From contig CANPDU010000024.1 in NCBI GenBank assembly GCA_947573135.1, positions 1 to 52,272 on the forward strand: a stretch of DNA of 52,272 nucleotides, read 5' to 3'. A model generated the notes under the pieces. That model was not told the DNA's origin. It did not search any database and saw only the letters and a program-made list of their open reading frames with translations. The DNA is from an uncultured Bacteroidales bacterium (GTDB taxonomy: Bacteria > Bacteroidota > Bacteroidia > Bacteroidales > Muribaculaceae). A program made the position numbers and the translations under genes. How positions within the stretch are numbered: position 1 is the stretch's first letter; each line of letters opens with the position of its first letter. Positions 1 to 52,272 of this stretch are shown here, piece by piece.

Positions 1-494
1 CGGTCGTTGACGATGTTGGTCTTGACGACGCGGTTGCCGCAGGCTTTGAGTATCTGCGAGAGGCTGTAGCCGAGGAGTATGTTGCGCAGGTGGCCGAGAT
101 GGAGAGGCTTGTTGGTGTTTGGCGACGAATATTCGACCATCACCAGCGGGTCGCTGTCAGTGGCCTGACGCGAGCCGTAGTTTTCGGTTGCGGCGATGCG
201 GCTGAGCACCTTGTTCCAGAAGGTCGGCTCGATGACTATATTGAGGAAGCCCTTCACGACGTTGAACGACCTGACGGCCGGCTCGTTGGTGACGAGATAT
301 TCGCCGATTTCGCGGGCCACCTGTTCGGGAGCCTTGCGGGCTGCTTTCACCCAGGGAAACACAACGACGGTCAGATTGCCTTCAAAGTCTTTGCGTGTCG
401 GTTGCGGAGCAACCGACGCCGGATCACATTCGAGATTATAAAGCGCGGCAACTGAACGGCTTACCGCTTCGGATATGATGTTTTCGATCGACAT
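1..494 (-). CDS. argS: Arginyl-tRNA synthetase, N-terminal part (cut by window edge)
   Basis: Charges tRNA-Arg with arginine in the cytoplasm. The first 164 codons are visible, starting at the ATG at 494-492 and running off the left edge. Residues 1-115 fit the Arg_tRNA_synt N-terminal domain that contacts the tRNA D-loop. They are followed by the class I signature: EYSSPNTNKPLHLGH at about 121-135, with the HIGH-type motif HLGH at 132-135. This arrangement is specific to ArgRS. It is transcribed away from murI, with a TAATTTTG box about 50 bp upstream. The identification is firm; the C-terminal anticodon-binding domain lies outside the window. Confidence 0.95.
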   Translation of the reverse strand, partial: MSIENIISEAVSRSVAALYNLECDPASVAPQPTRKDFEGNLTVVVFPWVKAARKAPEQVAREIGEYLVTNEPAVRSFNVVKGFLNIVIEPTFWNKVLSRIAATENYGSRQATDSDPLVMVEYSSPNTNKPLHLGHLRNILLGYSLSQILKACGNRVVKTNIVND

Positions 495-544
495 ACTTAC
501 AAAAAGCGATGGTTTAATTATCTTTATTTTACACTATTAGAGTA

Positions 545-552
545 CAAAATTA
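545..552 (-). promoter_or_regulatory. argS -7 promoter box
   Basis: On the minus strand this reads TAATTTTG, matching the Bacteroidetes -7 consensus TAnnTTTG, about 50 bp before the argS start codon. No convincing -33 TTTG lies 19-21 bp further upstream, so only half of the promoter is supported. Confidence 0.45.
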
Positions 553-625
553 GACAAAAAGTGTGAGAATAATACCATGACAAGGTTAATTTTGCCTTAA
601 GCGGCAAAAATTCGCCAAGTCTTAG

Positions 626-661
626 GGTCTTTAAGGTCTTTAAGGTCCTTAAGGTCCTTAG
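626..661. repeat. 9-bp tandem repeat, four units (GGTCTTTAA / GGTCCTTAA)
   Basis: Two copies of GGTCTTTAA are followed by GGTCCTTAA and GGTCCTTAG with no gaps, in the intergenic region between argS and murI. A single similar piece (GGGTCTTTAAGG) occurs at about 52206-52217 at the other end of the window, which suggests a dispersed intergenic repeat family. No coding or obvious hairpin role is visible apart from the short CCTTAAGG palindromes. Confidence 0.8.
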
Positions 662-734
662 GGACGGCAGGGGGGCAAGAAGAGTGGAAACGTAAAAGTT
701 TACGGGAAAAGCTGTGCGGAAGGAAATTAATTAT

Positions 735-742
735 TAACTTTG
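735..742 (+). promoter_or_regulatory. murI -7 box, very close to the start codon
   Basis: TAACTTTG matches the Bacteroidetes -7 consensus and ends only 4 bp before the murI ATG at 747. A transcript from this box would be leaderless or nearly so. A near-palindrome, CGTAAA-AG-TTTACG, sits upstream at 691-704. No good -33 TTTG is present at the normal spacing. Confidence 0.45.
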
Positions 743-746
743 GGAC

Positions 747-1592
747 ATGAACGTCGAGAAATTTTCAGCTGCGGGCGGTCCGATCGGGGTGTTTGATTCC
801 GGTTATGGCGGTCTTACGATTCTGTCGGAGATACGCAAGGCTCTGCCCGACTATGACTATATCTATCTGGGCGACAATGCGCGAGCTCCTTACGGGTCGC
901 GGTCGTTTGAGATAGTCTATCAGTTTACGCTCGAGGCTGTGACTGAGCTGTTCAGGCGCGGATGCCATCTCGTCATTCTGGCGTGCAACACGGCGTCGGC
1001 CAAAGCGCTGCGCAATATCCAGCAGCTCGATCTGCCGCGTCTCGATCCGTCGCGGCGTGTGCTCGGAGTGATACGCCCGACTGTCGAGGCTATAGGATCA
1101 ATCACGCGCAACGGTCATATAGGCATATTTGCGACGCCCGGCACTGTGGCGTCCGGATCATATAATATCGAGATCGCCAAGCTGCACCCTGATTTCGCGG
1201 TGACGGCTCACGCCTGTCCGATGTGGGTGCCTCTTGTCGAGAACCGCGAGGCTGACCGTCCGGGAGCGGATTATTTCGTGCGTCAGGAGGTCGACGCTCT
1301 GCTTGAGGCCGACGGAGATGTCGACACGATTGTGCTCGGATGTACTCATTATCCGATACTTTATCCGAAGATACGCGAGGCTGTGCCTGAAGGTATTGAG
1401 ATTGTGCGACAGGGCGACATCGTGGCCCGGAGTCTGGCGGACTATCTCATGCGCCATCCCGAAATGGAACGGCGACTGACGCGCGGCGGTCACACACAGT
1501 ATCTGACCACTGAAAATCCTGATAAATTTTCGGCACTTGCCACTCTGTTTCTCGGTCATCCGATCGCGGCCGAGCGGATAGAAGTATTGTAA
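747..1592 (+). CDS. murI: Glutamate racemase
   Basis: Converts L-glutamate to D-glutamate for peptidoglycan stem peptides; a cytoplasmic, cofactor-independent racemase. The 281-residue length is normal. Residues 13-22 read IGVFDSGYGG (the conserved FDSG-GG entry motif, Asp17). The two catalytic cysteines lie in ACNTAS (Cys80) and GCTHYP (Cys199), and LGDNARAPYG (41-50) is the conserved substrate loop. The ATG at 747 is the only sensible start, because the family core begins about 12 residues later. It is divergent from argS and ends just before a repeat and a terminator hairpin. Confidence 0.97.
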   Translation: MNVEKFSAAGGPIGVFDSGYGGLTILSEIRKALPDYDYIYLGDNARAPYGSRSFEIVYQFTLEAVTELFRRGCHLVILACNTASAKALRNIQQLDLPRLDPSRRVLGVIRPTVEAIGSITRNGHIGIFATPGTVASGSYNIEIAKLHPDFAVTAHACPMWVPLVENREADRPGADYFVRQEVDALLEADGDVDTIVLGCTHYPILYPKIREAVPEGIEIVRQGDIVARSLADYLMRHPEMERRLTRGGHTQYLTTENPDKFSALATLFLGHPIAAERIEVL

Positions 1593-1602
1593 GTGTAAGA
1601 CT

Positions 1603-1629
1603 TAGCTACTATAGCTATTATAGCTATTA
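1603..1629. repeat. 9-bp tandem repeat, three units (TAGCTAYTA)
   Basis: TAGCTACTA, TAGCTATTA and TAGCTATTA follow one another directly between the murI stop codon and the terminator. The period equals that of the 626-661 repeat, although the sequence is unrelated. Confidence 0.75.
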
Positions 1630-1634
1630 TAAAA

Positions 1635-1662
1635 GAAGCCCGACTTTCGCAAGCCGGGCTTC
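1635..1662. terminator. Bidirectional terminator between murI and the BspA-like gene
   Basis: The arms GAAGCCCG (1635-1642) and CGGGCTTC (1655-1662) form an 8-bp GC-rich stem. On the minus strand the stem is followed by TTTTATAA, so it suits the leftward BspA-like gene best. It also lies 43 bp after the murI stop codon. Confidence 0.75.
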
Positions 1663-1702
1663 AGATTTATAAAAACTGTTGTTTACACCTATTTTAGAGT
1701 TA

Positions 1703-4700
1703 TCATTTTATTGCGATCTTCGATACGCTGCCGCCGCGGCTGACGATGTAGATGCCCGGCTGGAGACCGTCGAGGCTATCGCTCACTTTGACGCCCTGCA
1801 GGTTGTAGACTTTAACGTCGGCGCTGTCGTCGGCGATGATGTCTTCGATACCTGCGGTTGAGCTGTATTCAACAGAGATGGTGGATATGTCGGCGCGTTT
1901 ATGGCTGCCGTTGGTGACGCAGCTGATGTTGATCTGCTTTGTGCCGGGAGCCGGAACCCAGCTTACAGACTGTGCGTCGTCGAGGGCTGCTCCGTTGACC
2001 TTGAGTGCGTCGAGTTGCGAACCGGTGATGACGACGGCTACGATATCGGAAACACCGTCGGTAGTCGAGATCGTTGTAGTGGCGCCGTTATAAACGCGGT
2101 ACTGGTATGAGTCGCGGTAAGCCCAGATGCGTGCGGTTGTGCTTCCGCCGGTTGTGACAACGCTGACGCTCTTGTTGGTGAATGTCACGCCGCTGACTTC
2201 GCAGACCGGAGAGTTGTTTGAGCTGACGGTCTGAGCGGGAGTGAGCGATGTCGGGTCGTTGAAATAGAAGTTGGCAATTGCGTTTTCGCCCGGCTGTGGA
2301 TCGGGTTCTTTCTCATTTTCAAATACGACGTCGATTGTCACGTCAGCGCTGACGGCGTCGATCTCGGTCTCAATGTCGAACGAGCGGGAAACGGATCCCA
2401 TAGTGTAGGAAGCCGATTTGACGCGTTTGCCGTAGTCAGGAACAGCGCAGATCAGGAGTGATTTGCCTTCTTCGATGCTAAGAGCGGTAGCTTCGTTGCC
2501 GTTGAGCTGTACGAAGCCGCCTTCGTTGGCATTGACAGTGACATTATAGAATTTGCTTACGTCGCCGATGGCCTTAACAGTGTAGCTGCTCCAGGGACGT
2601 GCTGCCTGATAGGCGCTCACTGATTCGGCGGGAACATAGATGATGTTTTCGTTGTCGTGATAGAGACTGAGAGAGCCTTTCGGCGGAACTGTAGCGAAGC
2701 AGGTGATTTTGTCGATGAAATTGGATTCGATCTCGACGTCGGTTACAGTGGCCGGAATAGTGAGAGCCACGTTCTTGCTGCCGTTGAATGTCTCGATCGC
2801 AACGCCTGTGATTGTGTAGGTATAGCCTTCGAAATCAATTGTCTCAGGCACAATTACGTCGGCCGACAGCTCCTTGTTGTTGTTTGTGAATATCAGGTTG
2901 AAAGGAGCCGAGGCCAGATAACCGTAGCCCATATAATTGAAGCGGTAGAGAGAACCGTTGGCAAAGAATGCGAGATCGTAAGAGACACTCTGTCCGGAAG
3001 GAAGAGTTGCTGTAATTGTTGTCTCAACCCAATTGCCTGAATCATTGACAACCATCATTACGCCTCCGTCGAAGAATTTAGCAACAGATTCGTCGGAGCT
3101 TGACCATTTGATGAGGGCGGCATCAATGTCGCCCGCGCCGATCACCTTGCAGCGGTAGGGTTCGTAGACGGCAAGCTCGGAAGCGTTGATATCTTCGATA
3201 TATACAGATCCGTCATTAACGGTGACACTGCAGGTTGCGGTCAGACCGTTGGCCGTTGCAGCCAGAATTTTAGCGCTGCCATTTTTGAGGCCTGTCACAG
3301 TCGAGCCTTCGAGCGACACAACATCGGCGCCCGAGACAATGCTGTAAGTTACGGGGCTGTATGCGCCGTCGGGCAAGTATTCGATTGCGAGTTCAACGCT
3401 TTCCTGAGGACGGATGGTGTAGCTCGAAGCGAGGAACCGGATTGAAGTCGGGGGCGTGAGCGGTTTGTCACCGAAAGTTACTTTTATCGCAACGTCGGCA
3501 GTCACCGGACTGATGCTGATTGACTCGGTGAACGATTTTGTGGCGCTACCCATGGTGTAGGAAGCAGATTCGACAACTTTGCCGGCGTCGGGTTTCAGAG
3601 TTATGACGAGCGATCCGTTTTCGGGAATGTTGACCGAGCTGACTTCAGCGCCGTTGAGCAGGACTTTGCCGCCCTGATTGGCATCGAGAGTCGCGGTGTA
3701 GGTGATGACCTGATCGAAGTTGGCGAAATTACTCCAGCCTTCGGCCGCACGGTATGCGTCATATGATTCCGCCGGCACTGTCACAGAGGCATCACGGTAG
3801 ATTTCTCTTGACCAGGTGTCGTCTTTAGCAGTTGGGGGAACAACGGCGAGAGAATTGATTTCGGTCAGACCGGATTCAAAAAATGCTCCCGATCCGAGAG
3901 TCTTGACCGACTCGGGGATAGTGATTGATCTGAGCGCAAGACAGGTATTGAAAGCTTCAGACGCTATTGTCGACAGTCGGGATCCGAGTTTCACATCTGC
4001 CAGACGGTCGCACTCGCTGAAAGCTCCGGCTTTGATCTCGGCCACGTTTGACAGGTCGACAGCCGTGATGTTGCGGCACATGTAGAAGGCCTGAGTCTCG
4101 ATTACGCTGACATTAGACGGAATGTCGAAACCGGTCATGTTGAAACATTTTGCGAAGCTGTTGGCGAGAATGCGTGTCACCGACTGCGGAAGCTGCATAA
4201 CGGTCAGGCCCTCGCATGATTCGAATGCGTTCTGACCGATTTCCTGCAGACCTTCGGCGATGTTGACGATATTAAGAGCCTTGCAGCCTTTGAATATGGC
4301 TTTAGGCAGAGAATTTACTGTCGAAGTGATTTCAACGCGTTTCAGGTTGCAGACCTGCCGGTCGATTTCGGAGAATGCGCCGGGATTGTTGGAAGTGTAC
4401 TGGAGAGTGCGGCCGAGAGTGAGTCGCTCCACGGGTGAAGACGTGAAGTTGCCTGAGCCGTAGCGCAGAGGAGTAGCCGAGTCAGAGAAAGTCAGGAACT
4501 TCAGACCGTCGCAAGCGCCGAAAGAGTCTTCGCCGATTTCATTGACCGAAGCGGGGACTGTGAATGTCTCGAGAGCCTTACAGCCGTTGAAGGCGTTGTC
4601 GGAGATCGTTGTAACCGATGATCCGAATTTTATGTCGCTGAGGACCGAGCAACCGTAGAAAGTCGACGGAGAGATAGCGGTCACAAGCTCGGGGAGCTTT

Positions 4701-5368
4701 ATTGATTTGAGTGTCGTACAGTTTTTGAACGCGGCTTCGCCTATCGACTCGACTCCGGATCCGAACGTTACCGAGCTGAGGTTAGAACAGCTTTCGAAGC
4801 ACTGGTTGCCTAACGACTGCACCGAATTTGGAATGTTGATCGATGTCAGGGTATGGCAATTGAAAAATGCACCCAGCCCAAGACTTTTAAGTCCGTCATA
4901 CAGTTCGATCTGGCCGAGGCTCAGACAGTTCTGAAACGCACCGTCGCGTATCTCCTCAAGATAACGGCCAAGCGTCACAGACGTCAGGTCGGTACAGTTG
5001 GCAAAAGCATTCACGCCGAGATAGAGGGTGCGGTTAGAGACCTTTGCGCTGCGGAGAGCCCTACAATCCTGAAACGCAGCTTCCTCGATGGCAGTGATAT
5101 TATTGCCCATGGTGACAGAGGTGAGGAGATGCGCGCTGTTTGACTCACTGCCTTCGGCAAAAGCGTAGGACGCGATTTTTGTAACGGCATATTCTCGCGC
5201 CTGGTAAGTGATAGCAGCGGGGATTTCAACGCTTCCCTGATAGGGATCACCGCCTGATTTAGCTACTGCGACAGACTGGTTGTCAATGACATTATACCAA
5301 TAAGACAAAAAACGCCTATTTTTGTCCTGCGTACAAGACAATATGAAATATGATAAAAACTGAAACAC
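1703..5368 (-). CDS. BspA-like leucine-rich-repeat surface protein, apparently without signal peptide
   Basis: 1221 residues. Residues 55-505 are about twenty Treponema-type LRR_5 repeats (pattern IG..AF..C..L..I.IP.SV), typical of BspA surface proteins that bind host or microbial ligands. Two related InlB-B-repeat-like domains follow at 556-636 and 941-1018, each with the block SASYTMGS. A Big_2-like domain lies at 640-718. The end (1184-1221) has VYNLQGVKV and GIYIVSRGG, a tail shared with other secreted proteins here. The only start in frame is GTG at 5368: the frame has a stop codon upstream, no ATG, and the first 25 residues do not make a convincing signal peptide. The gene may have lost its secretion signal. 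Domain calls are from pattern recognition; the ligand is unknown. Confidence 0.85.
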   Translation of the reverse strand: MFQFLSYFILSCTQDKNRRFLSYWYNVIDNQSVAVAKSGGDPYQGSVEIPAAITYQAREYAVTKIASYAFAEGSESNSAHLLTSVTMGNNITAIEEAAFQDCRALRSAKVSNRTLYLGVNAFANCTDLTSVTLGRYLEEIRDGAFQNCLSLGQIELYDGLKSLGLGAFFNCHTLTSINIPNSVQSLGNQCFESCSNLSSVTFGSGVESIGEAAFKNCTTLKSIKLPELVTAISPSTFYGCSVLSDIKFGSSVTTISDNAFNGCKALETFTVPASVNEIGEDSFGACDGLKFLTFSDSATPLRYGSGNFTSSPVERLTLGRTLQYTSNNPGAFSEIDRQVCNLKRVEITSTVNSLPKAIFKGCKALNIVNIAEGLQEIGQNAFESCEGLTVMQLPQSVTRILANSFAKCFNMTGFDIPSNVSVIETQAFYMCRNITAVDLSNVAEIKAGAFSECDRLADVKLGSRLSTIASEAFNTCLALRSITIPESVKTLGSGAFFESGLTEINSLAVVPPTAKDDTWSREIYRDASVTVPAESYDAYRAAEGWSNFANFDQVITYTATLDANQGGKVLLNGAEVSSVNIPENGSLVITLKPDAGKVVESASYTMGSATKSFTESISISPVTADVAIKVTFGDKPLTPPTSIRFLASSYTIRPQESVELAIEYLPDGAYSPVTYSIVSGADVVSLEGSTVTGLKNGSAKILAATANGLTATCSVTVNDGSVYIEDINASELAVYEPYRCKVIGAGDIDAALIKWSSSDESVAKFFDGGVMMVVNDSGNWVETTITATLPSGQSVSYDLAFFANGSLYRFNYMGYGYLASAPFNLIFTNNNKELSADVIVPETIDFEGYTYTITGVAIETFNGSKNVALTIPATVTDVEIESNFIDKITCFATVPPKGSLSLYHDNENIIYVPAESVSAYQAARPWSSYTVKAIGDVSKFYNVTVNANEGGFVQLNGNEATALSIEEGKSLLICAVPDYGKRVKSASYTMGSVSRSFDIETEIDAVSADVTIDVVFENEKEPDPQPGENAIANFYFNDPTSLTPAQTVSSNNSPVCEVSGVTFTNKSVSVVTTGGSTTARIWAYRDSYQYRVYNGATTTISTTDGVSDIVAVVITGSQLDALKVNGAALDDAQSVSWVPAPGTKQINISCVTNGSHKRADISTISVEYSSTAGIEDIIADDSADVKVYNLQGVKVSDSLDGLQPGIYIVSRGGSVSKIAIK

Positions 5369-5441
5369 TCCGGGAAGTGATGCTTGAGAAATGATGATGT
5401 TTTAGTTGGTTTGGGCAAATTTTTACTTATTTTGCGAATTA

Positions 5442-5473
5442 TTTGGATAGTTGTGAGGTTTTTTATAGCTTTG
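5442..5473 (+). promoter_or_regulatory. Promoter for the secreted protein at 5520
   Basis: TTTG (5442-5445), a 20-bp spacer and TAGCTTTG (5466-5473) fit the Bacteroidetes sigma-ABfr consensus. The predicted transcription start is about 40 bp before the ATG at 5520. Confidence 0.75.
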
Positions 5474-5519
5474 CAAGCAAATAGTTAATTTATTATATAA
5501 TATTCCGTTACTTATGTTT

Positions 5520-7010
5520 ATGAAAAAGTGCTTTACTCTTTTGATTGCGGCATTTACAGCCTTTATTACTGTACAAAATGCCGCCGCTGACGAGATTGTC
5601 TACAAATCGCTGGGCATGGGCTGGATGACCGATGATATGATCACTGATCTTCTCGACTGGCAGCCTGTGACGTATCAAGTCGAGATTCAGCAGGCGCAGG
5701 ATGATTCTCAGTTCTATCGGGTAGTTGCTCCTTACGGCAAAGCTTTTGCCGACGCTGTAGAGGCTGTCAACGGCAAAATACTCACTCCTGAGCAGTATGA
5801 CTCGGAGGGCAAATGCTATATCGATATCGACGCCACAGATCCCGAAAATGTGATTTTCCATAAGACGATGACCGGTTTTGATATCGGATCGGGCGAAGTA
5901 TTTATCGGGATCAATTCGCGTCTCAACGTAACGTTCAAGGACGGCAAATTCACAGCTCCGATACTTGGCATCGCGGTTGGTATAGGCGAGAGCGCCATAG
6001 CTGCCAACCGTCGCGGCAAGTTCCGCATCGTGCTTCCGGGCATTGAGCTTAATGACTATGCCATGTCGCTCGAACCGGCATCGCAGTGTCTGACCGACCG
6101 GACGTTCAAAGGCACTCTCAATGTCGGATCAGACATCGACTTGGTGAAATATACGGTCGTTCCTGATATGCAGGAAGATGAAATGCTGAATTATGTCGAA
6201 CTTGTTGCCGAGGGCGGAGCAACGTTTACGCCGCGCGGCGAGTTCACCTACGAGATGGACGACGTGGCCAAAGAGACACTCATCATGGTCGCTTTCAACA
6301 GCGACGGAGAGCAGGTAGGCTATGACTGGTGTACCTACTATTTTATCTATGAGGATCCCGACGGATGGAATGACTGCGGCGAAGCTGAATTTACTGACGG
6401 CATCCTTCAGGATCTTATAGCCAATATTCCTTCGCAGACAACAAAATGTATGCTTCAGGAGAGCAAAGCAGAGCCGGGCCGTTACCGTCTGGTAGACCCG
6501 TATGCAGGTATCAAAGAGTATACCGCACTTAACGCTAAGCACAAAGATCATCACCATTACATCTATATCAACGCCACCTATCCGGAGTGTATCTACATCG
6601 AGGAGTCGCCTATCGGTCTTGAGTCGGGCGTGTATGGTCTGATGCGCGTCAACTCGTATGTCAACTATTTCCTCGCCACAGGTGAAGCCATCGAGGACTG
6701 TGCCGAACTCGGCCTCGGAGCCATCGTCGAGGACGGTGTCATGACCTTCCCCGAAGAAGCACTGATGTTCTCAATGCTTAAATATGACAACGGCGACTGG
6801 TATATAACCAACAGTGCCGGCGAGACAAAGATTGTGCTGCCAGAAGGATTTGACATCACATCATCTGTTTCGGAAATCGCAGTCGGCAGTGACGCAGATG
6901 CGCCAGTTGAATACTATGATCTTCAGGGTATGAAGATCATAGAGCCACAGGCCGGTAAACTGTATATCAAACGTCAGGGATCGACAGTGAGCAAGCTGAT
7001 CGTCAGATAG
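5520..7010 (+). CDS. Secreted protein of unknown function with C-terminal tail module
   Basis: I do not recognise the body of this protein. The ATG at 5520 is preferred over the in-frame ATG at 5514 because it gives MKKCFTLLIAAFTAF, a normal signal-peptide start, with cleavage probably near residues 22-25. The 496-residue product has no obvious repeats or catalytic motif. Two segments look distantly alike: one near the N-terminus and one starting near residue 295, each with a cysteine-poor beta-rich pattern and a short IYIN or YIDI strand. The last 36 residues (YYDLQGMKI, KLYIKRQGS, KLIVR) match the tail of the BspA-like and SusCD-linked proteins in this window, suggesting a shared export or anchoring route. 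It has its own promoter and is monocistronic, ending at a strong terminator. Confidence 0.75.
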   Translation: MKKCFTLLIAAFTAFITVQNAAADEIVYKSLGMGWMTDDMITDLLDWQPVTYQVEIQQAQDDSQFYRVVAPYGKAFADAVEAVNGKILTPEQYDSEGKCYIDIDATDPENVIFHKTMTGFDIGSGEVFIGINSRLNVTFKDGKFTAPILGIAVGIGESAIAANRRGKFRIVLPGIELNDYAMSLEPASQCLTDRTFKGTLNVGSDIDLVKYTVVPDMQEDEMLNYVELVAEGGATFTPRGEFTYEMDDVAKETLIMVAFNSDGEQVGYDWCTYYFIYEDPDGWNDCGEAEFTDGILQDLIANIPSQTTKCMLQESKAEPGRYRLVDPYAGIKEYTALNAKHKDHHHYIYINATYPECIYIEESPIGLESGVYGLMRVNSYVNYFLATGEAIEDCAELGLGAIVEDGVMTFPEEALMFSMLKYDNGDWYITNSAGETKIVLPEGFDITSSVSEIAVGSDADAPVEYYDLQGMKIIEPQAGKLYIKRQGSTVSKLIVR

Positions 7011-7036
7011 TACTTATATTAAGATACCAAACAATG

Positions 7037-7070
7037 AGCGGACCCGGATTTTTCAAAATCCGGGTCCGCT
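7037..7070 (+). terminator. Terminator after the secreted protein gene
   Basis: AGCGGACCCGGATTTT (7037-7052) and its exact reverse complement (7055-7070) form a 16-bp stem with a 2-base gap, 27 bp after the stop codon. The T run lies at the top of the stem rather than after it. Confidence 0.75.
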
Positions 7071-7115
7071 TATGTCAAATGTAGTTGATAATGGGCTTTG
7101 CATAAGATATTTTAT

Positions 7116-7123
7116 TAACTTTG
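7116..7123 (+). promoter_or_regulatory. -7 box for the first GHL10-like gene
   Basis: TAACTTTG matches TAnnTTTG, 38 bp before the ATG at 7162. The nearest upstream TTTG is about 15 bp away, shorter than usual, so the -33 part is uncertain. Confidence 0.45.
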
Positions 7124-7161
7124 TAGTTGCTATTAAAATCCATTTTACTTAATAAAACCTT

Positions 7162-8526
7162 ATGAAAAGACTGATTTTAGCGGCAAGCGTTGTGGCGATA
7201 GCACTGTCGGCAATGTGTTCTTGCAAGGCAGACAAGGTTACGGCAGACGAGGAGCTTCGTATCGAAGACCGGCCGAAGATCATGTGGCTCTGCCTGTCGG
7301 CCAACTGGCCTAAATTTTCCAATCCCGACACCGCGCGCTATTACATAAAAAAAGCCGCAGACTGCGGTTTCAACCATCTGATTGTGGATGTTAAGGGTAT
7401 TGAGAGTATAGTAGCCTATGACAGCAAGATAGCTCCACGTCTAAAAAGCCTGAAAGGTGTAGATTATCCTGACAATTATGATTATCTTGACACAATAACA
7501 GCGATAGGGCGTGAGAATGGTATGAAGGTGCTTGCGTCGCTCTGTATGTTCGCCGAGGGCACAGATGAGAATGCACAGGGTATACTCCACGGCGACAAGG
7601 AAGCGTGGAAGACAGTGTATTATCAGACCGACGGCACACTTTCGACCAAAAACAGAAATGACGCCTATCACAGGGCATTTATGAATCCGGCATTGCCCGA
7701 GGTTCAGGCTTATGAACGCTCACTGGTGCTCGAGGTTGTGCGCAACTACGATCTCGACGGCGTGATGCTCGACTATTGCCGCTATGAGGGAATTGGCTCG
7801 GATTTTTCGCAGTACTCTAAAAACAAATTTGAAGAATATATCGGCGAGAGAGTTGAAAACTTCCCTCAGGACATCTTCGAATGGGTGAAGAAAGACGACG
7901 GCAGCTTTACACACAAGCCGGGTAAATGGTTTAACAAGTGGATCGAATGGCGCGCGTCGGTGATCTATGACTTCTTCAAGACTACCCGCGAGGCTATCAA
8001 GGCCGAAAAGCCCGATATGATGCTCGGCAACTACACCGGCGCATGGTATCCGTCATATTATGAAGTCGGTGTCAACTGGGCCGGAAAGGACTATGACGCA
8101 TCGCAAGATTTCGACTGGGCGACACCCGAATATAAGAATTATGCGTTGAACGAACTGTTTGACCTGTACACCAACGGCAACTATTATGTCGACGTGACGC
8201 TCGACGAGCTTCACTCACATGACGGCCGGGTGAAGAACGAAACGGACAGCGGATTTTCGGAAGGCGACCATCTGTGTGTCGAAGGTGCGTGCGATTATTC
8301 GCGCAAGTTGCTGGGCGGCCGGCCGTTCTATGGCGGCATGTATGTAGAGCAATACTACGGCGATCCCGACCGCTTCCGGCGTGCTGTGAAGATGAACCTC
8401 AAGAAGAGCGACGGCTTCATGCTTTTCGATATGTGTCACATAATCTATAAGGACTGGTTCGACATCCTCGGAAAGGCTATCGCCGAGGCAGAAGAAGAGA
8501 TGCGCCGAGAGCAGGCGGCAAAATAA
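7162..8526 (+). CDS. GHL10-like (family 10-type) glycoside hydrolase lipoprotein, copy 1
   Basis: 454 residues. The signal peptide ends in a cysteine-rich stretch (MCSCK); Cys21 is the likely lipidated residue, since the second copy keeps only that cysteine. Residues 35-430 resemble the TIM-barrel GHL10/alpha-amylase-like proteins of Bacteroidales. These begin with DRPKIMWL and carry FMNPALPEVQ, then YDLDGVMLDYCRYEG with the presumed active-site acids on adjacent strands. The usual C-terminal extra domain of longer relatives is missing. A role in carbohydrate cleavage at the cell surface is inferred from the family; the substrate cannot be told. It is followed after 76 bp by a close paralogue, with even the leader AAATCCAT...AATAAAACCTT duplicated. 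Confidence 0.8.
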   Translation: MKRLILAASVVAIALSAMCSCKADKVTADEELRIEDRPKIMWLCLSANWPKFSNPDTARYYIKKAADCGFNHLIVDVKGIESIVAYDSKIAPRLKSLKGVDYPDNYDYLDTITAIGRENGMKVLASLCMFAEGTDENAQGILHGDKEAWKTVYYQTDGTLSTKNRNDAYHRAFMNPALPEVQAYERSLVLEVVRNYDLDGVMLDYCRYEGIGSDFSQYSKNKFEEYIGERVENFPQDIFEWVKKDDGSFTHKPGKWFNKWIEWRASVIYDFFKTTREAIKAEKPDMMLGNYTGAWYPSYYEVGVNWAGKDYDASQDFDWATPEYKNYALNELFDLYTNGNYYVDVTLDELHSHDGRVKNETDSGFSEGDHLCVEGACDYSRKLLGGRPFYGGMYVEQYYGDPDRFRRAVKMNLKKSDGFMLFDMCHIIYKDWFDILGKAIAEAEEEMRREQAAK

Positions 8527-8602
8527 TCGCCAGACATACTTTTTTGTCATATGGCGTATTCGCAGTTTATCTAAAATCCATAATTTTTAATAATAAAACC
8601 TT

Positions 8603-9967
8603 ATGAAAAGACTGATTTTAATGGCAGCCGGCGCAGCGATGGCGCTCGCGGGTGTGTATTCATGCAAGGCCGACAAAGCTACGGCTGACGAAGAGCTTCG
8701 TATCGAGGACCGGCCGAAGATCATGTGGCTCGATTTTTCGGCCAACTGGACCAAGTTTTCAAATCCCGACACCGCCCGCTATTATATAAAGAAAGCGGCC
8801 GACTGCGGGTTTAACCATCTGGTGGTCGATGTCAAGGCTACAAAGAGCGTTGTGGCATATAACAGTGACATCGCTCCTCGGATAAAGAGCTGGAAAGGCA
8901 TTGATTTTCCTGAAAACTACGACTATCTTGACACTATGATCGCTATCGGCCGTGAAAACGGCATGAAGGTGCTCGCGTCGCTCAATATGTTCTGCGAGGG
9001 AACCAACGAAGAAGAGGGCGGAATCCTTAACGGCGACCACAAAGCATGGGAGACAGAGTACTATTTCACCGACGGAACAATAGGACGGGCCGATGCTGCC
9101 GAAGGTCCCGGTACTGCTTTCATGAATCCGGCATTACCCGAGGTACAGGACTATGAGCGCTCACTGGTGCTTGAGGTTGTACGCAAGTACGATCTCGACG
9201 GCGTGATGCTCGACCGCGGCCGCTATGAAGGCATGGGTTCTGATTTCTCGCAGTACTCTAAAAACAAATTTGAAGAATATATCGGCGAGAGTGTCGAAAA
9301 CTTCCCACAAGACATCTTCGAATGGGTGAAGAAAGACGACGGCAGCTTCACACGCAAGCCGGGCAAATGGTATAACAAGTGGATCGAATGGCGTGCGTCG
9401 GTGATCTATGACTTCTTCAAGACTACCCGCGAGGCTATCAAGGCCGAGAAGCCCGACATGATGCTCGGCAACTACACCGGCGCATGGTATCCGTCATATT
9501 ATGAAGTCGGTGTCAACTGGGCAAGCAAGGACTATGATCCTTCGAAAGATTTTGACTGGGCGACTCCGGAGTATAAAAATTATGCGCTGAACGAACTGTT
9601 TGACCTGTACACCAACGGCAACTACTATGTCGACGTGACGCTCGACGAGCTTCACTCTCATGACGGCCGTGTGAAGAACGAGACTGACAGCGAGTATTCG
9701 GTAGGCGACCATCTGTGTGTCGAAGGTGCGTGCGATTATTCGCGCAAGCTGCTCGGTGACCGGCCTTTCTACGGCGGCATGTATGTCGAGCAGTACTACG
9801 GCGATCCCGACCGCTTCCAGCGCGCTGTGAAGATGAACCTCAAGAAGAGCGACGGCTTCATGCTTTTCGATATGTGTCACATAATCTATAAGGACTGGTT
9901 CGACATCCTCGGAAAGGCTATCGCCGAGGCAGAAGAAGAGATGCGTCAGGAACAGGCTGCAAAATAA
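8603..9967 (+). CDS. GHL10-like glycoside hydrolase lipoprotein, copy 2
   Basis: 454 residues, a tandem paralogue of the preceding gene. The lipoprotein signal ends VYSCKADK (Cys21). The last 240 residues differ from copy 1 at only about a dozen positions, and 122 bp near the 3' end (9824-9945) are identical to 8383-8504. Residues 60-165 have diverged strongly, including the loop after the EGTNEEEGG segment. The presumed catalytic strand reads VMLDRGRYEG here and VMLDYCRYEG in copy 1, so the two enzymes may differ in substrate. No separate promoter is obvious, so co-transcription with copy 1 is likely. The gene ends at a hairpin shared with the opposing operon. Confidence 0.8.
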   Translation: MKRLILMAAGAAMALAGVYSCKADKATADEELRIEDRPKIMWLDFSANWTKFSNPDTARYYIKKAADCGFNHLVVDVKATKSVVAYNSDIAPRIKSWKGIDFPENYDYLDTMIAIGRENGMKVLASLNMFCEGTNEEEGGILNGDHKAWETEYYFTDGTIGRADAAEGPGTAFMNPALPEVQDYERSLVLEVVRKYDLDGVMLDRGRYEGMGSDFSQYSKNKFEEYIGESVENFPQDIFEWVKKDDGSFTRKPGKWYNKWIEWRASVIYDFFKTTREAIKAEKPDMMLGNYTGAWYPSYYEVGVNWASKDYDPSKDFDWATPEYKNYALNELFDLYTNGNYYVDVTLDELHSHDGRVKNETDSEYSVGDHLCVEGACDYSRKLLGDRPFYGGMYVEQYYGDPDRFQRAVKMNLKKSDGFMLFDMCHIIYKDWFDILGKAIAEAEEEMRQEQAAK

Positions 9968-9990
9968 AGATTAAAGGAAACTACAAATAA

Positions 9991-10027
9991 AAAACTTGGG
10001 GCCCGACGCCGGGTCCCAAGTTTTTTT
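9991..10027. terminator. Bidirectional terminator between converging genes
   Basis: AAAACTTGGGG and CCCAAGTTTT form an A/T-flanked GC stem with the inner pair CCCG/CGGG. A T run follows on the plus strand (10019-10027) and the mirror A run serves the minus strand. It lies between the GHL10-like copy 2 stop and the end of the SusCD operon. Confidence 0.8.
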
Positions 10028-10054
10028 ATGCAGGTTTGAAAACGGACTGACCGT

Positions 10055-13000
10055 TTATTTGCGGATGATCTGTTTCGTTACGTTCTTGCCCTGACGGACG
10101 ATGTAGAGGCCGTTTTCGGGATTGGCGACGCGTACGCCCTGGAGATTGAAGTACTCAACGGGAGCGTTCTCGTCAATAACGATGTCTTCGATACCTGCAG
10201 CGCTGGGATCAGCGTAAAGGGTGAAGGTAGTCCCGGTTTCAGCGATATTGGCGAATGCGATATTGGCGTCGGAAACGGCAACGCTGACAGCGTTGAAGCC
10301 CGAAGTGGCGAAGCCGCGGTCAGTGAAGACGTAAGTTGTACCGGCACCTGCGAGATCACCTTTCTTATGTTTGCCGCTTGCAGTCTGGTAGTAAGAATCG
10401 GTCGTGATGAACACATTGCCGTTTGCGGTGAACGCAGCGTCGGTCGACAGCTGGTAGAACTCTTTGGTGATGACGGGCGTAGTTGTGAACTCAACGTTCT
10501 CTACGTTTAGACCGGGAACATCTGCGACAAAGAGGTCGTTGGTGTAGACTTCGTCTACGTTGGTGTATTTGTGTCCTGCGATTACGCCTTTGTTACCGAT
10601 AATCTTGACGCCTGTTACAGAGTTGAAAGCGTTGATCATCGAGCTTGCTGTCGCAACGACTGTCTTGGCAACGAAGTTATCATCCTTAAATGTCGAGAAT
10701 AAGAAGTAGGGAGATGAGGCATTACCTTCGTCGAGAATGTCTTCGATGACAGATCCCTGATAGTTCTGCTCACCAATGCCGGTGTATGCTACGAGCATAT
10801 CGCTGCCGCTGATATCGAGACGGACGTTCCAGACCTCGAAAGCGCTTTCAACATATTCGCCGTCGCCTTTTGTAGCCTTGATTTCATCGACGATCTTAGC
10901 GTCGGCAAGGTTAGCGTCGAACGAGATAACAGCTGCAGCAATGTTGTCGTCCATCAGGAAGTCCATGAAGTTGACATATGAAGAATTGAGGGTGATATCT
11001 CCTACTTTGGTGATGCCGTCATAAACAACGCCGGCATAGAGACGATCGTTGGCAAATTTGAGGTCGGCGATGGTGAATTTTACGTCACCGTCTGTGTACC
11101 AGTACATCGGTTCGGCTTCGAAATCGTCAATCAGAGGCAAAAGTGCGGGCTGGATTTCCGGCACGAAAGTTATGACATTGGCGATTTTACCGTCAGCATT
11201 ATATTTGGCGATGAAGGCGCCGTTCTGTTCAGTACAGGGGTCACCGTCTACGGTCATGCCTTCTTTTTCAATGGCTTCACCGGATGTGGTTCCGAATTTG
11301 ACGAGATCGGCATACTGACCGGCAACGTAAATATTGTTGTCAGCGTCGACAGTGATTTTGTTTACAGTCGCTGAACCGACGATACCGACAGTCCATGCGG
11401 GTGTGCCTTCAGCGGTGTATTTGACAATATATGCGCTTGTGCCTATTGCTTCAAGATCCACACCTTCGACTTTGGCGTCCTGATTGTAAGCACCGGCAGC
11501 GATAACAGCACCGGCCTTGTCGATAGCAACGTTGGCGTTGTAGGCGATTTTGCCGTCCTTGAAGATGCCGGTAACGGCTTTAGACCATGCCTGAGTGAGC
11601 GAATTGTCGTCGAAAGCAGGGAGATCGTCGCCCGACGCAGCGTTGGGATCGTTATAGAGGCTGTAAGTCACGCCTGTTTCACCGATCTGAGAGAAAGCAA
11701 CATTAGCTTTGGCAGCGGCAATGCCGACAGCGTTGACCGCTACGGGGGAATCAGCGAACTCGTCGTTGGCGAAAACAAACGATTTAACAACTCCGGCGAA
11801 GTCGCCCTTGCTGTATTCATTTTCTTTCGAGGTGTTGTAATAGCCCAAAGTATTGATGTAAAGTTCGTCGGCAACAATAGCGGCTGAAGCTACTTCTGAG
11901 TATGTTATGTCGCCGTTGACAGGCTCGTAGGCTTTCTTGACAGCACCGCTGAGAGCGGCAGCATCGGCAGTGAAAACAAAGATTTCGTTGGCTACACGCT
12001 CGTTGGCTTCGCCATAATTTTCAGCGAACGGCTCATCGCCGACAACATATAGCTTGCCATTGCTGACTTTGGAATAAGTCAAAGTGTAGGCAACATTTAA
12101 ACCGGCCGATGGACAAGCAACTGTAGCAAGCTGAGCAATCTTGCCGTCTTTAATTTCGGTGAAAATATAGTTGTATTCGTCGAATTTCGCGTCGAGAGTC
12201 TTAGATTCGGCAGCTGCGTCGAGACTGAGGGCTCCGCTGCCGGAGAAAACTGCGTAAACTGCGCCGTCTGCTACGTCAAAGGTAGCTGAGATGGCTTTGT
12301 ATTCTTCTTCTGACAGTGAGAGGTTCTCGGGAACGTGCGCTGTGATTACTGCGTTGCAAGATGCCAAATTGTTGTCGAGAGCGATGACGCAGACAGCAGG
12401 AAGTTGGGTATAGAAACCGATGCCCCAGGGATCATTGTAAGCGGCTTTGAGTTCAGCGTTGCCTTTGGTCAGCTGATTTGTGAAAATAGCCGAAGCGTAT
12501 ACCTTGTCACCTGAAACTTTGATGCCGTTGATGCGGAAGTAGATGTCTTCTTTAGCAGGGAAGTAAGCTCCTGTTGCATGGAGGTCGGCGAAAGGCTCTG
12601 GGATGAATGTCTCGACTCCGAGAAGTTTACCGTCAGCGTCATATTTTGCAATGAATGAAGAATTGAGCATATCGACAGCAGCTCCGTCAAGCATAAGTCC
12701 TTCTTTCTCGACTGGTTCGCCCGAAGTAGAGCCGAAAGTGACAACATCGGCGAAGACACCTGCAAGGTAGATATTGCCTGCGGCATCAGTTTCGACGGCT
12801 TTAACAGTTGCCGCACCTGTCAGAGCTACAGCCCAGAGAGCTGAGCCTTTGGCATCATACTTGGCGATGTAAGCACTTGTGCCTATAGCTTCAAGTGACG
12901 AGCCGGCAATTGTCAGATCCTGGGAGAAAGCTCCGGTAGCGATGACATTACCCGACGCATCAATAGCCACGGGGGCATTGAAAACCCGGTCTTTTGCTTC

Positions 13001-13108
13001 GAAAGCATTTTCGACCGACGATTGCCAGACCTTAGTAAGGTCGGCAACGGCAGCTGTCGCGGCACTGAAGGCGCAAGCGGCTGCAAAAGTCAGTAAAATT
13101 TTTTTCAT
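10055..13108 (-). CDS. Large secreted protein of two related halves (beta-propeller-like), last gene of the SusCD operon
   Basis: 1017 residues with a clear signal peptide (MKKILLTFAAACAFSAATAA). Residues 24-492 and 504-975 are two copies of one unit, about 480 residues apart. Both open with LT..W, repeat EAIGTSAYI.KY and NIY.AG..AD.V.FG, and close with Y..DP.AA. Short strands such as GNIYLAG, SFIAKYDADG and AYIVKYTAEG recall SBBP-type beta-propeller repeats. The C-terminus (EYFNLQGVRV, GLYIVRQGKN) is the tail shared with other secreted proteins here. It starts 32 bp after susD and is probably an accessory surface glycan- or protein-binding partner of the SusC/D pair. The function is inferred from position only. 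Confidence 0.75.
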   Translation of the reverse strand: MKKILLTFAAACAFSAATAAVADLTKVWQSSVENAFEAKDRVFNAPVAIDASGNVIATGAFSQDLTIAGSSLEAIGTSAYIAKYDAKGSALWAVALTGAATVKAVETDAAGNIYLAGVFADVVTFGSTSGEPVEKEGLMLDGAAVDMLNSSFIAKYDADGKLLGVETFIPEPFADLHATGAYFPAKEDIYFRINGIKVSGDKVYASAIFTNQLTKGNAELKAAYNDPWGIGFYTQLPAVCVIALDNNLASCNAVITAHVPENLSLSEEEYKAISATFDVADGAVYAVFSGSGALSLDAAAESKTLDAKFDEYNYIFTEIKDGKIAQLATVACPSAGLNVAYTLTYSKVSNGKLYVVGDEPFAENYGEANERVANEIFVFTADAAALSGAVKKAYEPVNGDITYSEVASAAIVADELYINTLGYYNTSKENEYSKGDFAGVVKSFVFANDEFADSPVAVNAVGIAAAKANVAFSQIGETGVTYSLYNDPNAASGDDLPAFDDNSLTQAWSKAVTGIFKDGKIAYNANVAIDKAGAVIAAGAYNQDAKVEGVDLEAIGTSAYIVKYTAEGTPAWTVGIVGSATVNKITVDADNNIYVAGQYADLVKFGTTSGEAIEKEGMTVDGDPCTEQNGAFIAKYNADGKIANVITFVPEIQPALLPLIDDFEAEPMYWYTDGDVKFTIADLKFANDRLYAGVVYDGITKVGDITLNSSYVNFMDFLMDDNIAAAVISFDANLADAKIVDEIKATKGDGEYVESAFEVWNVRLDISGSDMLVAYTGIGEQNYQGSVIEDILDEGNASSPYFLFSTFKDDNFVAKTVVATASSMINAFNSVTGVKIIGNKGVIAGHKYTNVDEVYTNDLFVADVPGLNVENVEFTTTPVITKEFYQLSTDAAFTANGNVFITTDSYYQTASGKHKKGDLAGAGTTYVFTDRGFATSGFNAVSVAVSDANIAFANIAETGTTFTLYADPSAAGIEDIVIDENAPVEYFNLQGVRVANPENGLYIVRQGKNVTKQIIRK

Positions 13109-13140
13109 ATGATAAATAATTTATGTGGAGTGTAATATTG

Positions 13141-14472
13141 TCAGTCGGCGAGGCCGGGGTTGGCGGCGATGGCTTCGGAGGGTATGCGGATCGAATAGCG
13201 CGGGTCGTCCTGTTCGAGGACGTAGGTCTCACCGCGGTAAGTGCGCTCGATGCGCGGGCGGGTGGTGCGGCGGAGATCAAACCAGCGGTGTCCTTCGAAA
13301 GCAAGTTCGCGGGCGCGTTCGTTGAGTATCTCCGTGAGCAACTGATCCTGATCCATGACTGCTACGGCTGTCTCTTTTGCTGCGCCTCCGTCGCTGAAGC
13401 GGGCACGCTGGAGAGTCAGCAGGTAGTCGGCGGCGTCATCAGTCTGACCTTCACGACAGGCAGCCTCGGCTGCGTTGAGCAGCATCTCGGCAACTCGGAA
13501 CGAGCAGGAGTAAGTGTTTGATCCGCCTTTGATGAGGAGAATGTTGGACGATGTGACCTGATTGAAGTAGGCGCGTCGGCGGAGATCGGACGATGTGTAG
13601 AGCCGGAAGAAATCGCGGTTGATCTTGAACGCACGGGCGTACTGAGCCGTCATGATCTGCTCGAGGGCGAGGATATTCTCGACGGAGTTGTAGACGTTAG
13701 GCAACTGAGTGCTGACATCAGAAAGGCTGCTGTTGACAGCGAGCACACGGTCAGCGGCCTTGCGGGCTTCGTCCCAGCGACCCATGTAGAGCATCACACG
13801 CGAGCGGAGAGCGTCGACCGATAGGGTGGTGAAACGGTAGTTGTAGCCCGGCTCCCAGGAATCGACGTTGAGATAATCTTCCGCCGAGTCGAGATCCTTG
13901 ACGATCGAGGCGTAGACATCAGAGAGCATGTCGCGCCGGAGCATACCCTCTACGTCGCTGTCGAGCTTGAGCGGAATGGCTTTGGTAGTGGCGGGATCGC
14001 AGGCTGTGTAGGCCGGAGCGTGGAGATTGGCGAGAATGAAGTGCATGTAGGCGCGGAGCATGTAAGCCTCGCCGACCATCTGACGGATCTCATCGGTCGA
14101 GCCGTCGGTCATGAGGCGTTCGCTCTCGATGACATAGTTGGCGATGAACAGGACATGGTAGAACTGGCGCCACTGGAAAGAAGACGTGTTTTCGTCGGGC
14201 GCGTCATCGTTCCAGCGCCATATGTCGAGATAAGATCCGAGGTCGTTTGACGACATTGTGGCGTCGAGAAGGATCTCGTCGCTGCGGAACGAAGCGAGGC
14301 CTCGGTCGTTAGGAACGGTGACATATGCCTCGGTTATCAGCGAGCGGAATTCGGCTGCCGTGGTCGGTATGACTTTACCGACGGGCTGGATGTCGAGGAA
14401 GCTGTCGCAGCCGGTGAATGTGACGGCTGAGGCGGCGATGAGAAGAGAGGCGAATATTTTGTTGAGTTTCAT
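13141..14472 (-). CDS. susD-like: SusD/RagB-family outer-membrane lipoprotein
   Basis: Surface lipoprotein that caps a SusC transporter and captures its ligand. The lipobox VTFTGCDSFLDI gives lipidated Cys22, followed by the family's LDIQP..K motif. Residues 85-250 carry the TPR-like helices (WRQFYHVLFIANYVI, AYMLRAYMHFILANL) and the C-terminal segment has ERARELAFEGHRWFDLRR, a strong SusD signature. At 443 residues it is at the short end of the family. It lies 15 bp after the susC-like gene in the same operon. The presence of a metalloprotease upstream suggests a protein or peptide substrate, although this is only context. Confidence 0.95.
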   Translation of the reverse strand: MKLNKIFASLLIAASAVTFTGCDSFLDIQPVGKVIPTTAAEFRSLITEAYVTVPNDRGLASFRSDEILLDATMSSNDLGSYLDIWRWNDDAPDENTSSFQWRQFYHVLFIANYVIESERLMTDGSTDEIRQMVGEAYMLRAYMHFILANLHAPAYTACDPATTKAIPLKLDSDVEGMLRRDMLSDVYASIVKDLDSAEDYLNVDSWEPGYNYRFTTLSVDALRSRVMLYMGRWDEARKAADRVLAVNSSLSDVSTQLPNVYNSVENILALEQIMTAQYARAFKINRDFFRLYTSSDLRRRAYFNQVTSSNILLIKGGSNTYSCSFRVAEMLLNAAEAACREGQTDDAADYLLTLQRARFSDGGAAKETAVAVMDQDQLLTEILNERARELAFEGHRWFDLRRTTRPRIERTYRGETYVLEQDDPRYSIRIPSEAIAANPGLAD

Positions 14473-14487
14473 ATTGTCGTCGGATTG

Positions 14488-17400
14488 TCAGAATTTAACT
14501 TGGAGATTGAAAGTATAGCTTTTGGGTATCGGCTGAGCGAAGGGGTTGCCCATAGTCTCGGGATCGAGGAAGTTGCGGTAGCTGGATCCGAATACCGCAA
14601 GGTTGCGAGCCTCGAAAGCGACACGGACAGATGAGAGTCCCATACGTGCGACGATGGGGGTCGGTATGTTGTAGCCGAGGATGACGCTCTGCAGGCGGAA
14701 GTAATTGGTCTTCTTGACCCAGGTGTCGAGCATCGAGTAGAGCGAGAATTCGCCGTACTGAGTACGTTCGTCCGTGCGGTATCCGTCGGGCATCAGCGCA
14801 GGTAGAACAGCGTTGGGGTTTGACGGAGTCCAGCGGTCGAGGATGTCGCGGTTTGTGTTCATGCCGCGGTCAAACCAAACGTTGCTGTATGACGGCTGGA
14901 TGCGTGTGTACATATCGAGGTTGAACGCGAAGTTGACCGTAAGATCGAAGTTGCGGTAATAGAAGTTGTTGATAAAACCACCGGTCCAGAGGGGATCGCC
15001 CGAACCTATATATGTGTATAGGTTGCGCTGCTCTTCAGCGGTCAGAGTGCTGGCTCCGGCGCCGTTGAGTTTGAGGAACTCCTTGGCTGTGACTGTTTCG
15101 CCGTTCTTGTTGAGGAAGAGAGGATAACCGTCGGCGTCGAGCCCTGCGGTCTTATATGCGAATATCGCGCTCACGGGATAGCCTTCGCGCGACGGCGTGG
15201 TCTGGTTGAAAGGAACTGTTTCATGAAGGACGGTGTTCTCGTTGTAAGCGATGTTGAGGTTAGTCGTCCACCGGAAATCCTTGTTGGCGATATTGCGAGT
15301 CGAGATGGCGAATTCGACACCCTGGTTGCGCATGCTCGCCCAGTTGACCATTGTCGATGTGAATCCTGTCTCGAGAGGGAGCATCTTGAGAGCGATGAGA
15401 TCATTGCCTTTGCGGTAGTAGGCGTCGGCCGAGAGGGTGAGGACGTTATTGAACAGCGACACGTCGATGCCGGCATTGGCCGTGTGGGTCTTCTCCCAGC
15501 GCAGACGGCGGTTTGGCGGTGTGCCGAGAACGATGACGTCTTCCGAGACTCCGGGCAGAATAGATGTGTTGTTGTAGTCGCCCATCACAAACGACGAGGT
15601 CGATTTGTCGATGTTGCCCTGAATACCATAGCTGAGACGGACGGCGAGGTTGTTGACAGCCGTCGATTCGCGGAGGAAGGGTTCGTCGGAGATGCGCCAC
15701 AGTCCGCTGAAAGAGTAGAGCGGCAGGAAGCGGTATTTCTTGTCGACTCCGAAGAGGTCGCTGCCGTCAAAGCGAACCGACGCTCCGAAGGTGTAGCGGC
15801 GCAGAAGCGAGTATGAAGCAGTGGCGTAGAACGATGCGTAGGCGTTTTCAAGCACGCTCTCGGTATGGAGAGGGAATGTTCTCGCCCACGATTCGTTGGG
15901 GAATATGACCGGCTTGTTGGTCAGAGTTTTGCGGTCGTATCCATATGCGGTCGACGAGAAGAAGTCATACCATGTCTTTCGTATCTCGGTGCCGATCATG
16001 GCCTCGAGTTCGTGGTCGGGGGCCACGCGCTTGCTGAATTCGATCTGAGCTTTCCAGTTGATCTGCTTGTTGGTCGACTTGCTCTGGATATGGCGTCCGC
16101 CGTCTGGCAGGAAGGTCTTGCGTGTGCCGTCGGCACCCATGATCTCGGTGCGGTAGAATTCCTTGCGCATCGCGTAAGTCTCTTTGCCGGCAAACGACTG
16201 AGTGTCTGTCTGATCATATTGAAATCCGATCTGTGTGACGGCTTTCAGGTAGTCGGTGAAGCGTAGATCGGCATCGATGAGAGCAGTAAGACCGGTTGTC
16301 TCCTGTGAGTAGTCGGTGTTGTTACGCTCTTCGAAGACGTTGAATTTCAGATCGCTGTCCTCACGGCCCTGGATGTCGGTGTCGTAGATGTAGTTGCCGT
16401 TGCTGTCGTAGGGCTGCTGGTAAGGGTTGGCGCGGCGTGAGTAGTAGACGGGATTGGTGAAACCGTCGTTGTCAGTGAGATATGAGTCTTTTTTGCGGCG
16501 GTTGGCAAATACAGAAGCGCCGACCTTGAAGCTGTTGCTAAGGCGATAGTTGGTTTTGAGAACGATATTGAAACGATTCATCGACACGCCCGGCACATTG
16601 CCTTTCTCGTCCTGATAGCCGAGCGATGTGTAGTAAGTGGCTTTGTCGCCGCCGCCCGACACACTGAGGTTGTATTCCTGACTGAAAGTGTCGCGGAACA
16701 GAATGTCGTTCCAGTCAGTGTAGACACCGCGCAGGGCGTTGATCCGGGTCTGAACGTCGGATGACAGTGCGTTCCAGCCTCCGGCCTTGAACGCATCCAT
16801 CTGGCCGGCGGCCTGAATTATGCGTGAGACAGCACCTTTGTTTTCACGATATGTGAAGTTTGTGCCGAGCAGATCGAGTTCGAGATCGACTTTCTCGTTG
16901 GAATTAAGAAGGTTCAGACGGTCGATATCGGGCTTTGGCGAGTAAGACAGACGTGTCGAAAACGTCACCTGAGCCTTGCCCTGCTTGCCGCTCTTGGTTG
17001 TTATGACTATGACGCCGTTGGCTGCGCGTGTGCCGTAGATCGCTGTAGCTGCGGCGTCTTTAAGTACGGTTATGCTCTCGATATCGGCGGGGTTGAGGCC
17101 GGCGATCGACGACTGATAGAGATTATCGATGTCTTTAAGTTCTTCGGTCGACGGCATTTCGGTGCCGTTCATAGGCACACCGTCGATCACCCACAGAGGA
17201 TCCTGAGTGCCCTGAAGCGAAGCGGTGCCGCGAATGCGTATTTTCAGCGGCGCGCCGGGCGAACCGCTGCTCTGTATTGCCGAGAGTCCGGCAACCTGAC
17301 CGGCGAGAGCCTGGTCTATATTCATTATCGCGCCTATCTTGCTGTCGTCGACGTCCATCTTTGTGATCGACGCAGTCAGCTTGCGGCGCTCGATAGCCTG

Positions 17401-17775
17401 ATAACCGGTCACGACGACGTCGCTGAGCACTACCGACGACGGATCGAGTACGATGTCGTAAGAGTCAACGCCGTCAACAAGAATGATCGTGCGCGGGTTA
17501 TAGCCTACGCTTCGGCATTCGATCTCTGTCACTCCGGAAGGAATGACAATCGAGAATTTTCCGTCGATATCAGTGACGGATCCGAGTGTCTTTGATTTGC
17601 TGCCTGCTTTTTTCAGCTGGGTCTCCGAGACGGAGACTGACGCTCCGATCAGCGGTTCCTGATCTTCGGACGAAAGAATTACACCGCTGATGGCGCGCTG
17701 TGCCATGACAGCGGAAGCCGGCAGGATGGCCAGGCAGAAGACCAGGGCCATTAATTTGGGAAAAAACTGTTTCAT
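14488..17775 (-). CDS. susC-like: SusC/RagA-family TonB-dependent outer-membrane transporter
   Basis: 1095 residues. Signal peptide (to about residue 25, ASAVMAQ), a carboxypeptidase-regulatory-like domain (about 27-112), then the plug domain. The plug has DVVVTGYQ, LAGQVAGLSAIQSSGSPG and WVIDGVPMNG, with VLKDAAATAIYGTRAANGVIVITT as the classic SusC plug end near residue 250. The remainder is a 22-stranded-type barrel ending in the outer-membrane phenylalanine (LQVKF). It imports a ligand presented by the adjacent SusD, powered by TonB. It starts 94 bp after the metalloprotease stop, with no visible promoter between them. Confidence 0.95.
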   Translation of the reverse strand: MKQFFPKLMALVFCLAILPASAVMAQRAISGVILSSEDQEPLIGASVSVSETQLKKAGSKSKTLGSVTDIDGKFSIVIPSGVTEIECRSVGYNPRTIILVDGVDSYDIVLDPSSVVLSDVVVTGYQAIERRKLTASITKMDVDDSKIGAIMNIDQALAGQVAGLSAIQSSGSPGAPLKIRIRGTASLQGTQDPLWVIDGVPMNGTEMPSTEELKDIDNLYQSSIAGLNPADIESITVLKDAAATAIYGTRAANGVIVITTKSGKQGKAQVTFSTRLSYSPKPDIDRLNLLNSNEKVDLELDLLGTNFTYRENKGAVSRIIQAAGQMDAFKAGGWNALSSDVQTRINALRGVYTDWNDILFRDTFSQEYNLSVSGGGDKATYYTSLGYQDEKGNVPGVSMNRFNIVLKTNYRLSNSFKVGASVFANRRKKDSYLTDNDGFTNPVYYSRRANPYQQPYDSNGNYIYDTDIQGREDSDLKFNVFEERNNTDYSQETTGLTALIDADLRFTDYLKAVTQIGFQYDQTDTQSFAGKETYAMRKEFYRTEIMGADGTRKTFLPDGGRHIQSKSTNKQINWKAQIEFSKRVAPDHELEAMIGTEIRKTWYDFFSSTAYGYDRKTLTNKPVIFPNESWARTFPLHTESVLENAYASFYATASYSLLRRYTFGASVRFDGSDLFGVDKKYRFLPLYSFSGLWRISDEPFLRESTAVNNLAVRLSYGIQGNIDKSTSSFVMGDYNNTSILPGVSEDVIVLGTPPNRRLRWEKTHTANAGIDVSLFNNVLTLSADAYYRKGNDLIALKMLPLETGFTSTMVNWASMRNQGVEFAISTRNIANKDFRWTTNLNIAYNENTVLHETVPFNQTTPSREGYPVSAIFAYKTAGLDADGYPLFLNKNGETVTAKEFLKLNGAGASTLTAEEQRNLYTYIGSGDPLWTGGFINNFYYRNFDLTVNFAFNLDMYTRIQPSYSNVWFDRGMNTNRDILDRWTPSNPNAVLPALMPDGYRTDERTQYGEFSLYSMLDTWVKKTNYFRLQSVILGYNIPTPIVARMGLSSVRVAFEARNLAVFGSSYRNFLDPETMGNPFAQPIPKSYTFNLQVKF

Positions 17776-17869
17776 CGCACTGAGATTGGTTGTTGGAATA
17801 GACTGTGTGAGATAATTAAGTTCATTGTGAGAGAAGAGATTGGAGAGAGTAGAGTTGTAGGAGCCGGGA

Positions 17870-20581
17870 TCAATATTTAAGCTGAGCGATGCCGAGAGCG
17901 GTATTGATACGCATCACGAGATCTTCGTAGTGGTAACGGGCGTCGCGTGAGGCTGAGTTCATTTTTGAAAGCAGCAGCGTGCGGATGCGCATGAGTTCGC
18001 CGCGTTTGAGCGATATAGCGTCAGACACACGGTTGCCCTGGCTTCCGTAGAAGTTGAGATTGCGGCGTCCGGGAGCGCGTTCGCCGAGGGAATGTTCGCT
18101 GTCAAGGCCGTGGCTGTGCATGCAGAGTCCGCCTATACAGCCGAATTCAGTCGGGTTTGTGACGAACATTGCAGCATTGTCGGCGTCGATTGAGCGTGCC
18201 ACACCAGACTTGACGCCCTGGTTCTCGCTGGCCGCAATGATAAGGGCGTCGACAAAATTTTTCTGAACCGAACGCTCGCGTACGTCAGGCGTGACGCCAC
18301 TGATTGTTTTGGCAAACAATGAGTTATGAAGCATGTCCATCATTTCTGATGCCTTGAACGCTTTGTTACCGTTCATAGCCTCGTTTTCGTACATTCTTAT
18401 TATGCGGTTGTCGGACAGAAGATCCCAGAGGATAAAGCTCTGGGCATTTTTCAGAATGTAGTTTGGCGAATTTTCCTGTCGGCCGTAGGGCGTATTGCTC
18501 ACGAGGAACGTATAGTTGGATACATCAGCATCGAAAAGCCACGACGGCTGAGTTAGCACCTCGTCGATCATAAATCTGACGGCTTCACGCTGGCGCGGAG
18601 TCTCGACGAAGCGATAGGTCGGCTTGCCGTCGCCGACAGTAGTGTTGTCGACATATATGCCGCCGATGTTGGCAAGCACGTGGTAGACATACAGCTGCCA
18701 CTGGCCGACAGCCGAATAGTAAAGCCGCGATGCCTCGTCGTAGTCCTGTCCGGGCTTGCCGCTGGTGGTCCACTCTATTATGTGAGGCATAATGCGCTTG
18801 AGATTGGCGATGCCGTATTTAGCCGATTTGACAGGGTCGTCGCCGAGGTCCTCGCTGAGAGCGCGCGGATCAATGGCCTCGCGCGAATCCTGAGCCTCGC
18901 TGTAGCGGTAAGTGTCAGTGTTGTAGCTGTCGATAAGAGCCTGCAGATCGTCGTACTCTTCTTCGGGCGTTTTATGTCCGAACCACCGGTAGCCGTATTC
19001 GATTGCCAGACGGTCGTACGGACCTATCTGTGGCGACAGAGATTTAACGCCGTCGCCGGGCTGGGCCACATAGTTGAAGCGGGCATAGTCCATGATCGAC
19101 GCGCTTGTGCCTCCGAGCTTCTCTATAAACGACGGAGAGCGGAGAGAGTCGGTCGGGATGGCCGCCGATGCCATCATGTTATGGCGCAGACCGAGAGAGT
19201 GGCCGACTTCGTGGCACGCGACAAAGCGCATGGCGTCGCCGATAAGTTCTTCGGGCAGCTCGAGAGAGCGAGCGTCAGGATCGACAGCTCCGGTCTGTAT
19301 GATGATCCAGTCGTGAAGCAGATCGAGAACGTTGTGCCACCACATGATGTCGGCCTCGAGAATCTCGCCTGTGCGGGGGTCGGTTATAGACGGTCCCATG
19401 GCATTAGATTTTGTCGAGGCTGCATAGGTCAGCACCGAGTAGCTTATGTCGTCGCGATCTATGTCGCCGGTGTCGGGAATCTGTTCGACCCGTATGGCGT
19501 TTTTAAATCCCGCTAACTCAAAAGCCGAGTTCCAGTCCTCGATGCCTTTTTTTAGATATTTGCGCCACACCGGAGGCGTTGAGTTGTCAAGCCAGAACAC
19601 AATCGGTTTCTGAGGCTCAACGAGACGGCCGGCCAGATAGTCGGCCTCTTCTTCCGGTTTCGGTTCGAGGCGCCAGCGCTGGATGTAATGCTGGCGGTCG
19701 ACACGTTGCTGGTTGTCGCCATAGCGCAGGCTTGAGTCGGTGAAGTAACCGATGCGCGGACTTGCATAGCGGCGGTTCATGGGCTTTTCGGGCAACAGAA
19801 GCAGCGTTGATCCGACTTCGACGGTTACGTAAACTGTTCCTGACGGTTCCGAAACTTTTGTAGTCAGCTCTGACAGAGCATATATATTGTTGTCAAATGC
19901 TTTGATGGTGTTGATCTTTGAGAGATCGGTATTGGGCGATGTGCCGATGTTGATGTCATTAAAGACGTTATTGAAGCTTGTTTTGGTGCCGTTGTAGATA
20001 TCGTTTACTTTGATCACGACAGAAGTTGAATCGTTGTTGTAAGATTCGATCTTGAAAGTCGCAATTATCGGTGATATGTAATTTTCGGCCACTGAGCGCG
20101 CCATGGCGTCGGCCGGATCAATGTCGGGAAGCGGACGGAACTGTCGCACTCTGACTTTATTTTCAATACTGTCGATCTCGAAAGCTACAAGCTGGTTTGC
20201 GTAGTTGAGACCGCGGTTGACGCTGGCTTCGTTAAGTTCGACGGGCACTTTTACAAATTTGTTGATCACGAGCATGGCTTTGCCCATATGCCGGCGTGGA
20301 ATTTCGAAGTAATAGTTTTCGCCTTTGCGGATGACGTTAAACAGGCCTTCTGATACTGATGACGCTTCTGAAGTCAGTGTCTCGTAATCTGTTTTGACAG
20401 CGGCCGTATCGTTATTTTCGGTGCTTTTATTGTTTTTCTTTTTGCCGAAAAACCAGAACGACCGGTCGTTGCTGTCGCCGGCCGAGGGTGAGGCGTAGCC
20501 TGAATAAGGAGCTGCCAGAGCTAATGCTGTAAGAGCAGTCGATAAAAGTCGTGTTATGAAATGTCGGTTACAAAAAAACAT
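17870..20581 (-). CDS. Zinc-dependent metalloprotease (DUF5117/DUF5118 type)
   Basis: 903 residues, exported (hydrophobic segment about 9-30, then a basic, Asn-rich stretch). Residues 75-290 fit the DUF5118 and DUF5117 regions (FNVIRKGENYYFEIP, LGKAMLV-like MGKAMLVINKFVKV). The metzincin site HEVGHSLGLRH occupies 457-467 (zinc ligands His457, His461 and His467, general base Glu458), with the Met-turn SIMDYARFNY at about 495-504. It cleaves peptides in the periplasm or at the surface. It is the first gene of the operon that continues into susC, susD and the two-half protein, suggesting that peptide products are taken up by that SusC/D pair. The substrate is not shown. Confidence 0.9.
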   Translation of the reverse strand: MFFCNRHFITRLLSTALTALALAAPYSGYASPSAGDSNDRSFWFFGKKKNNKSTENNDTAAVKTDYETLTSEASSVSEGLFNVIRKGENYYFEIPRRHMGKAMLVINKFVKVPVELNEASVNRGLNYANQLVAFEIDSIENKVRVRQFRPLPDIDPADAMARSVAENYISPIIATFKIESYNNDSTSVVIKVNDIYNGTKTSFNNVFNDINIGTSPNTDLSKINTIKAFDNNIYALSELTTKVSEPSGTVYVTVEVGSTLLLLPEKPMNRRYASPRIGYFTDSSLRYGDNQQRVDRQHYIQRWRLEPKPEEEADYLAGRLVEPQKPIVFWLDNSTPPVWRKYLKKGIEDWNSAFELAGFKNAIRVEQIPDTGDIDRDDISYSVLTYAASTKSNAMGPSITDPRTGEILEADIMWWHNVLDLLHDWIIIQTGAVDPDARSLELPEELIGDAMRFVACHEVGHSLGLRHNMMASAAIPTDSLRSPSFIEKLGGTSASIMDYARFNYVAQPGDGVKSLSPQIGPYDRLAIEYGYRWFGHKTPEEEYDDLQALIDSYNTDTYRYSEAQDSREAIDPRALSEDLGDDPVKSAKYGIANLKRIMPHIIEWTTSGKPGQDYDEASRLYYSAVGQWQLYVYHVLANIGGIYVDNTTVGDGKPTYRFVETPRQREAVRFMIDEVLTQPSWLFDADVSNYTFLVSNTPYGRQENSPNYILKNAQSFILWDLLSDNRIIRMYENEAMNGNKAFKASEMMDMLHNSLFAKTISGVTPDVRERSVQKNFVDALIIAASENQGVKSGVARSIDADNAAMFVTNPTEFGCIGGLCMHSHGLDSEHSLGERAPGRRNLNFYGSQGNRVSDAISLKRGELMRIRTLLLSKMNSASRDARYHYEDLVMRINTALGIAQLKY

Positions 20582-20704
20582 GATAATAAAATGCGATTTA
20601 TGTGCTTGCTTCAGCTAAGCCGGCGAGAAAGCGTTGTTGCATGTTGCGTCGGATTAGTGAACAGGCCCGATAGTAATTACTCCTTAATAGTTATACTTGA
20701 GGTG

Positions 20705-20712
20705 CAAAGTTA
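20705..20712 (-). promoter_or_regulatory. -7 box of the metalloprotease-SusCD operon
   Basis: Reads TAACTTTG on the minus strand, about 125 bp before the metalloprotease start codon, implying a long 5' leader. No TTTG is found at the -33 position. Confidence 0.45.
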
Positions 20713-20887
20713 CTAATTTTGTGCCATATACTCTCATTATTAAGATTTTTTTTATCATTTCGATGCAAATTCACCAAACAAAACTTCAAAGTGATCTTCC
20801 GGCCGTGGTATGATCAGCATCCGGATGTTAGCAGACGTGAGGTCGATGTCATGTTGTCGGGAAAAATGTAAAAAAAGTGATTAGGTA

Positions 20888-20919
20888 TTTGTGCGAATGA
20901 AAAAATGTTAATAACTTTA
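20888..20919 (+). promoter_or_regulatory. Promoter of the secreted-protein/GDPD pair
   Basis: TTTG (20888-20891), a 20-bp spacer and TAACTTTA (20912-20919) match the consensus except for the last base. It lies 56 bp before the ATG at 20975. Confidence 0.6.
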
Positions 20920-20974
20920 TCGCACAGAATATTCTGGCCATGGAATAATTATTGTTTTTATAACTTAATACCAT

Positions 20975-21502
20975 ATGTTTACCTTAAAATCAAAGATCAC
21001 ATTTCTTTCATCGGTCTTTTTGAAGAGGATTGCGCTTGTTTTGGCGGGTCTGCTTGTCGGCGCGGCTGCCGTCTGCGCCCAGACCGAGGTCTCAGGAAAT
21101 GCTCTGCTTGTCCAGCTGAAAAGCGGAGAGCAGCAGGTGTTTATGCTCTCGTCAGAGCCGGTGATAACTTTCGATGGCGGCGACTGTCTGGTCAAATCGC
21201 TTGAATTCAATGCCTCATATGCGATGGCCGACATCGATTTCGCAAAGTTTGTATATGCTGATCCCGCATCAGTCGATGAAATTCAGGCGGCTCTTGTTGT
21301 CGATCTCAGTAATCCCGATTTTGTGGTTGTCAAAGGTATGCAGGCCGGCGGCACTGTAAGACTGTTTGATATGTCGGGAATCGAGTTGCGCCGGGCGTCG
21401 GCCGATGATTGCGGCGACGCCTCGCTCTGTCTGTCAGGCGTTGCCAAGGGTGTGTATATAGTCAATATGAAAGAAACAACATTTAAACTTTATAGAAAAT
21501 GA
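20975..21502 (+). CDS. Small secreted protein with C-terminal tail module, coupled to GDPD gene
   Basis: 175 residues. A hydrophobic segment at about 17-36 (ALVLAGLLVGAAAVCAQ) acts as a signal peptide. The first region (ALLVQLKSGEQQVFMLSSEP) resembles the start of the next gene product, a short beta segment common at the N-terminus of Bacteroidales secreted proteins (a K..G..V....D...I.F pattern). The C-terminal part, VRLFDMSGIELRRA and GVYIVNMKETTFKLYRK, is a T9SS-tail-like strand arrangement. Its stop codon overlaps the next start by 4 bp (ATGA at 21499-21502), so the two are translationally coupled. It may be a surface partner of the GDPD protein. No enzyme motif is seen. Confidence 0.75.
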   Translation: MFTLKSKITFLSSVFLKRIALVLAGLLVGAAAVCAQTEVSGNALLVQLKSGEQQVFMLSSEPVITFDGGDCLVKSLEFNASYAMADIDFAKFVYADPASVDEIQAALVVDLSNPDFVVVKGMQAGGTVRLFDMSGIELRRASADDCGDASLCLSGVAKGVYIVNMKETTFKLYRK

Positions 21503-23376
21503 AAAAGATATCGCTGATAGCTTCTTTTATAGCTGTGTCTGTGCTTTCGTTTGCTCAGACCTATAATCTGTCTGTTACAAAAAATAACGGGCAGACAGTG
21601 GTCATTCCGACCGATGAGATCACAAAAATAGAATTTGTCGACGCCGGCGATCAGCCGAGCTCCGATCTGCTCCTTGACGTTGTGTTTGACGAGGACGGCA
21701 CTGCTCACGACGCGTCGTTATATAAACACGATGTAATCACACACGAGGGCGCTTCACTGATGACTTATTACAGTGATATTCACCACCGCTATGTGGCAAA
21801 CTTCCGTCATTCGGCCGGCGCAAGTGTCACGTCGGGTTACTACCGTGTCAACTATAAGGCCGGCGACGACTTCATCTCGCGCATAGCCGACGGTTGTACC
21901 TTGGAGTCGATCGTGATGCTTGGTGATACTGACCCATCTAACCTCGAAGTGAAATGGTTCAGCTCGATGCAGGCCGGCGGTATCGGTTTCATCATGCCGA
22001 CCCACAATCGCTCGACCTGTCTGACATTCCTTCCCAACGTTTCGACCAACGGTTCGTCAAACTGGCGCTGGACTCACAGTCAGGTTACTCCCGAAGTCGG
22101 CAAATATTATCACGTTGTCGGTGTCTGGAACAAAGAAGAAGGCAAGTCATACATTTATATCAACGGCAAGCTGAGCGGCACTGCTACGGCTCCCGGAAAT
22201 TATGTCCCGGTAGCAGCCGGTGCTGAATCATTCCTGATCGGTGGTGACGCCGAACCGAATCAGACTGTCTGCGCTTCGGCCTGGAACGGCGATATCGTAA
22301 CAGCCCGCATCTACGATCAGCCGATGGACGAAACTCAGGTTGCAGCCCTTTGGGAGGCTTCTAAGTTCGAAGAGTCGGCTAAAGTTTTTTCAATTACTAA
22401 TCTCCAGTTTATGGCTAACTGCGAGGTTGGCGCAGGATATAAGTACACTGTTTACGGCGACGGTTTCGAACAGGGTGACGCTATCGAACTGCAGTCGGGT
22501 TCGACCTTCCTTAATCCTGAGTCATCGGTAGGTGAGGGTTCGGTCACTGTTGTAATTCCTTCTCAAATGACTTCTGGCTCTTATAAGTTTGTTGTTAAGC
22601 GTGGCGACGTTAAAATCCCGCTATGCACGGTCAACTTCACTGTGTCGGCCACTCCCGCCGCACCAAAAACGCCTAAAGTCATAGCCCATCGCGGTGCTCA
22701 TACCGACGGCGCTGCTGAAAACTCTGTCGCAGCTCTCCGTAAAGCTATGGATGCCAATTATTATGGTATCGAACTTGATGTATGGAGAACAACCGACGGG
22801 CGTGTTGTCGTTCATCACGACGGTAAAGCCAACGGACTGACATTCAGCGCTTGCACTTACGATCAGATCAAGAATATAAAACTGTCAAACGGCGAGTTGC
22901 TCCCGACGCTCGACAGCTTTATTGCGACGTTTAAAGAAAAGATGAATTCTTCGTCTTCAAAACTGATTATTGAAATCAAACCCTGGAACGACCATACACT
23001 GGTTGATCTGGTGATGAAAATGGTCGAGGACGCCGGCATTAAAGACCGCGTAGAGTATATCGCATTCAGCCTGGATAATTGTAAATACATTGTATCGAAA
23101 CAGCCCGATGCGCTTGTCGGATATCTTAACGGCGATCTCGCGCCCGCGGAAGTCAAGGCTCTCGGCATTGTGAGCGTCGACTACAGCACCGGTGCTTATG
23201 CCGCACATCCTTCCTGGATTAAGGAAGCCCGCGACCTCGGCGTGATCGTCAATGTCTGGACTGTCAACAGCTCTGCCGCAATGCTCGAATACATGTCTCA
23301 GGGTGTAGACTATATAACTACCGATGCGCCGGCTTTGCTTGACGAACTGGCCAAGAAGCGTTTTGTCGAGCCTTGA
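21499..23376 (+). CDS. Secreted glycerophosphodiester phosphodiesterase with LamG domain
   Basis: 625 residues with a signal peptide (MKKISLIASFIAVSVLSFAQ). Residues 55-290 look like a concanavalin/LamG_3 fold (GKYYHVVGVWNKEEGKSYIYINGK is its hallmark strand set). Residues 296-382 look like an IPT/TIG-type Ig fold. Residues 393-620 are the GDPD TIM barrel, with IAHRGAH (His398, Arg399), AEN, GIELDV (Glu425, Asp427) and HHD (His440), which are the metal and catalytic residues, and the late strand NVWTVN. It hydrolyses glycerophosphodiesters, perhaps teichoic-acid-like or phospholipid headgroups, outside the cytoplasm. The binding domains suggest attachment to a polymer. The catalytic domain is firm; the two binding domains are probable. 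Confidence 0.9.
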   Translation: MKKISLIASFIAVSVLSFAQTYNLSVTKNNGQTVVIPTDEITKIEFVDAGDQPSSDLLLDVVFDEDGTAHDASLYKHDVITHEGASLMTYYSDIHHRYVANFRHSAGASVTSGYYRVNYKAGDDFISRIADGCTLESIVMLGDTDPSNLEVKWFSSMQAGGIGFIMPTHNRSTCLTFLPNVSTNGSSNWRWTHSQVTPEVGKYYHVVGVWNKEEGKSYIYINGKLSGTATAPGNYVPVAAGAESFLIGGDAEPNQTVCASAWNGDIVTARIYDQPMDETQVAALWEASKFEESAKVFSITNLQFMANCEVGAGYKYTVYGDGFEQGDAIELQSGSTFLNPESSVGEGSVTVVIPSQMTSGSYKFVVKRGDVKIPLCTVNFTVSATPAAPKTPKVIAHRGAHTDGAAENSVAALRKAMDANYYGIELDVWRTTDGRVVVHHDGKANGLTFSACTYDQIKNIKLSNGELLPTLDSFIATFKEKMNSSSSKLIIEIKPWNDHTLVDLVMKMVEDAGIKDRVEYIAFSLDNCKYIVSKQPDALVGYLNGDLAPAEVKALGIVSVDYSTGAYAAHPSWIKEARDLGVIVNVWTVNSSAAMLEYMSQGVDYITTDAPALLDELAKKRFVEP

Positions 23377-23426
23377 TTATTTCAGAACTTAGTTTTTTCA
23401 TATAGATATATTTTTGAAGAAAAGTC

Positions 23427-23450
23427 GTCACCGGCCGGGAGGTCGGTGAC
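23427..23450 (+). terminator. Terminator after the GDPD gene
   Basis: GTCACCGGCC, a GGGA loop and GGTCGGTGAC form a 10-bp stem (one G-U), followed by ACTTTATTGT, 50 bp after the stop codon. Confidence 0.7.
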
Positions 23451-23505
23451 ACTTTATTGTAACAATTTTAACGCTGAAGATTCAAAATAAATCTAAAAAA
23501 GTACT

Positions 23506-23513
23506 TACCTTTG
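23506..23513 (+). promoter_or_regulatory. -7 box of the lipoprotein/DUF5723 operon
   Basis: TACCTTTG matches TAnnTTTG about 88 bp before the ATG at 23601. The -33 position is A-rich with no TTTG. Confidence 0.45.
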
Positions 23514-23600
23514 TCAAATAATTGCACACCGTTTTCTAATAGACACACTTTTGCACAGGAACGTAAATATTAATCCATTAACGAAACTATAAAAAACGAC

Positions 23601-25319
23601 ATGACCCCAAGACACAACTATTTTTATTTAGGCTTGTCACTGGCTTGCCTTGCCATGTCATCATGTGTCGACGACAATTATGATTTGTCTGACATCGATA
23701 CTACGGTGAAGGTTGATATCGATCACCTGACAATCCCGATTAATCTCGATGAGATCCTGCTCAAGAATATTCTTAAAGAGAGCGATCAGATCAAGATCAT
23801 CGACAACCAGTATATGGTGACCGAGGACGGAACATTCAACACTGCTCCCATAGAAATCGGTGCAGTCAACATTTCTTCGCGTCAGCTCAGTTCATTTGAG
23901 ATTACTATCCCGTTTGTTCCGGCCGCTGTATCGGCTCTCGGCGAGGCAGGGCATTTTGAAATTTCCACTCCCGCCCAGCAATTCAATTTCTCTGCTGTGG
24001 GCATACCGGCCGAAATCACCTCTGTCGATGCAATAGGCGGTGATCTATCGTTCGAATTCATGTTTGACCTTCAGGGCATATCGGCCGTGGCAGGAAAAGT
24101 GGAGTTCTGCGACCTTGTGCTCCAGCTTCCGAAGGGACTTACACTCGTTGAAACAGACGGCGGAACTTATGACGCTGCCACAGGCGAACTCTCGATCGCG
24201 TCCAAGACTCTCATCGGAGAGCGCATGTCGCTTAATTTCCGTGCCAACCGTGCCGATTTTAATGTGTTGGGAGCAGACTTCGACTATGACAGCCATTCGA
24301 TGTCAGTATCGGGCGATATCTGCGTAAAGAGCGGTCGCATTGTTATTCCATCCGACAACCTGATAGCAGGTGCCGCACCGGCAAATCTCAAGCTGGTAGT
24401 TTCTTATGCCGTGCCCGGTTTCCCGCTCACATCGTTCAGCGGCGGTGTGAAATATGATATTTCAGGTGTAAATATCTCCGATGTCGATCTTTCCGGACTA
24501 CCTGACGTCCTATCTCAGGGAGGCACCGATATTTCTCTCGATAACCCTTGTATCTATCTAAGTCTGAATAATCCGTTGCAGCCATACAAGGCCATTGCGC
24601 GCACAGGTATGACCATTACTTCTCATCATGGGCAGAATGCCGAGCCCTATAGCCTCGACAATCCGTTTACAATCGGCAACGACCATGCTGACGGCATCTA
24701 TACTTTCTGTCTCTCTCCGGTAAATCCTGCAAACAGACCGGCTGAGTTCGCTTCTGCCGAACATGTGGCATTTTCTTCGCTCGGACGTGTCCTCAGCGGT
24801 AACGGTCTGCCGTCATCTCTTTCGATCAGCCTTGATAATCCATGTCTGCCCGACCAGAAAGTCATTGATCTGCCTCTCGGCGTCGACCTTGGAGCTGTAT
24901 CAGGCAATTATCTTTTCCGTGCTCCGATAGCGTTGGCCGAAGGTTCGACAATCGTTTATGCCGACGATGCTACCGGATGGGGGTCTGAAGATCTTGATAA
25001 TATGACCATAACCGAACTCAATATTCTCGCTACAGTCGAATGCGACATCCCTGTAGCTCTGGATATTACTGCCTATCCTATTGATGCCGACGGTAATCAG
25101 ATCAACAACGTTCGGATCGAAGGGGTGCATATCGCCGACGGTTCGCAGGCTCAGGAGGTCAATATACGCATTACCGGCGCTATAACCCGTCTTGATGGCA
25201 TACACTATGAGGCGGTAGCCACTGCCGGTGCGGCCGGCGCGGCGCTCAGCCCCGACATGAATATTCGTGTGTCGAAACTGCGCCCGACTGTCTCAGGTTA
25301 CTATCAGAAAGAACTTTAA
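23601..25319 (+). CDS. Surface lipoprotein of unknown function
   Basis: 572 residues. The lipoprotein signal ends LACLAMSSCVDDNYD: Cys22 followed by aspartates, the pattern that sends Bacteroidetes lipoproteins to the outer face. The mature part is rich in beta strands and has several related segments (LSNPCIYLSLNNP and ISLDNPCLP patterns, DISGVNISDVDLSGLP), suggesting repeated all-beta modules. No enzyme motif is visible and I do not recognise the family beyond a general Bacteroidales lipoprotein. It is followed after 36 bp by a DUF5723 outer-membrane protein, so the two probably work together at the outer membrane. Confidence 0.75.
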   Translation: MTPRHNYFYLGLSLACLAMSSCVDDNYDLSDIDTTVKVDIDHLTIPINLDEILLKNILKESDQIKIIDNQYMVTEDGTFNTAPIEIGAVNISSRQLSSFEITIPFVPAAVSALGEAGHFEISTPAQQFNFSAVGIPAEITSVDAIGGDLSFEFMFDLQGISAVAGKVEFCDLVLQLPKGLTLVETDGGTYDAATGELSIASKTLIGERMSLNFRANRADFNVLGADFDYDSHSMSVSGDICVKSGRIVIPSDNLIAGAAPANLKLVVSYAVPGFPLTSFSGGVKYDISGVNISDVDLSGLPDVLSQGGTDISLDNPCIYLSLNNPLQPYKAIARTGMTITSHHGQNAEPYSLDNPFTIGNDHADGIYTFCLSPVNPANRPAEFASAEHVAFSSLGRVLSGNGLPSSLSISLDNPCLPDQKVIDLPLGVDLGAVSGNYLFRAPIALAEGSTIVYADDATGWGSEDLDNMTITELNILATVECDIPVALDITAYPIDADGNQINNVRIEGVHIADGSQAQEVNIRITGAITRLDGIHYEAVATAGAAGAALSPDMNIRVSKLRPTVSGYYQKEL

Positions 25320-25355
25320 TCTTCCTCTCGTCCCATTTATCACAATAGCTAAGCA

Positions 25356-26723
25356 ATGAAAACTATAATCAAACATACGCTTGCCGCCGTAGCCCTTATG
25401 GCCTCGTTTGCCGCCGGTGCTCAGAACACACGCTCCGGTTATTTTGTCGATGACTATACATATCGTTTCCAGCTTAATCCTGCTTTCGGAAACAGCCGCG
25501 GTTTCGTCTCTATGCCGGCTCTCGGTAATATAAATGTCGGTGTCAACGGCAATATTCATCTCAGTGACGTCTTTTATAATATCAACGGCAAGACCACAAC
25601 TTTTATGAATCCCGGAGTTAATGCTTCGGAGTTTCTCGGCAAAATTTCTGATGTGACTAAATTGCGCGTCAATACAAAATTTGATATACTTTCGATCGGT
25701 TTCAAGGGTTTTGGCGGATATAACACTATCAATATCAATGCTCGCGCCGATGTTGGCGCCAATCTGCCAAAGTCGCTTTTCTCCCTTCTTAAAGAAGGCG
25801 TTGCCAACAAGACATATGCTATCGATGATTTTGCTGCGCGCGGCATGGCTTACGCAGAGATTGCGCTCGGTCACTCACATGACATAAACAAGGAGTGGCG
25901 TATCGGTGTGACTGCCAAGTTCCTTGTCGGCGCCGGAAATGTCGACGCTCGTCTCCATAACGCAAATCTTACCCTGGGCACTGACGCCTGGACCATCACA
26001 TCCGACGCGGAGATTAACTCTTCGCTCAAAGGATTGACATATAAGACCGACGTCAACGATCATAACAACCATCGTTATGTCAGTGGTGCCGATGTCGACG
26101 GCGCAGGTATCGGGGGCTATGGTTTTGCTGTCGATCTCGGTGTGATCTATAAGCCGTCTTTGCCGGTGCTCCGTGACTTCACATTCTCGGCCGCCATACT
26201 CGATCTCGGTTTTATCAACTGGAGCAACAATATGCTTGCTTCGACTCAGGGGCCGCGTACGTTCACGACTGACAAATATTCTTTCGATATCAACTATCCG
26301 GATCGTGAATGGGATAAGATTCAGGACGATCTCGCCACTTTGTATGAACTTGACGATCTCGGTGATCAGGGCTCGCGCAAGACTTCGCTTGCCACAACGT
26401 TCAACATCGGCGCCGAATATGCCTTCCCGCTCTATCGCCGTCTTTCGTTCGGCTTGCTCAACACTACCCGTGTCGACGGAGCATACTCTTGGACCGACTT
26501 CCGCCTGTCGGCCAATATCGCACCGGCAAAATGTCTGTCGGCTTCTGTCAATGCTTCTGCCGGTACATTCGGCATGGGCTTCGGATGGCTGTTCAACCTC
26601 CATGCTCCGGGTTTCAATCTTTTCTTCGGCATGGACCACTGCTTCACTCATGTTGCAAAAGGTGTTGCTGTTCCCACATCATCAAATGCTGCAGCCAATT
26701 TCGGTCTGAACTTCCTGTTCTGA
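25356..26723 (+). CDS. DUF5723-family outer-membrane beta-barrel protein
   Basis: 455 residues with a signal peptide cleaved after about SFAAGAQ. The N-terminal block YRFQLNPAFGNSRG followed by VSMPALGNINVGVNGN is characteristic of the DUF5723 family of Bacteroidetes. Alternating amphipathic strands (FGLLNTTRVDG, WTDFRLSANIAPAK, FGMGFGWLFNL) and a C-terminal phenylalanine (ANFGLNFLF) support a barrel in the outer membrane. The family's role is not established. It is cotranscribed with the upstream lipoprotein and ends before a terminator shared with the sigma-factor gene. Confidence 0.85.
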   Translation: MKTIIKHTLAAVALMASFAAGAQNTRSGYFVDDYTYRFQLNPAFGNSRGFVSMPALGNINVGVNGNIHLSDVFYNINGKTTTFMNPGVNASEFLGKISDVTKLRVNTKFDILSIGFKGFGGYNTININARADVGANLPKSLFSLLKEGVANKTYAIDDFAARGMAYAEIALGHSHDINKEWRIGVTAKFLVGAGNVDARLHNANLTLGTDAWTITSDAEINSSLKGLTYKTDVNDHNNHRYVSGADVDGAGIGGYGFAVDLGVIYKPSLPVLRDFTFSAAILDLGFINWSNNMLASTQGPRTFTTDKYSFDINYPDREWDKIQDDLATLYELDDLGDQGSRKTSLATTFNIGAEYAFPLYRRLSFGLLNTTRVDGAYSWTDFRLSANIAPAKCLSASVNASAGTFGMGFGWLFNLHAPGFNLFFGMDHCFTHVAKGVAVPTSSNAAANFGLNFLF

Positions 26724-26752
26724 TAATTATCTGATCCTATTTATTATATAGC

Positions 26753-26786
26753 AGCGGCGCCTGATCTTTTGAGATTCGGCGCCGCT
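26753..26786. terminator. Hairpin between the DUF5723 and sigma-factor genes
   Basis: AGCGGCGCC (26753-26761) and GGCGCCGCT (26778-26786) make a 9-bp GC stem, extendable through GATCT/AGATT. It lies between converging genes and could stop both. Confidence 0.7.
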
Positions 26787-26903
26787 GTGTTTAAACTTGA
26801 ATCTTGGTTATGAGTGTTGGGATAAACGATAAAATTTTCTTTTGTCTCTGCACTTTTTTTGCTGTAGACGGGTTCAAATGGACTTTTCAGAGCCCGCTTA
26901 AAG

Positions 26904-27407
26904 TTATCTGTAGTCGGAGAAGCGCTCCTGAAGTTTCTTTCTGGCGAAGAAGATGCGGCTTTTGACGGTGCCCAGGGGCAGATTCATCTTTTCGGCGATC
27001 TCGTTGTACTTGTAACCGGCGACATGCATCGAGAAGGGTATTCGGTATTCGTCGGCGAACTCGTTTATTGCGTCTGTAATCTCCGAAGCACCGAACGAAC
27101 CTTCGGGCGTCTCGAGTCCGGAGTCCTGCGAGAGGTTCAGGTGATACAGGTTTTCGGTAGTGTCGACCACAGTAGCCGCCCGCCCGGCGCGGCGGTAGTT
27201 GTTGATGAAGATGTTCCGCATGATAGTGAACACCCATCCTTTGAAATTTGTGTTGTCGGCAAACTTGTCCTCGTTGTCGAGAGCTTTTAGAGTAGTGTCC
27301 TGGAGCAGATCGTAAGCGTCGTCGCGGTTCGAAGTGAGCATGTAGGCGAAGTTGAGGAGGTTGCTCTGGAGATCCATCAGATTGTTTTGAAATTTAACGC
27401 TTGCCAT
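26904..27407 (-). CDS. ECF-type RNA polymerase sigma factor
   Basis: 167 residues, the normal size for an extracytoplasmic-function sigma factor. Region 2 spans about 12-75 (FAYMLTSNRDDAYDLLQDT, then NFKGWVFTIMRNIFINNYRR, which bind core polymerase and the -10 element). Region 4 spans about 108-165, with the helix-turn-helix YNEIAEKMNLPLGTVKSR. There is no adjacent anti-sigma gene, so how it is controlled is unclear. It is divergent from the signalling island and shares the 380-bp region between them, but no shared operator is visible. Its own promoter carries a consensus -7 box. Confidence 0.93.
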   Translation of the reverse strand: MASVKFQNNLMDLQSNLLNFAYMLTSNRDDAYDLLQDTTLKALDNEDKFADNTNFKGWVFTIMRNIFINNYRRAGRAATVVDTTENLYHLNLSQDSGLETPEGSFGASEITDAINEFADEYRIPFSMHVAGYKYNEIAEKMNLPLGTVKSRIFFARKKLQERFSDYR

Positions 27408-27490
27408 AATGTGAAATTTTTATCGTTAGAAAAATGAATTGTCGAGTTGGTTTTAAAACATGTGATTTATGTTACAAATCGATTACGATG

Positions 27491-27521
27491 CAAATCTACG
27501 ACTGAAAACTGATTTGTCAAG
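27491..27521 (-). promoter_or_regulatory. Promoter of the sigma-factor gene
   Basis: Read on the minus strand: CTTG, a 19-bp spacer and TAGATTTG. The -7 box is perfect and the -33 box has one mismatch. The start codon is about 85 bp downstream. Confidence 0.65.
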
Positions 27522-27732
27522 AGTTTTAAGGTTAAAATATGTGAAAACTGCAAAATATGCCGCAGAAAGCAATTAAAAATGTAATAATCAACGCAATAAA
27601 CTGTTTCAAAAATAATACAAAATTGTTACAATGGCCTTTGGCGTACTTCCTGCCGCTCCCGGTGGTAAGCACGGAACTTGTTAGTGTGAGATCTGTTCAG
27701 GAAGGCGTTTTTGCCCGGTTGATATTTTATTG

Positions 27733-27764
27733 GTTGCCTGTATCAATATTTTTTCGTATTTTCG
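27733..27764 (+). promoter_or_regulatory. Weak promoter candidate for the signalling island
   Basis: GTTG, a 20-bp spacer and TATTTTCG give the right spacing, with one mismatch in each box. It lies 15-27 bp before the two candidate ATG codons of the DUF1460 gene. Because the boxes are imperfect, an alternative sigma factor may read it. Confidence 0.3.
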
Positions 27765-27790
27765 TTGACATAATTTTTATGTCGTTTAAA

Positions 27791-28651
27791 ATGAAGAAGA
27801 TCCTATCGACAATTGTCCTTATATTTACGGTCAGCTGCGGGGCATATGCGGCGGCGAACGTGCGGTTTCATAACGAAGCCACAGATACTACACGCATAAA
27901 TGAAATCCTGATCGAGACGGCTGCTAAAAACTTTAAGACTTCGGGCGAGCGCAATGCATTCATTGCCCGTAAGTTTATAGCTACGCCTTATGTGGCCGGT
28001 ACTCTTGATCAGACACCCGAGCTTGTGACGGTCAATCTTGACGAACTCGACTGCACGACCTTTGTCGATATGGTTCTGGCTATGTCTTTCACTGTCGGTG
28101 AGGGGCGTACATCGTGGCGTGACTTTGTCTATAATCTCGAGCGCATGCGCTACCGCGGCGGCGAAGTCAACGGTTACGCGTCCAGGCTTCATTATATCAG
28201 TGACTGGTTTGTCGACAATATCCACAGGGGCAATATCGAAGACGCAACGCGGCTTTTCCCTAAGGTAAACTATATCGTGCGCACGATCGACTTCATGAGT
28301 TCAAACCGTGACAAATATCCCTTGTTGGCCGACGATGATGAATTCCGGCGCATTAAAAATATAGAAATTGGCTACCGCAGTCATCGCTTCCCCTATATCA
28401 AGACTGTCGACCTCGGCGGAAAGGAGACCAAAGCCGCTTTTCGCGAAGGCGATGCTGTCGCTCTTGTTTCGAGTCTGAAAAATCTTGATGTAAGCCATAT
28501 GGGGTTTGTCGTATTTGAAAACGGCGAGCCTTATCTGCTCCATGCATCAAGTTCTGACGGCAAGGTCGAACTGTCACAGCGTCCGCTCGCCGACTATATG
28601 AAGCGCAACCGTTCATTTGTCGGGCTGCGCATTGCCCGCCTCAAAAATTAA
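27791..28651 (+). CDS. DUF1460 N-acetylmuramoyl-L-alanine-amidase-like protein
   Basis: 286 residues from the ATG at 27791; an in-frame ATG 12 bp earlier is possible, and a frame opening at 27557 is not supported. The start gives a signal peptide MKKILSTIVLIFTVSCGAYA; Cys16 could instead be lipidated. The DUF1460 fold (NlpC/P60-like cysteine peptidase or amidase) is shown by LNLDELDCTTFVD-type sequence, with the likely nucleophile Cys88 in LDCTTFVDM and the histidine in VSHMGFV near 236. Members cut peptidoglycan fragments. It is the first gene of the signalling island, 18 bp before the LytTR gene, which ties the island to the cell wall. Confidence 0.85.
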   Translation: MKKILSTIVLIFTVSCGAYAAANVRFHNEATDTTRINEILIETAAKNFKTSGERNAFIARKFIATPYVAGTLDQTPELVTVNLDELDCTTFVDMVLAMSFTVGEGRTSWRDFVYNLERMRYRGGEVNGYASRLHYISDWFVDNIHRGNIEDATRLFPKVNYIVRTIDFMSSNRDKYPLLADDDEFRRIKNIEIGYRSHRFPYIKTVDLGGKETKAAFREGDAVALVSSLKNLDVSHMGFVVFENGEPYLLHASSSDGKVELSQRPLADYMKRNRSFVGLRIARLKN

Positions 28652-28669
28652 CCTTTTCATCTGATAGTC

Positions 28670-29056
28670 ATGAACCGCTCGAAATATCTTTATCTTAACT
28701 CTCGCGACGAATTTTTCAGAGTCGACATCTCAAAGATTGTTTACTTTGAGTCTGAAGGAAACTACACCAATATAATCCTCAACAATAAGATGATGGCGAC
28801 TATCTGTATGAATCTTGCTCGGATGCAGGAGATCCTCAACAGGAGTCTGAATGATGATGCAGCCGTTTTCGCGCGTATCGGCAAACGCCATATAATCAAC
28901 CTTACATACGTCTATCACATCGCCATTCTACGTCAGATCCTCGTTCTTAGCGATGGCGAAAATTTCGAATATCAGCTTCAGATTTCAAAGGATGCATTGA
29001 AAAGACTACGCGACATGTACGTCTCTGACATCACCGCTGAATTTTCGAGACAATAA
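28670..29056 (+). CDS. Stand-alone LytTR DNA-binding protein
   Basis: 128 residues forming a single LytTR domain with no receiver domain. Typical features are the N-terminal beta strands DEFFRVDISKIVYFESEGNYTNI (about 13-36), then FARIGKRHIINLTYVYHI (about 67-84). It is a transcription regulator that inserts into successive major grooves. Without a receiver or membrane part it must be controlled by partners, by expression or by phosphorylation by the kinases encoded downstream; that last idea is inference. It lies 30 bp before the FHA protein gene. Confidence 0.9.
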   Translation: MNRSKYLYLNSRDEFFRVDISKIVYFESEGNYTNIILNNKMMATICMNLARMQEILNRSLNDDAAVFARIGKRHIINLTYVYHIAILRQILVLSDGENFEYQLQISKDALKRLRDMYVSDITAEFSRQ

Positions 29057-29086
29057 CCGATCAATCAAAATGTTATAACATATACA

Positions 29087-29869
29087 ATGGAACAGTTAAA
29101 AGGCAAGACCATACTCATTGGCAAGGAACCCTCTCAGGGCCGGCTTCTCGTTGCGCTCCCCGGTAGCGGTAAGTCTGCGGCTATCGGTTTGCCGGGCTCT
29201 GTGCCGGCAAGCGTGAGCCGTTGTCGTCCCGCAGAAGGCATAGCCCATGCAAAAATATCTATAGATCAGAGCGGAAACATTATCCTGACTAATCTCAAAT
29301 CGCAGAACGCCACCTATGTCAACGGTTCTGAGATCGAGTCTAAGCGTATCGTTACCGACAGTTTAGTCTCATTGGGCAAAGATCATTTCGCCGTTAGCGT
29401 CCCGCTGATCCTTGAGACTGCACGCAAGCTTGTCGCGGTCGGTCAGGAACGCCCGCAGACGCCGGGCGATTCAGGCGCCAAACGCTTCAACATCGCTCAT
29501 CTCGAGCATGTCTGGAATGATCTCATCGCACGGCGCAAAGAGGTGCAGGCAAAGCAGAAGCAGATCAACCTTGTCCGTTCGGGATGCGGAGTGTTCACCA
29601 TGTGTGCGATGCCGTGTATTTTTCTTTTCGGGCCTATAGGTTATGTGCTTACAGGCATAGGTATAATAGGCAATATTTACAGTTTCGTCGGACTCAAGAA
29701 TGACGATGCTTCCGATGTGCTCGAACGTCTGAACGAAGACTTTCAGGACCGGTACGTTTGCCCAAACCCCGACTGCAACAAATTTCTCGGCAATCTCAGC
29801 TACAGACTCCTTAAAAGACAATATTCCATGCACTGCCCCTACTGCAAGTGCGAATACGTTGAAAAATAA
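29087..29869 (+). CDS. FHA-domain membrane protein with C-terminal zinc ribbon
   Basis: 260 residues. Residues 9-105 fit an FHA phosphothreonine-binding fold: LIGKEP at the start, VSRCRPAEGIAHAKI as the ligand loop (a histidine in the usual S-x-x-H area), then NATYVNG and VTDSLVSLGKDHFAV. Residues 140-162 are a basic helical linker and 165-203 are one or two membrane segments (CGVFTMCAMPCIFLFGPIGYV, TGIGIIGNIYSFVGL). The end carries CPNPDC (225-230) and CPYCKC (250-255), a four-cysteine zinc ribbon. It probably reads phosphorylation made by the kinase 11 bp downstream and scaffolds the complex at the membrane. Confidence 0.8.
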   Translation: MEQLKGKTILIGKEPSQGRLLVALPGSGKSAAIGLPGSVPASVSRCRPAEGIAHAKISIDQSGNIILTNLKSQNATYVNGSEIESKRIVTDSLVSLGKDHFAVSVPLILETARKLVAVGQERPQTPGDSGAKRFNIAHLEHVWNDLIARRKEVQAKQKQINLVRSGCGVFTMCAMPCIFLFGPIGYVLTGIGIIGNIYSFVGLKNDDASDVLERLNEDFQDRYVCPNPDCNKFLGNLSYRLLKRQYSMHCPYCKCEYVEK

Positions 29870-29880
29870 GTTCTATCGCC

Positions 29881-31089
29881 ATGGATATAAATTTGGAATT
29901 AAAACCCGGTACGCTGTTGCGCAATGGATCTTACCGGATAATCGAGGTCCTCGGACGCGGCGGCTTCGGCATAACTTATCTCGCAGAGCATATAATGCTT
30001 GGCATAAAGGTTGCGATCAAAGAATTTTTCCCGAAAGAGTTTTGCGACCGTGACTCCGAGACGACATATACTGTTACCCTCGGCACTCAGGGCAACCGCG
30101 AGCTCGTCGGACGTCTCCGTGCCAAGTTCATAAAGGAAGCACGTAACATCGCCCGTCTCAACCATCCTTATATCATTCATATTCAGGATATCTTCGAGGA
30201 GAACAATACGGCCTACTATGTCATGGATTATATCGAGGGCAGCAGCCTGCAGTCTATATGTAAGCAGCGCAAGTCGATTCCTCAGAAAGACGCCGTAGAC
30301 TATGTAACCAAGATAGCCGGAGCCCTCGAATATATCCATTCTCAGAGCATGACCCACCTTGACGTGAAGCCGGCCAACATCATGATCCGCAAAAGCGACA
30401 ACGCTCCCGTGCTGATCGACTTCGGCCTGTCGAAACAATATACCTCGGAAGGCGAGCAGACCTCGACGACGCCCGTCGGCATAAGCCACGGTTACGCTCC
30501 GATCGAGCAGTACCGTCAGGGCGGTGTAAGCGAATTTTCTCCTGCTACCGACATCTATGCGCTTGGCGCTACGCTCTACAAACTCATTACAGGCATCACT
30601 CCGCCCGAAGCCCCGTTGCTCCTCGACTCAGGTCTGCATCGGCCCGACGGCATCGATGAAAATGTCTGGCGCGCGATATCCAAGGCTATGTCAGTGTCGA
30701 AATCGGGTCGTTATTCTTCGGCATCCGATTTTGCCGCAGCCCTTAATTCGACTTCTGTCACTGATGACGATGATGAAGATACGGTTATCATTGACGAAAA
30801 GCCCGAGGAGCCGGAGAAACCGAAGCCGGTTAAGCCTGAAAAGCCGTCTCTGGTCATCGGCGTTCCCGAGAAAGAGCATAAGACCAACAAATCTCTTCAG
30901 ATAATCATAATTGCTATCATCGCTTTCATTGTGATTGCAATAATCGTTTCATTGTCAGGTGGTGACGGTGCTTCTTCTGATGATAGTGACTATTGGGATT
31001 CGGCAGTCGTCGAGGAAGTCGTTCCTGTCGACGACTATTATCTATATGATGACAGCATAGTCGAAATCGTAGATTCCTGTGCATGGTAG
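29881..31089 (+). CDS. Hanks-type Ser/Thr protein kinase 1, membrane-anchored
   Basis: 402 residues. The kinase domain spans about 18-290: glycine loop GRGGFG (25-30), VAIK with Lys47, catalytic loop HLDVKPAN with Asp161, DFG at 180-182, then GYAPIEQ and DIYALGATLYKLITG. The arginine of the usual HRD is leucine, a non-RD kinase, so activation-loop phosphorylation may not be needed. A Pro/Glu/Lys-rich linker (305-335) leads to one membrane helix (339-358, IIIIAIIAFIVIAIIVSL) and a short acidic outer tail of about 44 residues, rich in Asp and Tyr. The catalytic side is cytoplasmic. Part of the first half-operon. Confidence 0.93.
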   Translation: MDINLELKPGTLLRNGSYRIIEVLGRGGFGITYLAEHIMLGIKVAIKEFFPKEFCDRDSETTYTVTLGTQGNRELVGRLRAKFIKEARNIARLNHPYIIHIQDIFEENNTAYYVMDYIEGSSLQSICKQRKSIPQKDAVDYVTKIAGALEYIHSQSMTHLDVKPANIMIRKSDNAPVLIDFGLSKQYTSEGEQTSTTPVGISHGYAPIEQYRQGGVSEFSPATDIYALGATLYKLITGITPPEAPLLLDSGLHRPDGIDENVWRAISKAMSVSKSGRYSSASDFAAALNSTSVTDDDDEDTVIIDEKPEEPEKPKPVKPEKPSLVIGVPEKEHKTNKSLQIIIIAIIAFIVIAIIVSLSGGDGASSDDSDYWDSAVVEEVVPVDDYYLYDDSIVEIVDSCAW

Positions 31090-31116
31090 TGCTAACGCTC
31101 GTTTATTTTGCTCACT

Positions 31117-31686
31117 ATGAAAAAGAAAACCGTCAGCAATGTGAAATCAGATATCGCCAATGCGGCTTCTGCCGCAGCAGGCGCAGCCGCCGGCGTTGTG
31201 GCCGGCGCGGCATTCTCGCCCGAGCAAGCCTCGGCGCAGACCGCTCACCCCGAGGCTCATCCTCACCATTTCTCACCCCGGCCCGAGCCGGTCACTGAGC
31301 CTGCCCCGGAACCCATGCCCCGGAACGTTCCGGCGCCTGAACCCGACGTCAACGCCGCTCAGTCCGAGCCAACATCCGATGATATAGAAGTTATCGGTTA
31401 TGATCGTATTGCTGCCGATGACGGCTCGATCAGAGACGTTGCTGTTGTCAGCGCCGGCGGCAACGAGATAGCGTTTATTGATGTCGATCTCGACGGAGAG
31501 GCCGATTTCATAATGTGCGACGCCAATCAAAATCAGGTGATCGACGATGGCGAGTTAGTCGACGTTCAGGGCGAAGGCATCTCCATGCAGCCGCTTCAGG
31601 ATGCGGCCGGATTCGATCCCCTTTTCGCGCAGAACGATCTTCCCGACTATGTCAACGACGCCGATGTCGACTCGTTCATGGCTTAA
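31117..31686 (+). CDS. Acidic EF-hand-like protein A of the kinase operon
   Basis: 189 residues from the ATG at 31117; a TTG start 9 bp earlier is less likely. The N-terminus is basic, then an Ala/Gly-rich stretch (about 13-32) could be a membrane or packing helix. A Pro/Glu/His-rich linker follows. The C-terminal half has DDIEVIGYDRI, a beta segment, and IDVDLDGEADFIMCDANQN with VIDDGELVDV, which look like two back-to-back calcium-loop (D.D.DG..D) motifs. A longer protein of the same build occurs at 36230 in the second half of the island, also with DIEV repeats. I do not know a named family. It may be a calcium-dependent or phospho-acceptor adaptor for the kinases on either side. Confidence 0.7.
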   Translation: MKKKTVSNVKSDIANAASAAAGAAAGVVAGAAFSPEQASAQTAHPEAHPHHFSPRPEPVTEPAPEPMPRNVPAPEPDVNAAQSEPTSDDIEVIGYDRIAADDGSIRDVAVVSAGGNEIAFIDVDLDGEADFIMCDANQNQVIDDGELVDVQGEGISMQPLQDAAGFDPLFAQNDLPDYVNDADVDSFMA

Positions 31687-31715
31687 ATATATACACTGTC
31701 ACGTTTCTATAAATT

Positions 31716-33233
31716 ATGGCAAATCAAGCTCTCAGCCCCGGCTCAACTCTCCGCGGCGGAAAATATAAAATCAGAAAAATCCTCGGACAGGGCAGTTTCG
31801 GCATCACTTACCTTGCCTCTGCCAAAATATCCTCTCAGGGCAATCTCGGCACAATGGAAGTCGAGGTCAAAGTCGCTATCAAAGAGTTCTTCATGAGCGA
31901 GGTCAACGGTCGTCAGACCGACGGCAGCTCGGTCGACGGTTCCTCAGGCTCGGTGTTTACCAATTATCGCCGTAAGTTCCGCAAAGAGGCCGAAAACCTC
32001 GCTGCCCTCAAGCACAGCAATATTGTCAGCGTCTTCGATGTCTTCGACGAGAACAATACGACCTACTATGCAATGGAGTATATCGACGGCAGCAACCTCG
32101 ACGATTACATCCGCGAGCGCGGCTCGATTCCCGAGCATGAGGCTCTGAATATTATTACTGAGATCGGTGGCGCGGTGACCTATATGCATTCCCGGAAGAT
32201 GCTCCATCTCGACATCAAGCCGAAAAACATAATGCGCAAAGCCGGAGGCACCGGATGTCTTATCGATTTTGGCCTTTCGAAGCAGTTTACCGACGACGGC
32301 GAGCCGGAGTCGAGCACTTCGATCGGACTGGGCACACCCGGCTACGCTCCCCTCGAACAGGCCGGCTACAGCCGCGACGGCAGTTTTCCGGCGACTCTCG
32401 ACGTCTATGCCCTCGGCGCGACTCTCTTCAAGATGCTCACCGGCAAGCGTCCGCCCGAGGCTACCTATATCCTAAACGACGGTTTCCCTTCCGCAATGCT
32501 GGCCGACAAAGGCATCTCCGCCGCTACTTGCGCCGCCGTGAAGAAGGCTATGTCGCCTCTACGCAAAGACCGCTTTCAGGATATCATGTCTTTTATTGAC
32601 GCATTGGGCTGCAGTCATTATAATTTTACTCCCGACGATGATGATGATGAGGCTACGGTCGTCGGATCTCAGTCGTCCGACAGCTCTTCACCTTCTGAAA
32701 ATCAGGGATATACCGCTCCTCAGTCTGAGGCTGATCAACCGGATGGGCCTGATCCTGAAGTTCCCGAATGGGAACCCGAAACCCCGTGGTGGCGCAAAAA
32801 ATGGACATTGATTGCCGCAGCTGTGGCGGCGATAGTGGTTGTTGTCTTTATGCTGATCCCGCGCGGTACACCCGTTGCCAAACCGATAGATACCGTGACT
32901 GACTTTGCATGGGACTCTCCATTAGGACCTGCTGTCTATTTCGGCGATCTCAATGTTCAGTATAACTGCCCCGACGGCCGCGGTATCGCGAAAATTACCG
33001 GCGGCGAGTATGCCGGGAGTGTATATGAAGGTGACTTTGTCAACGGCAACATGGACGGTCAGGCCACTTATACTCAGGATAACGGTGACACATTTGTCGG
33101 AACGTTCAAAAATAATCAGTATCAACAGGGTCGCTACACCATAAAGGCGACAGGCGAATATTTCGAGGGAACGTTCGAGAACGGCCAGCCTGCCGCAGGC
33201 GACTGGTACGATAAAGACGGCAAGAAATTATAA
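31716..33233 (+). CDS. Hanks-type Ser/Thr protein kinase 2 with C-terminal MORN repeats
   Basis: 505 residues. Kinase domain about 17-297: GQGSFG (24-29), VAIK Lys56, HLDIKPKN with Asp166, DFG at 184-186, GTPGYAPLEQ. As in kinase 1, the catalytic loop is HLD rather than HRD. An acidic Ser-rich linker (305-355) precedes a membrane helix (364-382). Residues 405-495 hold about four MORN-type repeats (GYVYEGDFVNG-like: YEGDFVNGNMDG, GDTFVGTFKNNQYQ, GEYFEGTFENG), predicted to be outside the inner membrane. A 483-bp tract of its kinase region is identical to kinase 3. It probably senses or binds something in the periplasm through the MORN sheet. Confidence 0.93.
   Translation: MANQALSPGSTLRGGKYKIRKILGQGSFGITYLASAKISSQGNLGTMEVEVKVAIKEFFMSEVNGRQTDGSSVDGSSGSVFTNYRRKFRKEAENLAALKHSNIVSVFDVFDENNTTYYAMEYIDGSNLDDYIRERGSIPEHEALNIITEIGGAVTYMHSRKMLHLDIKPKNIMRKAGGTGCLIDFGLSKQFTDDGEPESSTSIGLGTPGYAPLEQAGYSRDGSFPATLDVYALGATLFKMLTGKRPPEATYILNDGFPSAMLADKGISAATCAAVKKAMSPLRKDRFQDIMSFIDALGCSHYNFTPDDDDDEATVVGSQSSDSSSPSENQGYTAPQSEADQPDGPDPEVPEWEPETPWWRKKWTLIAAAVAAIVVVVFMLIPRGTPVAKPIDTVTDFAWDSPLGPAVYFGDLNVQYNCPDGRGIAKITGGEYAGSVYEGDFVNGNMDGQATYTQDNGDTFVGTFKNNQYQQGRYTIKATGEYFEGTFENGQPAAGDWYDKDGKKL
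31775..32257 (+). repeat. Identical 483-bp tract shared with kinase 3 (copy 1)
   Basis: By base-by-base reading, this stretch is identical to 34472-34954. Before it, the two genes differ within the first 60 bp; after it, they differ mostly at synonymous sites. The tract spans the kinase N-lobe through the catalytic loop and suggests recent gene conversion or duplication. Confidence 0.85.
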
Positions 33234-33258
33234 ACTGACTATGGATAGAAAATCGGCT

Positions 33259-34383
33259 ATGAAAAAATTATCATTAATCGCGGCGCTATTGGTCTCTGTC
33301 GTGATTTTCACCGGCGAAGCCTCAGCCCAGGGCCGCGTAACCCGTCAGGAGAAACCCAAGACCGAGCCCACTGAAAAGGTTCGGCCAAAGACTGAGTCAC
33401 AACCCGTCGCTCAATCGAAAATCGAACTGAGTCAGCCTGACGGTTCTATAAACGGCCACGGCTATGTCGATCTCGGCCTGCCGAGCGGTCTGAAATGGGC
33501 TACATGCAATATTGGAGCTTCTAAGCCTGAGCAATATGGTGGTTATTATTCATGGGGAGATACAGATGTTAAAAAATCATATCTTTATGATAATACCGTT
33601 ACAGCTAAAAAGCAAAAATCTAAGATTCGCTCATTAGGTATAATTGATGCTTCTGATAACCTTACTCCTGAATTTGATGCGGCTTGTGTGAATTGGAGTG
33701 CCGATTGGCGGATGCCGACCATAACGGAGTTCCAGGAACTGCTTGATAATTGTACATGGACATGGGGCTCATATGCCGGTGTACGTGGTTTTCGTGCAAC
33801 TGGGCCTAATGGCCGTTCTATCTTTTTCCCTGCTACTGGAGATCGTGCAGGAGAGACTCTCGAAGATGTCGGCCGGCATATAAACTATTGGTCCTCTACT
33901 TATAGTGATTATGATGACGGCTACTATGCATGTGCTTTTTTACGAACCCTTTTTGTTGGAGATGACCACAATCTGAGAACCCGTCGCTGGATTCGGAGTA
34001 GCGGCTGCCCCATTCGTCCCGTTTTAGTTGAAAAAAAGGAAATATCAGAAGAACACAGTCACGGAGAGATTATGTCGGAGCCTGATAGTCAGCCTGAATT
34101 TCCAGGCGGACAATCTGCTATGTATAAATGGCTTGCTGATAATATCAAATTTCCGCCCACTACTCTTAACAACGGAGGTGTTCAGGGAAGAGTTATTGTT
34201 GGTTTTGTAGTCTCGAAAACGGGTGCGGTTAAGGATGTCAAGATTATTCGTAGTTGTCATCCGGCTCTCGACGAGGAAGTTGTAAGGGTTGTGAAAGCTA
34301 TGCCGACGTGGACTCCTGGCAGTCTCAATGGAGAGCCTGTAGATGTTGCTTATACTTTACCTCTCTCATTTAGACAACAGTAA
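33259..34383 (+). CDS. Secreted Fib_succ-type domain fused to TonB C-terminal domain
   Basis: 374 residues from the ATG at 33259, which gives a clean signal peptide (MKKLSLIAALLVSVVIFTGEASAQ); an in-frame ATG 18 bp earlier is possible. After a basic linker, residues 70-275 resemble the Fibrobacter succinogenes major paralogous domain (VDLGLPSGLKWATCNIG, YYSWGD, WRMPTITEFQELLD, YWSSTYSD), a fold of secreted proteins with an unclear role. Residues 285-374 are a TonB_C domain (PEFPGGQSAMYKWLADNIKFPP, GRVIVGFVVSKTGAVKDVKI, MPTWTPG). There is no N-terminal membrane anchor as in true TonB. The region from about 33520 has lower GC than its neighbours. It sits 25 bp after kinase 2 and 29 bp before kinase 3, so it is probably a periplasmic partner or substrate. 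Confidence 0.85.
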   Translation: MKKLSLIAALLVSVVIFTGEASAQGRVTRQEKPKTEPTEKVRPKTESQPVAQSKIELSQPDGSINGHGYVDLGLPSGLKWATCNIGASKPEQYGGYYSWGDTDVKKSYLYDNTVTAKKQKSKIRSLGIIDASDNLTPEFDAACVNWSADWRMPTITEFQELLDNCTWTWGSYAGVRGFRATGPNGRSIFFPATGDRAGETLEDVGRHINYWSSTYSDYDDGYYACAFLRTLFVGDDHNLRTRRWIRSSGCPIRPVLVEKKEISEEHSHGEIMSEPDSQPEFPGGQSAMYKWLADNIKFPPTTLNNGGVQGRVIVGFVVSKTGAVKDVKIIRSCHPALDEEVVRVVKAMPTWTPGSLNGEPVDVAYTLPLSFRQQ

Positions 34384-34412
34384 TCATTAGAAAAATTGTA
34401 GATTATATATAA

Positions 34413-35963
34413 ATGGCAAATCAAGCTCTCGCCCCGGGCTCAACTCTCCGCGGCGGAAAATATAAGATCGAAAAAATCCTCGGACAGGGCAGTTTCGGCA
34501 TCACTTACCTTGCCTCTGCCAAAATATCCTCTCAGGGCAATCTCGGCACAATGGAAGTCGAGGTCAAAGTCGCTATCAAAGAGTTCTTCATGAGCGAGGT
34601 CAACGGTCGTCAGACCGACGGCAGCTCGGTCGACGGTTCCTCAGGCTCGGTGTTTACCAATTATCGCCGTAAGTTCCGCAAAGAGGCCGAAAACCTCGCT
34701 GCCCTCAAGCACAGCAATATTGTCAGCGTCTTCGATGTCTTCGACGAGAACAATACGACCTACTATGCAATGGAGTATATCGACGGCAGCAACCTCGACG
34801 ATTACATCCGCGAGCGCGGCTCGATTCCCGAGCATGAGGCTCTGAATATTATTACTGAGATCGGTGGCGCGGTGACCTATATGCATTCCCGGAAGATGCT
34901 CCATCTCGACATCAAGCCGAAAAACATAATGCGCAAAGCCGGAGGCACCGGATGCCTTATCGATTTCGGTCTGTCGAAGCAATTTACCGACGACGGCGAG
35001 CCGGAGTCGAGTACCTCGATCGGACTGGGCACCCCCGGCTACGCTCCCATCGAACAGGCCGGCTATACCCGCGACGGCAGTTTCCCGGCGACTCTCGACA
35101 TCTATGCCCTCGGCGCGACTCTCTTCAAGATGCTCACGGGCAAGCGTCTGCCCGAGGCTACCTATATCCTCAACGACGGCTTCCCCGACGCTATGCTTGC
35201 CGAGAAAGGTATTTGTGCCTCAACTCGCGCCGCCGTGAAGAAGGCCATGGCGCCTCTACGCAAAGACCGCTTTCAGGACGTACGCTCTTTCATCGACGCC
35301 CTGGGCTACACTCCGCCGACATATGAAGATTATAAAGATGATAAAGACGAAGCGACGGTCATTGATCAGCCGTCAGACCGTCCGGAGCAAGAAGTTCAGA
35401 AAAAATCCGCGACGCCTGTTGAAAGGAATGCTGTTCAGACAAATTCACCGCGTCGCAGCATCCCCGCTTGGATCCTGGCATTGATTTGCTGTGTGGTTGT
35501 CGGTGTGGTACTGGTATTAGTTTGGCCGCATAATGGCGATAAGACAGTTGCTGATGAAAATGAGGCTGTATCAACTGTAGAGAGCAATTATGATATCGGC
35601 AGAAAATTTCTTGCCGCAAACAGTCAGCGTGCCGGCGTGGCTGTCACTTCAAGCGGCCTGCAATATGAAGTCCTGAAAGCCGGCGATGGCCCGAAACCGA
35701 ATGCTGATGATGTTGTGACAGTGCGTTATACCGGCAAATTGCCCGACGGCACGGTTTTTGATTCTGCTGAAGAACCGGTGAGTTTTAAGCTTTCGGCCGT
35801 TATAAAAGGTTGGCAGGAAGCACTTCAACTTATGAAAGCCGGTTCCGAATGGAGACTCTTTATCCCGTCCGAGCTTGCTTACGGCTCAAATGGTGCGGGC
35901 GATCTCATTCCTCCCGATCAGGTTCTTATCTTTGATGTGACGCTTCTTGATATTGCGAAATAA
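34413..35963 (+). CDS. Hanks-type Ser/Thr protein kinase 3 with C-terminal FKBP prolyl isomerase
   Basis: 516 residues. The kinase domain (about 17-297) is nearly the same as in kinase 2: Lys56, HLDIKPKN with Asp166, DFG 184-186. A basic/acidic linker (305-348) is followed by one membrane helix (351-371, PAWILALICCVVVGVVLVLVW). Residues 408-514 form an FKBP-type peptidyl-prolyl isomerase (GLQYEVLKAGDGPKPNADD, VRYTGKLPDGTVFDSA, VIKGWQEALQLMKAGSEW, FIPSELAYGSNG). The isomerase is predicted to lie in the periplasm and the kinase in the cytoplasm. FKBP domains usually act as folding helpers; here the domain could sense unfolded protein or act on partners. Last gene of the first half-operon. Confidence 0.94.
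   Translation: MANQALAPGSTLRGGKYKIEKILGQGSFGITYLASAKISSQGNLGTMEVEVKVAIKEFFMSEVNGRQTDGSSVDGSSGSVFTNYRRKFRKEAENLAALKHSNIVSVFDVFDENNTTYYAMEYIDGSNLDDYIRERGSIPEHEALNIITEIGGAVTYMHSRKMLHLDIKPKNIMRKAGGTGCLIDFGLSKQFTDDGEPESSTSIGLGTPGYAPIEQAGYTRDGSFPATLDIYALGATLFKMLTGKRLPEATYILNDGFPDAMLAEKGICASTRAAVKKAMAPLRKDRFQDVRSFIDALGYTPPTYEDYKDDKDEATVIDQPSDRPEQEVQKKSATPVERNAVQTNSPRRSIPAWILALICCVVVGVVLVLVWPHNGDKTVADENEAVSTVESNYDIGRKFLAANSQRAGVAVTSSGLQYEVLKAGDGPKPNADDVVTVRYTGKLPDGTVFDSAEEPVSFKLSAVIKGWQEALQLMKAGSEWRLFIPSELAYGSNGAGDLIPPDQVLIFDVTLLDIAK
34472..34954 (+). repeat. Identical 483-bp tract shared with kinase 2 (copy 2)
   Basis: Exact partner of 31775-32257. The flanks have diverged: kinase 3 goes on to an FKBP domain and kinase 2 to MORN repeats. 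Confidence 0.85.
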
Positions 35964-35998
35964 CTGATTGTCTGTTTTTTATTTTTGGTTATTTCGCA

Positions 35999-36127
35999 GA
36001 TCATTCTGCATAAATGATCCTTACGGTAATCATTTTGACAAAGTGATCCTTGTAAAGATCACTTTGTGATTTTGATCTTTACAAAGATCATTTCTGTAAA
36101 TTGATCCTTATAAAGATTGTTTCCTGT
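35999..36127. repeat. Tandem array of 29-bp palindromic units
   Basis: The left motif TGATCCTT (variant TGATCTTT) has its GATC at 36016, 36045, 36074 and 36103. The right motif GATCA-TTT (variants AATCATTT, GATTGTTT) starts at 35999, 36028, 36057, 36086 and 36115. Both follow an exact 29-bp period. Each unit is itself an inverted repeat, the best being ACAAAGTGATC/GATCACTTTGT (36038-36067) and GATCTTT-AC-AAAGATC (36074-36089). There are no spacers, so this is not CRISPR. It lies between kinase 3 and the promoter of the second half-operon; it could be an operator array, a stack of hairpins in RNA, or both. Confidence 0.85.
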
Positions 36128-36164
36128 AATAATCCGCATATTTCATACAGAAAAGGTTTTAATA

Positions 36165-36196
36165 TTTGTCGGCTGAAAATAAACGGCTTATCTTTG
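36165..36196 (+). promoter_or_regulatory. Promoter of the second half of the signalling island
   Basis: TTTG (36165-36168), a 20-bp spacer and TATCTTTG (36189-36196) match the Bacteroidetes consensus fully. It lies 34 bp before the ATG at 36230 and directly after the 29-bp palindrome array. Confidence 0.8.
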
Positions 36197-36229
36197 CGTC
36201 ATAAATCAAACCAATAATTTTTTATCGAC

Positions 36230-37189
36230 ATGAAAACTGATAATTACGACAACGAAGAAACGCGTCTTGAGGGCGCTCAGAACGCTACCGGCTCACAGGC
36301 TTCCGACTCAGGTGACAAATCTAAATCAAAGAGCGGTGCATGGAAAAGCGCGGCCGCCGGTGCTGCATCCGGTGTTGTCATCGGCACTCTTTCGACTACT
36401 CTGATGGGGATGAAAAGTGCCGGAGATGAGCCTGAACAGCCGGCCGACAACCATAAAGAAGAATTGTCTCACCCCGAGTGGGTCGACGATCAGGTGCAGG
36501 TCGCCACTTCGGTCAGTGATAATATGTCGTTCGGTCAGGCCTTTGCCGCTGCGCGTGCCGAGGTCGGTGCGGGCGGTTGTTTCGAGTGGCACGGCAAACT
36601 TTACGGCACCTACACTGCCGAGGAGTGGAACTCAATGTCGGCTGAGGAGCGTGCCGAATACGGCGACCATTTCAGCTGGAACCATATCGACCATTCGTCG
36701 GGCAATGTCGCTCAGCATTCTCATGCTGCGGCCGCTAATCATGCTCCCGCAGCCGCCGATGATGATATCGAGGTCGTTTCGGTGAATCATCATGAGGCGC
36801 AGAATGTAACTCCCGGTCACGAGAATGCCGCTGAACATAACACGCAGGCTCCACATGTTTCTCAGGCCGGAATGACCGAACCGGGTTCGGACGACGGAGA
36901 TATCGAGGTGCTCGGGGTCTTTCATGATTCTGATTCCGGAGCCAATTACGGCGCGCTGAATGTCGACGGGCAGGATGTTGTTCTTGTCGATGTCAACGGT
37001 GACATGACTTTCGACTATATGGCTGTCGACAGTAATCATAACGGTGAGATCGACGAGGGTGAGGTTGCTGACATCAGTGACGGAAATCTGACGGTCGCCG
37101 ATCTTGGAGGTTTCACGAATTCCACTGACGACCTGCTTGCGTCGGACAATGCTCCTGATTATTCATCGGACGCCGTTTATGATGTTTAA
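36230..37189 (+). CDS. Acidic EF-hand-like protein B of the kinase operon
   Basis: 319 residues. A charged N-terminus (1-36) precedes an Ala/Gly-rich hydrophobic stretch (38-62, AAAGAASGVVIGTLSTTLMG), probably a membrane helix. Residues 100-150 contain FEWHGKLYGTYTAEEWNSMSAEERAEYGDHFSW, a compact motif not seen in protein A. Two DIEV blocks (about 178 and 224) follow His-rich linkers. The C-terminus has LVDVNGDMTFDYMAVDSNHN and GEIDEGEVADI, calcium-loop-like and aligned with protein A at 31117. First gene of the second half-operon. An adaptor role between kinases and effectors is inference; no named family is recognised. Confidence 0.7.
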   Translation: MKTDNYDNEETRLEGAQNATGSQASDSGDKSKSKSGAWKSAAAGAASGVVIGTLSTTLMGMKSAGDEPEQPADNHKEELSHPEWVDDQVQVATSVSDNMSFGQAFAAARAEVGAGGCFEWHGKLYGTYTAEEWNSMSAEERAEYGDHFSWNHIDHSSGNVAQHSHAAAANHAPAAADDDIEVVSVNHHEAQNVTPGHENAAEHNTQAPHVSQAGMTEPGSDDGDIEVLGVFHDSDSGANYGALNVDGQDVVLVDVNGDMTFDYMAVDSNHNGEIDEGEVADISDGNLTVADLGGFTNSTDDLLASDNAPDYSSDAVYDV

Positions 37190-37931
37190 ACAAACGCTTA
37201 ATCTGGTCCGTGCTGTTGCAGTCGTTCTGCTGTTCGGGCTGTCGGTCTCTGCCGGCGCCCACACATATCTTGTGTCGGTAGGCATTAACGACTATTCGGC
37301 GTTCCCTCATAAGATGACTGATCTGAGGCTGCCTGTCAGCGACGCGAGGACGATAGCTTCGCTTTATGCCGGCAACACGTCGGTCGACTATGCTCTTCTG
37401 CTCGATGAGAAAGCTACGTCCCGACGTATTGTCAAAGCTATAAAGAAGGTTTTCAGCGAGGCTTCGGCCGACGATATTGTGGTCTTCTTTTTCAGCGGTC
37501 ACGGATATCCCGGCGGTTTCTGCGCCTATGACGGCAATATCTCTTACGACGAGGTGCGCAGGGCAATGGCCGAAAGCAAGTGCGACAACAAGATGATGTT
37601 TGTCGACGCCTGTCGCTCAGGTGGCATGAGAGTCGACCGTTCGGCGTCGAAACGCGAGCTCAATGCCGCCAAAGACGCTAACGTAATGCTCTTTCTGTCA
37701 TCGCGCAACAATGAGAATTCGATCGAACGCGCTAATATGAAAAACGGTTTTTTCACTACATGTCTGCAGAAAGGCCTCAAAGGCAATGCCGACACTGACC
37801 GCGACCGTGTGATCACCGCTAAAGAGCTTTTCGACTTCGTCAGCGGCGGAGTGGTCAAGATCTCTGACGGTAAGCAGCATCCCGTGATGTGGGGCAACTT
37901 CAGCGACGACATGGTGGTAATGAAATGGTAG
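37182..37931 (+). CDS. Exported caspase-family (C14) protease 1
   Basis: 249 residues from the ATG at 37182, which overlaps the end of the previous gene by 8 bp; an ATG 3 bp earlier is equally possible, and the longer open frame from 37104 is not. Residues 1-26 form a signal peptide (VVLLFGLSVSAGAHT). The p20-like caspase fold follows: YLVSVGINDY, DARTIASLY, then FFFSGHGYPGG with catalytic His107 and MFVDACRSGG with catalytic Cys144. Later MLFLSSRNNENS and GFFTTCLQKGLKG complete the core. Caspase-like bacterial proteases usually cut after Arg, Lys or Asp; the specificity here is not visible. Its periplasmic location next to kinase and FHA genes is unusual. Confidence 0.92.
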   Translation: MFKQTLNLVRAVAVVLLFGLSVSAGAHTYLVSVGINDYSAFPHKMTDLRLPVSDARTIASLYAGNTSVDYALLLDEKATSRRIVKAIKKVFSEASADDIVVFFFSGHGYPGGFCAYDGNISYDEVRRAMAESKCDNKMMFVDACRSGGMRVDRSASKRELNAAKDANVMLFLSSRNNENSIERANMKNGFFTTCLQKGLKGNADTDRDRVITAKELFDFVSGGVVKISDGKQHPVMWGNFSDDMVVMKW

Positions 37932-38545
37932 ATAAATTTAATCCGATGGATGATATTATTCAGATAAAATGTCCCTTCTGCGGATCTGTTCTCTCGATCA
38001 AGAACCGTCCCGGCATCGAGAGCAAGAGTGCTGCCTGTCCGGTCTGCAGCCACAAGTATCCTTTTTCTCAGTTCAAAAAAGTTACTCCCCGGCCATCGGC
38101 TGATGATGATCCTGACACCGATTATTCCGGCGTTGAAGAGCACACGTCTTACGCTCATGCTTCGTCATCTCATACGGCTGATCCCGGAGTCAATTATGTG
38201 CTTGGACGTCTGTCGCTTGCCGGATCGGATGTCTCTTTCCGCCTGAAACCGGGCCGTAATGTGGTAGGGCGCCGGGCCGCTAAGTCCGAGGCCGATTTTC
38301 AGATCGACACGGCCGACAGCCGGGCGATGAGCCGCGAACACATTGTGATCGAAGTTAAGAATGTGCCCGGCAAAGGTTTTGTTCACACGTTGTCTCTCTT
38401 CAAAGAGAAGGTTAATCCTACTTTTATAGGCAAAGAGCCGCTGGTCTACGGCGACCGCATAGTACTCGCCCACGGCGACCGGATCATTCTGCCCGATGCC
38501 GAGCTGAAGTTTGAGATCCCTGACGAAGAGGCAACTGAAATCTGA
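37925..38545 (+). CDS. Zinc-ribbon plus FHA-domain protein
   Basis: 206 residues from the ATG at 37925, which overlaps the caspase stop codon by 7 bp. Four cysteines (Cys16, Cys19, Cys38, Cys41, in CPFCGS and CPVCSH) form an N-terminal zinc ribbon. A disordered Asp/Ser/His linker (55-88) leads to an FHA domain at about 108-197: VVGRR (114-118), SREHIVIEV with Ser136 and His139 as phosphothreonine-loop residues, then PTFIGKEPLVYGDRIVLAHGDRI. It is soluble and cytoplasmic, in contrast to the first FHA protein. It is predicted to bind phosphothreonines made by the island's kinases; the zinc ribbon may recruit another partner. Confidence 0.9.
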   Translation: MVDKFNPMDDIIQIKCPFCGSVLSIKNRPGIESKSAACPVCSHKYPFSQFKKVTPRPSADDDPDTDYSGVEEHTSYAHASSSHTADPGVNYVLGRLSLAGSDVSFRLKPGRNVVGRRAAKSEADFQIDTADSRAMSREHIVIEVKNVPGKGFVHTLSLFKEKVNPTFIGKEPLVYGDRIVLAHGDRIILPDAELKFEIPDEEATEI

Positions 38546-38550
38546 CGACT

Positions 38551-39510
38551 ATGAAATATATTATTGAAGCATACAGCATCTGGGAATATGGCAAGCGCAA
38601 GGATGCCGACGGCAATCCTCATCAAGAGGACAGTCTTTATCCCGATCCTGAAAATCTGTCGGCTTCTGACCGCACGTTTATCCTTTGCGACGGCATGGGT
38701 GGTCATGATGCCGGTGAAGTAGCGAGCGCTACGGTCTGCGAGGCAATGAGCCGTTCTGTCCTTGACGACGGCCACGACAGTGAAGGCTTATTCACACCCG
38801 ATGATTTTTCGGCTGCCCTCACTGCGGCTTTCGATGCCCTTGACCTTAAGGACACCGGTGCCGAAAAGAAGATGGGCACGACGATGACATTCCTCAAGCT
38901 GCATAATGGTGGCGCCACAATCGCTCATATCGGCGACAGCCGCGTCTATCATATCCGTCCCGGCAAAACCGGCGCTGAAACGAAGATACTTCACGAAACT
39001 CGCGACCACTCGCTTGTGAATGATCTTATCCGTATCAACGAACTCCGCAAGGAGGATGTTGCTTCCTTCGGACAGAAGAATGTGATCACCCGCGCGATGC
39101 AGCCCAATATGGAGCATCGTCCTAAAGCCGATGTGTATAATACGGCTGACATCCGCCCCGGGGACTATTTTTATATGTGTTCCGACGGCATGCTTGAGCA
39201 GGCTGAGATGGAGTCGGGCGAGAGCTTGCTGAATATTTTCTCCGATCAGGGGGGTGATGCGCGTCGCAAGACCGAAATTCTGACCGGCGCTACGGCCGAT
39301 AATCGAGACAATCACACGGCTTTTATTATACGCATCGTCGATGTGATCGGTGATTCTCCGCAGCTGGAGCGTCGTAAGGTTGTTATCGCCGATAAGCCGG
39401 TAGAATCCGGGTCCGGTCGCGCATGGCTCTATGTAATCTTGGCGGCAGTTCTGATTGCGGCAATATGTTATGCGATTTGGAAATACCTGAAACCTGACGG
39501 GCTTTTTTGA
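38551..39510 (+). CDS. PP2C-family Ser/Thr phosphatase, C-terminally membrane-anchored
   Basis: 319 residues, 5 bp after the FHA gene. Metal-binding motifs of PP2C are present in order: QED with Asp27, FILCDGMGGHDAG (Asp47), MGTTMTFL, HIGDSRVYH (128-131 GDSR), DHSLVNDL, CSDGMLE (211-213) and the final RDNHTAF (Asp253, Asn254). A single membrane helix at about 291-310 (AWLYVILAAVLIAAICYAIW) with a 9-residue end anchors it to the inner membrane, catalytic side in the cytoplasm. It removes phosphate from Ser/Thr and so opposes the three kinases. Last gene of the island. Confidence 0.95.
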   Translation: MKYIIEAYSIWEYGKRKDADGNPHQEDSLYPDPENLSASDRTFILCDGMGGHDAGEVASATVCEAMSRSVLDDGHDSEGLFTPDDFSAALTAAFDALDLKDTGAEKKMGTTMTFLKLHNGGATIAHIGDSRVYHIRPGKTGAETKILHETRDHSLVNDLIRINELRKEDVASFGQKNVITRAMQPNMEHRPKADVYNTADIRPGDYFYMCSDGMLEQAEMESGESLLNIFSDQGGDARRKTEILTGATADNRDNHTAFIIRIVDVIGDSPQLERRKVVIADKPVESGSGRAWLYVILAAVLIAAICYAIWKYLKPDGLF

Positions 39511-39560
39511 TTACACGAATTTGCATCTGAAACGACTGTATCTCAGATGGATATATGATT

Positions 39561-39596
39561 AAGTGTCCGATTTAACACGTGTTAAATCGGACACTT
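39561..39596. repeat. Perfect 36-bp palindrome
   Basis: AAGTGTCCGATTTAACAC (39561-39578) is followed at once by its exact reverse complement (39579-39596), with no loop. A weaker inverted repeat, CATCTGA/TCAGATG, precedes it (39524-39530 and 39543-39549). It lies 50 bp after the PP2C gene and could be a terminator hairpin, a cruciform or a protein-binding site. No T run follows, which weakens the terminator reading. Confidence 0.9.
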
Positions 39597-39632
39597 GGTC
39601 TATTTTGCTAAAAATTGCCTTGAATCGTGCTG

Positions 39633-39640
39633 TAATTTTG
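39633..39640 (+). promoter_or_regulatory. -7 box for the DUF6291-like gene
   Basis: TAATTTTG matches TAnnTTTG, 41 bp before the ATG at 39682. The upstream TTTG is 25 bp away, too far for a standard promoter. Confidence 0.45.
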
Positions 39641-39681
39641 TGTCGTAATAATCAACGAAATAACAATTAAATTTTACAGCA

Positions 39682-40203
39682 ATGAAAAACGAAAAATTTT
39701 CTCTCTGCAAATCATTCTACGCACCGATATCCGTACTCAGTGACGAACAGCTCGGTCGTCTTTTCCGCGCCATCTATCTCTATCAGCTCGGTCAGAGTGT
39801 CGAGCCTGCTGACGATATCAGAGTGGCTTATCTATTTTTTGTAAACGAGTTTGAGCGTGATGCCGCCCGTCACGCAAAGCGCAGTGCTCAGCCCGCGGAT
39901 ACTGACAAGTCTGACCGGTCTGACAAGTCCGACAAGTCTGATCTGTCCGACGTCTCTGACCTGTCCGCCAAGTCCGACCGCCCCTCGGACCGTGATGATG
40001 ACAGCCGCCGCTCTGATATCGGAGGCTATTTTGACTGTGCGACCGGACAGACATATCTGTGTGATCCCGATGACCGCAAACGCTACGATCCCGATGAATA
40101 TCCGTTTATCAGGGCTCCTGATCCGCTGGCCGGATGGACCGGCATTCAGGTTGTGCCCCCTGAATTCATTCCATTCATGAGAAAACTCGGCATCTGTCGC
40201 TAA
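39682..40203 (+). CDS. DUF6291-like protein with SDKSD repeat linker
   Basis: 173 residues. Residues 1-65 (FSLCKSFYAPISVLSDEQLGRLFRAIYLY, then FVNEFERDAARHAKR) resemble the DUF6291 N-terminal helix bundle seen in phage- and plasmid-linked Bacteroidetes proteins. Residues 74-100 are a low-complexity linker built on S-D-K/L (SDRSDKSDKSDLSDVSD), encoded by 9-bp-period DNA. The C-terminal 60 residues (YFDCATGQTYLCDPDDRKRYDPDEYPF) are unfamiliar but well formed. It is not part of the kinase operon, because a palindrome and its own -7 box come between. The function is unknown; a mobile-element origin is possible but no other element genes are nearby. Confidence 0.65.
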   Translation: MKNEKFSLCKSFYAPISVLSDEQLGRLFRAIYLYQLGQSVEPADDIRVAYLFFVNEFERDAARHAKRSAQPADTDKSDRSDKSDKSDLSDVSDLSAKSDRPSDRDDDSRRSDIGGYFDCATGQTYLCDPDDRKRYDPDEYPFIRAPDPLAGWTGIQVVPPEFIPFMRKLGICR

Positions 40204-40230
40204 GAGCTTGTTTATTATGCTCTAAAAACA

Positions 40231-40258
40231 ACGCCCGGCCGGGTGAGCGGTCGGGCGT
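40231..40258 (-). terminator. Enolase terminator
   Basis: ACGCCCGGCC and GGTCGGGCGT (40249-40258) form a 10-bp stem. Read on the minus strand, it is followed by TGTTTTTAG, a proper T tract for the enolase transcript. Confidence 0.85.
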
Positions 40259-40286
40259 CGGATAAGTCGCTTATGCTGACAGCTTG

Positions 40287-42266
<1,980 letters not shown>

Positions 42267-42270
<4 letters not shown>

Positions 42271-43448
42271 TTGTTGAGTTTCAATGATTTCCACTTGTCG
42301 GTCAGGTCGGTTGATATGTGTACCGTGGGTGTCTGAGCCTGTCCGTTGATGCGCCGTGACTGTAAGGCCACTTGTTCTGTAACATATTTACTGAGTTCTC
42401 CGAGGCTTGCTTTGCCTTCTGATTCCTGAAGTTTTTTGAGAAGGTAATATGTGAACAGACCATGAGATTCCTGATCGTGTGAGTAGGCGGCTTCGTCGCC
42501 TGAGGTTGCCGACAGTACAACAAGATTTCCGGTGGGCTGTGATTCTTTCGGCTTAATCTTGACTCCGCGAGCTGCTACAAGCATATCGCCGTCGCGGTTG
42601 GCTCCGCTGAAGCATGCATCTAAAAGGACAACGCACTGTTTGAGATTGGCCGATCCTAATTTATTATAGAACTCATCGAGAGGGAAACAGATATCTGTGT
42701 CTTTTCCGTCTGCATCGACAGGCAGAAGATAGGCGCCTTTAGTTTTGTTGTCGGGAATGCCGTGTCCGGCATAGTAGACAAGAAGATTTGCCTCGCCGTT
42801 CAGAAGTTCTGTGATCGACAGCATGTCATTTATCGCTTTACGCATCTTGCCATATGAGAGATTTGACAGATACATTACATTTTCACCGGGCATTCCGAGG
42901 GTTCGTATGCAATATTCTTTCAAGGCGAGACCGTCGTTGCATGCATTGTCGACTTTCGACACATACTCATATTCTTCGTTAGATATTATGAGTGCGAAAG
43001 ATTTTTCGTTTTTGGAGCCTGTCAGAGGTGCTTTGTTGACACCATGGGTGACATCGATACCTTTGACTTTGCTTGCCGATTTTTGAGGAGTATTGACAAA
43101 TTCGGTTACAGTCGGAGCCGTTCGTGTCATTAGCCGGGCAGTCTCACTTTCGTCGATTTTAAGCAGATATACATGCCCCGTGGTGTCAACCGGCTTTTTG
43201 GGAACATTGATGTCATAATACACAAAGTTGTCGGAAACAAATGACAGGTGCACAGGCATTTCATTTTTCGGCACCTCCAGGACGTAGGGCAACGATGATA
43301 TCACTTCCGTTCGTCCGCTCGTGCCGACTGTCATCATAATCGGTTCTTTGACTGAGCCGGTCAGTTTAATTTTGACGGTCTTTGCTGCAAAAGCAGGGAA
43401 AGATACCGCGAGCATAATTATGGCAATGAATAAATTCAGTGATTTCAT
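42267..43448 (-). CDS. Exported caspase-family (C14) protease 2
   Basis: 393 residues. Signal peptide MKSLNLFIAIIMLAVSFPAFA, then a beta-rich N-terminal domain of about 120 residues (VKIKLTGSVKEPIMMTVGTSG), which caspase 1 does not have. The caspase core starts near 148 (KSFALIISNEEYEYVSKVDNAC): LVYYAGHG with catalytic His229, then VVLLDACFSG with catalytic Cys279, followed by NLVVLSATSGDEAAY and HGLFTYYLLKKLQ. Both catalytic residues are intact. It overlaps both neighbours by 4 bp. The extra N-terminal domain may bind the substrate or control activation. It is not a close copy of the caspase at 37182. Confidence 0.93.
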
Positions 43449-43957
43449 TTCTTTGAATATTTGAACAGGTTTAATATATTGCTTAAGGTTTTACGTTCTT
43501 TATTCCATTTGCCCTCTTTATAAGTGGCGCTTTCCGGCAAACCGTTCTGAGACAGGCAAAATGTCGGTTTTTGTTCGTCGGTGAAGATTTTCTCTATGTC
43601 AGGCCACAGGAATTGACAACTTGTCCTGATCTCATATTCATTTTTTTTGAGATCGATGAACAATATCTTTGTTTTGACAGGTTTATAACTGTTGTCTCCG
43701 CTGACAATTGTGATGTTCTCAGGCGTCTCTATATGTTTCGACTTGATTGTGAAGTTGATTGTGACTGTGTCACTCCATGTGAGGCATGTCATATCATATT
43801 CAAACCGTCTGATGCCTTCTGTCTTCGAAAGTTTTTGCGGCATTATGAAAAAAATTGTACCGTCCTGAGTCATACGGCTCGCATATCGATCGCCGGTTTC
43901 CTGACTGTAGCCGCTGAAGACAAATAATGCCGCCAATATTAATAAAAGATATCTCAT
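43445..43957 (-). CDS. Exported protein of unknown function, first gene of caspase-2 operon
   Basis: 170 residues from the ATG at 43957 (MRYLLLILAALFVFSGYSQ gives a signal peptide); a start 18 bp earlier is possible but weaker. The mature part has beta strands (GTIFFIMPQKLSK, DTVTINFTIKSKHIETPE, VKTKILFIDLKKNEYEIRTS) and two cysteines that could pair. No family is recognised. Its stop overlaps the caspase start (ATGA at 43445-43448), so it is translated with it. The three genes 43957-41686 form one coupled unit. Confidence 0.75.
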   Translation of the reverse strand: MRYLLLILAALFVFSGYSQETGDRYASRMTQDGTIFFIMPQKLSKTEGIRRFEYDMTCLTWSDTVTINFTIKSKHIETPENITIVSGDNSYKPVKTKILFIDLKKNEYEIRTSCQFLWPDIEKIFTDEQKPTFCLSQNGLPESATYKEGKWNKERKTLSNILNLFKYSKK

Positions 43958-43973
43958 TGCTTGAAAAAGATTC

Positions 43974-44012
43974 AAAGTGGCCGGTATGACAGTTGTCCGG
44001 TCCGGCCACTTT
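43974..44012 (-). terminator. Hairpin between the TRL-like gene and caspase-2 operon
   Basis: AAAGTGGCCGG (43974-43984) and CCGGCCACTTT (44002-44012) form an 11-bp stem. On the minus strand it follows the TRL-like gene and is trailed by GAATCTTTTTC. It may be a full or partial terminator, since no separate promoter for the caspase operon is visible below it. Confidence 0.7.
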
Positions 44013-44026
44013 GTCTGTTTGGATAA

Positions 44027-44308
44027 TTATTCGCCGTAAACGCGAACGCCATAGATCGTTACAATACCAAGATAATTTTTGGTGTAAGAGTCTACGTGTG
44101 AGATTTTTGTTATACCGCCATTCTTGGCAGCCTTGTTGATACCGCAATCAGCAGAACCGCCGAAGATTGTGAGTACTGTTGTTGCTGTAGCGATACCGCA
44201 TTTGTTGCCTACAGGGTTGGATGTGGCGGTGACAGGTGTTGTTACAGAACAGCTTGCTGCAGTCGCAGCGACCAAGCATGCGAGAGCGAATTTTACGATT
44301 TTTTTCAT
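44027..44308 (-). CDS. TRL-like small lipoprotein
   Basis: 93 residues. Lipobox ATAASCSVTT (Cys20). The mature part fits the TRL-like family: NPVGNKCGIATATTVLTIFGGSADCGINKAAKNGG, with two cysteines, then ISHVDSYTKNYLGIVTIYGVRVYGE. Such proteins occur in many Gram-negatives, often as small stress- or envelope-linked lipoproteins, with no known mechanism. It lies downstream (on the minus strand) of the possible structured RNA at 44370-44653, which could be its 5' leader. Confidence 0.85.
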   Translation of the reverse strand: MKKIVKFALACLVAATAASCSVTTPVTATSNPVGNKCGIATATTVLTIFGGSADCGINKAAKNGGITKISHVDSYTKNYLGIVTIYGVRVYGE

Positions 44309-44369
44309 CGTTTAGATTGTTTTTTGCCCCATAAGACTCACAATCAGGGGCGTAAATAAAAATAGCGTG

Positions 44370-44653
44370 AGAGTCTGTACTTGTCACTCATCCCACAACT
44401 GGAGGCCTTCGCATTGCCCGGTAGAGTAGAACGAGCAACGCAGAAGCCCACGCTGATATGTACTTATAGGCAAGCGGACATTCTCTGATCGCCTTGCCTT
44501 TATATGTATATACACATCAACAGGCATCTACCGCTGCCTCATTTTCTGACTCTACCAAAGAAAGTTGCGAAGTTTCCAGTTGTCAGGAAAGAGCGCTTTG
44601 TAAACGCTTAAAAATATGTCTGCCGTAAAAAGGCGTTTACCGAAGATCGGTTT
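44370..44653. ncRNA. Candidate structured RNA or long leader
   Basis: Several inverted repeats lie in a row: H1 GGCCTTCGCATTGC/GCAACGCAGAAGCC (44404-44417 and 44435-44448), H2 GGCAAGCG/CGCCTTGCC (44469-44476 and 44490-44498), H3 AGGCA/TGCCT (44522-44526 and 44535-44539), H4 GTAAACGC/GCGTTTAC (44600-44607 and 44633-44640), H5 ACCGA/TCGGT (44639-44643 and 44647-44651). The H1 loop holds GGTAGAGT (44420-44427), complementary to ACTCTACC (44549-44556) and, over six bases, to the H3 loop. H1 pairs better on the minus strand (a G-U instead of A-C), so it may be the leader of the TRL-like gene. No known RNA family is recognised; I cannot fold it numerically. Confidence 0.4.
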
Positions 44654-44674
44654 GGCCTGATATTTTGGCGACGG

Positions 44675-44682
44675 TAAAGTTA
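44675..44682 (-). promoter_or_regulatory. Possible leftward -7 box for the structured-RNA region
   Basis: Reads TAACTTTA on the minus strand, one base off consensus and the same variant used at 20912. It would start a transcript entering the hairpin region and the TRL-like gene. No -33 TTTG is seen. Confidence 0.25.
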
Positions 44683-44774
44683 GTAAATATATTTGAACAG
44701 TTATAATAAAATGTTTAAAAACATACTATTTCGATAGATTTGAAATTAATTGTCGTGATGTCAGATAAATAAGC

Positions 44775-44782
44775 TACCTTTG
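44775..44782 (+). promoter_or_regulatory. -7 box of the potassium-channel gene
   Basis: TACCTTTG matches TAnnTTTG, 31 bp before the ATG at 44814. The -33 region is not consensus. Confidence 0.45.
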
Positions 44783-44813
44783 CGACTGTATTGTATAACC
44801 TCGGATCATTATC

Positions 44814-45565
44814 ATGTCACGACAGGGTATTTTTAATCTTATCGACCGCGGTCAGAGCGGCACATGGAAGAGCAGGATATATGAATGGTATATGCTTGTG
44901 ATGATACTCGCCAGCATCGTTCCGCTGATGTTTATTGAATTCCATCCTGTGTTCAGAACCATTGAGATCGTTACTGTCACGGCATTCATCATCGACTATC
45001 TGATACGTTGGTCGACGGCTGATTATCAGTTGAAAAAAGGATGGTTGTCATTCGTGATCTATCCGTTCACGCCTATGGCCATAATCGACTTGCTTTCGAT
45101 TTTGCCCGGTCTGAACCTCATAAATCATGAGTTCAAGCTTCTGAGACTGACCCGTATGCTCAAGATTGTGAGCCTGCTGAAGATATTCAGATATTCCGAC
45201 AAGATCACGATATTTTTCAGAGTCCTGAAGAAGGAACGTCAGGTTCTGTTGTCGGTTCTCATGCTCGCGCTGTTCTATATTTTTATTACGGCGCTGGTGA
45301 TGTTCAACGCCGAACCTCATATTAATCCGCAGACCGGCGAAGAAACCTTTCATTCATTTTTCGACGCCCTTTATTGGGCGACGGTCACTCTTACAACGGG
45401 GGCTATGGCGATCTGTGTCCGGTGACTGATCTCGGACGGGTTGTGTCAATGCTGTCGTCGTTGTTCGGAGTTGCCATAATTGCGCTGCCTTCCGGCGTCA
45501 TTACAGCGAGCTACCTCGAAGAGCTTCGTGAGCGCCGCTCAGGCAATCGCAAAGAGTCTGTCTGA
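44814..45565 (+). pseudogene. Voltage-gated-type potassium channel, frameshifted in the selectivity filter
   Basis: The first frame encodes 203 residues: four membrane helices (WYMLVMILASIVPLMFIEF, FIIDYLIRW and others), the S4-like charged segment FKLLRLTRMLKIVSLLKIFRYSD, a fifth helix and the pore helix FFDALYWATVTLTT. It then reads GAMAICVR and stops at 45425. The other frame continues with GGYGDLCPVTDLGRVVSMLSSLFGVAIIALPSGVITASYLEEL, the normal filter end and sixth helix. The break is in the run ACAACGGGGGCTAT (about 45393-45406); one extra base, e.g. ACG-GTG-GGC, would restore the TVGYGD filter. It is either a real loss of function or a sequencing error at a G run. Confidence 0.85.
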
Positions 45566-45586
45566 CTTTGCGGTTCAAGATATGTG

Positions 45587-46690
45587 TCAGACGTTGAAGC
45601 GGAAGTGCATGATGTCGCCGTCCTGCACGACATATTCTTTGCCTTCGACCGACAGTTTGCCGGCTTCGCGGACTCCGTTCTCGCCCCCGAGGCTCACATA
45701 GTCGTCATATTTTATGACCTCGGCGCGGATAAAGCCTTTTTCGAAGTCGGTGTGTATGATGCCGGCGCATTTGGGTGCTTTCGAGCCGCGGATAAAGGTC
45801 CACGCGCGCACTTCGTCGGGGCCGGCGGTGAAGTAGGTCTGAAGATCGAGCAGAGCGTAGGCGGCGCGGATCAGACGCGACACGCCTGACTCTGTAAGGC
45901 CGATTTCGTTGAGGAATTCCTGGCGCTCCTCGTAGGTGTCGAGTTCGGCGATCTCGCTTTCGGTCTGGGCTGCGACAATGAGCAGCTGGGCGTCCTCGTC
46001 CTTGATGGCCTCGCGGACGGCATCGACATATTTGTTGCCTGTGACGGCCGATGCGTCGTCGACGTTGCAGACATACATCACGGGTTTCGAGGTCAGCAGG
46101 AAGAGCTCGCGGGCGAATTTCTGATCATCGGGCGTCTCGAATTTGACGGAGCGCGCCGGCAGTCCCTGATCGAGGGCGTCTTTTATCTGACGGAGCACCT
46201 CGTACTGCATCTTTGCGACCTTGTCGCCGCCTGTCTGTGCGGCTTTCTGTGTCTTGGCGATGCGGGCCTCGACGGTCTCGAGATCCTTGAGCTGGAGCTC
46301 ATAGTCGATGATTTCCTTGTCGCGGACCGGATCGACCGAACCGTCGACGTGGGTGATATTGTCGTCGTCAAAGCAGCGGAGCACGTGGAGTATGGCGTCG
46401 GTCTCGCGGATATTGGCGAGGAATTTATTGCCGATACCTTCTCCCTTTGAAGCGCCTTTCACGAGGCCGGCGATGTCGACGATTTCTACCGTCGCCGGAA
46501 CGATCGACTTCGGCTGACACATCTCGACGAGCTTTGTGAGACGATCGTCAGGCACGGTGATCACGCCGACGTTGGGTTCGATTGTGCAGAAAGGGAAATT
46601 GGCCGACTGAGCCTTGGCGTTTGAAAGACAGTTGAAAAGGGTCGATTTGCCGACGTTGGGCAGACCCACGATGCCGCATTGAAGAGCCAT
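45587..46690 (-). CDS. ychF: Redox-regulated ATPase YchF (Obg-like)
   Basis: Ribosome-associated P-loop NTPase that prefers ATP. 367 residues, standard. GLPNVGKST (9-17) is Walker [12 protein letters not shown] is the switch I region; [20 protein letters not shown] is the G3/switch II block, in which the usual catalytic glutamine is replaced by a hydrophobic residue as in all YchF. The coiled-coil helices lie at about 130-195, YVCNVDD supplies the base-recognition region, and the TGS domain is at about 280-365 ([26 protein letters not shown]). Housekeeping gene with its own promoter. Confidence 0.98.
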
Positions 46691-46740
46691 TTATATAAGT
46701 GTGATTAATTGTTCGGAAATGTGATTGTTGATTTTCTCTG

Positions 46741-46771
46741 CAAAGTTAAGAATAATACCGCAGACCGCGAA
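46741..46771 (-). promoter_or_regulatory. ychF promoter
   Basis: Read on the minus strand: TTCG, a 19-bp spacer and TAACTTTG, one mismatch in the -33 box, about 50 bp before the ATG. Confidence 0.6.
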
Positions 46772-46780
46772 ATCTTACTA

Positions 46781-48106
46781 TTACTTAACGATCTTGTCAA
46801 TCACGAATTTCACAAATGCCTCGCCGTTTTCAAAACCTTTTACGCCGCCTAACGACGAATGTCCCTCGGTCGTCGGATGGCCGATGACCCAGTTTATATT
46901 TTCATCTAACGGAAGTGTCTTTTCAAGAGTGTAAACATCGAAGCCCTTGTCTGCCGGAATAAATACAAGGTATTTGCACAGCGGTGTTTCCGTCGGATCG
47001 TCAAAGGTCCACAGCACACATTCCTTATCTCCTATTGTGATCAGATCATCTTTGACCACATCTGATCTGAATTGAGGTATAAATCCTCCCGACGGCAGAT
47101 CCTCTTCTATTATGTAAGCGACGTTAGTCATCTGAAACGGATTTCCGGCCTTTGATGCTAATACCGGTGCGTACTGAAATTCAAAGGAGTAAAGGCTGAC
47201 CGGGATCTTCTCTGCGTTGGCATAGCTGATAATATCCATAGCTTCGTCCTTGTAGTCTTTCGATGCCTCAGGCGACTCCAGCACTTTGCTTGCAAGTTCG
47301 ATTGCACCTTTTGCATCGCCGGTCTTGACTTTCAGCTGGGCAAAGTTGAGCAGGATAAGGACGTCGTCAGGCGCTATTTCGAGTGCCTTACTGTAATATT
47401 TGGCGGCCGCCTCTGCGTCATGCCTGTAATTTCCGACTATTATACCATAAATGTTCAGCAGGCGGAATTCGTTCGGAAAATATTTCAGCCCTGTGTCAAG
47501 TAACTGTTCGGCAAGATCTAAGTCAATACTATCTTTGCTGATGATGTCGTTAAGGTATCCGACCGCGAGAGCCGTGAATATTCTTTCTCTCGGCACTTCA
47601 GGAGAAAAAGAATCATCAACAATCCATTTGCCTTTGTTTTGCTCCTGACGCTTGAATGCTTTTTCGAAATCACGTATGAATTCACTATAAAATTCCAACT
47701 GATAATCGGTGATGAGTTTATATTGGCGAAGTTCGAATATGTCGGGATTATTATTGATTGCACCATCTATAATTGAGTATGCCTTGTTGATCACGACCGG
47801 ATCAAGTTCATGGTCAATGACGATATTATATGTTGAGTCATTGCCGGCGTTTTTATTTTTTGCTTTTGTAATGACCGGCTTGTAGCAGTCGAGTAACAGT
47901 CGCCTGCATTTTGCAATAGCAAGTTTCGGATCATCGGGCGCTGATTTTCCCCACAAAGATAAGATGCTGTCTAATTGCGGTTTGTGCTGATCTCTGCGGT
48001 CCATATCCATGATGCTGCCAAACTCGGCAGAGTAGTTCTGACACCAAACGGTTGTTGAGCCGAACAGAGCGACCGCTGCGATTGTCATTAAAATTTTAAA
48101 TTTCAT
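46781..48106 (-). CDS. Exported TPR-containing protein of unknown function
   Basis: 441 residues with a signal peptide (MKFKILMTIAAVALFGSTTVWCQ). Helical repeats of TPR type are clear at about 190-290: AEQLLDTGLKYFPNEFRLLNIYGII, AAAKYYSKALEIAPDDVLILLNFAQL, AKGAIELASKVLE. The C-terminal 150 residues are a separate, mostly beta domain (YSFEFQYAPVLASKAGNPFQMTNVAYI, CVLWTFDDPTETPLCKYLVFIPAD) with no recognised family. It probably works in the periplasm as a scaffold. It is monocistronic with a consensus promoter. Confidence 0.8.
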   Translation of the reverse strand: MKFKILMTIAAVALFGSTTVWCQNYSAEFGSIMDMDRRDQHKPQLDSILSLWGKSAPDDPKLAIAKCRRLLLDCYKPVITKAKNKNAGNDSTYNIVIDHELDPVVINKAYSIIDGAINNNPDIFELRQYKLITDYQLEFYSEFIRDFEKAFKRQEQNKGKWIVDDSFSPEVPRERIFTALAVGYLNDIISKDSIDLDLAEQLLDTGLKYFPNEFRLLNIYGIIVGNYRHDAEAAAKYYSKALEIAPDDVLILLNFAQLKVKTGDAKGAIELASKVLESPEASKDYKDEAMDIISYANAEKIPVSLYSFEFQYAPVLASKAGNPFQMTNVAYIIEEDLPSGGFIPQFRSDVVKDDLITIGDKECVLWTFDDPTETPLCKYLVFIPADKGFDVYTLEKTLPLDENINWVIGHPTTEGHSSLGGVKGFENGEAFVKFVIDKIVK

Positions 48107-48135
48107 GGCTTAAAATTAAGTGGTTGATGCATTTG

Positions 48136-48166
48136 CAAAGATAATACCAGAAATTATAAATGCAAA
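48136..48166 (-). promoter_or_regulatory. Promoter of the TPR-protein gene
   Basis: Read on the minus strand: TTTG, a 19-bp spacer and TATCTTTG, a full consensus match 30 bp before the ATG at 48106. Confidence 0.85.
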
Positions 48167-48187
48167 ATATTATGAGAATATTAATGC

Positions 48188-50131
48188 TCAGCGGCGGAGA
48201 GTGGCCGGTCGGGAGTGGAGGCGCTCGAGGAGTGACATGGCTTCGACTTCGTCGGGGCTGATGTGCTCGAACATATGTGAGACTGTGGCGACAGGCGCCG
48301 ACGGGCGCCCGGTGTGGAAGACGGCGAGACGTCGTCGGGCGCGTGAGAACGCTACATAATAGACCCGCGCGTCGTCGCCGCCACGTGCCGTCTCGATTCG
48401 CGAGGCGTTGTAGACGATAACGTTGTCAAATTCGAGGCCTTTGGCTTTGTGGACGGTGATCACGGTGACCGGTTCGTCGGTCAGCAGGTCGCCTTCGTTG
48501 AAGGTCCGCAGCTCAGGTAGTCCGGAGAAGAGTTGCTGTGCAAACGTTGCCGCGTTGCCGCGTGAAGCGAGGGTGCGGCTGATAAAGGCGATGACGGCCG
48601 TCCACCGGGTGATCTCGCTGATGTAGCCGCGGGAGAGAAAGTAATCATATGTGCGGTCCATTTCTGCGGCCAGAGGATTTTCGTCGACGGGCGCTGCGGT
48701 GAGCATAGCGAGGGTCTGACTGTAGAGCGGTCCGTAGTTTTCTCTGAATTTTTCTGAAATTTTGCTGACTAAGGGTGACGCAACGAAGTCGGCTGCTTCC
48801 GGCGTTATGGTTTCGGGACGCGCTTTGTCGTCGAGCAGGACGACCGGAGTCAGACCGAAGGCGGCGAGCCGGGCGACAAGGCTCCGGGCCTCGGCGAGGG
48901 TGGCGACGACACGGGTGCGGTAGAGCAGGGCGGCCCACTCAGTGCGCCGCCCGGGATCGGCAACGACGGCAAGGTGGGCATAGACAGTTTTGAACGGTAC
49001 GCGGCGGAAAAGGTCATTGCGCGACACAAGAGTGTTGCCGATGCCGTGGGCTGTCAGGAGCGCGGAGATCTCCTCAGCTTCGTCGTTGGTGCGTGTCAGC
49101 ACGGCGATACGCTCGTCAGGACCGGCGGTTTTCCAAGCCCGCACTTTTGCGGCCACGGCGTTGGAAAGGTTGCAGTCTGTGGGGGCGAGGAGCTGCATGG
49201 CACCGTTGGCACGGTCTGGACCTCCGGCCGCTTCGGGCAGCAACCGTCGGTCAATGCCCAGGCATGACGATGCGAATTCGTTGCAAAGGGCGACGAGGTA
49301 GGCCGGAGAGCGGTAATTGCGCGCCAGACGGTAGATGGCTGACTCGCAGCGTAGCTTGAGTTTGTCGAGGGCGGGGCCTCCGGCTCCTATGAATTCGAAT
49401 ATCGCCTGCTGCTCGTCGCCGAGATAGACGACGGTCGAAGGGCCGTCGGCAGTGATGAGGTCGATGATGGCGAGCTGCAGGGGTGTGAGATCCTGGACTT
49501 CGTCGACCTGCAGCCATGTGTAGGCCGAGTAGAGGAGCGATCCGCGGGGATGTGATACGAGAGCCTGATAGGTGAGCAGCAGGAGATCGTCGAAGTCGAT
49601 GAGACGCTCAGCTGCCTTATAGTCGCGGTAGGCTGAGGCGGCACGGATATATGCCGGGTCGGGATTGAAGTCGAGGCGGCGATGCAACGGGAGTGGAAAT
49701 TCGTTTTCGCGCTGGAAGAGCAGCATTGCGAGATCGGCGATCCGGCGGCGCTCGAAATTTCGGCGGATGCCGAGCGATGATTGTAGCCAAGCGTCGCGGT
49801 CGTCTTCGTCGAGAAGGGTGACGTCGGGAGCGATCAGACGGTTGTCATGGAGAAAGCGGCTGCAGAAGCGGTGAAGATTGCCGACAAAGAGTCCGTCGGG
49901 CACGGCTCCGAGTTCGGCGAGTATGCGGCTGTTCATTTCTCGCGAAGCGCGGTTTGTGAACGTCAGGCATATCATGTCGGCGAAAGGGATGCCGTGGTCG
50001 GCGCGTGCGCTGATGATGCGACGGGTGAGAAGGTGTGTCTTTCCGCATCCGGGACCTGCGAGCACGAGGGCCCGGCGCCCGTTGATGGCGATGATCTGTT
50101 GCTGAGCGTGGTCGTGGGTCAGTCGTGGCAT
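48188..50131 (-). CDS. UvrD/Rep-family superfamily 1 DNA helicase
   Basis: 647 residues. ATP-driven 3'-5' helicase of DNA repair or restart. Motifs in order: the Q-motif region HDHAQQQII, Walker A LAGPGCGKTHLL (about 24-35), motif Ia FTNRASREM, motif II LQVDEVQDLTPLQL, motif III YLGDEQQAIFEFIGA, motif IV YRSPAYLVALCNEF, motif V VITVHKAKGLEFDNVIVYN and motif VI YVAFSRARRRLAVFH. All motifs are present. It is shorter than UvrD (about 720) because domain 1B/2B insertions are small. Its start overlaps the end of murQ by 13 bp, so the two are coupled, although their functions are unrelated. Confidence 0.93.
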   Translation of the reverse strand: MPRLTHDHAQQQIIAINGRRALVLAGPGCGKTHLLTRRIISARADHGIPFADMICLTFTNRASREMNSRILAELGAVPDGLFVGNLHRFCSRFLHDNRLIAPDVTLLDEDDRDAWLQSSLGIRRNFERRRIADLAMLLFQRENEFPLPLHRRLDFNPDPAYIRAASAYRDYKAAERLIDFDDLLLLTYQALVSHPRGSLLYSAYTWLQVDEVQDLTPLQLAIIDLITADGPSTVVYLGDEQQAIFEFIGAGGPALDKLKLRCESAIYRLARNYRSPAYLVALCNEFASSCLGIDRRLLPEAAGGPDRANGAMQLLAPTDCNLSNAVAAKVRAWKTAGPDERIAVLTRTNDEAEEISALLTAHGIGNTLVSRNDLFRRVPFKTVYAHLAVVADPGRRTEWAALLYRTRVVATLAEARSLVARLAAFGLTPVVLLDDKARPETITPEAADFVASPLVSKISEKFRENYGPLYSQTLAMLTAAPVDENPLAAEMDRTYDYFLSRGYISEITRWTAVIAFISRTLASRGNAATFAQQLFSGLPELRTFNEGDLLTDEPVTVITVHKAKGLEFDNVIVYNASRIETARGGDDARVYYVAFSRARRRLAVFHTGRPSAPVATVSHMFEHISPDEVEAMSLLERLHSRPATLRR

Positions 50132-50946
50132 GCGTCACCGTTGTATGCGTCGATGGCGCGTTTGACTGATCCGTGCATGAGCAGCAGTCGCCGGGCGTCG
50201 TCGTAAGAGAGACCGAGCTCGTCGACGACCATGCGTGTGCCGCGGTCGATGAGTTTTGCGTTTGTGAGCTGCATGTTGACCATCTTGTTGCCTTTGACGC
50301 GACCCATCTTGATCATCACTGATGTTGTGATCATGTTGCATATCATCTTTTGTCCGGATCCTGATTTCATGCGCGAGCTTCCAGTGACGTATTCGGGACC
50401 GACGATCATCTCGATGGGAATGTCGGCGGCGTGACTTACGGGTGCGTCGGGGTTTGAGGTTATCGCGGCGGTCAGGATGCCGTTGCGCCGGCATTCGAGC
50501 AGAGCGTTGATGACGTAGGGAGTTGTGCCCGAGGCGGCTATGCCGATAACTGTGTCGTTGGCGTTAATGTTGAATTTTTCGAGGTCTTTCCAGCCCTGAA
50601 GTTTATCGTCCTCGGCGTTTTCGACGGGGTTTCGGAGCGCGGTGTCTCCACCGGCGATAATTCCTATGACCCACCCGGGGTCCATGCCGAAAGTCGGGGG
50701 TATCTCGGATGCGTCGAGTACGCCGATGCGTCCCGATGTGCCGGCACCCATATAGAAAATGCGTCCGCCCCGTTTCATACGGGCGACAATTTCGGTGACG
50801 AGTTTTTCGATCTGAGGTATGGCCCGGCCTACGGCTTCGGCGACTTTCCGGTCTTCGGTGTTGATGTCGCGGAGTATTTCGCCGACGGGCTTTTTCTCGA
50901 GGTCGTTGTAGAGCGAGGGTTGTTCGCTGATCTTGACGAAGGTCAT
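50119..50946 (-). CDS. murQ: N-acetylmuramic acid 6-phosphate etherase
   Basis: Cleaves the lactyl ether of MurNAc-6-phosphate to GlcNAc-6-phosphate and D-lactate, recycling cell-wall sugars. 275 residues, one SIS-type fold. IFYMGAGTSGRIGVLDASEIPPTFG (about 64-88) is the family signature; GIIAGGDTALRNPVENAEDD, GIAASGTTPYV, and VTGSSRMKSGSGQKMICNMI with the catalytic-region lysine follow. Downstream of a ROK kinase gene and its hairpin, on the same strand. Together with murI and the DUF1460 protein it shows active wall recycling in this organism. Confidence 0.97.
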   Translation of the reverse strand: MTFVKISEQPSLYNDLEKKPVGEILRDINTEDRKVAEAVGRAIPQIEKLVTEIVARMKRGGRIFYMGAGTSGRIGVLDASEIPPTFGMDPGWVIGIIAGGDTALRNPVENAEDDKLQGWKDLEKFNINANDTVIGIAASGTTPYVINALLECRRNGILTAAITSNPDAPVSHAADIPIEMIVGPEYVTGSSRMKSGSGQKMICNMITTSVMIKMGRVKGNKMVNMQLTNAKLIDRGTRMVVDELGLSYDDARRLLLMHGSVKRAIDAYNGDACHD

Positions 50947-50982
50947 TGCAAGAAATGAATTGATGAATTATTATCTGCAATA

Positions 50983-51018
50983 AAAGGCCGGATCCCACAT
51001 GGTGAGATCCGGGCCTTT
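50983..51018 (-). terminator. Terminator after the ROK kinase gene
   Basis: AAAGGCC-GGATC and GATCC-GGGCCTTT form a stem of about 12 bp with one bulged base, 28 bp after the ROK stop on the minus strand, ending in a TTTTA run on that strand. murQ has no clear promoter of its own, so some read-through is likely. Confidence 0.75.
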
Positions 51019-51045
51019 ATATGATAATTGTTATCTGAACAGATC

Positions 51046-52050
51046 TCAGACAGCGGCGGTAGCGGCAGCCGTTGCCGGTGCGGCAGCGGGCATAGGCTTG
51101 GCTTCCCAACCGAGGGCGCTAGCTCCGAGAACAGCGGCGTCGGCTTCCTTGAGCTCGCTGAGGAGGACTTTGGCTTTGCCTTTGAAAATGGGGAGCATGT
51201 TTTTCTCCATCGCCTCACGCATGGGTTTGAGCAGGAGTTCGCCTGACTTGGCAAGACCGCCGAAGAGGATAAATGCTTCGGGCGATGAGAAGACCATCAT
51301 GTCGGCCATTGATTCACCGAGTATCTTTCCGGTGTATTCGAAAATTTCTTTGGCAATCTTGTCGCCGTTGATAGCGGCGTCGTAAACGTCTTTAGAAGTT
51401 ATGTCTTCAATGGGTAAGTTGCGCAGGAGCGACGGCTCGGTGCGAGTTTCGAGGAATTCGCGGGCAGTACGGGCGACTCCTGTTGCGGAGCAGTATGTTT
51501 CGAGGCAACCAGTGCGTCCGCATCCGCACAGACGTCCGTTGTTGCGCTTAACGATGAGGTGTCCGAGTTCGCCGGCATATCCGTCGTGACCATAGACGAG
51601 CTGTCCGTTGATGACGATACCTGATCCGACGCCGGTGCCGAGTGTGATCATGATGAAGTCTTTGAGACCGCGGGCAGCGCCGTAGGTCATTTCGCCGATA
51701 GCAGCGGCATTAGCGTCGTTGGTAATTGCAACGGGAATGCCGAATTTTTTGCTGACGAGTTCAGCGAGTGGCAGCGGAGTCTCCCAGGGCAGGTTAGCGG
51801 CAGAGTCGATCATGCCGGTGTAGTAGTTGGCGTTGGGAGCGCCGATACCTATACCATAAATTTTGTCCACGGCATCGTTTGCTTCGATAATCTTCATCGC
51901 CTCTGTGTAGAGTTCGTTGAGGTAGTCTTCGAACTTGTGATACTTCTGGGTCTTGATGGAGTTGCTTGCGATAACGACGCCTCTTGCGTCAACGATTCCG
52001 AATACGGTGTTTGTTCCGCCGATGTCGATTCCTAATACGTATGGTTTCAT
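51046..52050 (-). CDS. ROK-family sugar kinase (glucokinase-type)
   Basis: 334 residues. Phosphorylates glucose or an amino sugar with ATP in the cytoplasm. LGIDIGGTNTVFG (6-18) is the phosphate loop; GIGAPNANY, ITNDANAAAIGE (the catalytic aspartate lies in NDAN), and ITLGTGVGSGIV follow. The ROK zinc motif GHL...CGCGRTGCLE is complete. FILFGGLAKSGELL is the adenosine motif. Position before murQ suggests amino sugars (GlcNAc or MurNAc) as possible substrates; glucose is equally possible by family. The last 15 residues are Ala/Pro-rich (MPAAAPATAAATAAV), an unusual low-complexity tail. Confidence 0.93.
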   Translation of the reverse strand: MKPYVLGIDIGGTNTVFGIVDARGVVIASNSIKTQKYHKFEDYLNELYTEAMKIIEANDAVDKIYGIGIGAPNANYYTGMIDSAANLPWETPLPLAELVSKKFGIPVAITNDANAAAIGEMTYGAARGLKDFIMITLGTGVGSGIVINGQLVYGHDGYAGELGHLIVKRNNGRLCGCGRTGCLETYCSATGVARTAREFLETRTEPSLLRNLPIEDITSKDVYDAAINGDKIAKEIFEYTGKILGESMADMMVFSSPEAFILFGGLAKSGELLLKPMREAMEKNMLPIFKGKAKVLLSELKEADAAVLGASALGWEAKPMPAAAPATAAATAAV

Positions 52051-52100
52051 GCTACTGAAGGATGATATTTGATTTTTAGGGTAAGATATTTTTCTACTGA

Positions 52101-52108
52101 CAAAGTTA
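52101..52108 (-). promoter_or_regulatory. -7 box of the ROK kinase gene
   Basis: Reads TAACTTTG on the minus strand, 50 bp before the ATG at 52050. The -33 position has no TTTG. Confidence 0.5.
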
Positions 52109-52272
52109 GAAAAAATATTTTAGAAAGTATCACTATAATCGTAAAAACTTTCGTTTTCGTCGGTATATATTTTGCATCGAAAGTAAACTGCTTTGGGGAC
52201 GGTAGGGTCTTTAAGGTGGGTCAGCGGATTTTTCCGGTTGGTGAGCGATGATGTCAGGCGTATAGTGTCGCC
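52109..52272. other. Right-end region without a supported gene
   Basis: AT-rich to about 52190, then a single GGGTCTTTAAGG piece (52206-52217) related to the tandem repeat at 626-661. A leftward reading frame ending in TAA near 52217 could be the last codons of a gene lying outside the window, but 20 codons are too few to judge. Confidence 0.3.

Follow-up and report, generated by a model that had tools for sequence, protein, structure and literature searches.

The window, the 52,272-nucleotide stretch of a gut-type bacterial genome that was analysed, carries an island of 11 plus-strand genes at positions 28670 to 39510. These genes encode a LytTR protein, two FHA proteins (FHA-A and FHA-B), three Ser/Thr kinases (K1, K2 and K3), two members of a family termed EF (EF1 and EF2), a Fib_succ/TonB_C protein, a caspase and a PP2C phosphatase. 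The original prediction placed 12 genes here, including an AmiA-like gene upstream of the island, and all were found at the claimed location and strand. Its family assignments (three kinases, two FHA proteins, LytTR, TonB_C, PP2C, the Peptidase_C14 caspase and AmiA-like) agree with Pfam matches, which also identified MORN and FKBP domains in the gene set. The first island gene (28670..29056) encodes a single-domain LytTR DNA-binding protein (PF04397, E = 2.4e-10) and is followed by FHA-A (29087..29869; PF00498, E = 5.5e-6), for which alignment and hydropathy indicate an FHA domain, a hydrophobic segment at residues 177-195 and a Cys-rich, zinc-ribbon-like C-terminus. K1 (29881..31089; PF00069, E = 4.7e-39) has one strong transmembrane (TM) segment at residues 341-359 by hydropathy, and the acidic-threonine motif DDDDEDTVIID (30763..30795) lies between this segment and the catalytic domain. 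K2 (31716..33233) and K3 (34413..35963) have TM segments at residues 363-381 and 352-370, beyond which Pfam places a MORN repeat and an FKBP domain, respectively; their acidic-threonine motifs are DDDDDEATVV (32634..32663) and DKDEATVID (35340..35366). The DNA of K2 and K3 is 100% identical over codons 21-180, indicating that one of them is a recent copy or a product of conversion. EF1, a second EF-family member that lacks the tag described below, is encoded between K1 and K2 (31117..31686, from an ATG at 31117 in an ORF that opens with TTG at 31108). The Fib_succ/Lcl_C-like and TonB_C protein (33241..34383; PF03544, E = 2.4e-14) has a hydrophobic N-terminus by hydropathy, and a related module occurs fused to kinases in other loci.

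K3 and EF2 are separated by a 266-bp gap, so the island probably comprises two or more transcription units. Three palindromes of about TGATCYTTRYAAAGATCA are arrayed in this gap at 29-bp spacing (36044..36119) and form a putative operator; further downstream lies TATCTTTG (36189..36196, plus strand), a Bacteroidota-type -7 box. The array is confined to this region of the genome, and inspection of relatives (L031, L051-L055 and L066) revealed no similar array preceding EF; L056 yielded no gap to inspect. By eye, TAACTTTG is also present upstream of EF2 in L031. LytTR sites are typically repeats of 21-22 bp, and no repeat of this type stands out. EF2 (36230..37189) carries the acidic-threonine tag NEETRLE near its N-terminus (36251..36271), and its reading frame overlaps by 11 bp that of the caspase (C14; 37179..37931), which has a hydrophobic leader and the residues His108 and Cys145. 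FHA-B (37922..38545, from an ATG at 37922 in an ORF that opens with GTG at 37889; PF00498, E = 2.5e-6) combines an N-terminal zinc ribbon with an FHA domain and has a C-terminal acidic-threonine motif, DEEATEI (38522..38542). The last gene encodes the PP2C phosphatase (38551..39510; PF13672, E = 4.8e-7), with a C-terminal TM segment at residues 291-309.

The active sites of these families are intact. Catalytic residues are kept in 39/39 caspases and in 90-91 of 91 kinases, and each of the four PP2C Asp residues checked is kept in 79 or 80 of 80 proteins, the window proteins being included in all three sets. The island caspase is a Peptidase C14 member with the His-Cys dyad and a full caspase fold. 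By a plain hydropathy window, the caspase N-terminus is hydrophobic in 39/39 sequences, with the two Dyadobacter leaders looking more anchor-like. The SxxH pattern of phosphothreonine-binding residues is found in 38/42 FHA-A and 47/60 FHA-B proteins, and 96% of residues agree at the FHA-B columns S148 and R149; the window FHA-A appears by eye to have an insertion between SR and H.

The AmiA-like (DUF1460) gene (27791..28651, plus strand; PF07313, E = 2.6e-42) had been proposed to encode an exported effector. In four of the eight congeneric flank loci examined, however, the DUF1460/AmiA gene lies 0.1-3.7 kb from enolase, and these flank loci are island-free, with no island protein seen. We therefore assign this gene to the host neighbourhood and reject it as an island member, and the claim that peptidoglycan hydrolases take part drops out with it. 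The nearest relative carries a different gene at the island site.

EF1 and EF2 belong to a family with DxDxDG loops for which neither Pfam nor NCBIfam has a dedicated model. They had been called EF-hand-like adaptors; Pfam EF-hand_1 reaches 4/59 family members, weakly. The predicted structure of EF2 contains two confident domains (residues about 90-146 and 223-298). EF2 is probably a single-pass membrane protein, with topology uncertain because the membrane helix is mildly hydrophobic and has pLDDT below 50. Like the caspase, the EF domains have a predicted location outside the cytoplasm.

The original prediction would have been refuted by a lack of conserved synteny, and we found the same components in the same order in tens of genomes. 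Counting over 80 named PP2C loci with the directon as the unit, FHA, EF, kinase and PP2C genes share one directon in 37; 30 of these also contain a caspase and 21 a LytTR gene. The caspase is missing from the remaining 7/37 loci and thus is not always the output. An FHA gene lies immediately 5' of PP2C in 59/80 loci, and in PP2C directons all 38 separate LytTR genes have FHA as the next gene, with a 39th LytTR fused to FHA. The gene set extends to Cytophagales. EF is patchy, occurring in 13/49 genomes of the genus and 10/295 order-wide. When EF was used as bait, FHA and PP2C were found in 5 of the 7 order-wide loci fetched, and FHA, caspase and kinase in a sixth; two of the seven genomes (G074 and G084) had already been matched in the PP2C search. 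The distance patterns of six core proteins from 22 loci correlate (r 0.68-0.88 for 15 pairs), which could also reflect host phylogeny. Accessory genes differ widely from locus to locus. Within the genome, the island holds three of the four Pfam kinases, the sole PP2C_2 match and the sole FHA match, although the genome FHA search missed FHA-B and may have overlooked other FHA genes. Recurrence of the gene set and its order is far beyond chance, and the proposed writer, reader and eraser circuit with envelope-facing parts is supported.

About half of EF N-terminal tails, including that of EF2, carry an acidic-threonine tag (e.g. NEETI, EDTVYD). There are 73 motifs in 62 tails, compared to 4.6 ± 2.2 after shuffling, and 33 tails carry one. 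Tag density per 1000 residues is 31.4 in the tails, 1.86 in the remainder of EF and 1.79 across 1069 unannotated proteins from the same loci. The motif definition was chosen after inspection of EF tails; 12 held-out tails contain 7 motifs (1.12 ± 1.12 shuffled), a small set in which 4/12 tails carry the motif and shuffles place it in at most 5. The motif is missing from 29/62 tails, including EF1-type paralogues and several Cytophagales members. Kinase juxtamembrane segments (n = 47) contain 20 motifs versus 6.9 ± 2.8 in shuffles. Whole FHA proteins (103 versus 55.5), kinase domains (104 versus 79) and kinase C-terminal parts (24 versus 17) also exceed their shuffles somewhat, so the motif is not EF-specific. 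No excess was seen in PP2C tails (8 versus 8.2) or LytTR (12 versus 12.3). The tag resembles FHA ligands. In the available text of PMC3953482, Thr14 of TssL, in the cytoplasmic N-terminal domain of this inner-membrane protein, undergoes PpkA-dependent phosphorylation and is bound by Fha; the proposed EF ligand would likewise be a Thr of an inner-membrane protein, close to its N-terminus in the cytoplasm.

We infer a trans-envelope phosphothreonine relay of kinases, FHA proteins, PP2C, EF and exported caspase, a model we regard as evenly balanced between right and wrong. The kinases, with a cytoplasmic catalytic domain and a very variable part past the single helix, would sense an envelope or outside cue and phosphorylate the acidic-tag Thr in the short cytoplasmic EF N-tail; similar motifs in kinase juxtamembrane segments and FHA-B may also be phosphorylated. 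FHA-A and FHA-B would bind the phosphorylated tags to form a membrane-side complex, and PP2C would strip the phosphate from them. EF would cross the membrane once via its glycine-rich helix, and its outer domains, with the DxDxDG loop, would control the exported caspase, whose gene overlaps that of EF2, giving envelope-protein cleavage as the output. LytTR might set expression, perhaps via the palindrome array before EF2. We propose more tentatively, at a little short of an even chance, a phylum-wide, unnamed Bacteroidota system in which a transmembrane protein bears an acidic-threonine tag that kinases write, FHA proteins read and PP2C erases, and through it either activates or silences an exported caspase.

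The locus could instead encode an envelope-homeostasis sensor, in which kinases, PP2C and FHA tune LytTR, the output is transcription, and the exported caspase and other proteins are mere regulated cargo. We consider this unlikely, though the invariable position of LytTR directly before FHA (38/38) speaks for it, as do the palindrome array and -7 box preceding EF2. Inspection by eye of 13 Parabacteroides, Tannerella and Tannerellaceae loci likewise found no caspase and EF only in L063; eight of the 13 have the order LytTR-FHA-FHA-PP2C-kinase, and another four are truncated upstream. Yet the five Dyadobacter, Larkinella and Spirosoma loci keep FHA, EF, PP2C, kinase and caspase without any LytTR, and the tag points at EF rather than LytTR, in which motifs do not exceed shuffles.

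The island could also serve in conflict or phage defence, with the caspase being triggered by infection or a breached envelope and then killing or disarming the cell, a reading that we find distinctly improbable. The patchy distribution, the presence of another gene at this site in the nearest relative and the analogy to caspase conflict systems (PMC7159879, in the text available) would fit, as would the similarity of the kinases to MADS and PD-T4-6 kinase models. However, the caspase and EF domains are predicted outside the cytoplasm, Pfam detects neither a nuclease nor a pore-forming domain among the 12 genes, and the genome has seven C14 genes. G+C content is 0.508 in the island and 0.507 and 0.505 in the flanks, with no composition break, and EF2, the sole island protein searched against plasmids, had no plasmid match. 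Among viral contigs, 29 stretches fit a PP2C pattern and four encode weak relatives; PP2C matched 18 records of a phage collection, of which 17 cover 48-80% of the protein at 24.7-31.3% identity; the remaining record, at 47% identity, proved to be an island fragment. Virus or plasmid carriage was rejected within the scope of these searches. PADLOC, applied to 10 proteins, gave generic matches for kinases, a partial one for the caspase and weak ones for ZorA and Cas1, but no system; a PADLOC defence system was thus rejected. Among the best 25 of 35 families, K1 and K2 match the catalytic part of mad6 only (50-258 and 50-257 of 659), and no MADS partner was found among the eight other island proteins scanned (all but EF1 and K3). 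K1 scores 136 bits against NF047741 (cut-off 460). With a partial kinase match and no partner among the proteins scanned, identity with MADS or PD-T4-6 was rejected. No vWA match up to E 0.1, as in the TerY-P triad or GAP1-N2 kinase-PP2C-vWA sets, occurs in the 12 genes.

In the EACC1-caspase pair, according to the accessible part of Kaur et al. 2020 (PMC7159879), the caspase gene is directly preceded by one for a membrane protein that has a single helix and a small-residue patch; the probable single-pass protein EF2 has the corresponding place in the island. The island caspase differs in being stand-alone with a leader and accompanied by a phospho-circuit. It scores 68.9 bits against the EACC1-type caspase model NF047832 (curated cut-off 140), and no EACC1-named model in Pfam or NCBIfam matches EF2, although these libraries may contain no such model.

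It is highly improbable that the island works as a threonine-phosphorylation switch serving, like that of type VI secretion, a secretion machine whose genes lie elsewhere. PppA is the phosphatase of the type VI pathway, which resembles the island in that a Hanks kinase, PP2C and FHA are encoded together; unlike that pathway, the island adds a caspase, the EF family, a second FHA, LytTR and several kinases with variable outer domains. Kinase, FHA and phosphatase match the PpkA/Fha logic (PMC3953482, as far as its text was available), but no secretion-machine family appeared among 10 representative accessory proteins scanned. The original prediction had noted no type VI machinery at the locus, and a search with one family, from which divergent forms may escape, gave 0 PF05943 (VipB/TssC) matches in the genome and a match in the E. 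coli positive control. A loose cluster without joint function is scarcely credible, since the core genes co-vary and are found in the same order in different classes, even though accessory genes vary between loci.

GarA and OdhI of Actinobacteria carry an 'ETT' phosphothreonine motif. The string 'ETT' does not occur in the accessible text of PMC2784874, which describes these soluble metabolic regulators as having a phosphothreonine tail read by their FHA domain; the FHA-B tail DEEATEI is comparable, and unlike the island, GarA/OdhI have no membrane relay or protease in that text. The corynebacterial pknA-pknB-ppp-FHA operon combines kinases, a phosphatase and two FHA genes with the cell-division genes ftsW and ftsI, and unlike for the island, no caspase, EF or LytTR is named in the same available text (PMC2784874). 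The prophage kinase-kinase-phosphatase module KKP (PMC11341870) also groups kinases with a phosphatase; the available portion of its text mentions no FHA, EF or caspase, a distinction drawn from description only.

The gene set is apparently unnamed but recurring: among the matches listed in a search of open-access titles and the beginnings of abstracts, we found no description of it. To our knowledge, few triggers of bacterial caspases are known, and few substrates have been assigned to Bacteroidota Ser/Thr kinase circuits. The island unites in one compact locus a predicted substrate site and the majority of the threonine-phosphorylation genes detected in its genome, so that a single strain would suffice to address both questions, and EF provides a signature family for locating the system elsewhere. 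If the phosphothreonine relay is real, protein phosphorylation across the inner membrane would control a caspase from inside to outside, and the system would define how commensals relay a cytoplasmic signal outward to an envelope protease.

All twelve plus-strand genes named in the original prediction were found at 27791-39510. Pfam matched products to AmiA-like (DUF1460), LytTR, FHA (FHA-A), three kinases (K1-K3), TonB_C, C14 caspase, a second FHA protein with a zinc ribbon (FHA-B) and PP2C; one of the kinases also carried MORN and another FKBP. EF1 and EF2, which share DxDxDG loops, had no family match above cut-off in Pfam or NCBIfam. The genes overlap or are separated by 5-30 bp, except for a 266-bp gap between K3 and EF2, which makes two or more transcription units likely. 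In this gap, upstream of EF2, lie three (perhaps four) palindromes of 18 bp with 29-bp spacing (36044-36119). The array is a possible operator, and elsewhere in the genome its pattern gave single, scattered matches.

Of the genus's 49 genomes, 44 had an enolase match, and we fetched eight of these loci (L135-L142), none of which contained island proteins. The AmiA-like gene (27791-28651) was 0.1-3.7 kb away from enolase in four of the eight (L135, L136, L138 and L141). Because it lies near enolase in congeneric loci that lack the island, this gene is host background and was removed from the predicted set, leaving the island at 28670-39510. An ECF sigma homologue was found 6 kb from enolase in L139, and the remaining fetched stretches had neither this homologue nor the AmiA-like gene. 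In the nearest relative (L135, whose enolase is 97% identical), the island's place between AmiA and enolase is taken by a single exported-type ORF (~595 codons, at ~9.9-11.8 kb), which suggests that this slot is a cargo hotspot. The G+C content of the island (0.508) equals that of its flanks (0.507 and 0.505). Directly 3' of the island, a plus-strand gene (39682-40203) encodes a DUF6291 protein that contains a tract of Ser-Asp-Lys repeats; none was seen in the eight island-free loci, and the gene may represent the right-hand border. Past enolase, outside the island, is another caspase-like gene, a longer one (42267-43448, minus strand), which is one of seven C14 genes in the genome.

The original prediction proposed a synteny search as its check, and gene set and order proved to be kept across other genomes. 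A PP2C search of 99 genomes (own included) gave some match in 43 and E below 1e-45 in 14. LytTR, FHA-A, EF, caspase, FHA-B and PP2C were all present in six of the 20 fetched loci (L036, L037, L039, L040, L043 and L044), several of the 20 ending at contig edges. A scan of named genomes yielded at least 565 PP2C relatives, from which we retained the 80 best. In 34 of these 80 loci, the run of co-directional genes around PP2C extends to the upstream end of the locus; of the 80 runs, 63 included FHA, 60 kinase, 41 EF, 38 LytTR and 35 caspase. FHA lay directly 5' of PP2C in 59 of the 80 and directly 3' of LytTR in 38 of 38, a 39th LytTR being an FHA fusion. FHA, EF, kinase and PP2C occurred jointly in 37 of the 80, with caspase in 30, and with caspase and LytTR in 21; PP2C stood alone in 13. 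The same models, whose partial refinement on these loci favours detection of members and not their placement, found no EF, three caspases, three FHA, four kinases and four LytTR among 384 ORFs outside the runs.

The 21 fullest of these loci all bear titles of Bacteroidales taxa, MAG titles being approximate only. Five Dyadobacter, Larkinella and Spirosoma loci had two FHA genes, EF, PP2C, caspase and kinase without LytTR, and a Fibrella locus had PP2C and kinase only. Dyadobacter is assigned to Cytophagales, and we take Larkinella, Spirosoma and Fibrella to belong there too. A Parabacteroides/Tannerella version (L096, L107, L112, L118 and L126) runs LytTR-FHA-FHA-PP2C-kinase, followed by a ~310-residue unknown and a ~715-residue protein, which has Kelch/fn3 domains in L096, the one tested; caspase and EF are missing from these five loci. 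A 5069-bp human fecal contig labelled 'Bacteriophage sp.' (MT838606.1) has the order LytTR-FHA-EF-FHA-PP2C and is probably bacterial DNA within a virome set.

With EF as bait, a profile search at E 0.001 matched 13 of the genus's 49 genomes (11 of its 33 good ones), and at E 1e-8 it matched 10 of 295 in the order as a whole, own genome included in each. Loci were fetched from seven of the nine other EF-positive genomes of the order, two of which (G074 and G084) had already matched in the PP2C search. EF lay alongside FHA and PP2C in five (L161-L164 and L166); in L167 it was accompanied by FHA, caspase and kinase, and in L165 by kinase only. Several EF paralogues of the genus are remote from any PP2C (L143-L145 and L147). 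This distribution indicates that the system is old, modular and patchy.

Genome-wide Pfam searches found four kinases, three of them in the island, and a single hit each for PP2C_2 and FHA, which also lie there; the FHA count is a lower bound because the search missed FHA-B. Across 22 loci with all six core proteins (window included), pairwise distances were correlated in each of the 15 possible pairings of proteins (r 0.68-0.88), and none of the 15 was matched by 999 permutations, a pattern that common host descent can equally yield.

We scanned 81 kinases, three from this window plus 78 from a list of 87, for non-kinase domains and found Sel1 (8), MORN (6), FGE-sulfatase (5), WG repeats (4), TonB_C (2) and FKBP (1). 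These are swapped modules with a putative position beyond the membrane helix. K2 and K3 provide an example, since their DNA is 94.5% identical over 901 bp (31716-32616 in K2, 34413-35313 in K3) and 100% identical over codons 21-180, and their C-termini diverge completely beyond the shared stretch. The pair reflects recent duplication or gene conversion with the outer domain swapped. By hydropathy, EF2 has a weak, glycine-rich hydrophobic stretch at residues 41-59 (mean 1.39) preceded by basic residues, where structure prediction was of low confidence. Two EF2 domains were confidently predicted (~90-146 and ~223-298), and no clear relative was found.

EF N-termini carry acidic-threonine strings resembling FHA ligands, such as MNTEDTVYD, MANNEETVL, MINEETIYM and MSEQTQII, and NEETRLEG in EF2 of the window. 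Using a motif defined after viewing the tails, [DE](x)T[RVIQKTL][FLIVYM], we counted 73 matches in 33 of 62 EF N-tails (2324 residues), compared to 4.6 ± 2.2 matches in 4.0 tails after shuffling. Motif density was 31.4 per 1000 residues in the tails; the rest of the EF proteins had 1.86, and a set of 1069 unannotated proteins encoded at the same loci had 1.79. In the juxtamembrane segments of kinases we counted 20 motifs (6.9 shuffled), and smaller excesses appeared in whole FHA proteins (103 versus 55.5), FHA C-ends (14 versus 6.1), kinase domains (104 versus 79) and kinase C-terminal parts (24 versus 17). LytTR (12 versus 12.3), PP2C tails (8 versus 8.2) and caspase (10 versus 19.6) were not enriched. 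Because the motif was written after seeing the tails, we also tested a held-out set of 16 EF proteins, from which four were removed (one cut, two with no helix found, one already used). The 12 remaining tails held seven motifs, compared to 1.12 ± 1.12 in shuffled tails and a maximum of six across 2000 shuffles; the seven were confined to four tails, however, and shuffled motifs occupied up to five. By eye, 13 of 60 FHA-B proteins, this window plus mostly closer relatives, have C-terminal strings of the D-x-[DE]-x-T type. EF1-type paralogues lack the tag and, judged by sequence, would be more like exported proteins. Tag-less EF paralogues also occur remote from any island, in L143 (10217-11122) and L144; the former adjoins ordinary metabolic genes (tricorn-like protease, sugar genes).

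We set aside the type VI secretion threonine-phosphorylation pathway as the identity of the island because VipB/TssC, the one family searched, had no match in this genome. In PMC3953482, TssL Thr14 is phosphorylated by PpkA and recognised by Fha, the closest tested precedent for a phosphothreonine relay. The nearest caspase arrangement is the EACC1-caspase pair (PMC7159879), but the island caspase falls below the cut-off of the EACC1-type caspase model. PADLOC called no system among 10 island-region proteins, and no description of the gene set was found in the open-access literature among the matches listed. The island is a real, conserved and apparently unnamed system. It combines known kinds of domain with an unnamed signature family, EF, and we regard it as a form of phosphothreonine signalling. 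The best reading is a relay in which the kinases would write, FHA read and PP2C erase the mark, with EF leading to the exported caspase. Inside-out control of that caspase is a bolder reading, to which we give somewhat less than an even chance.
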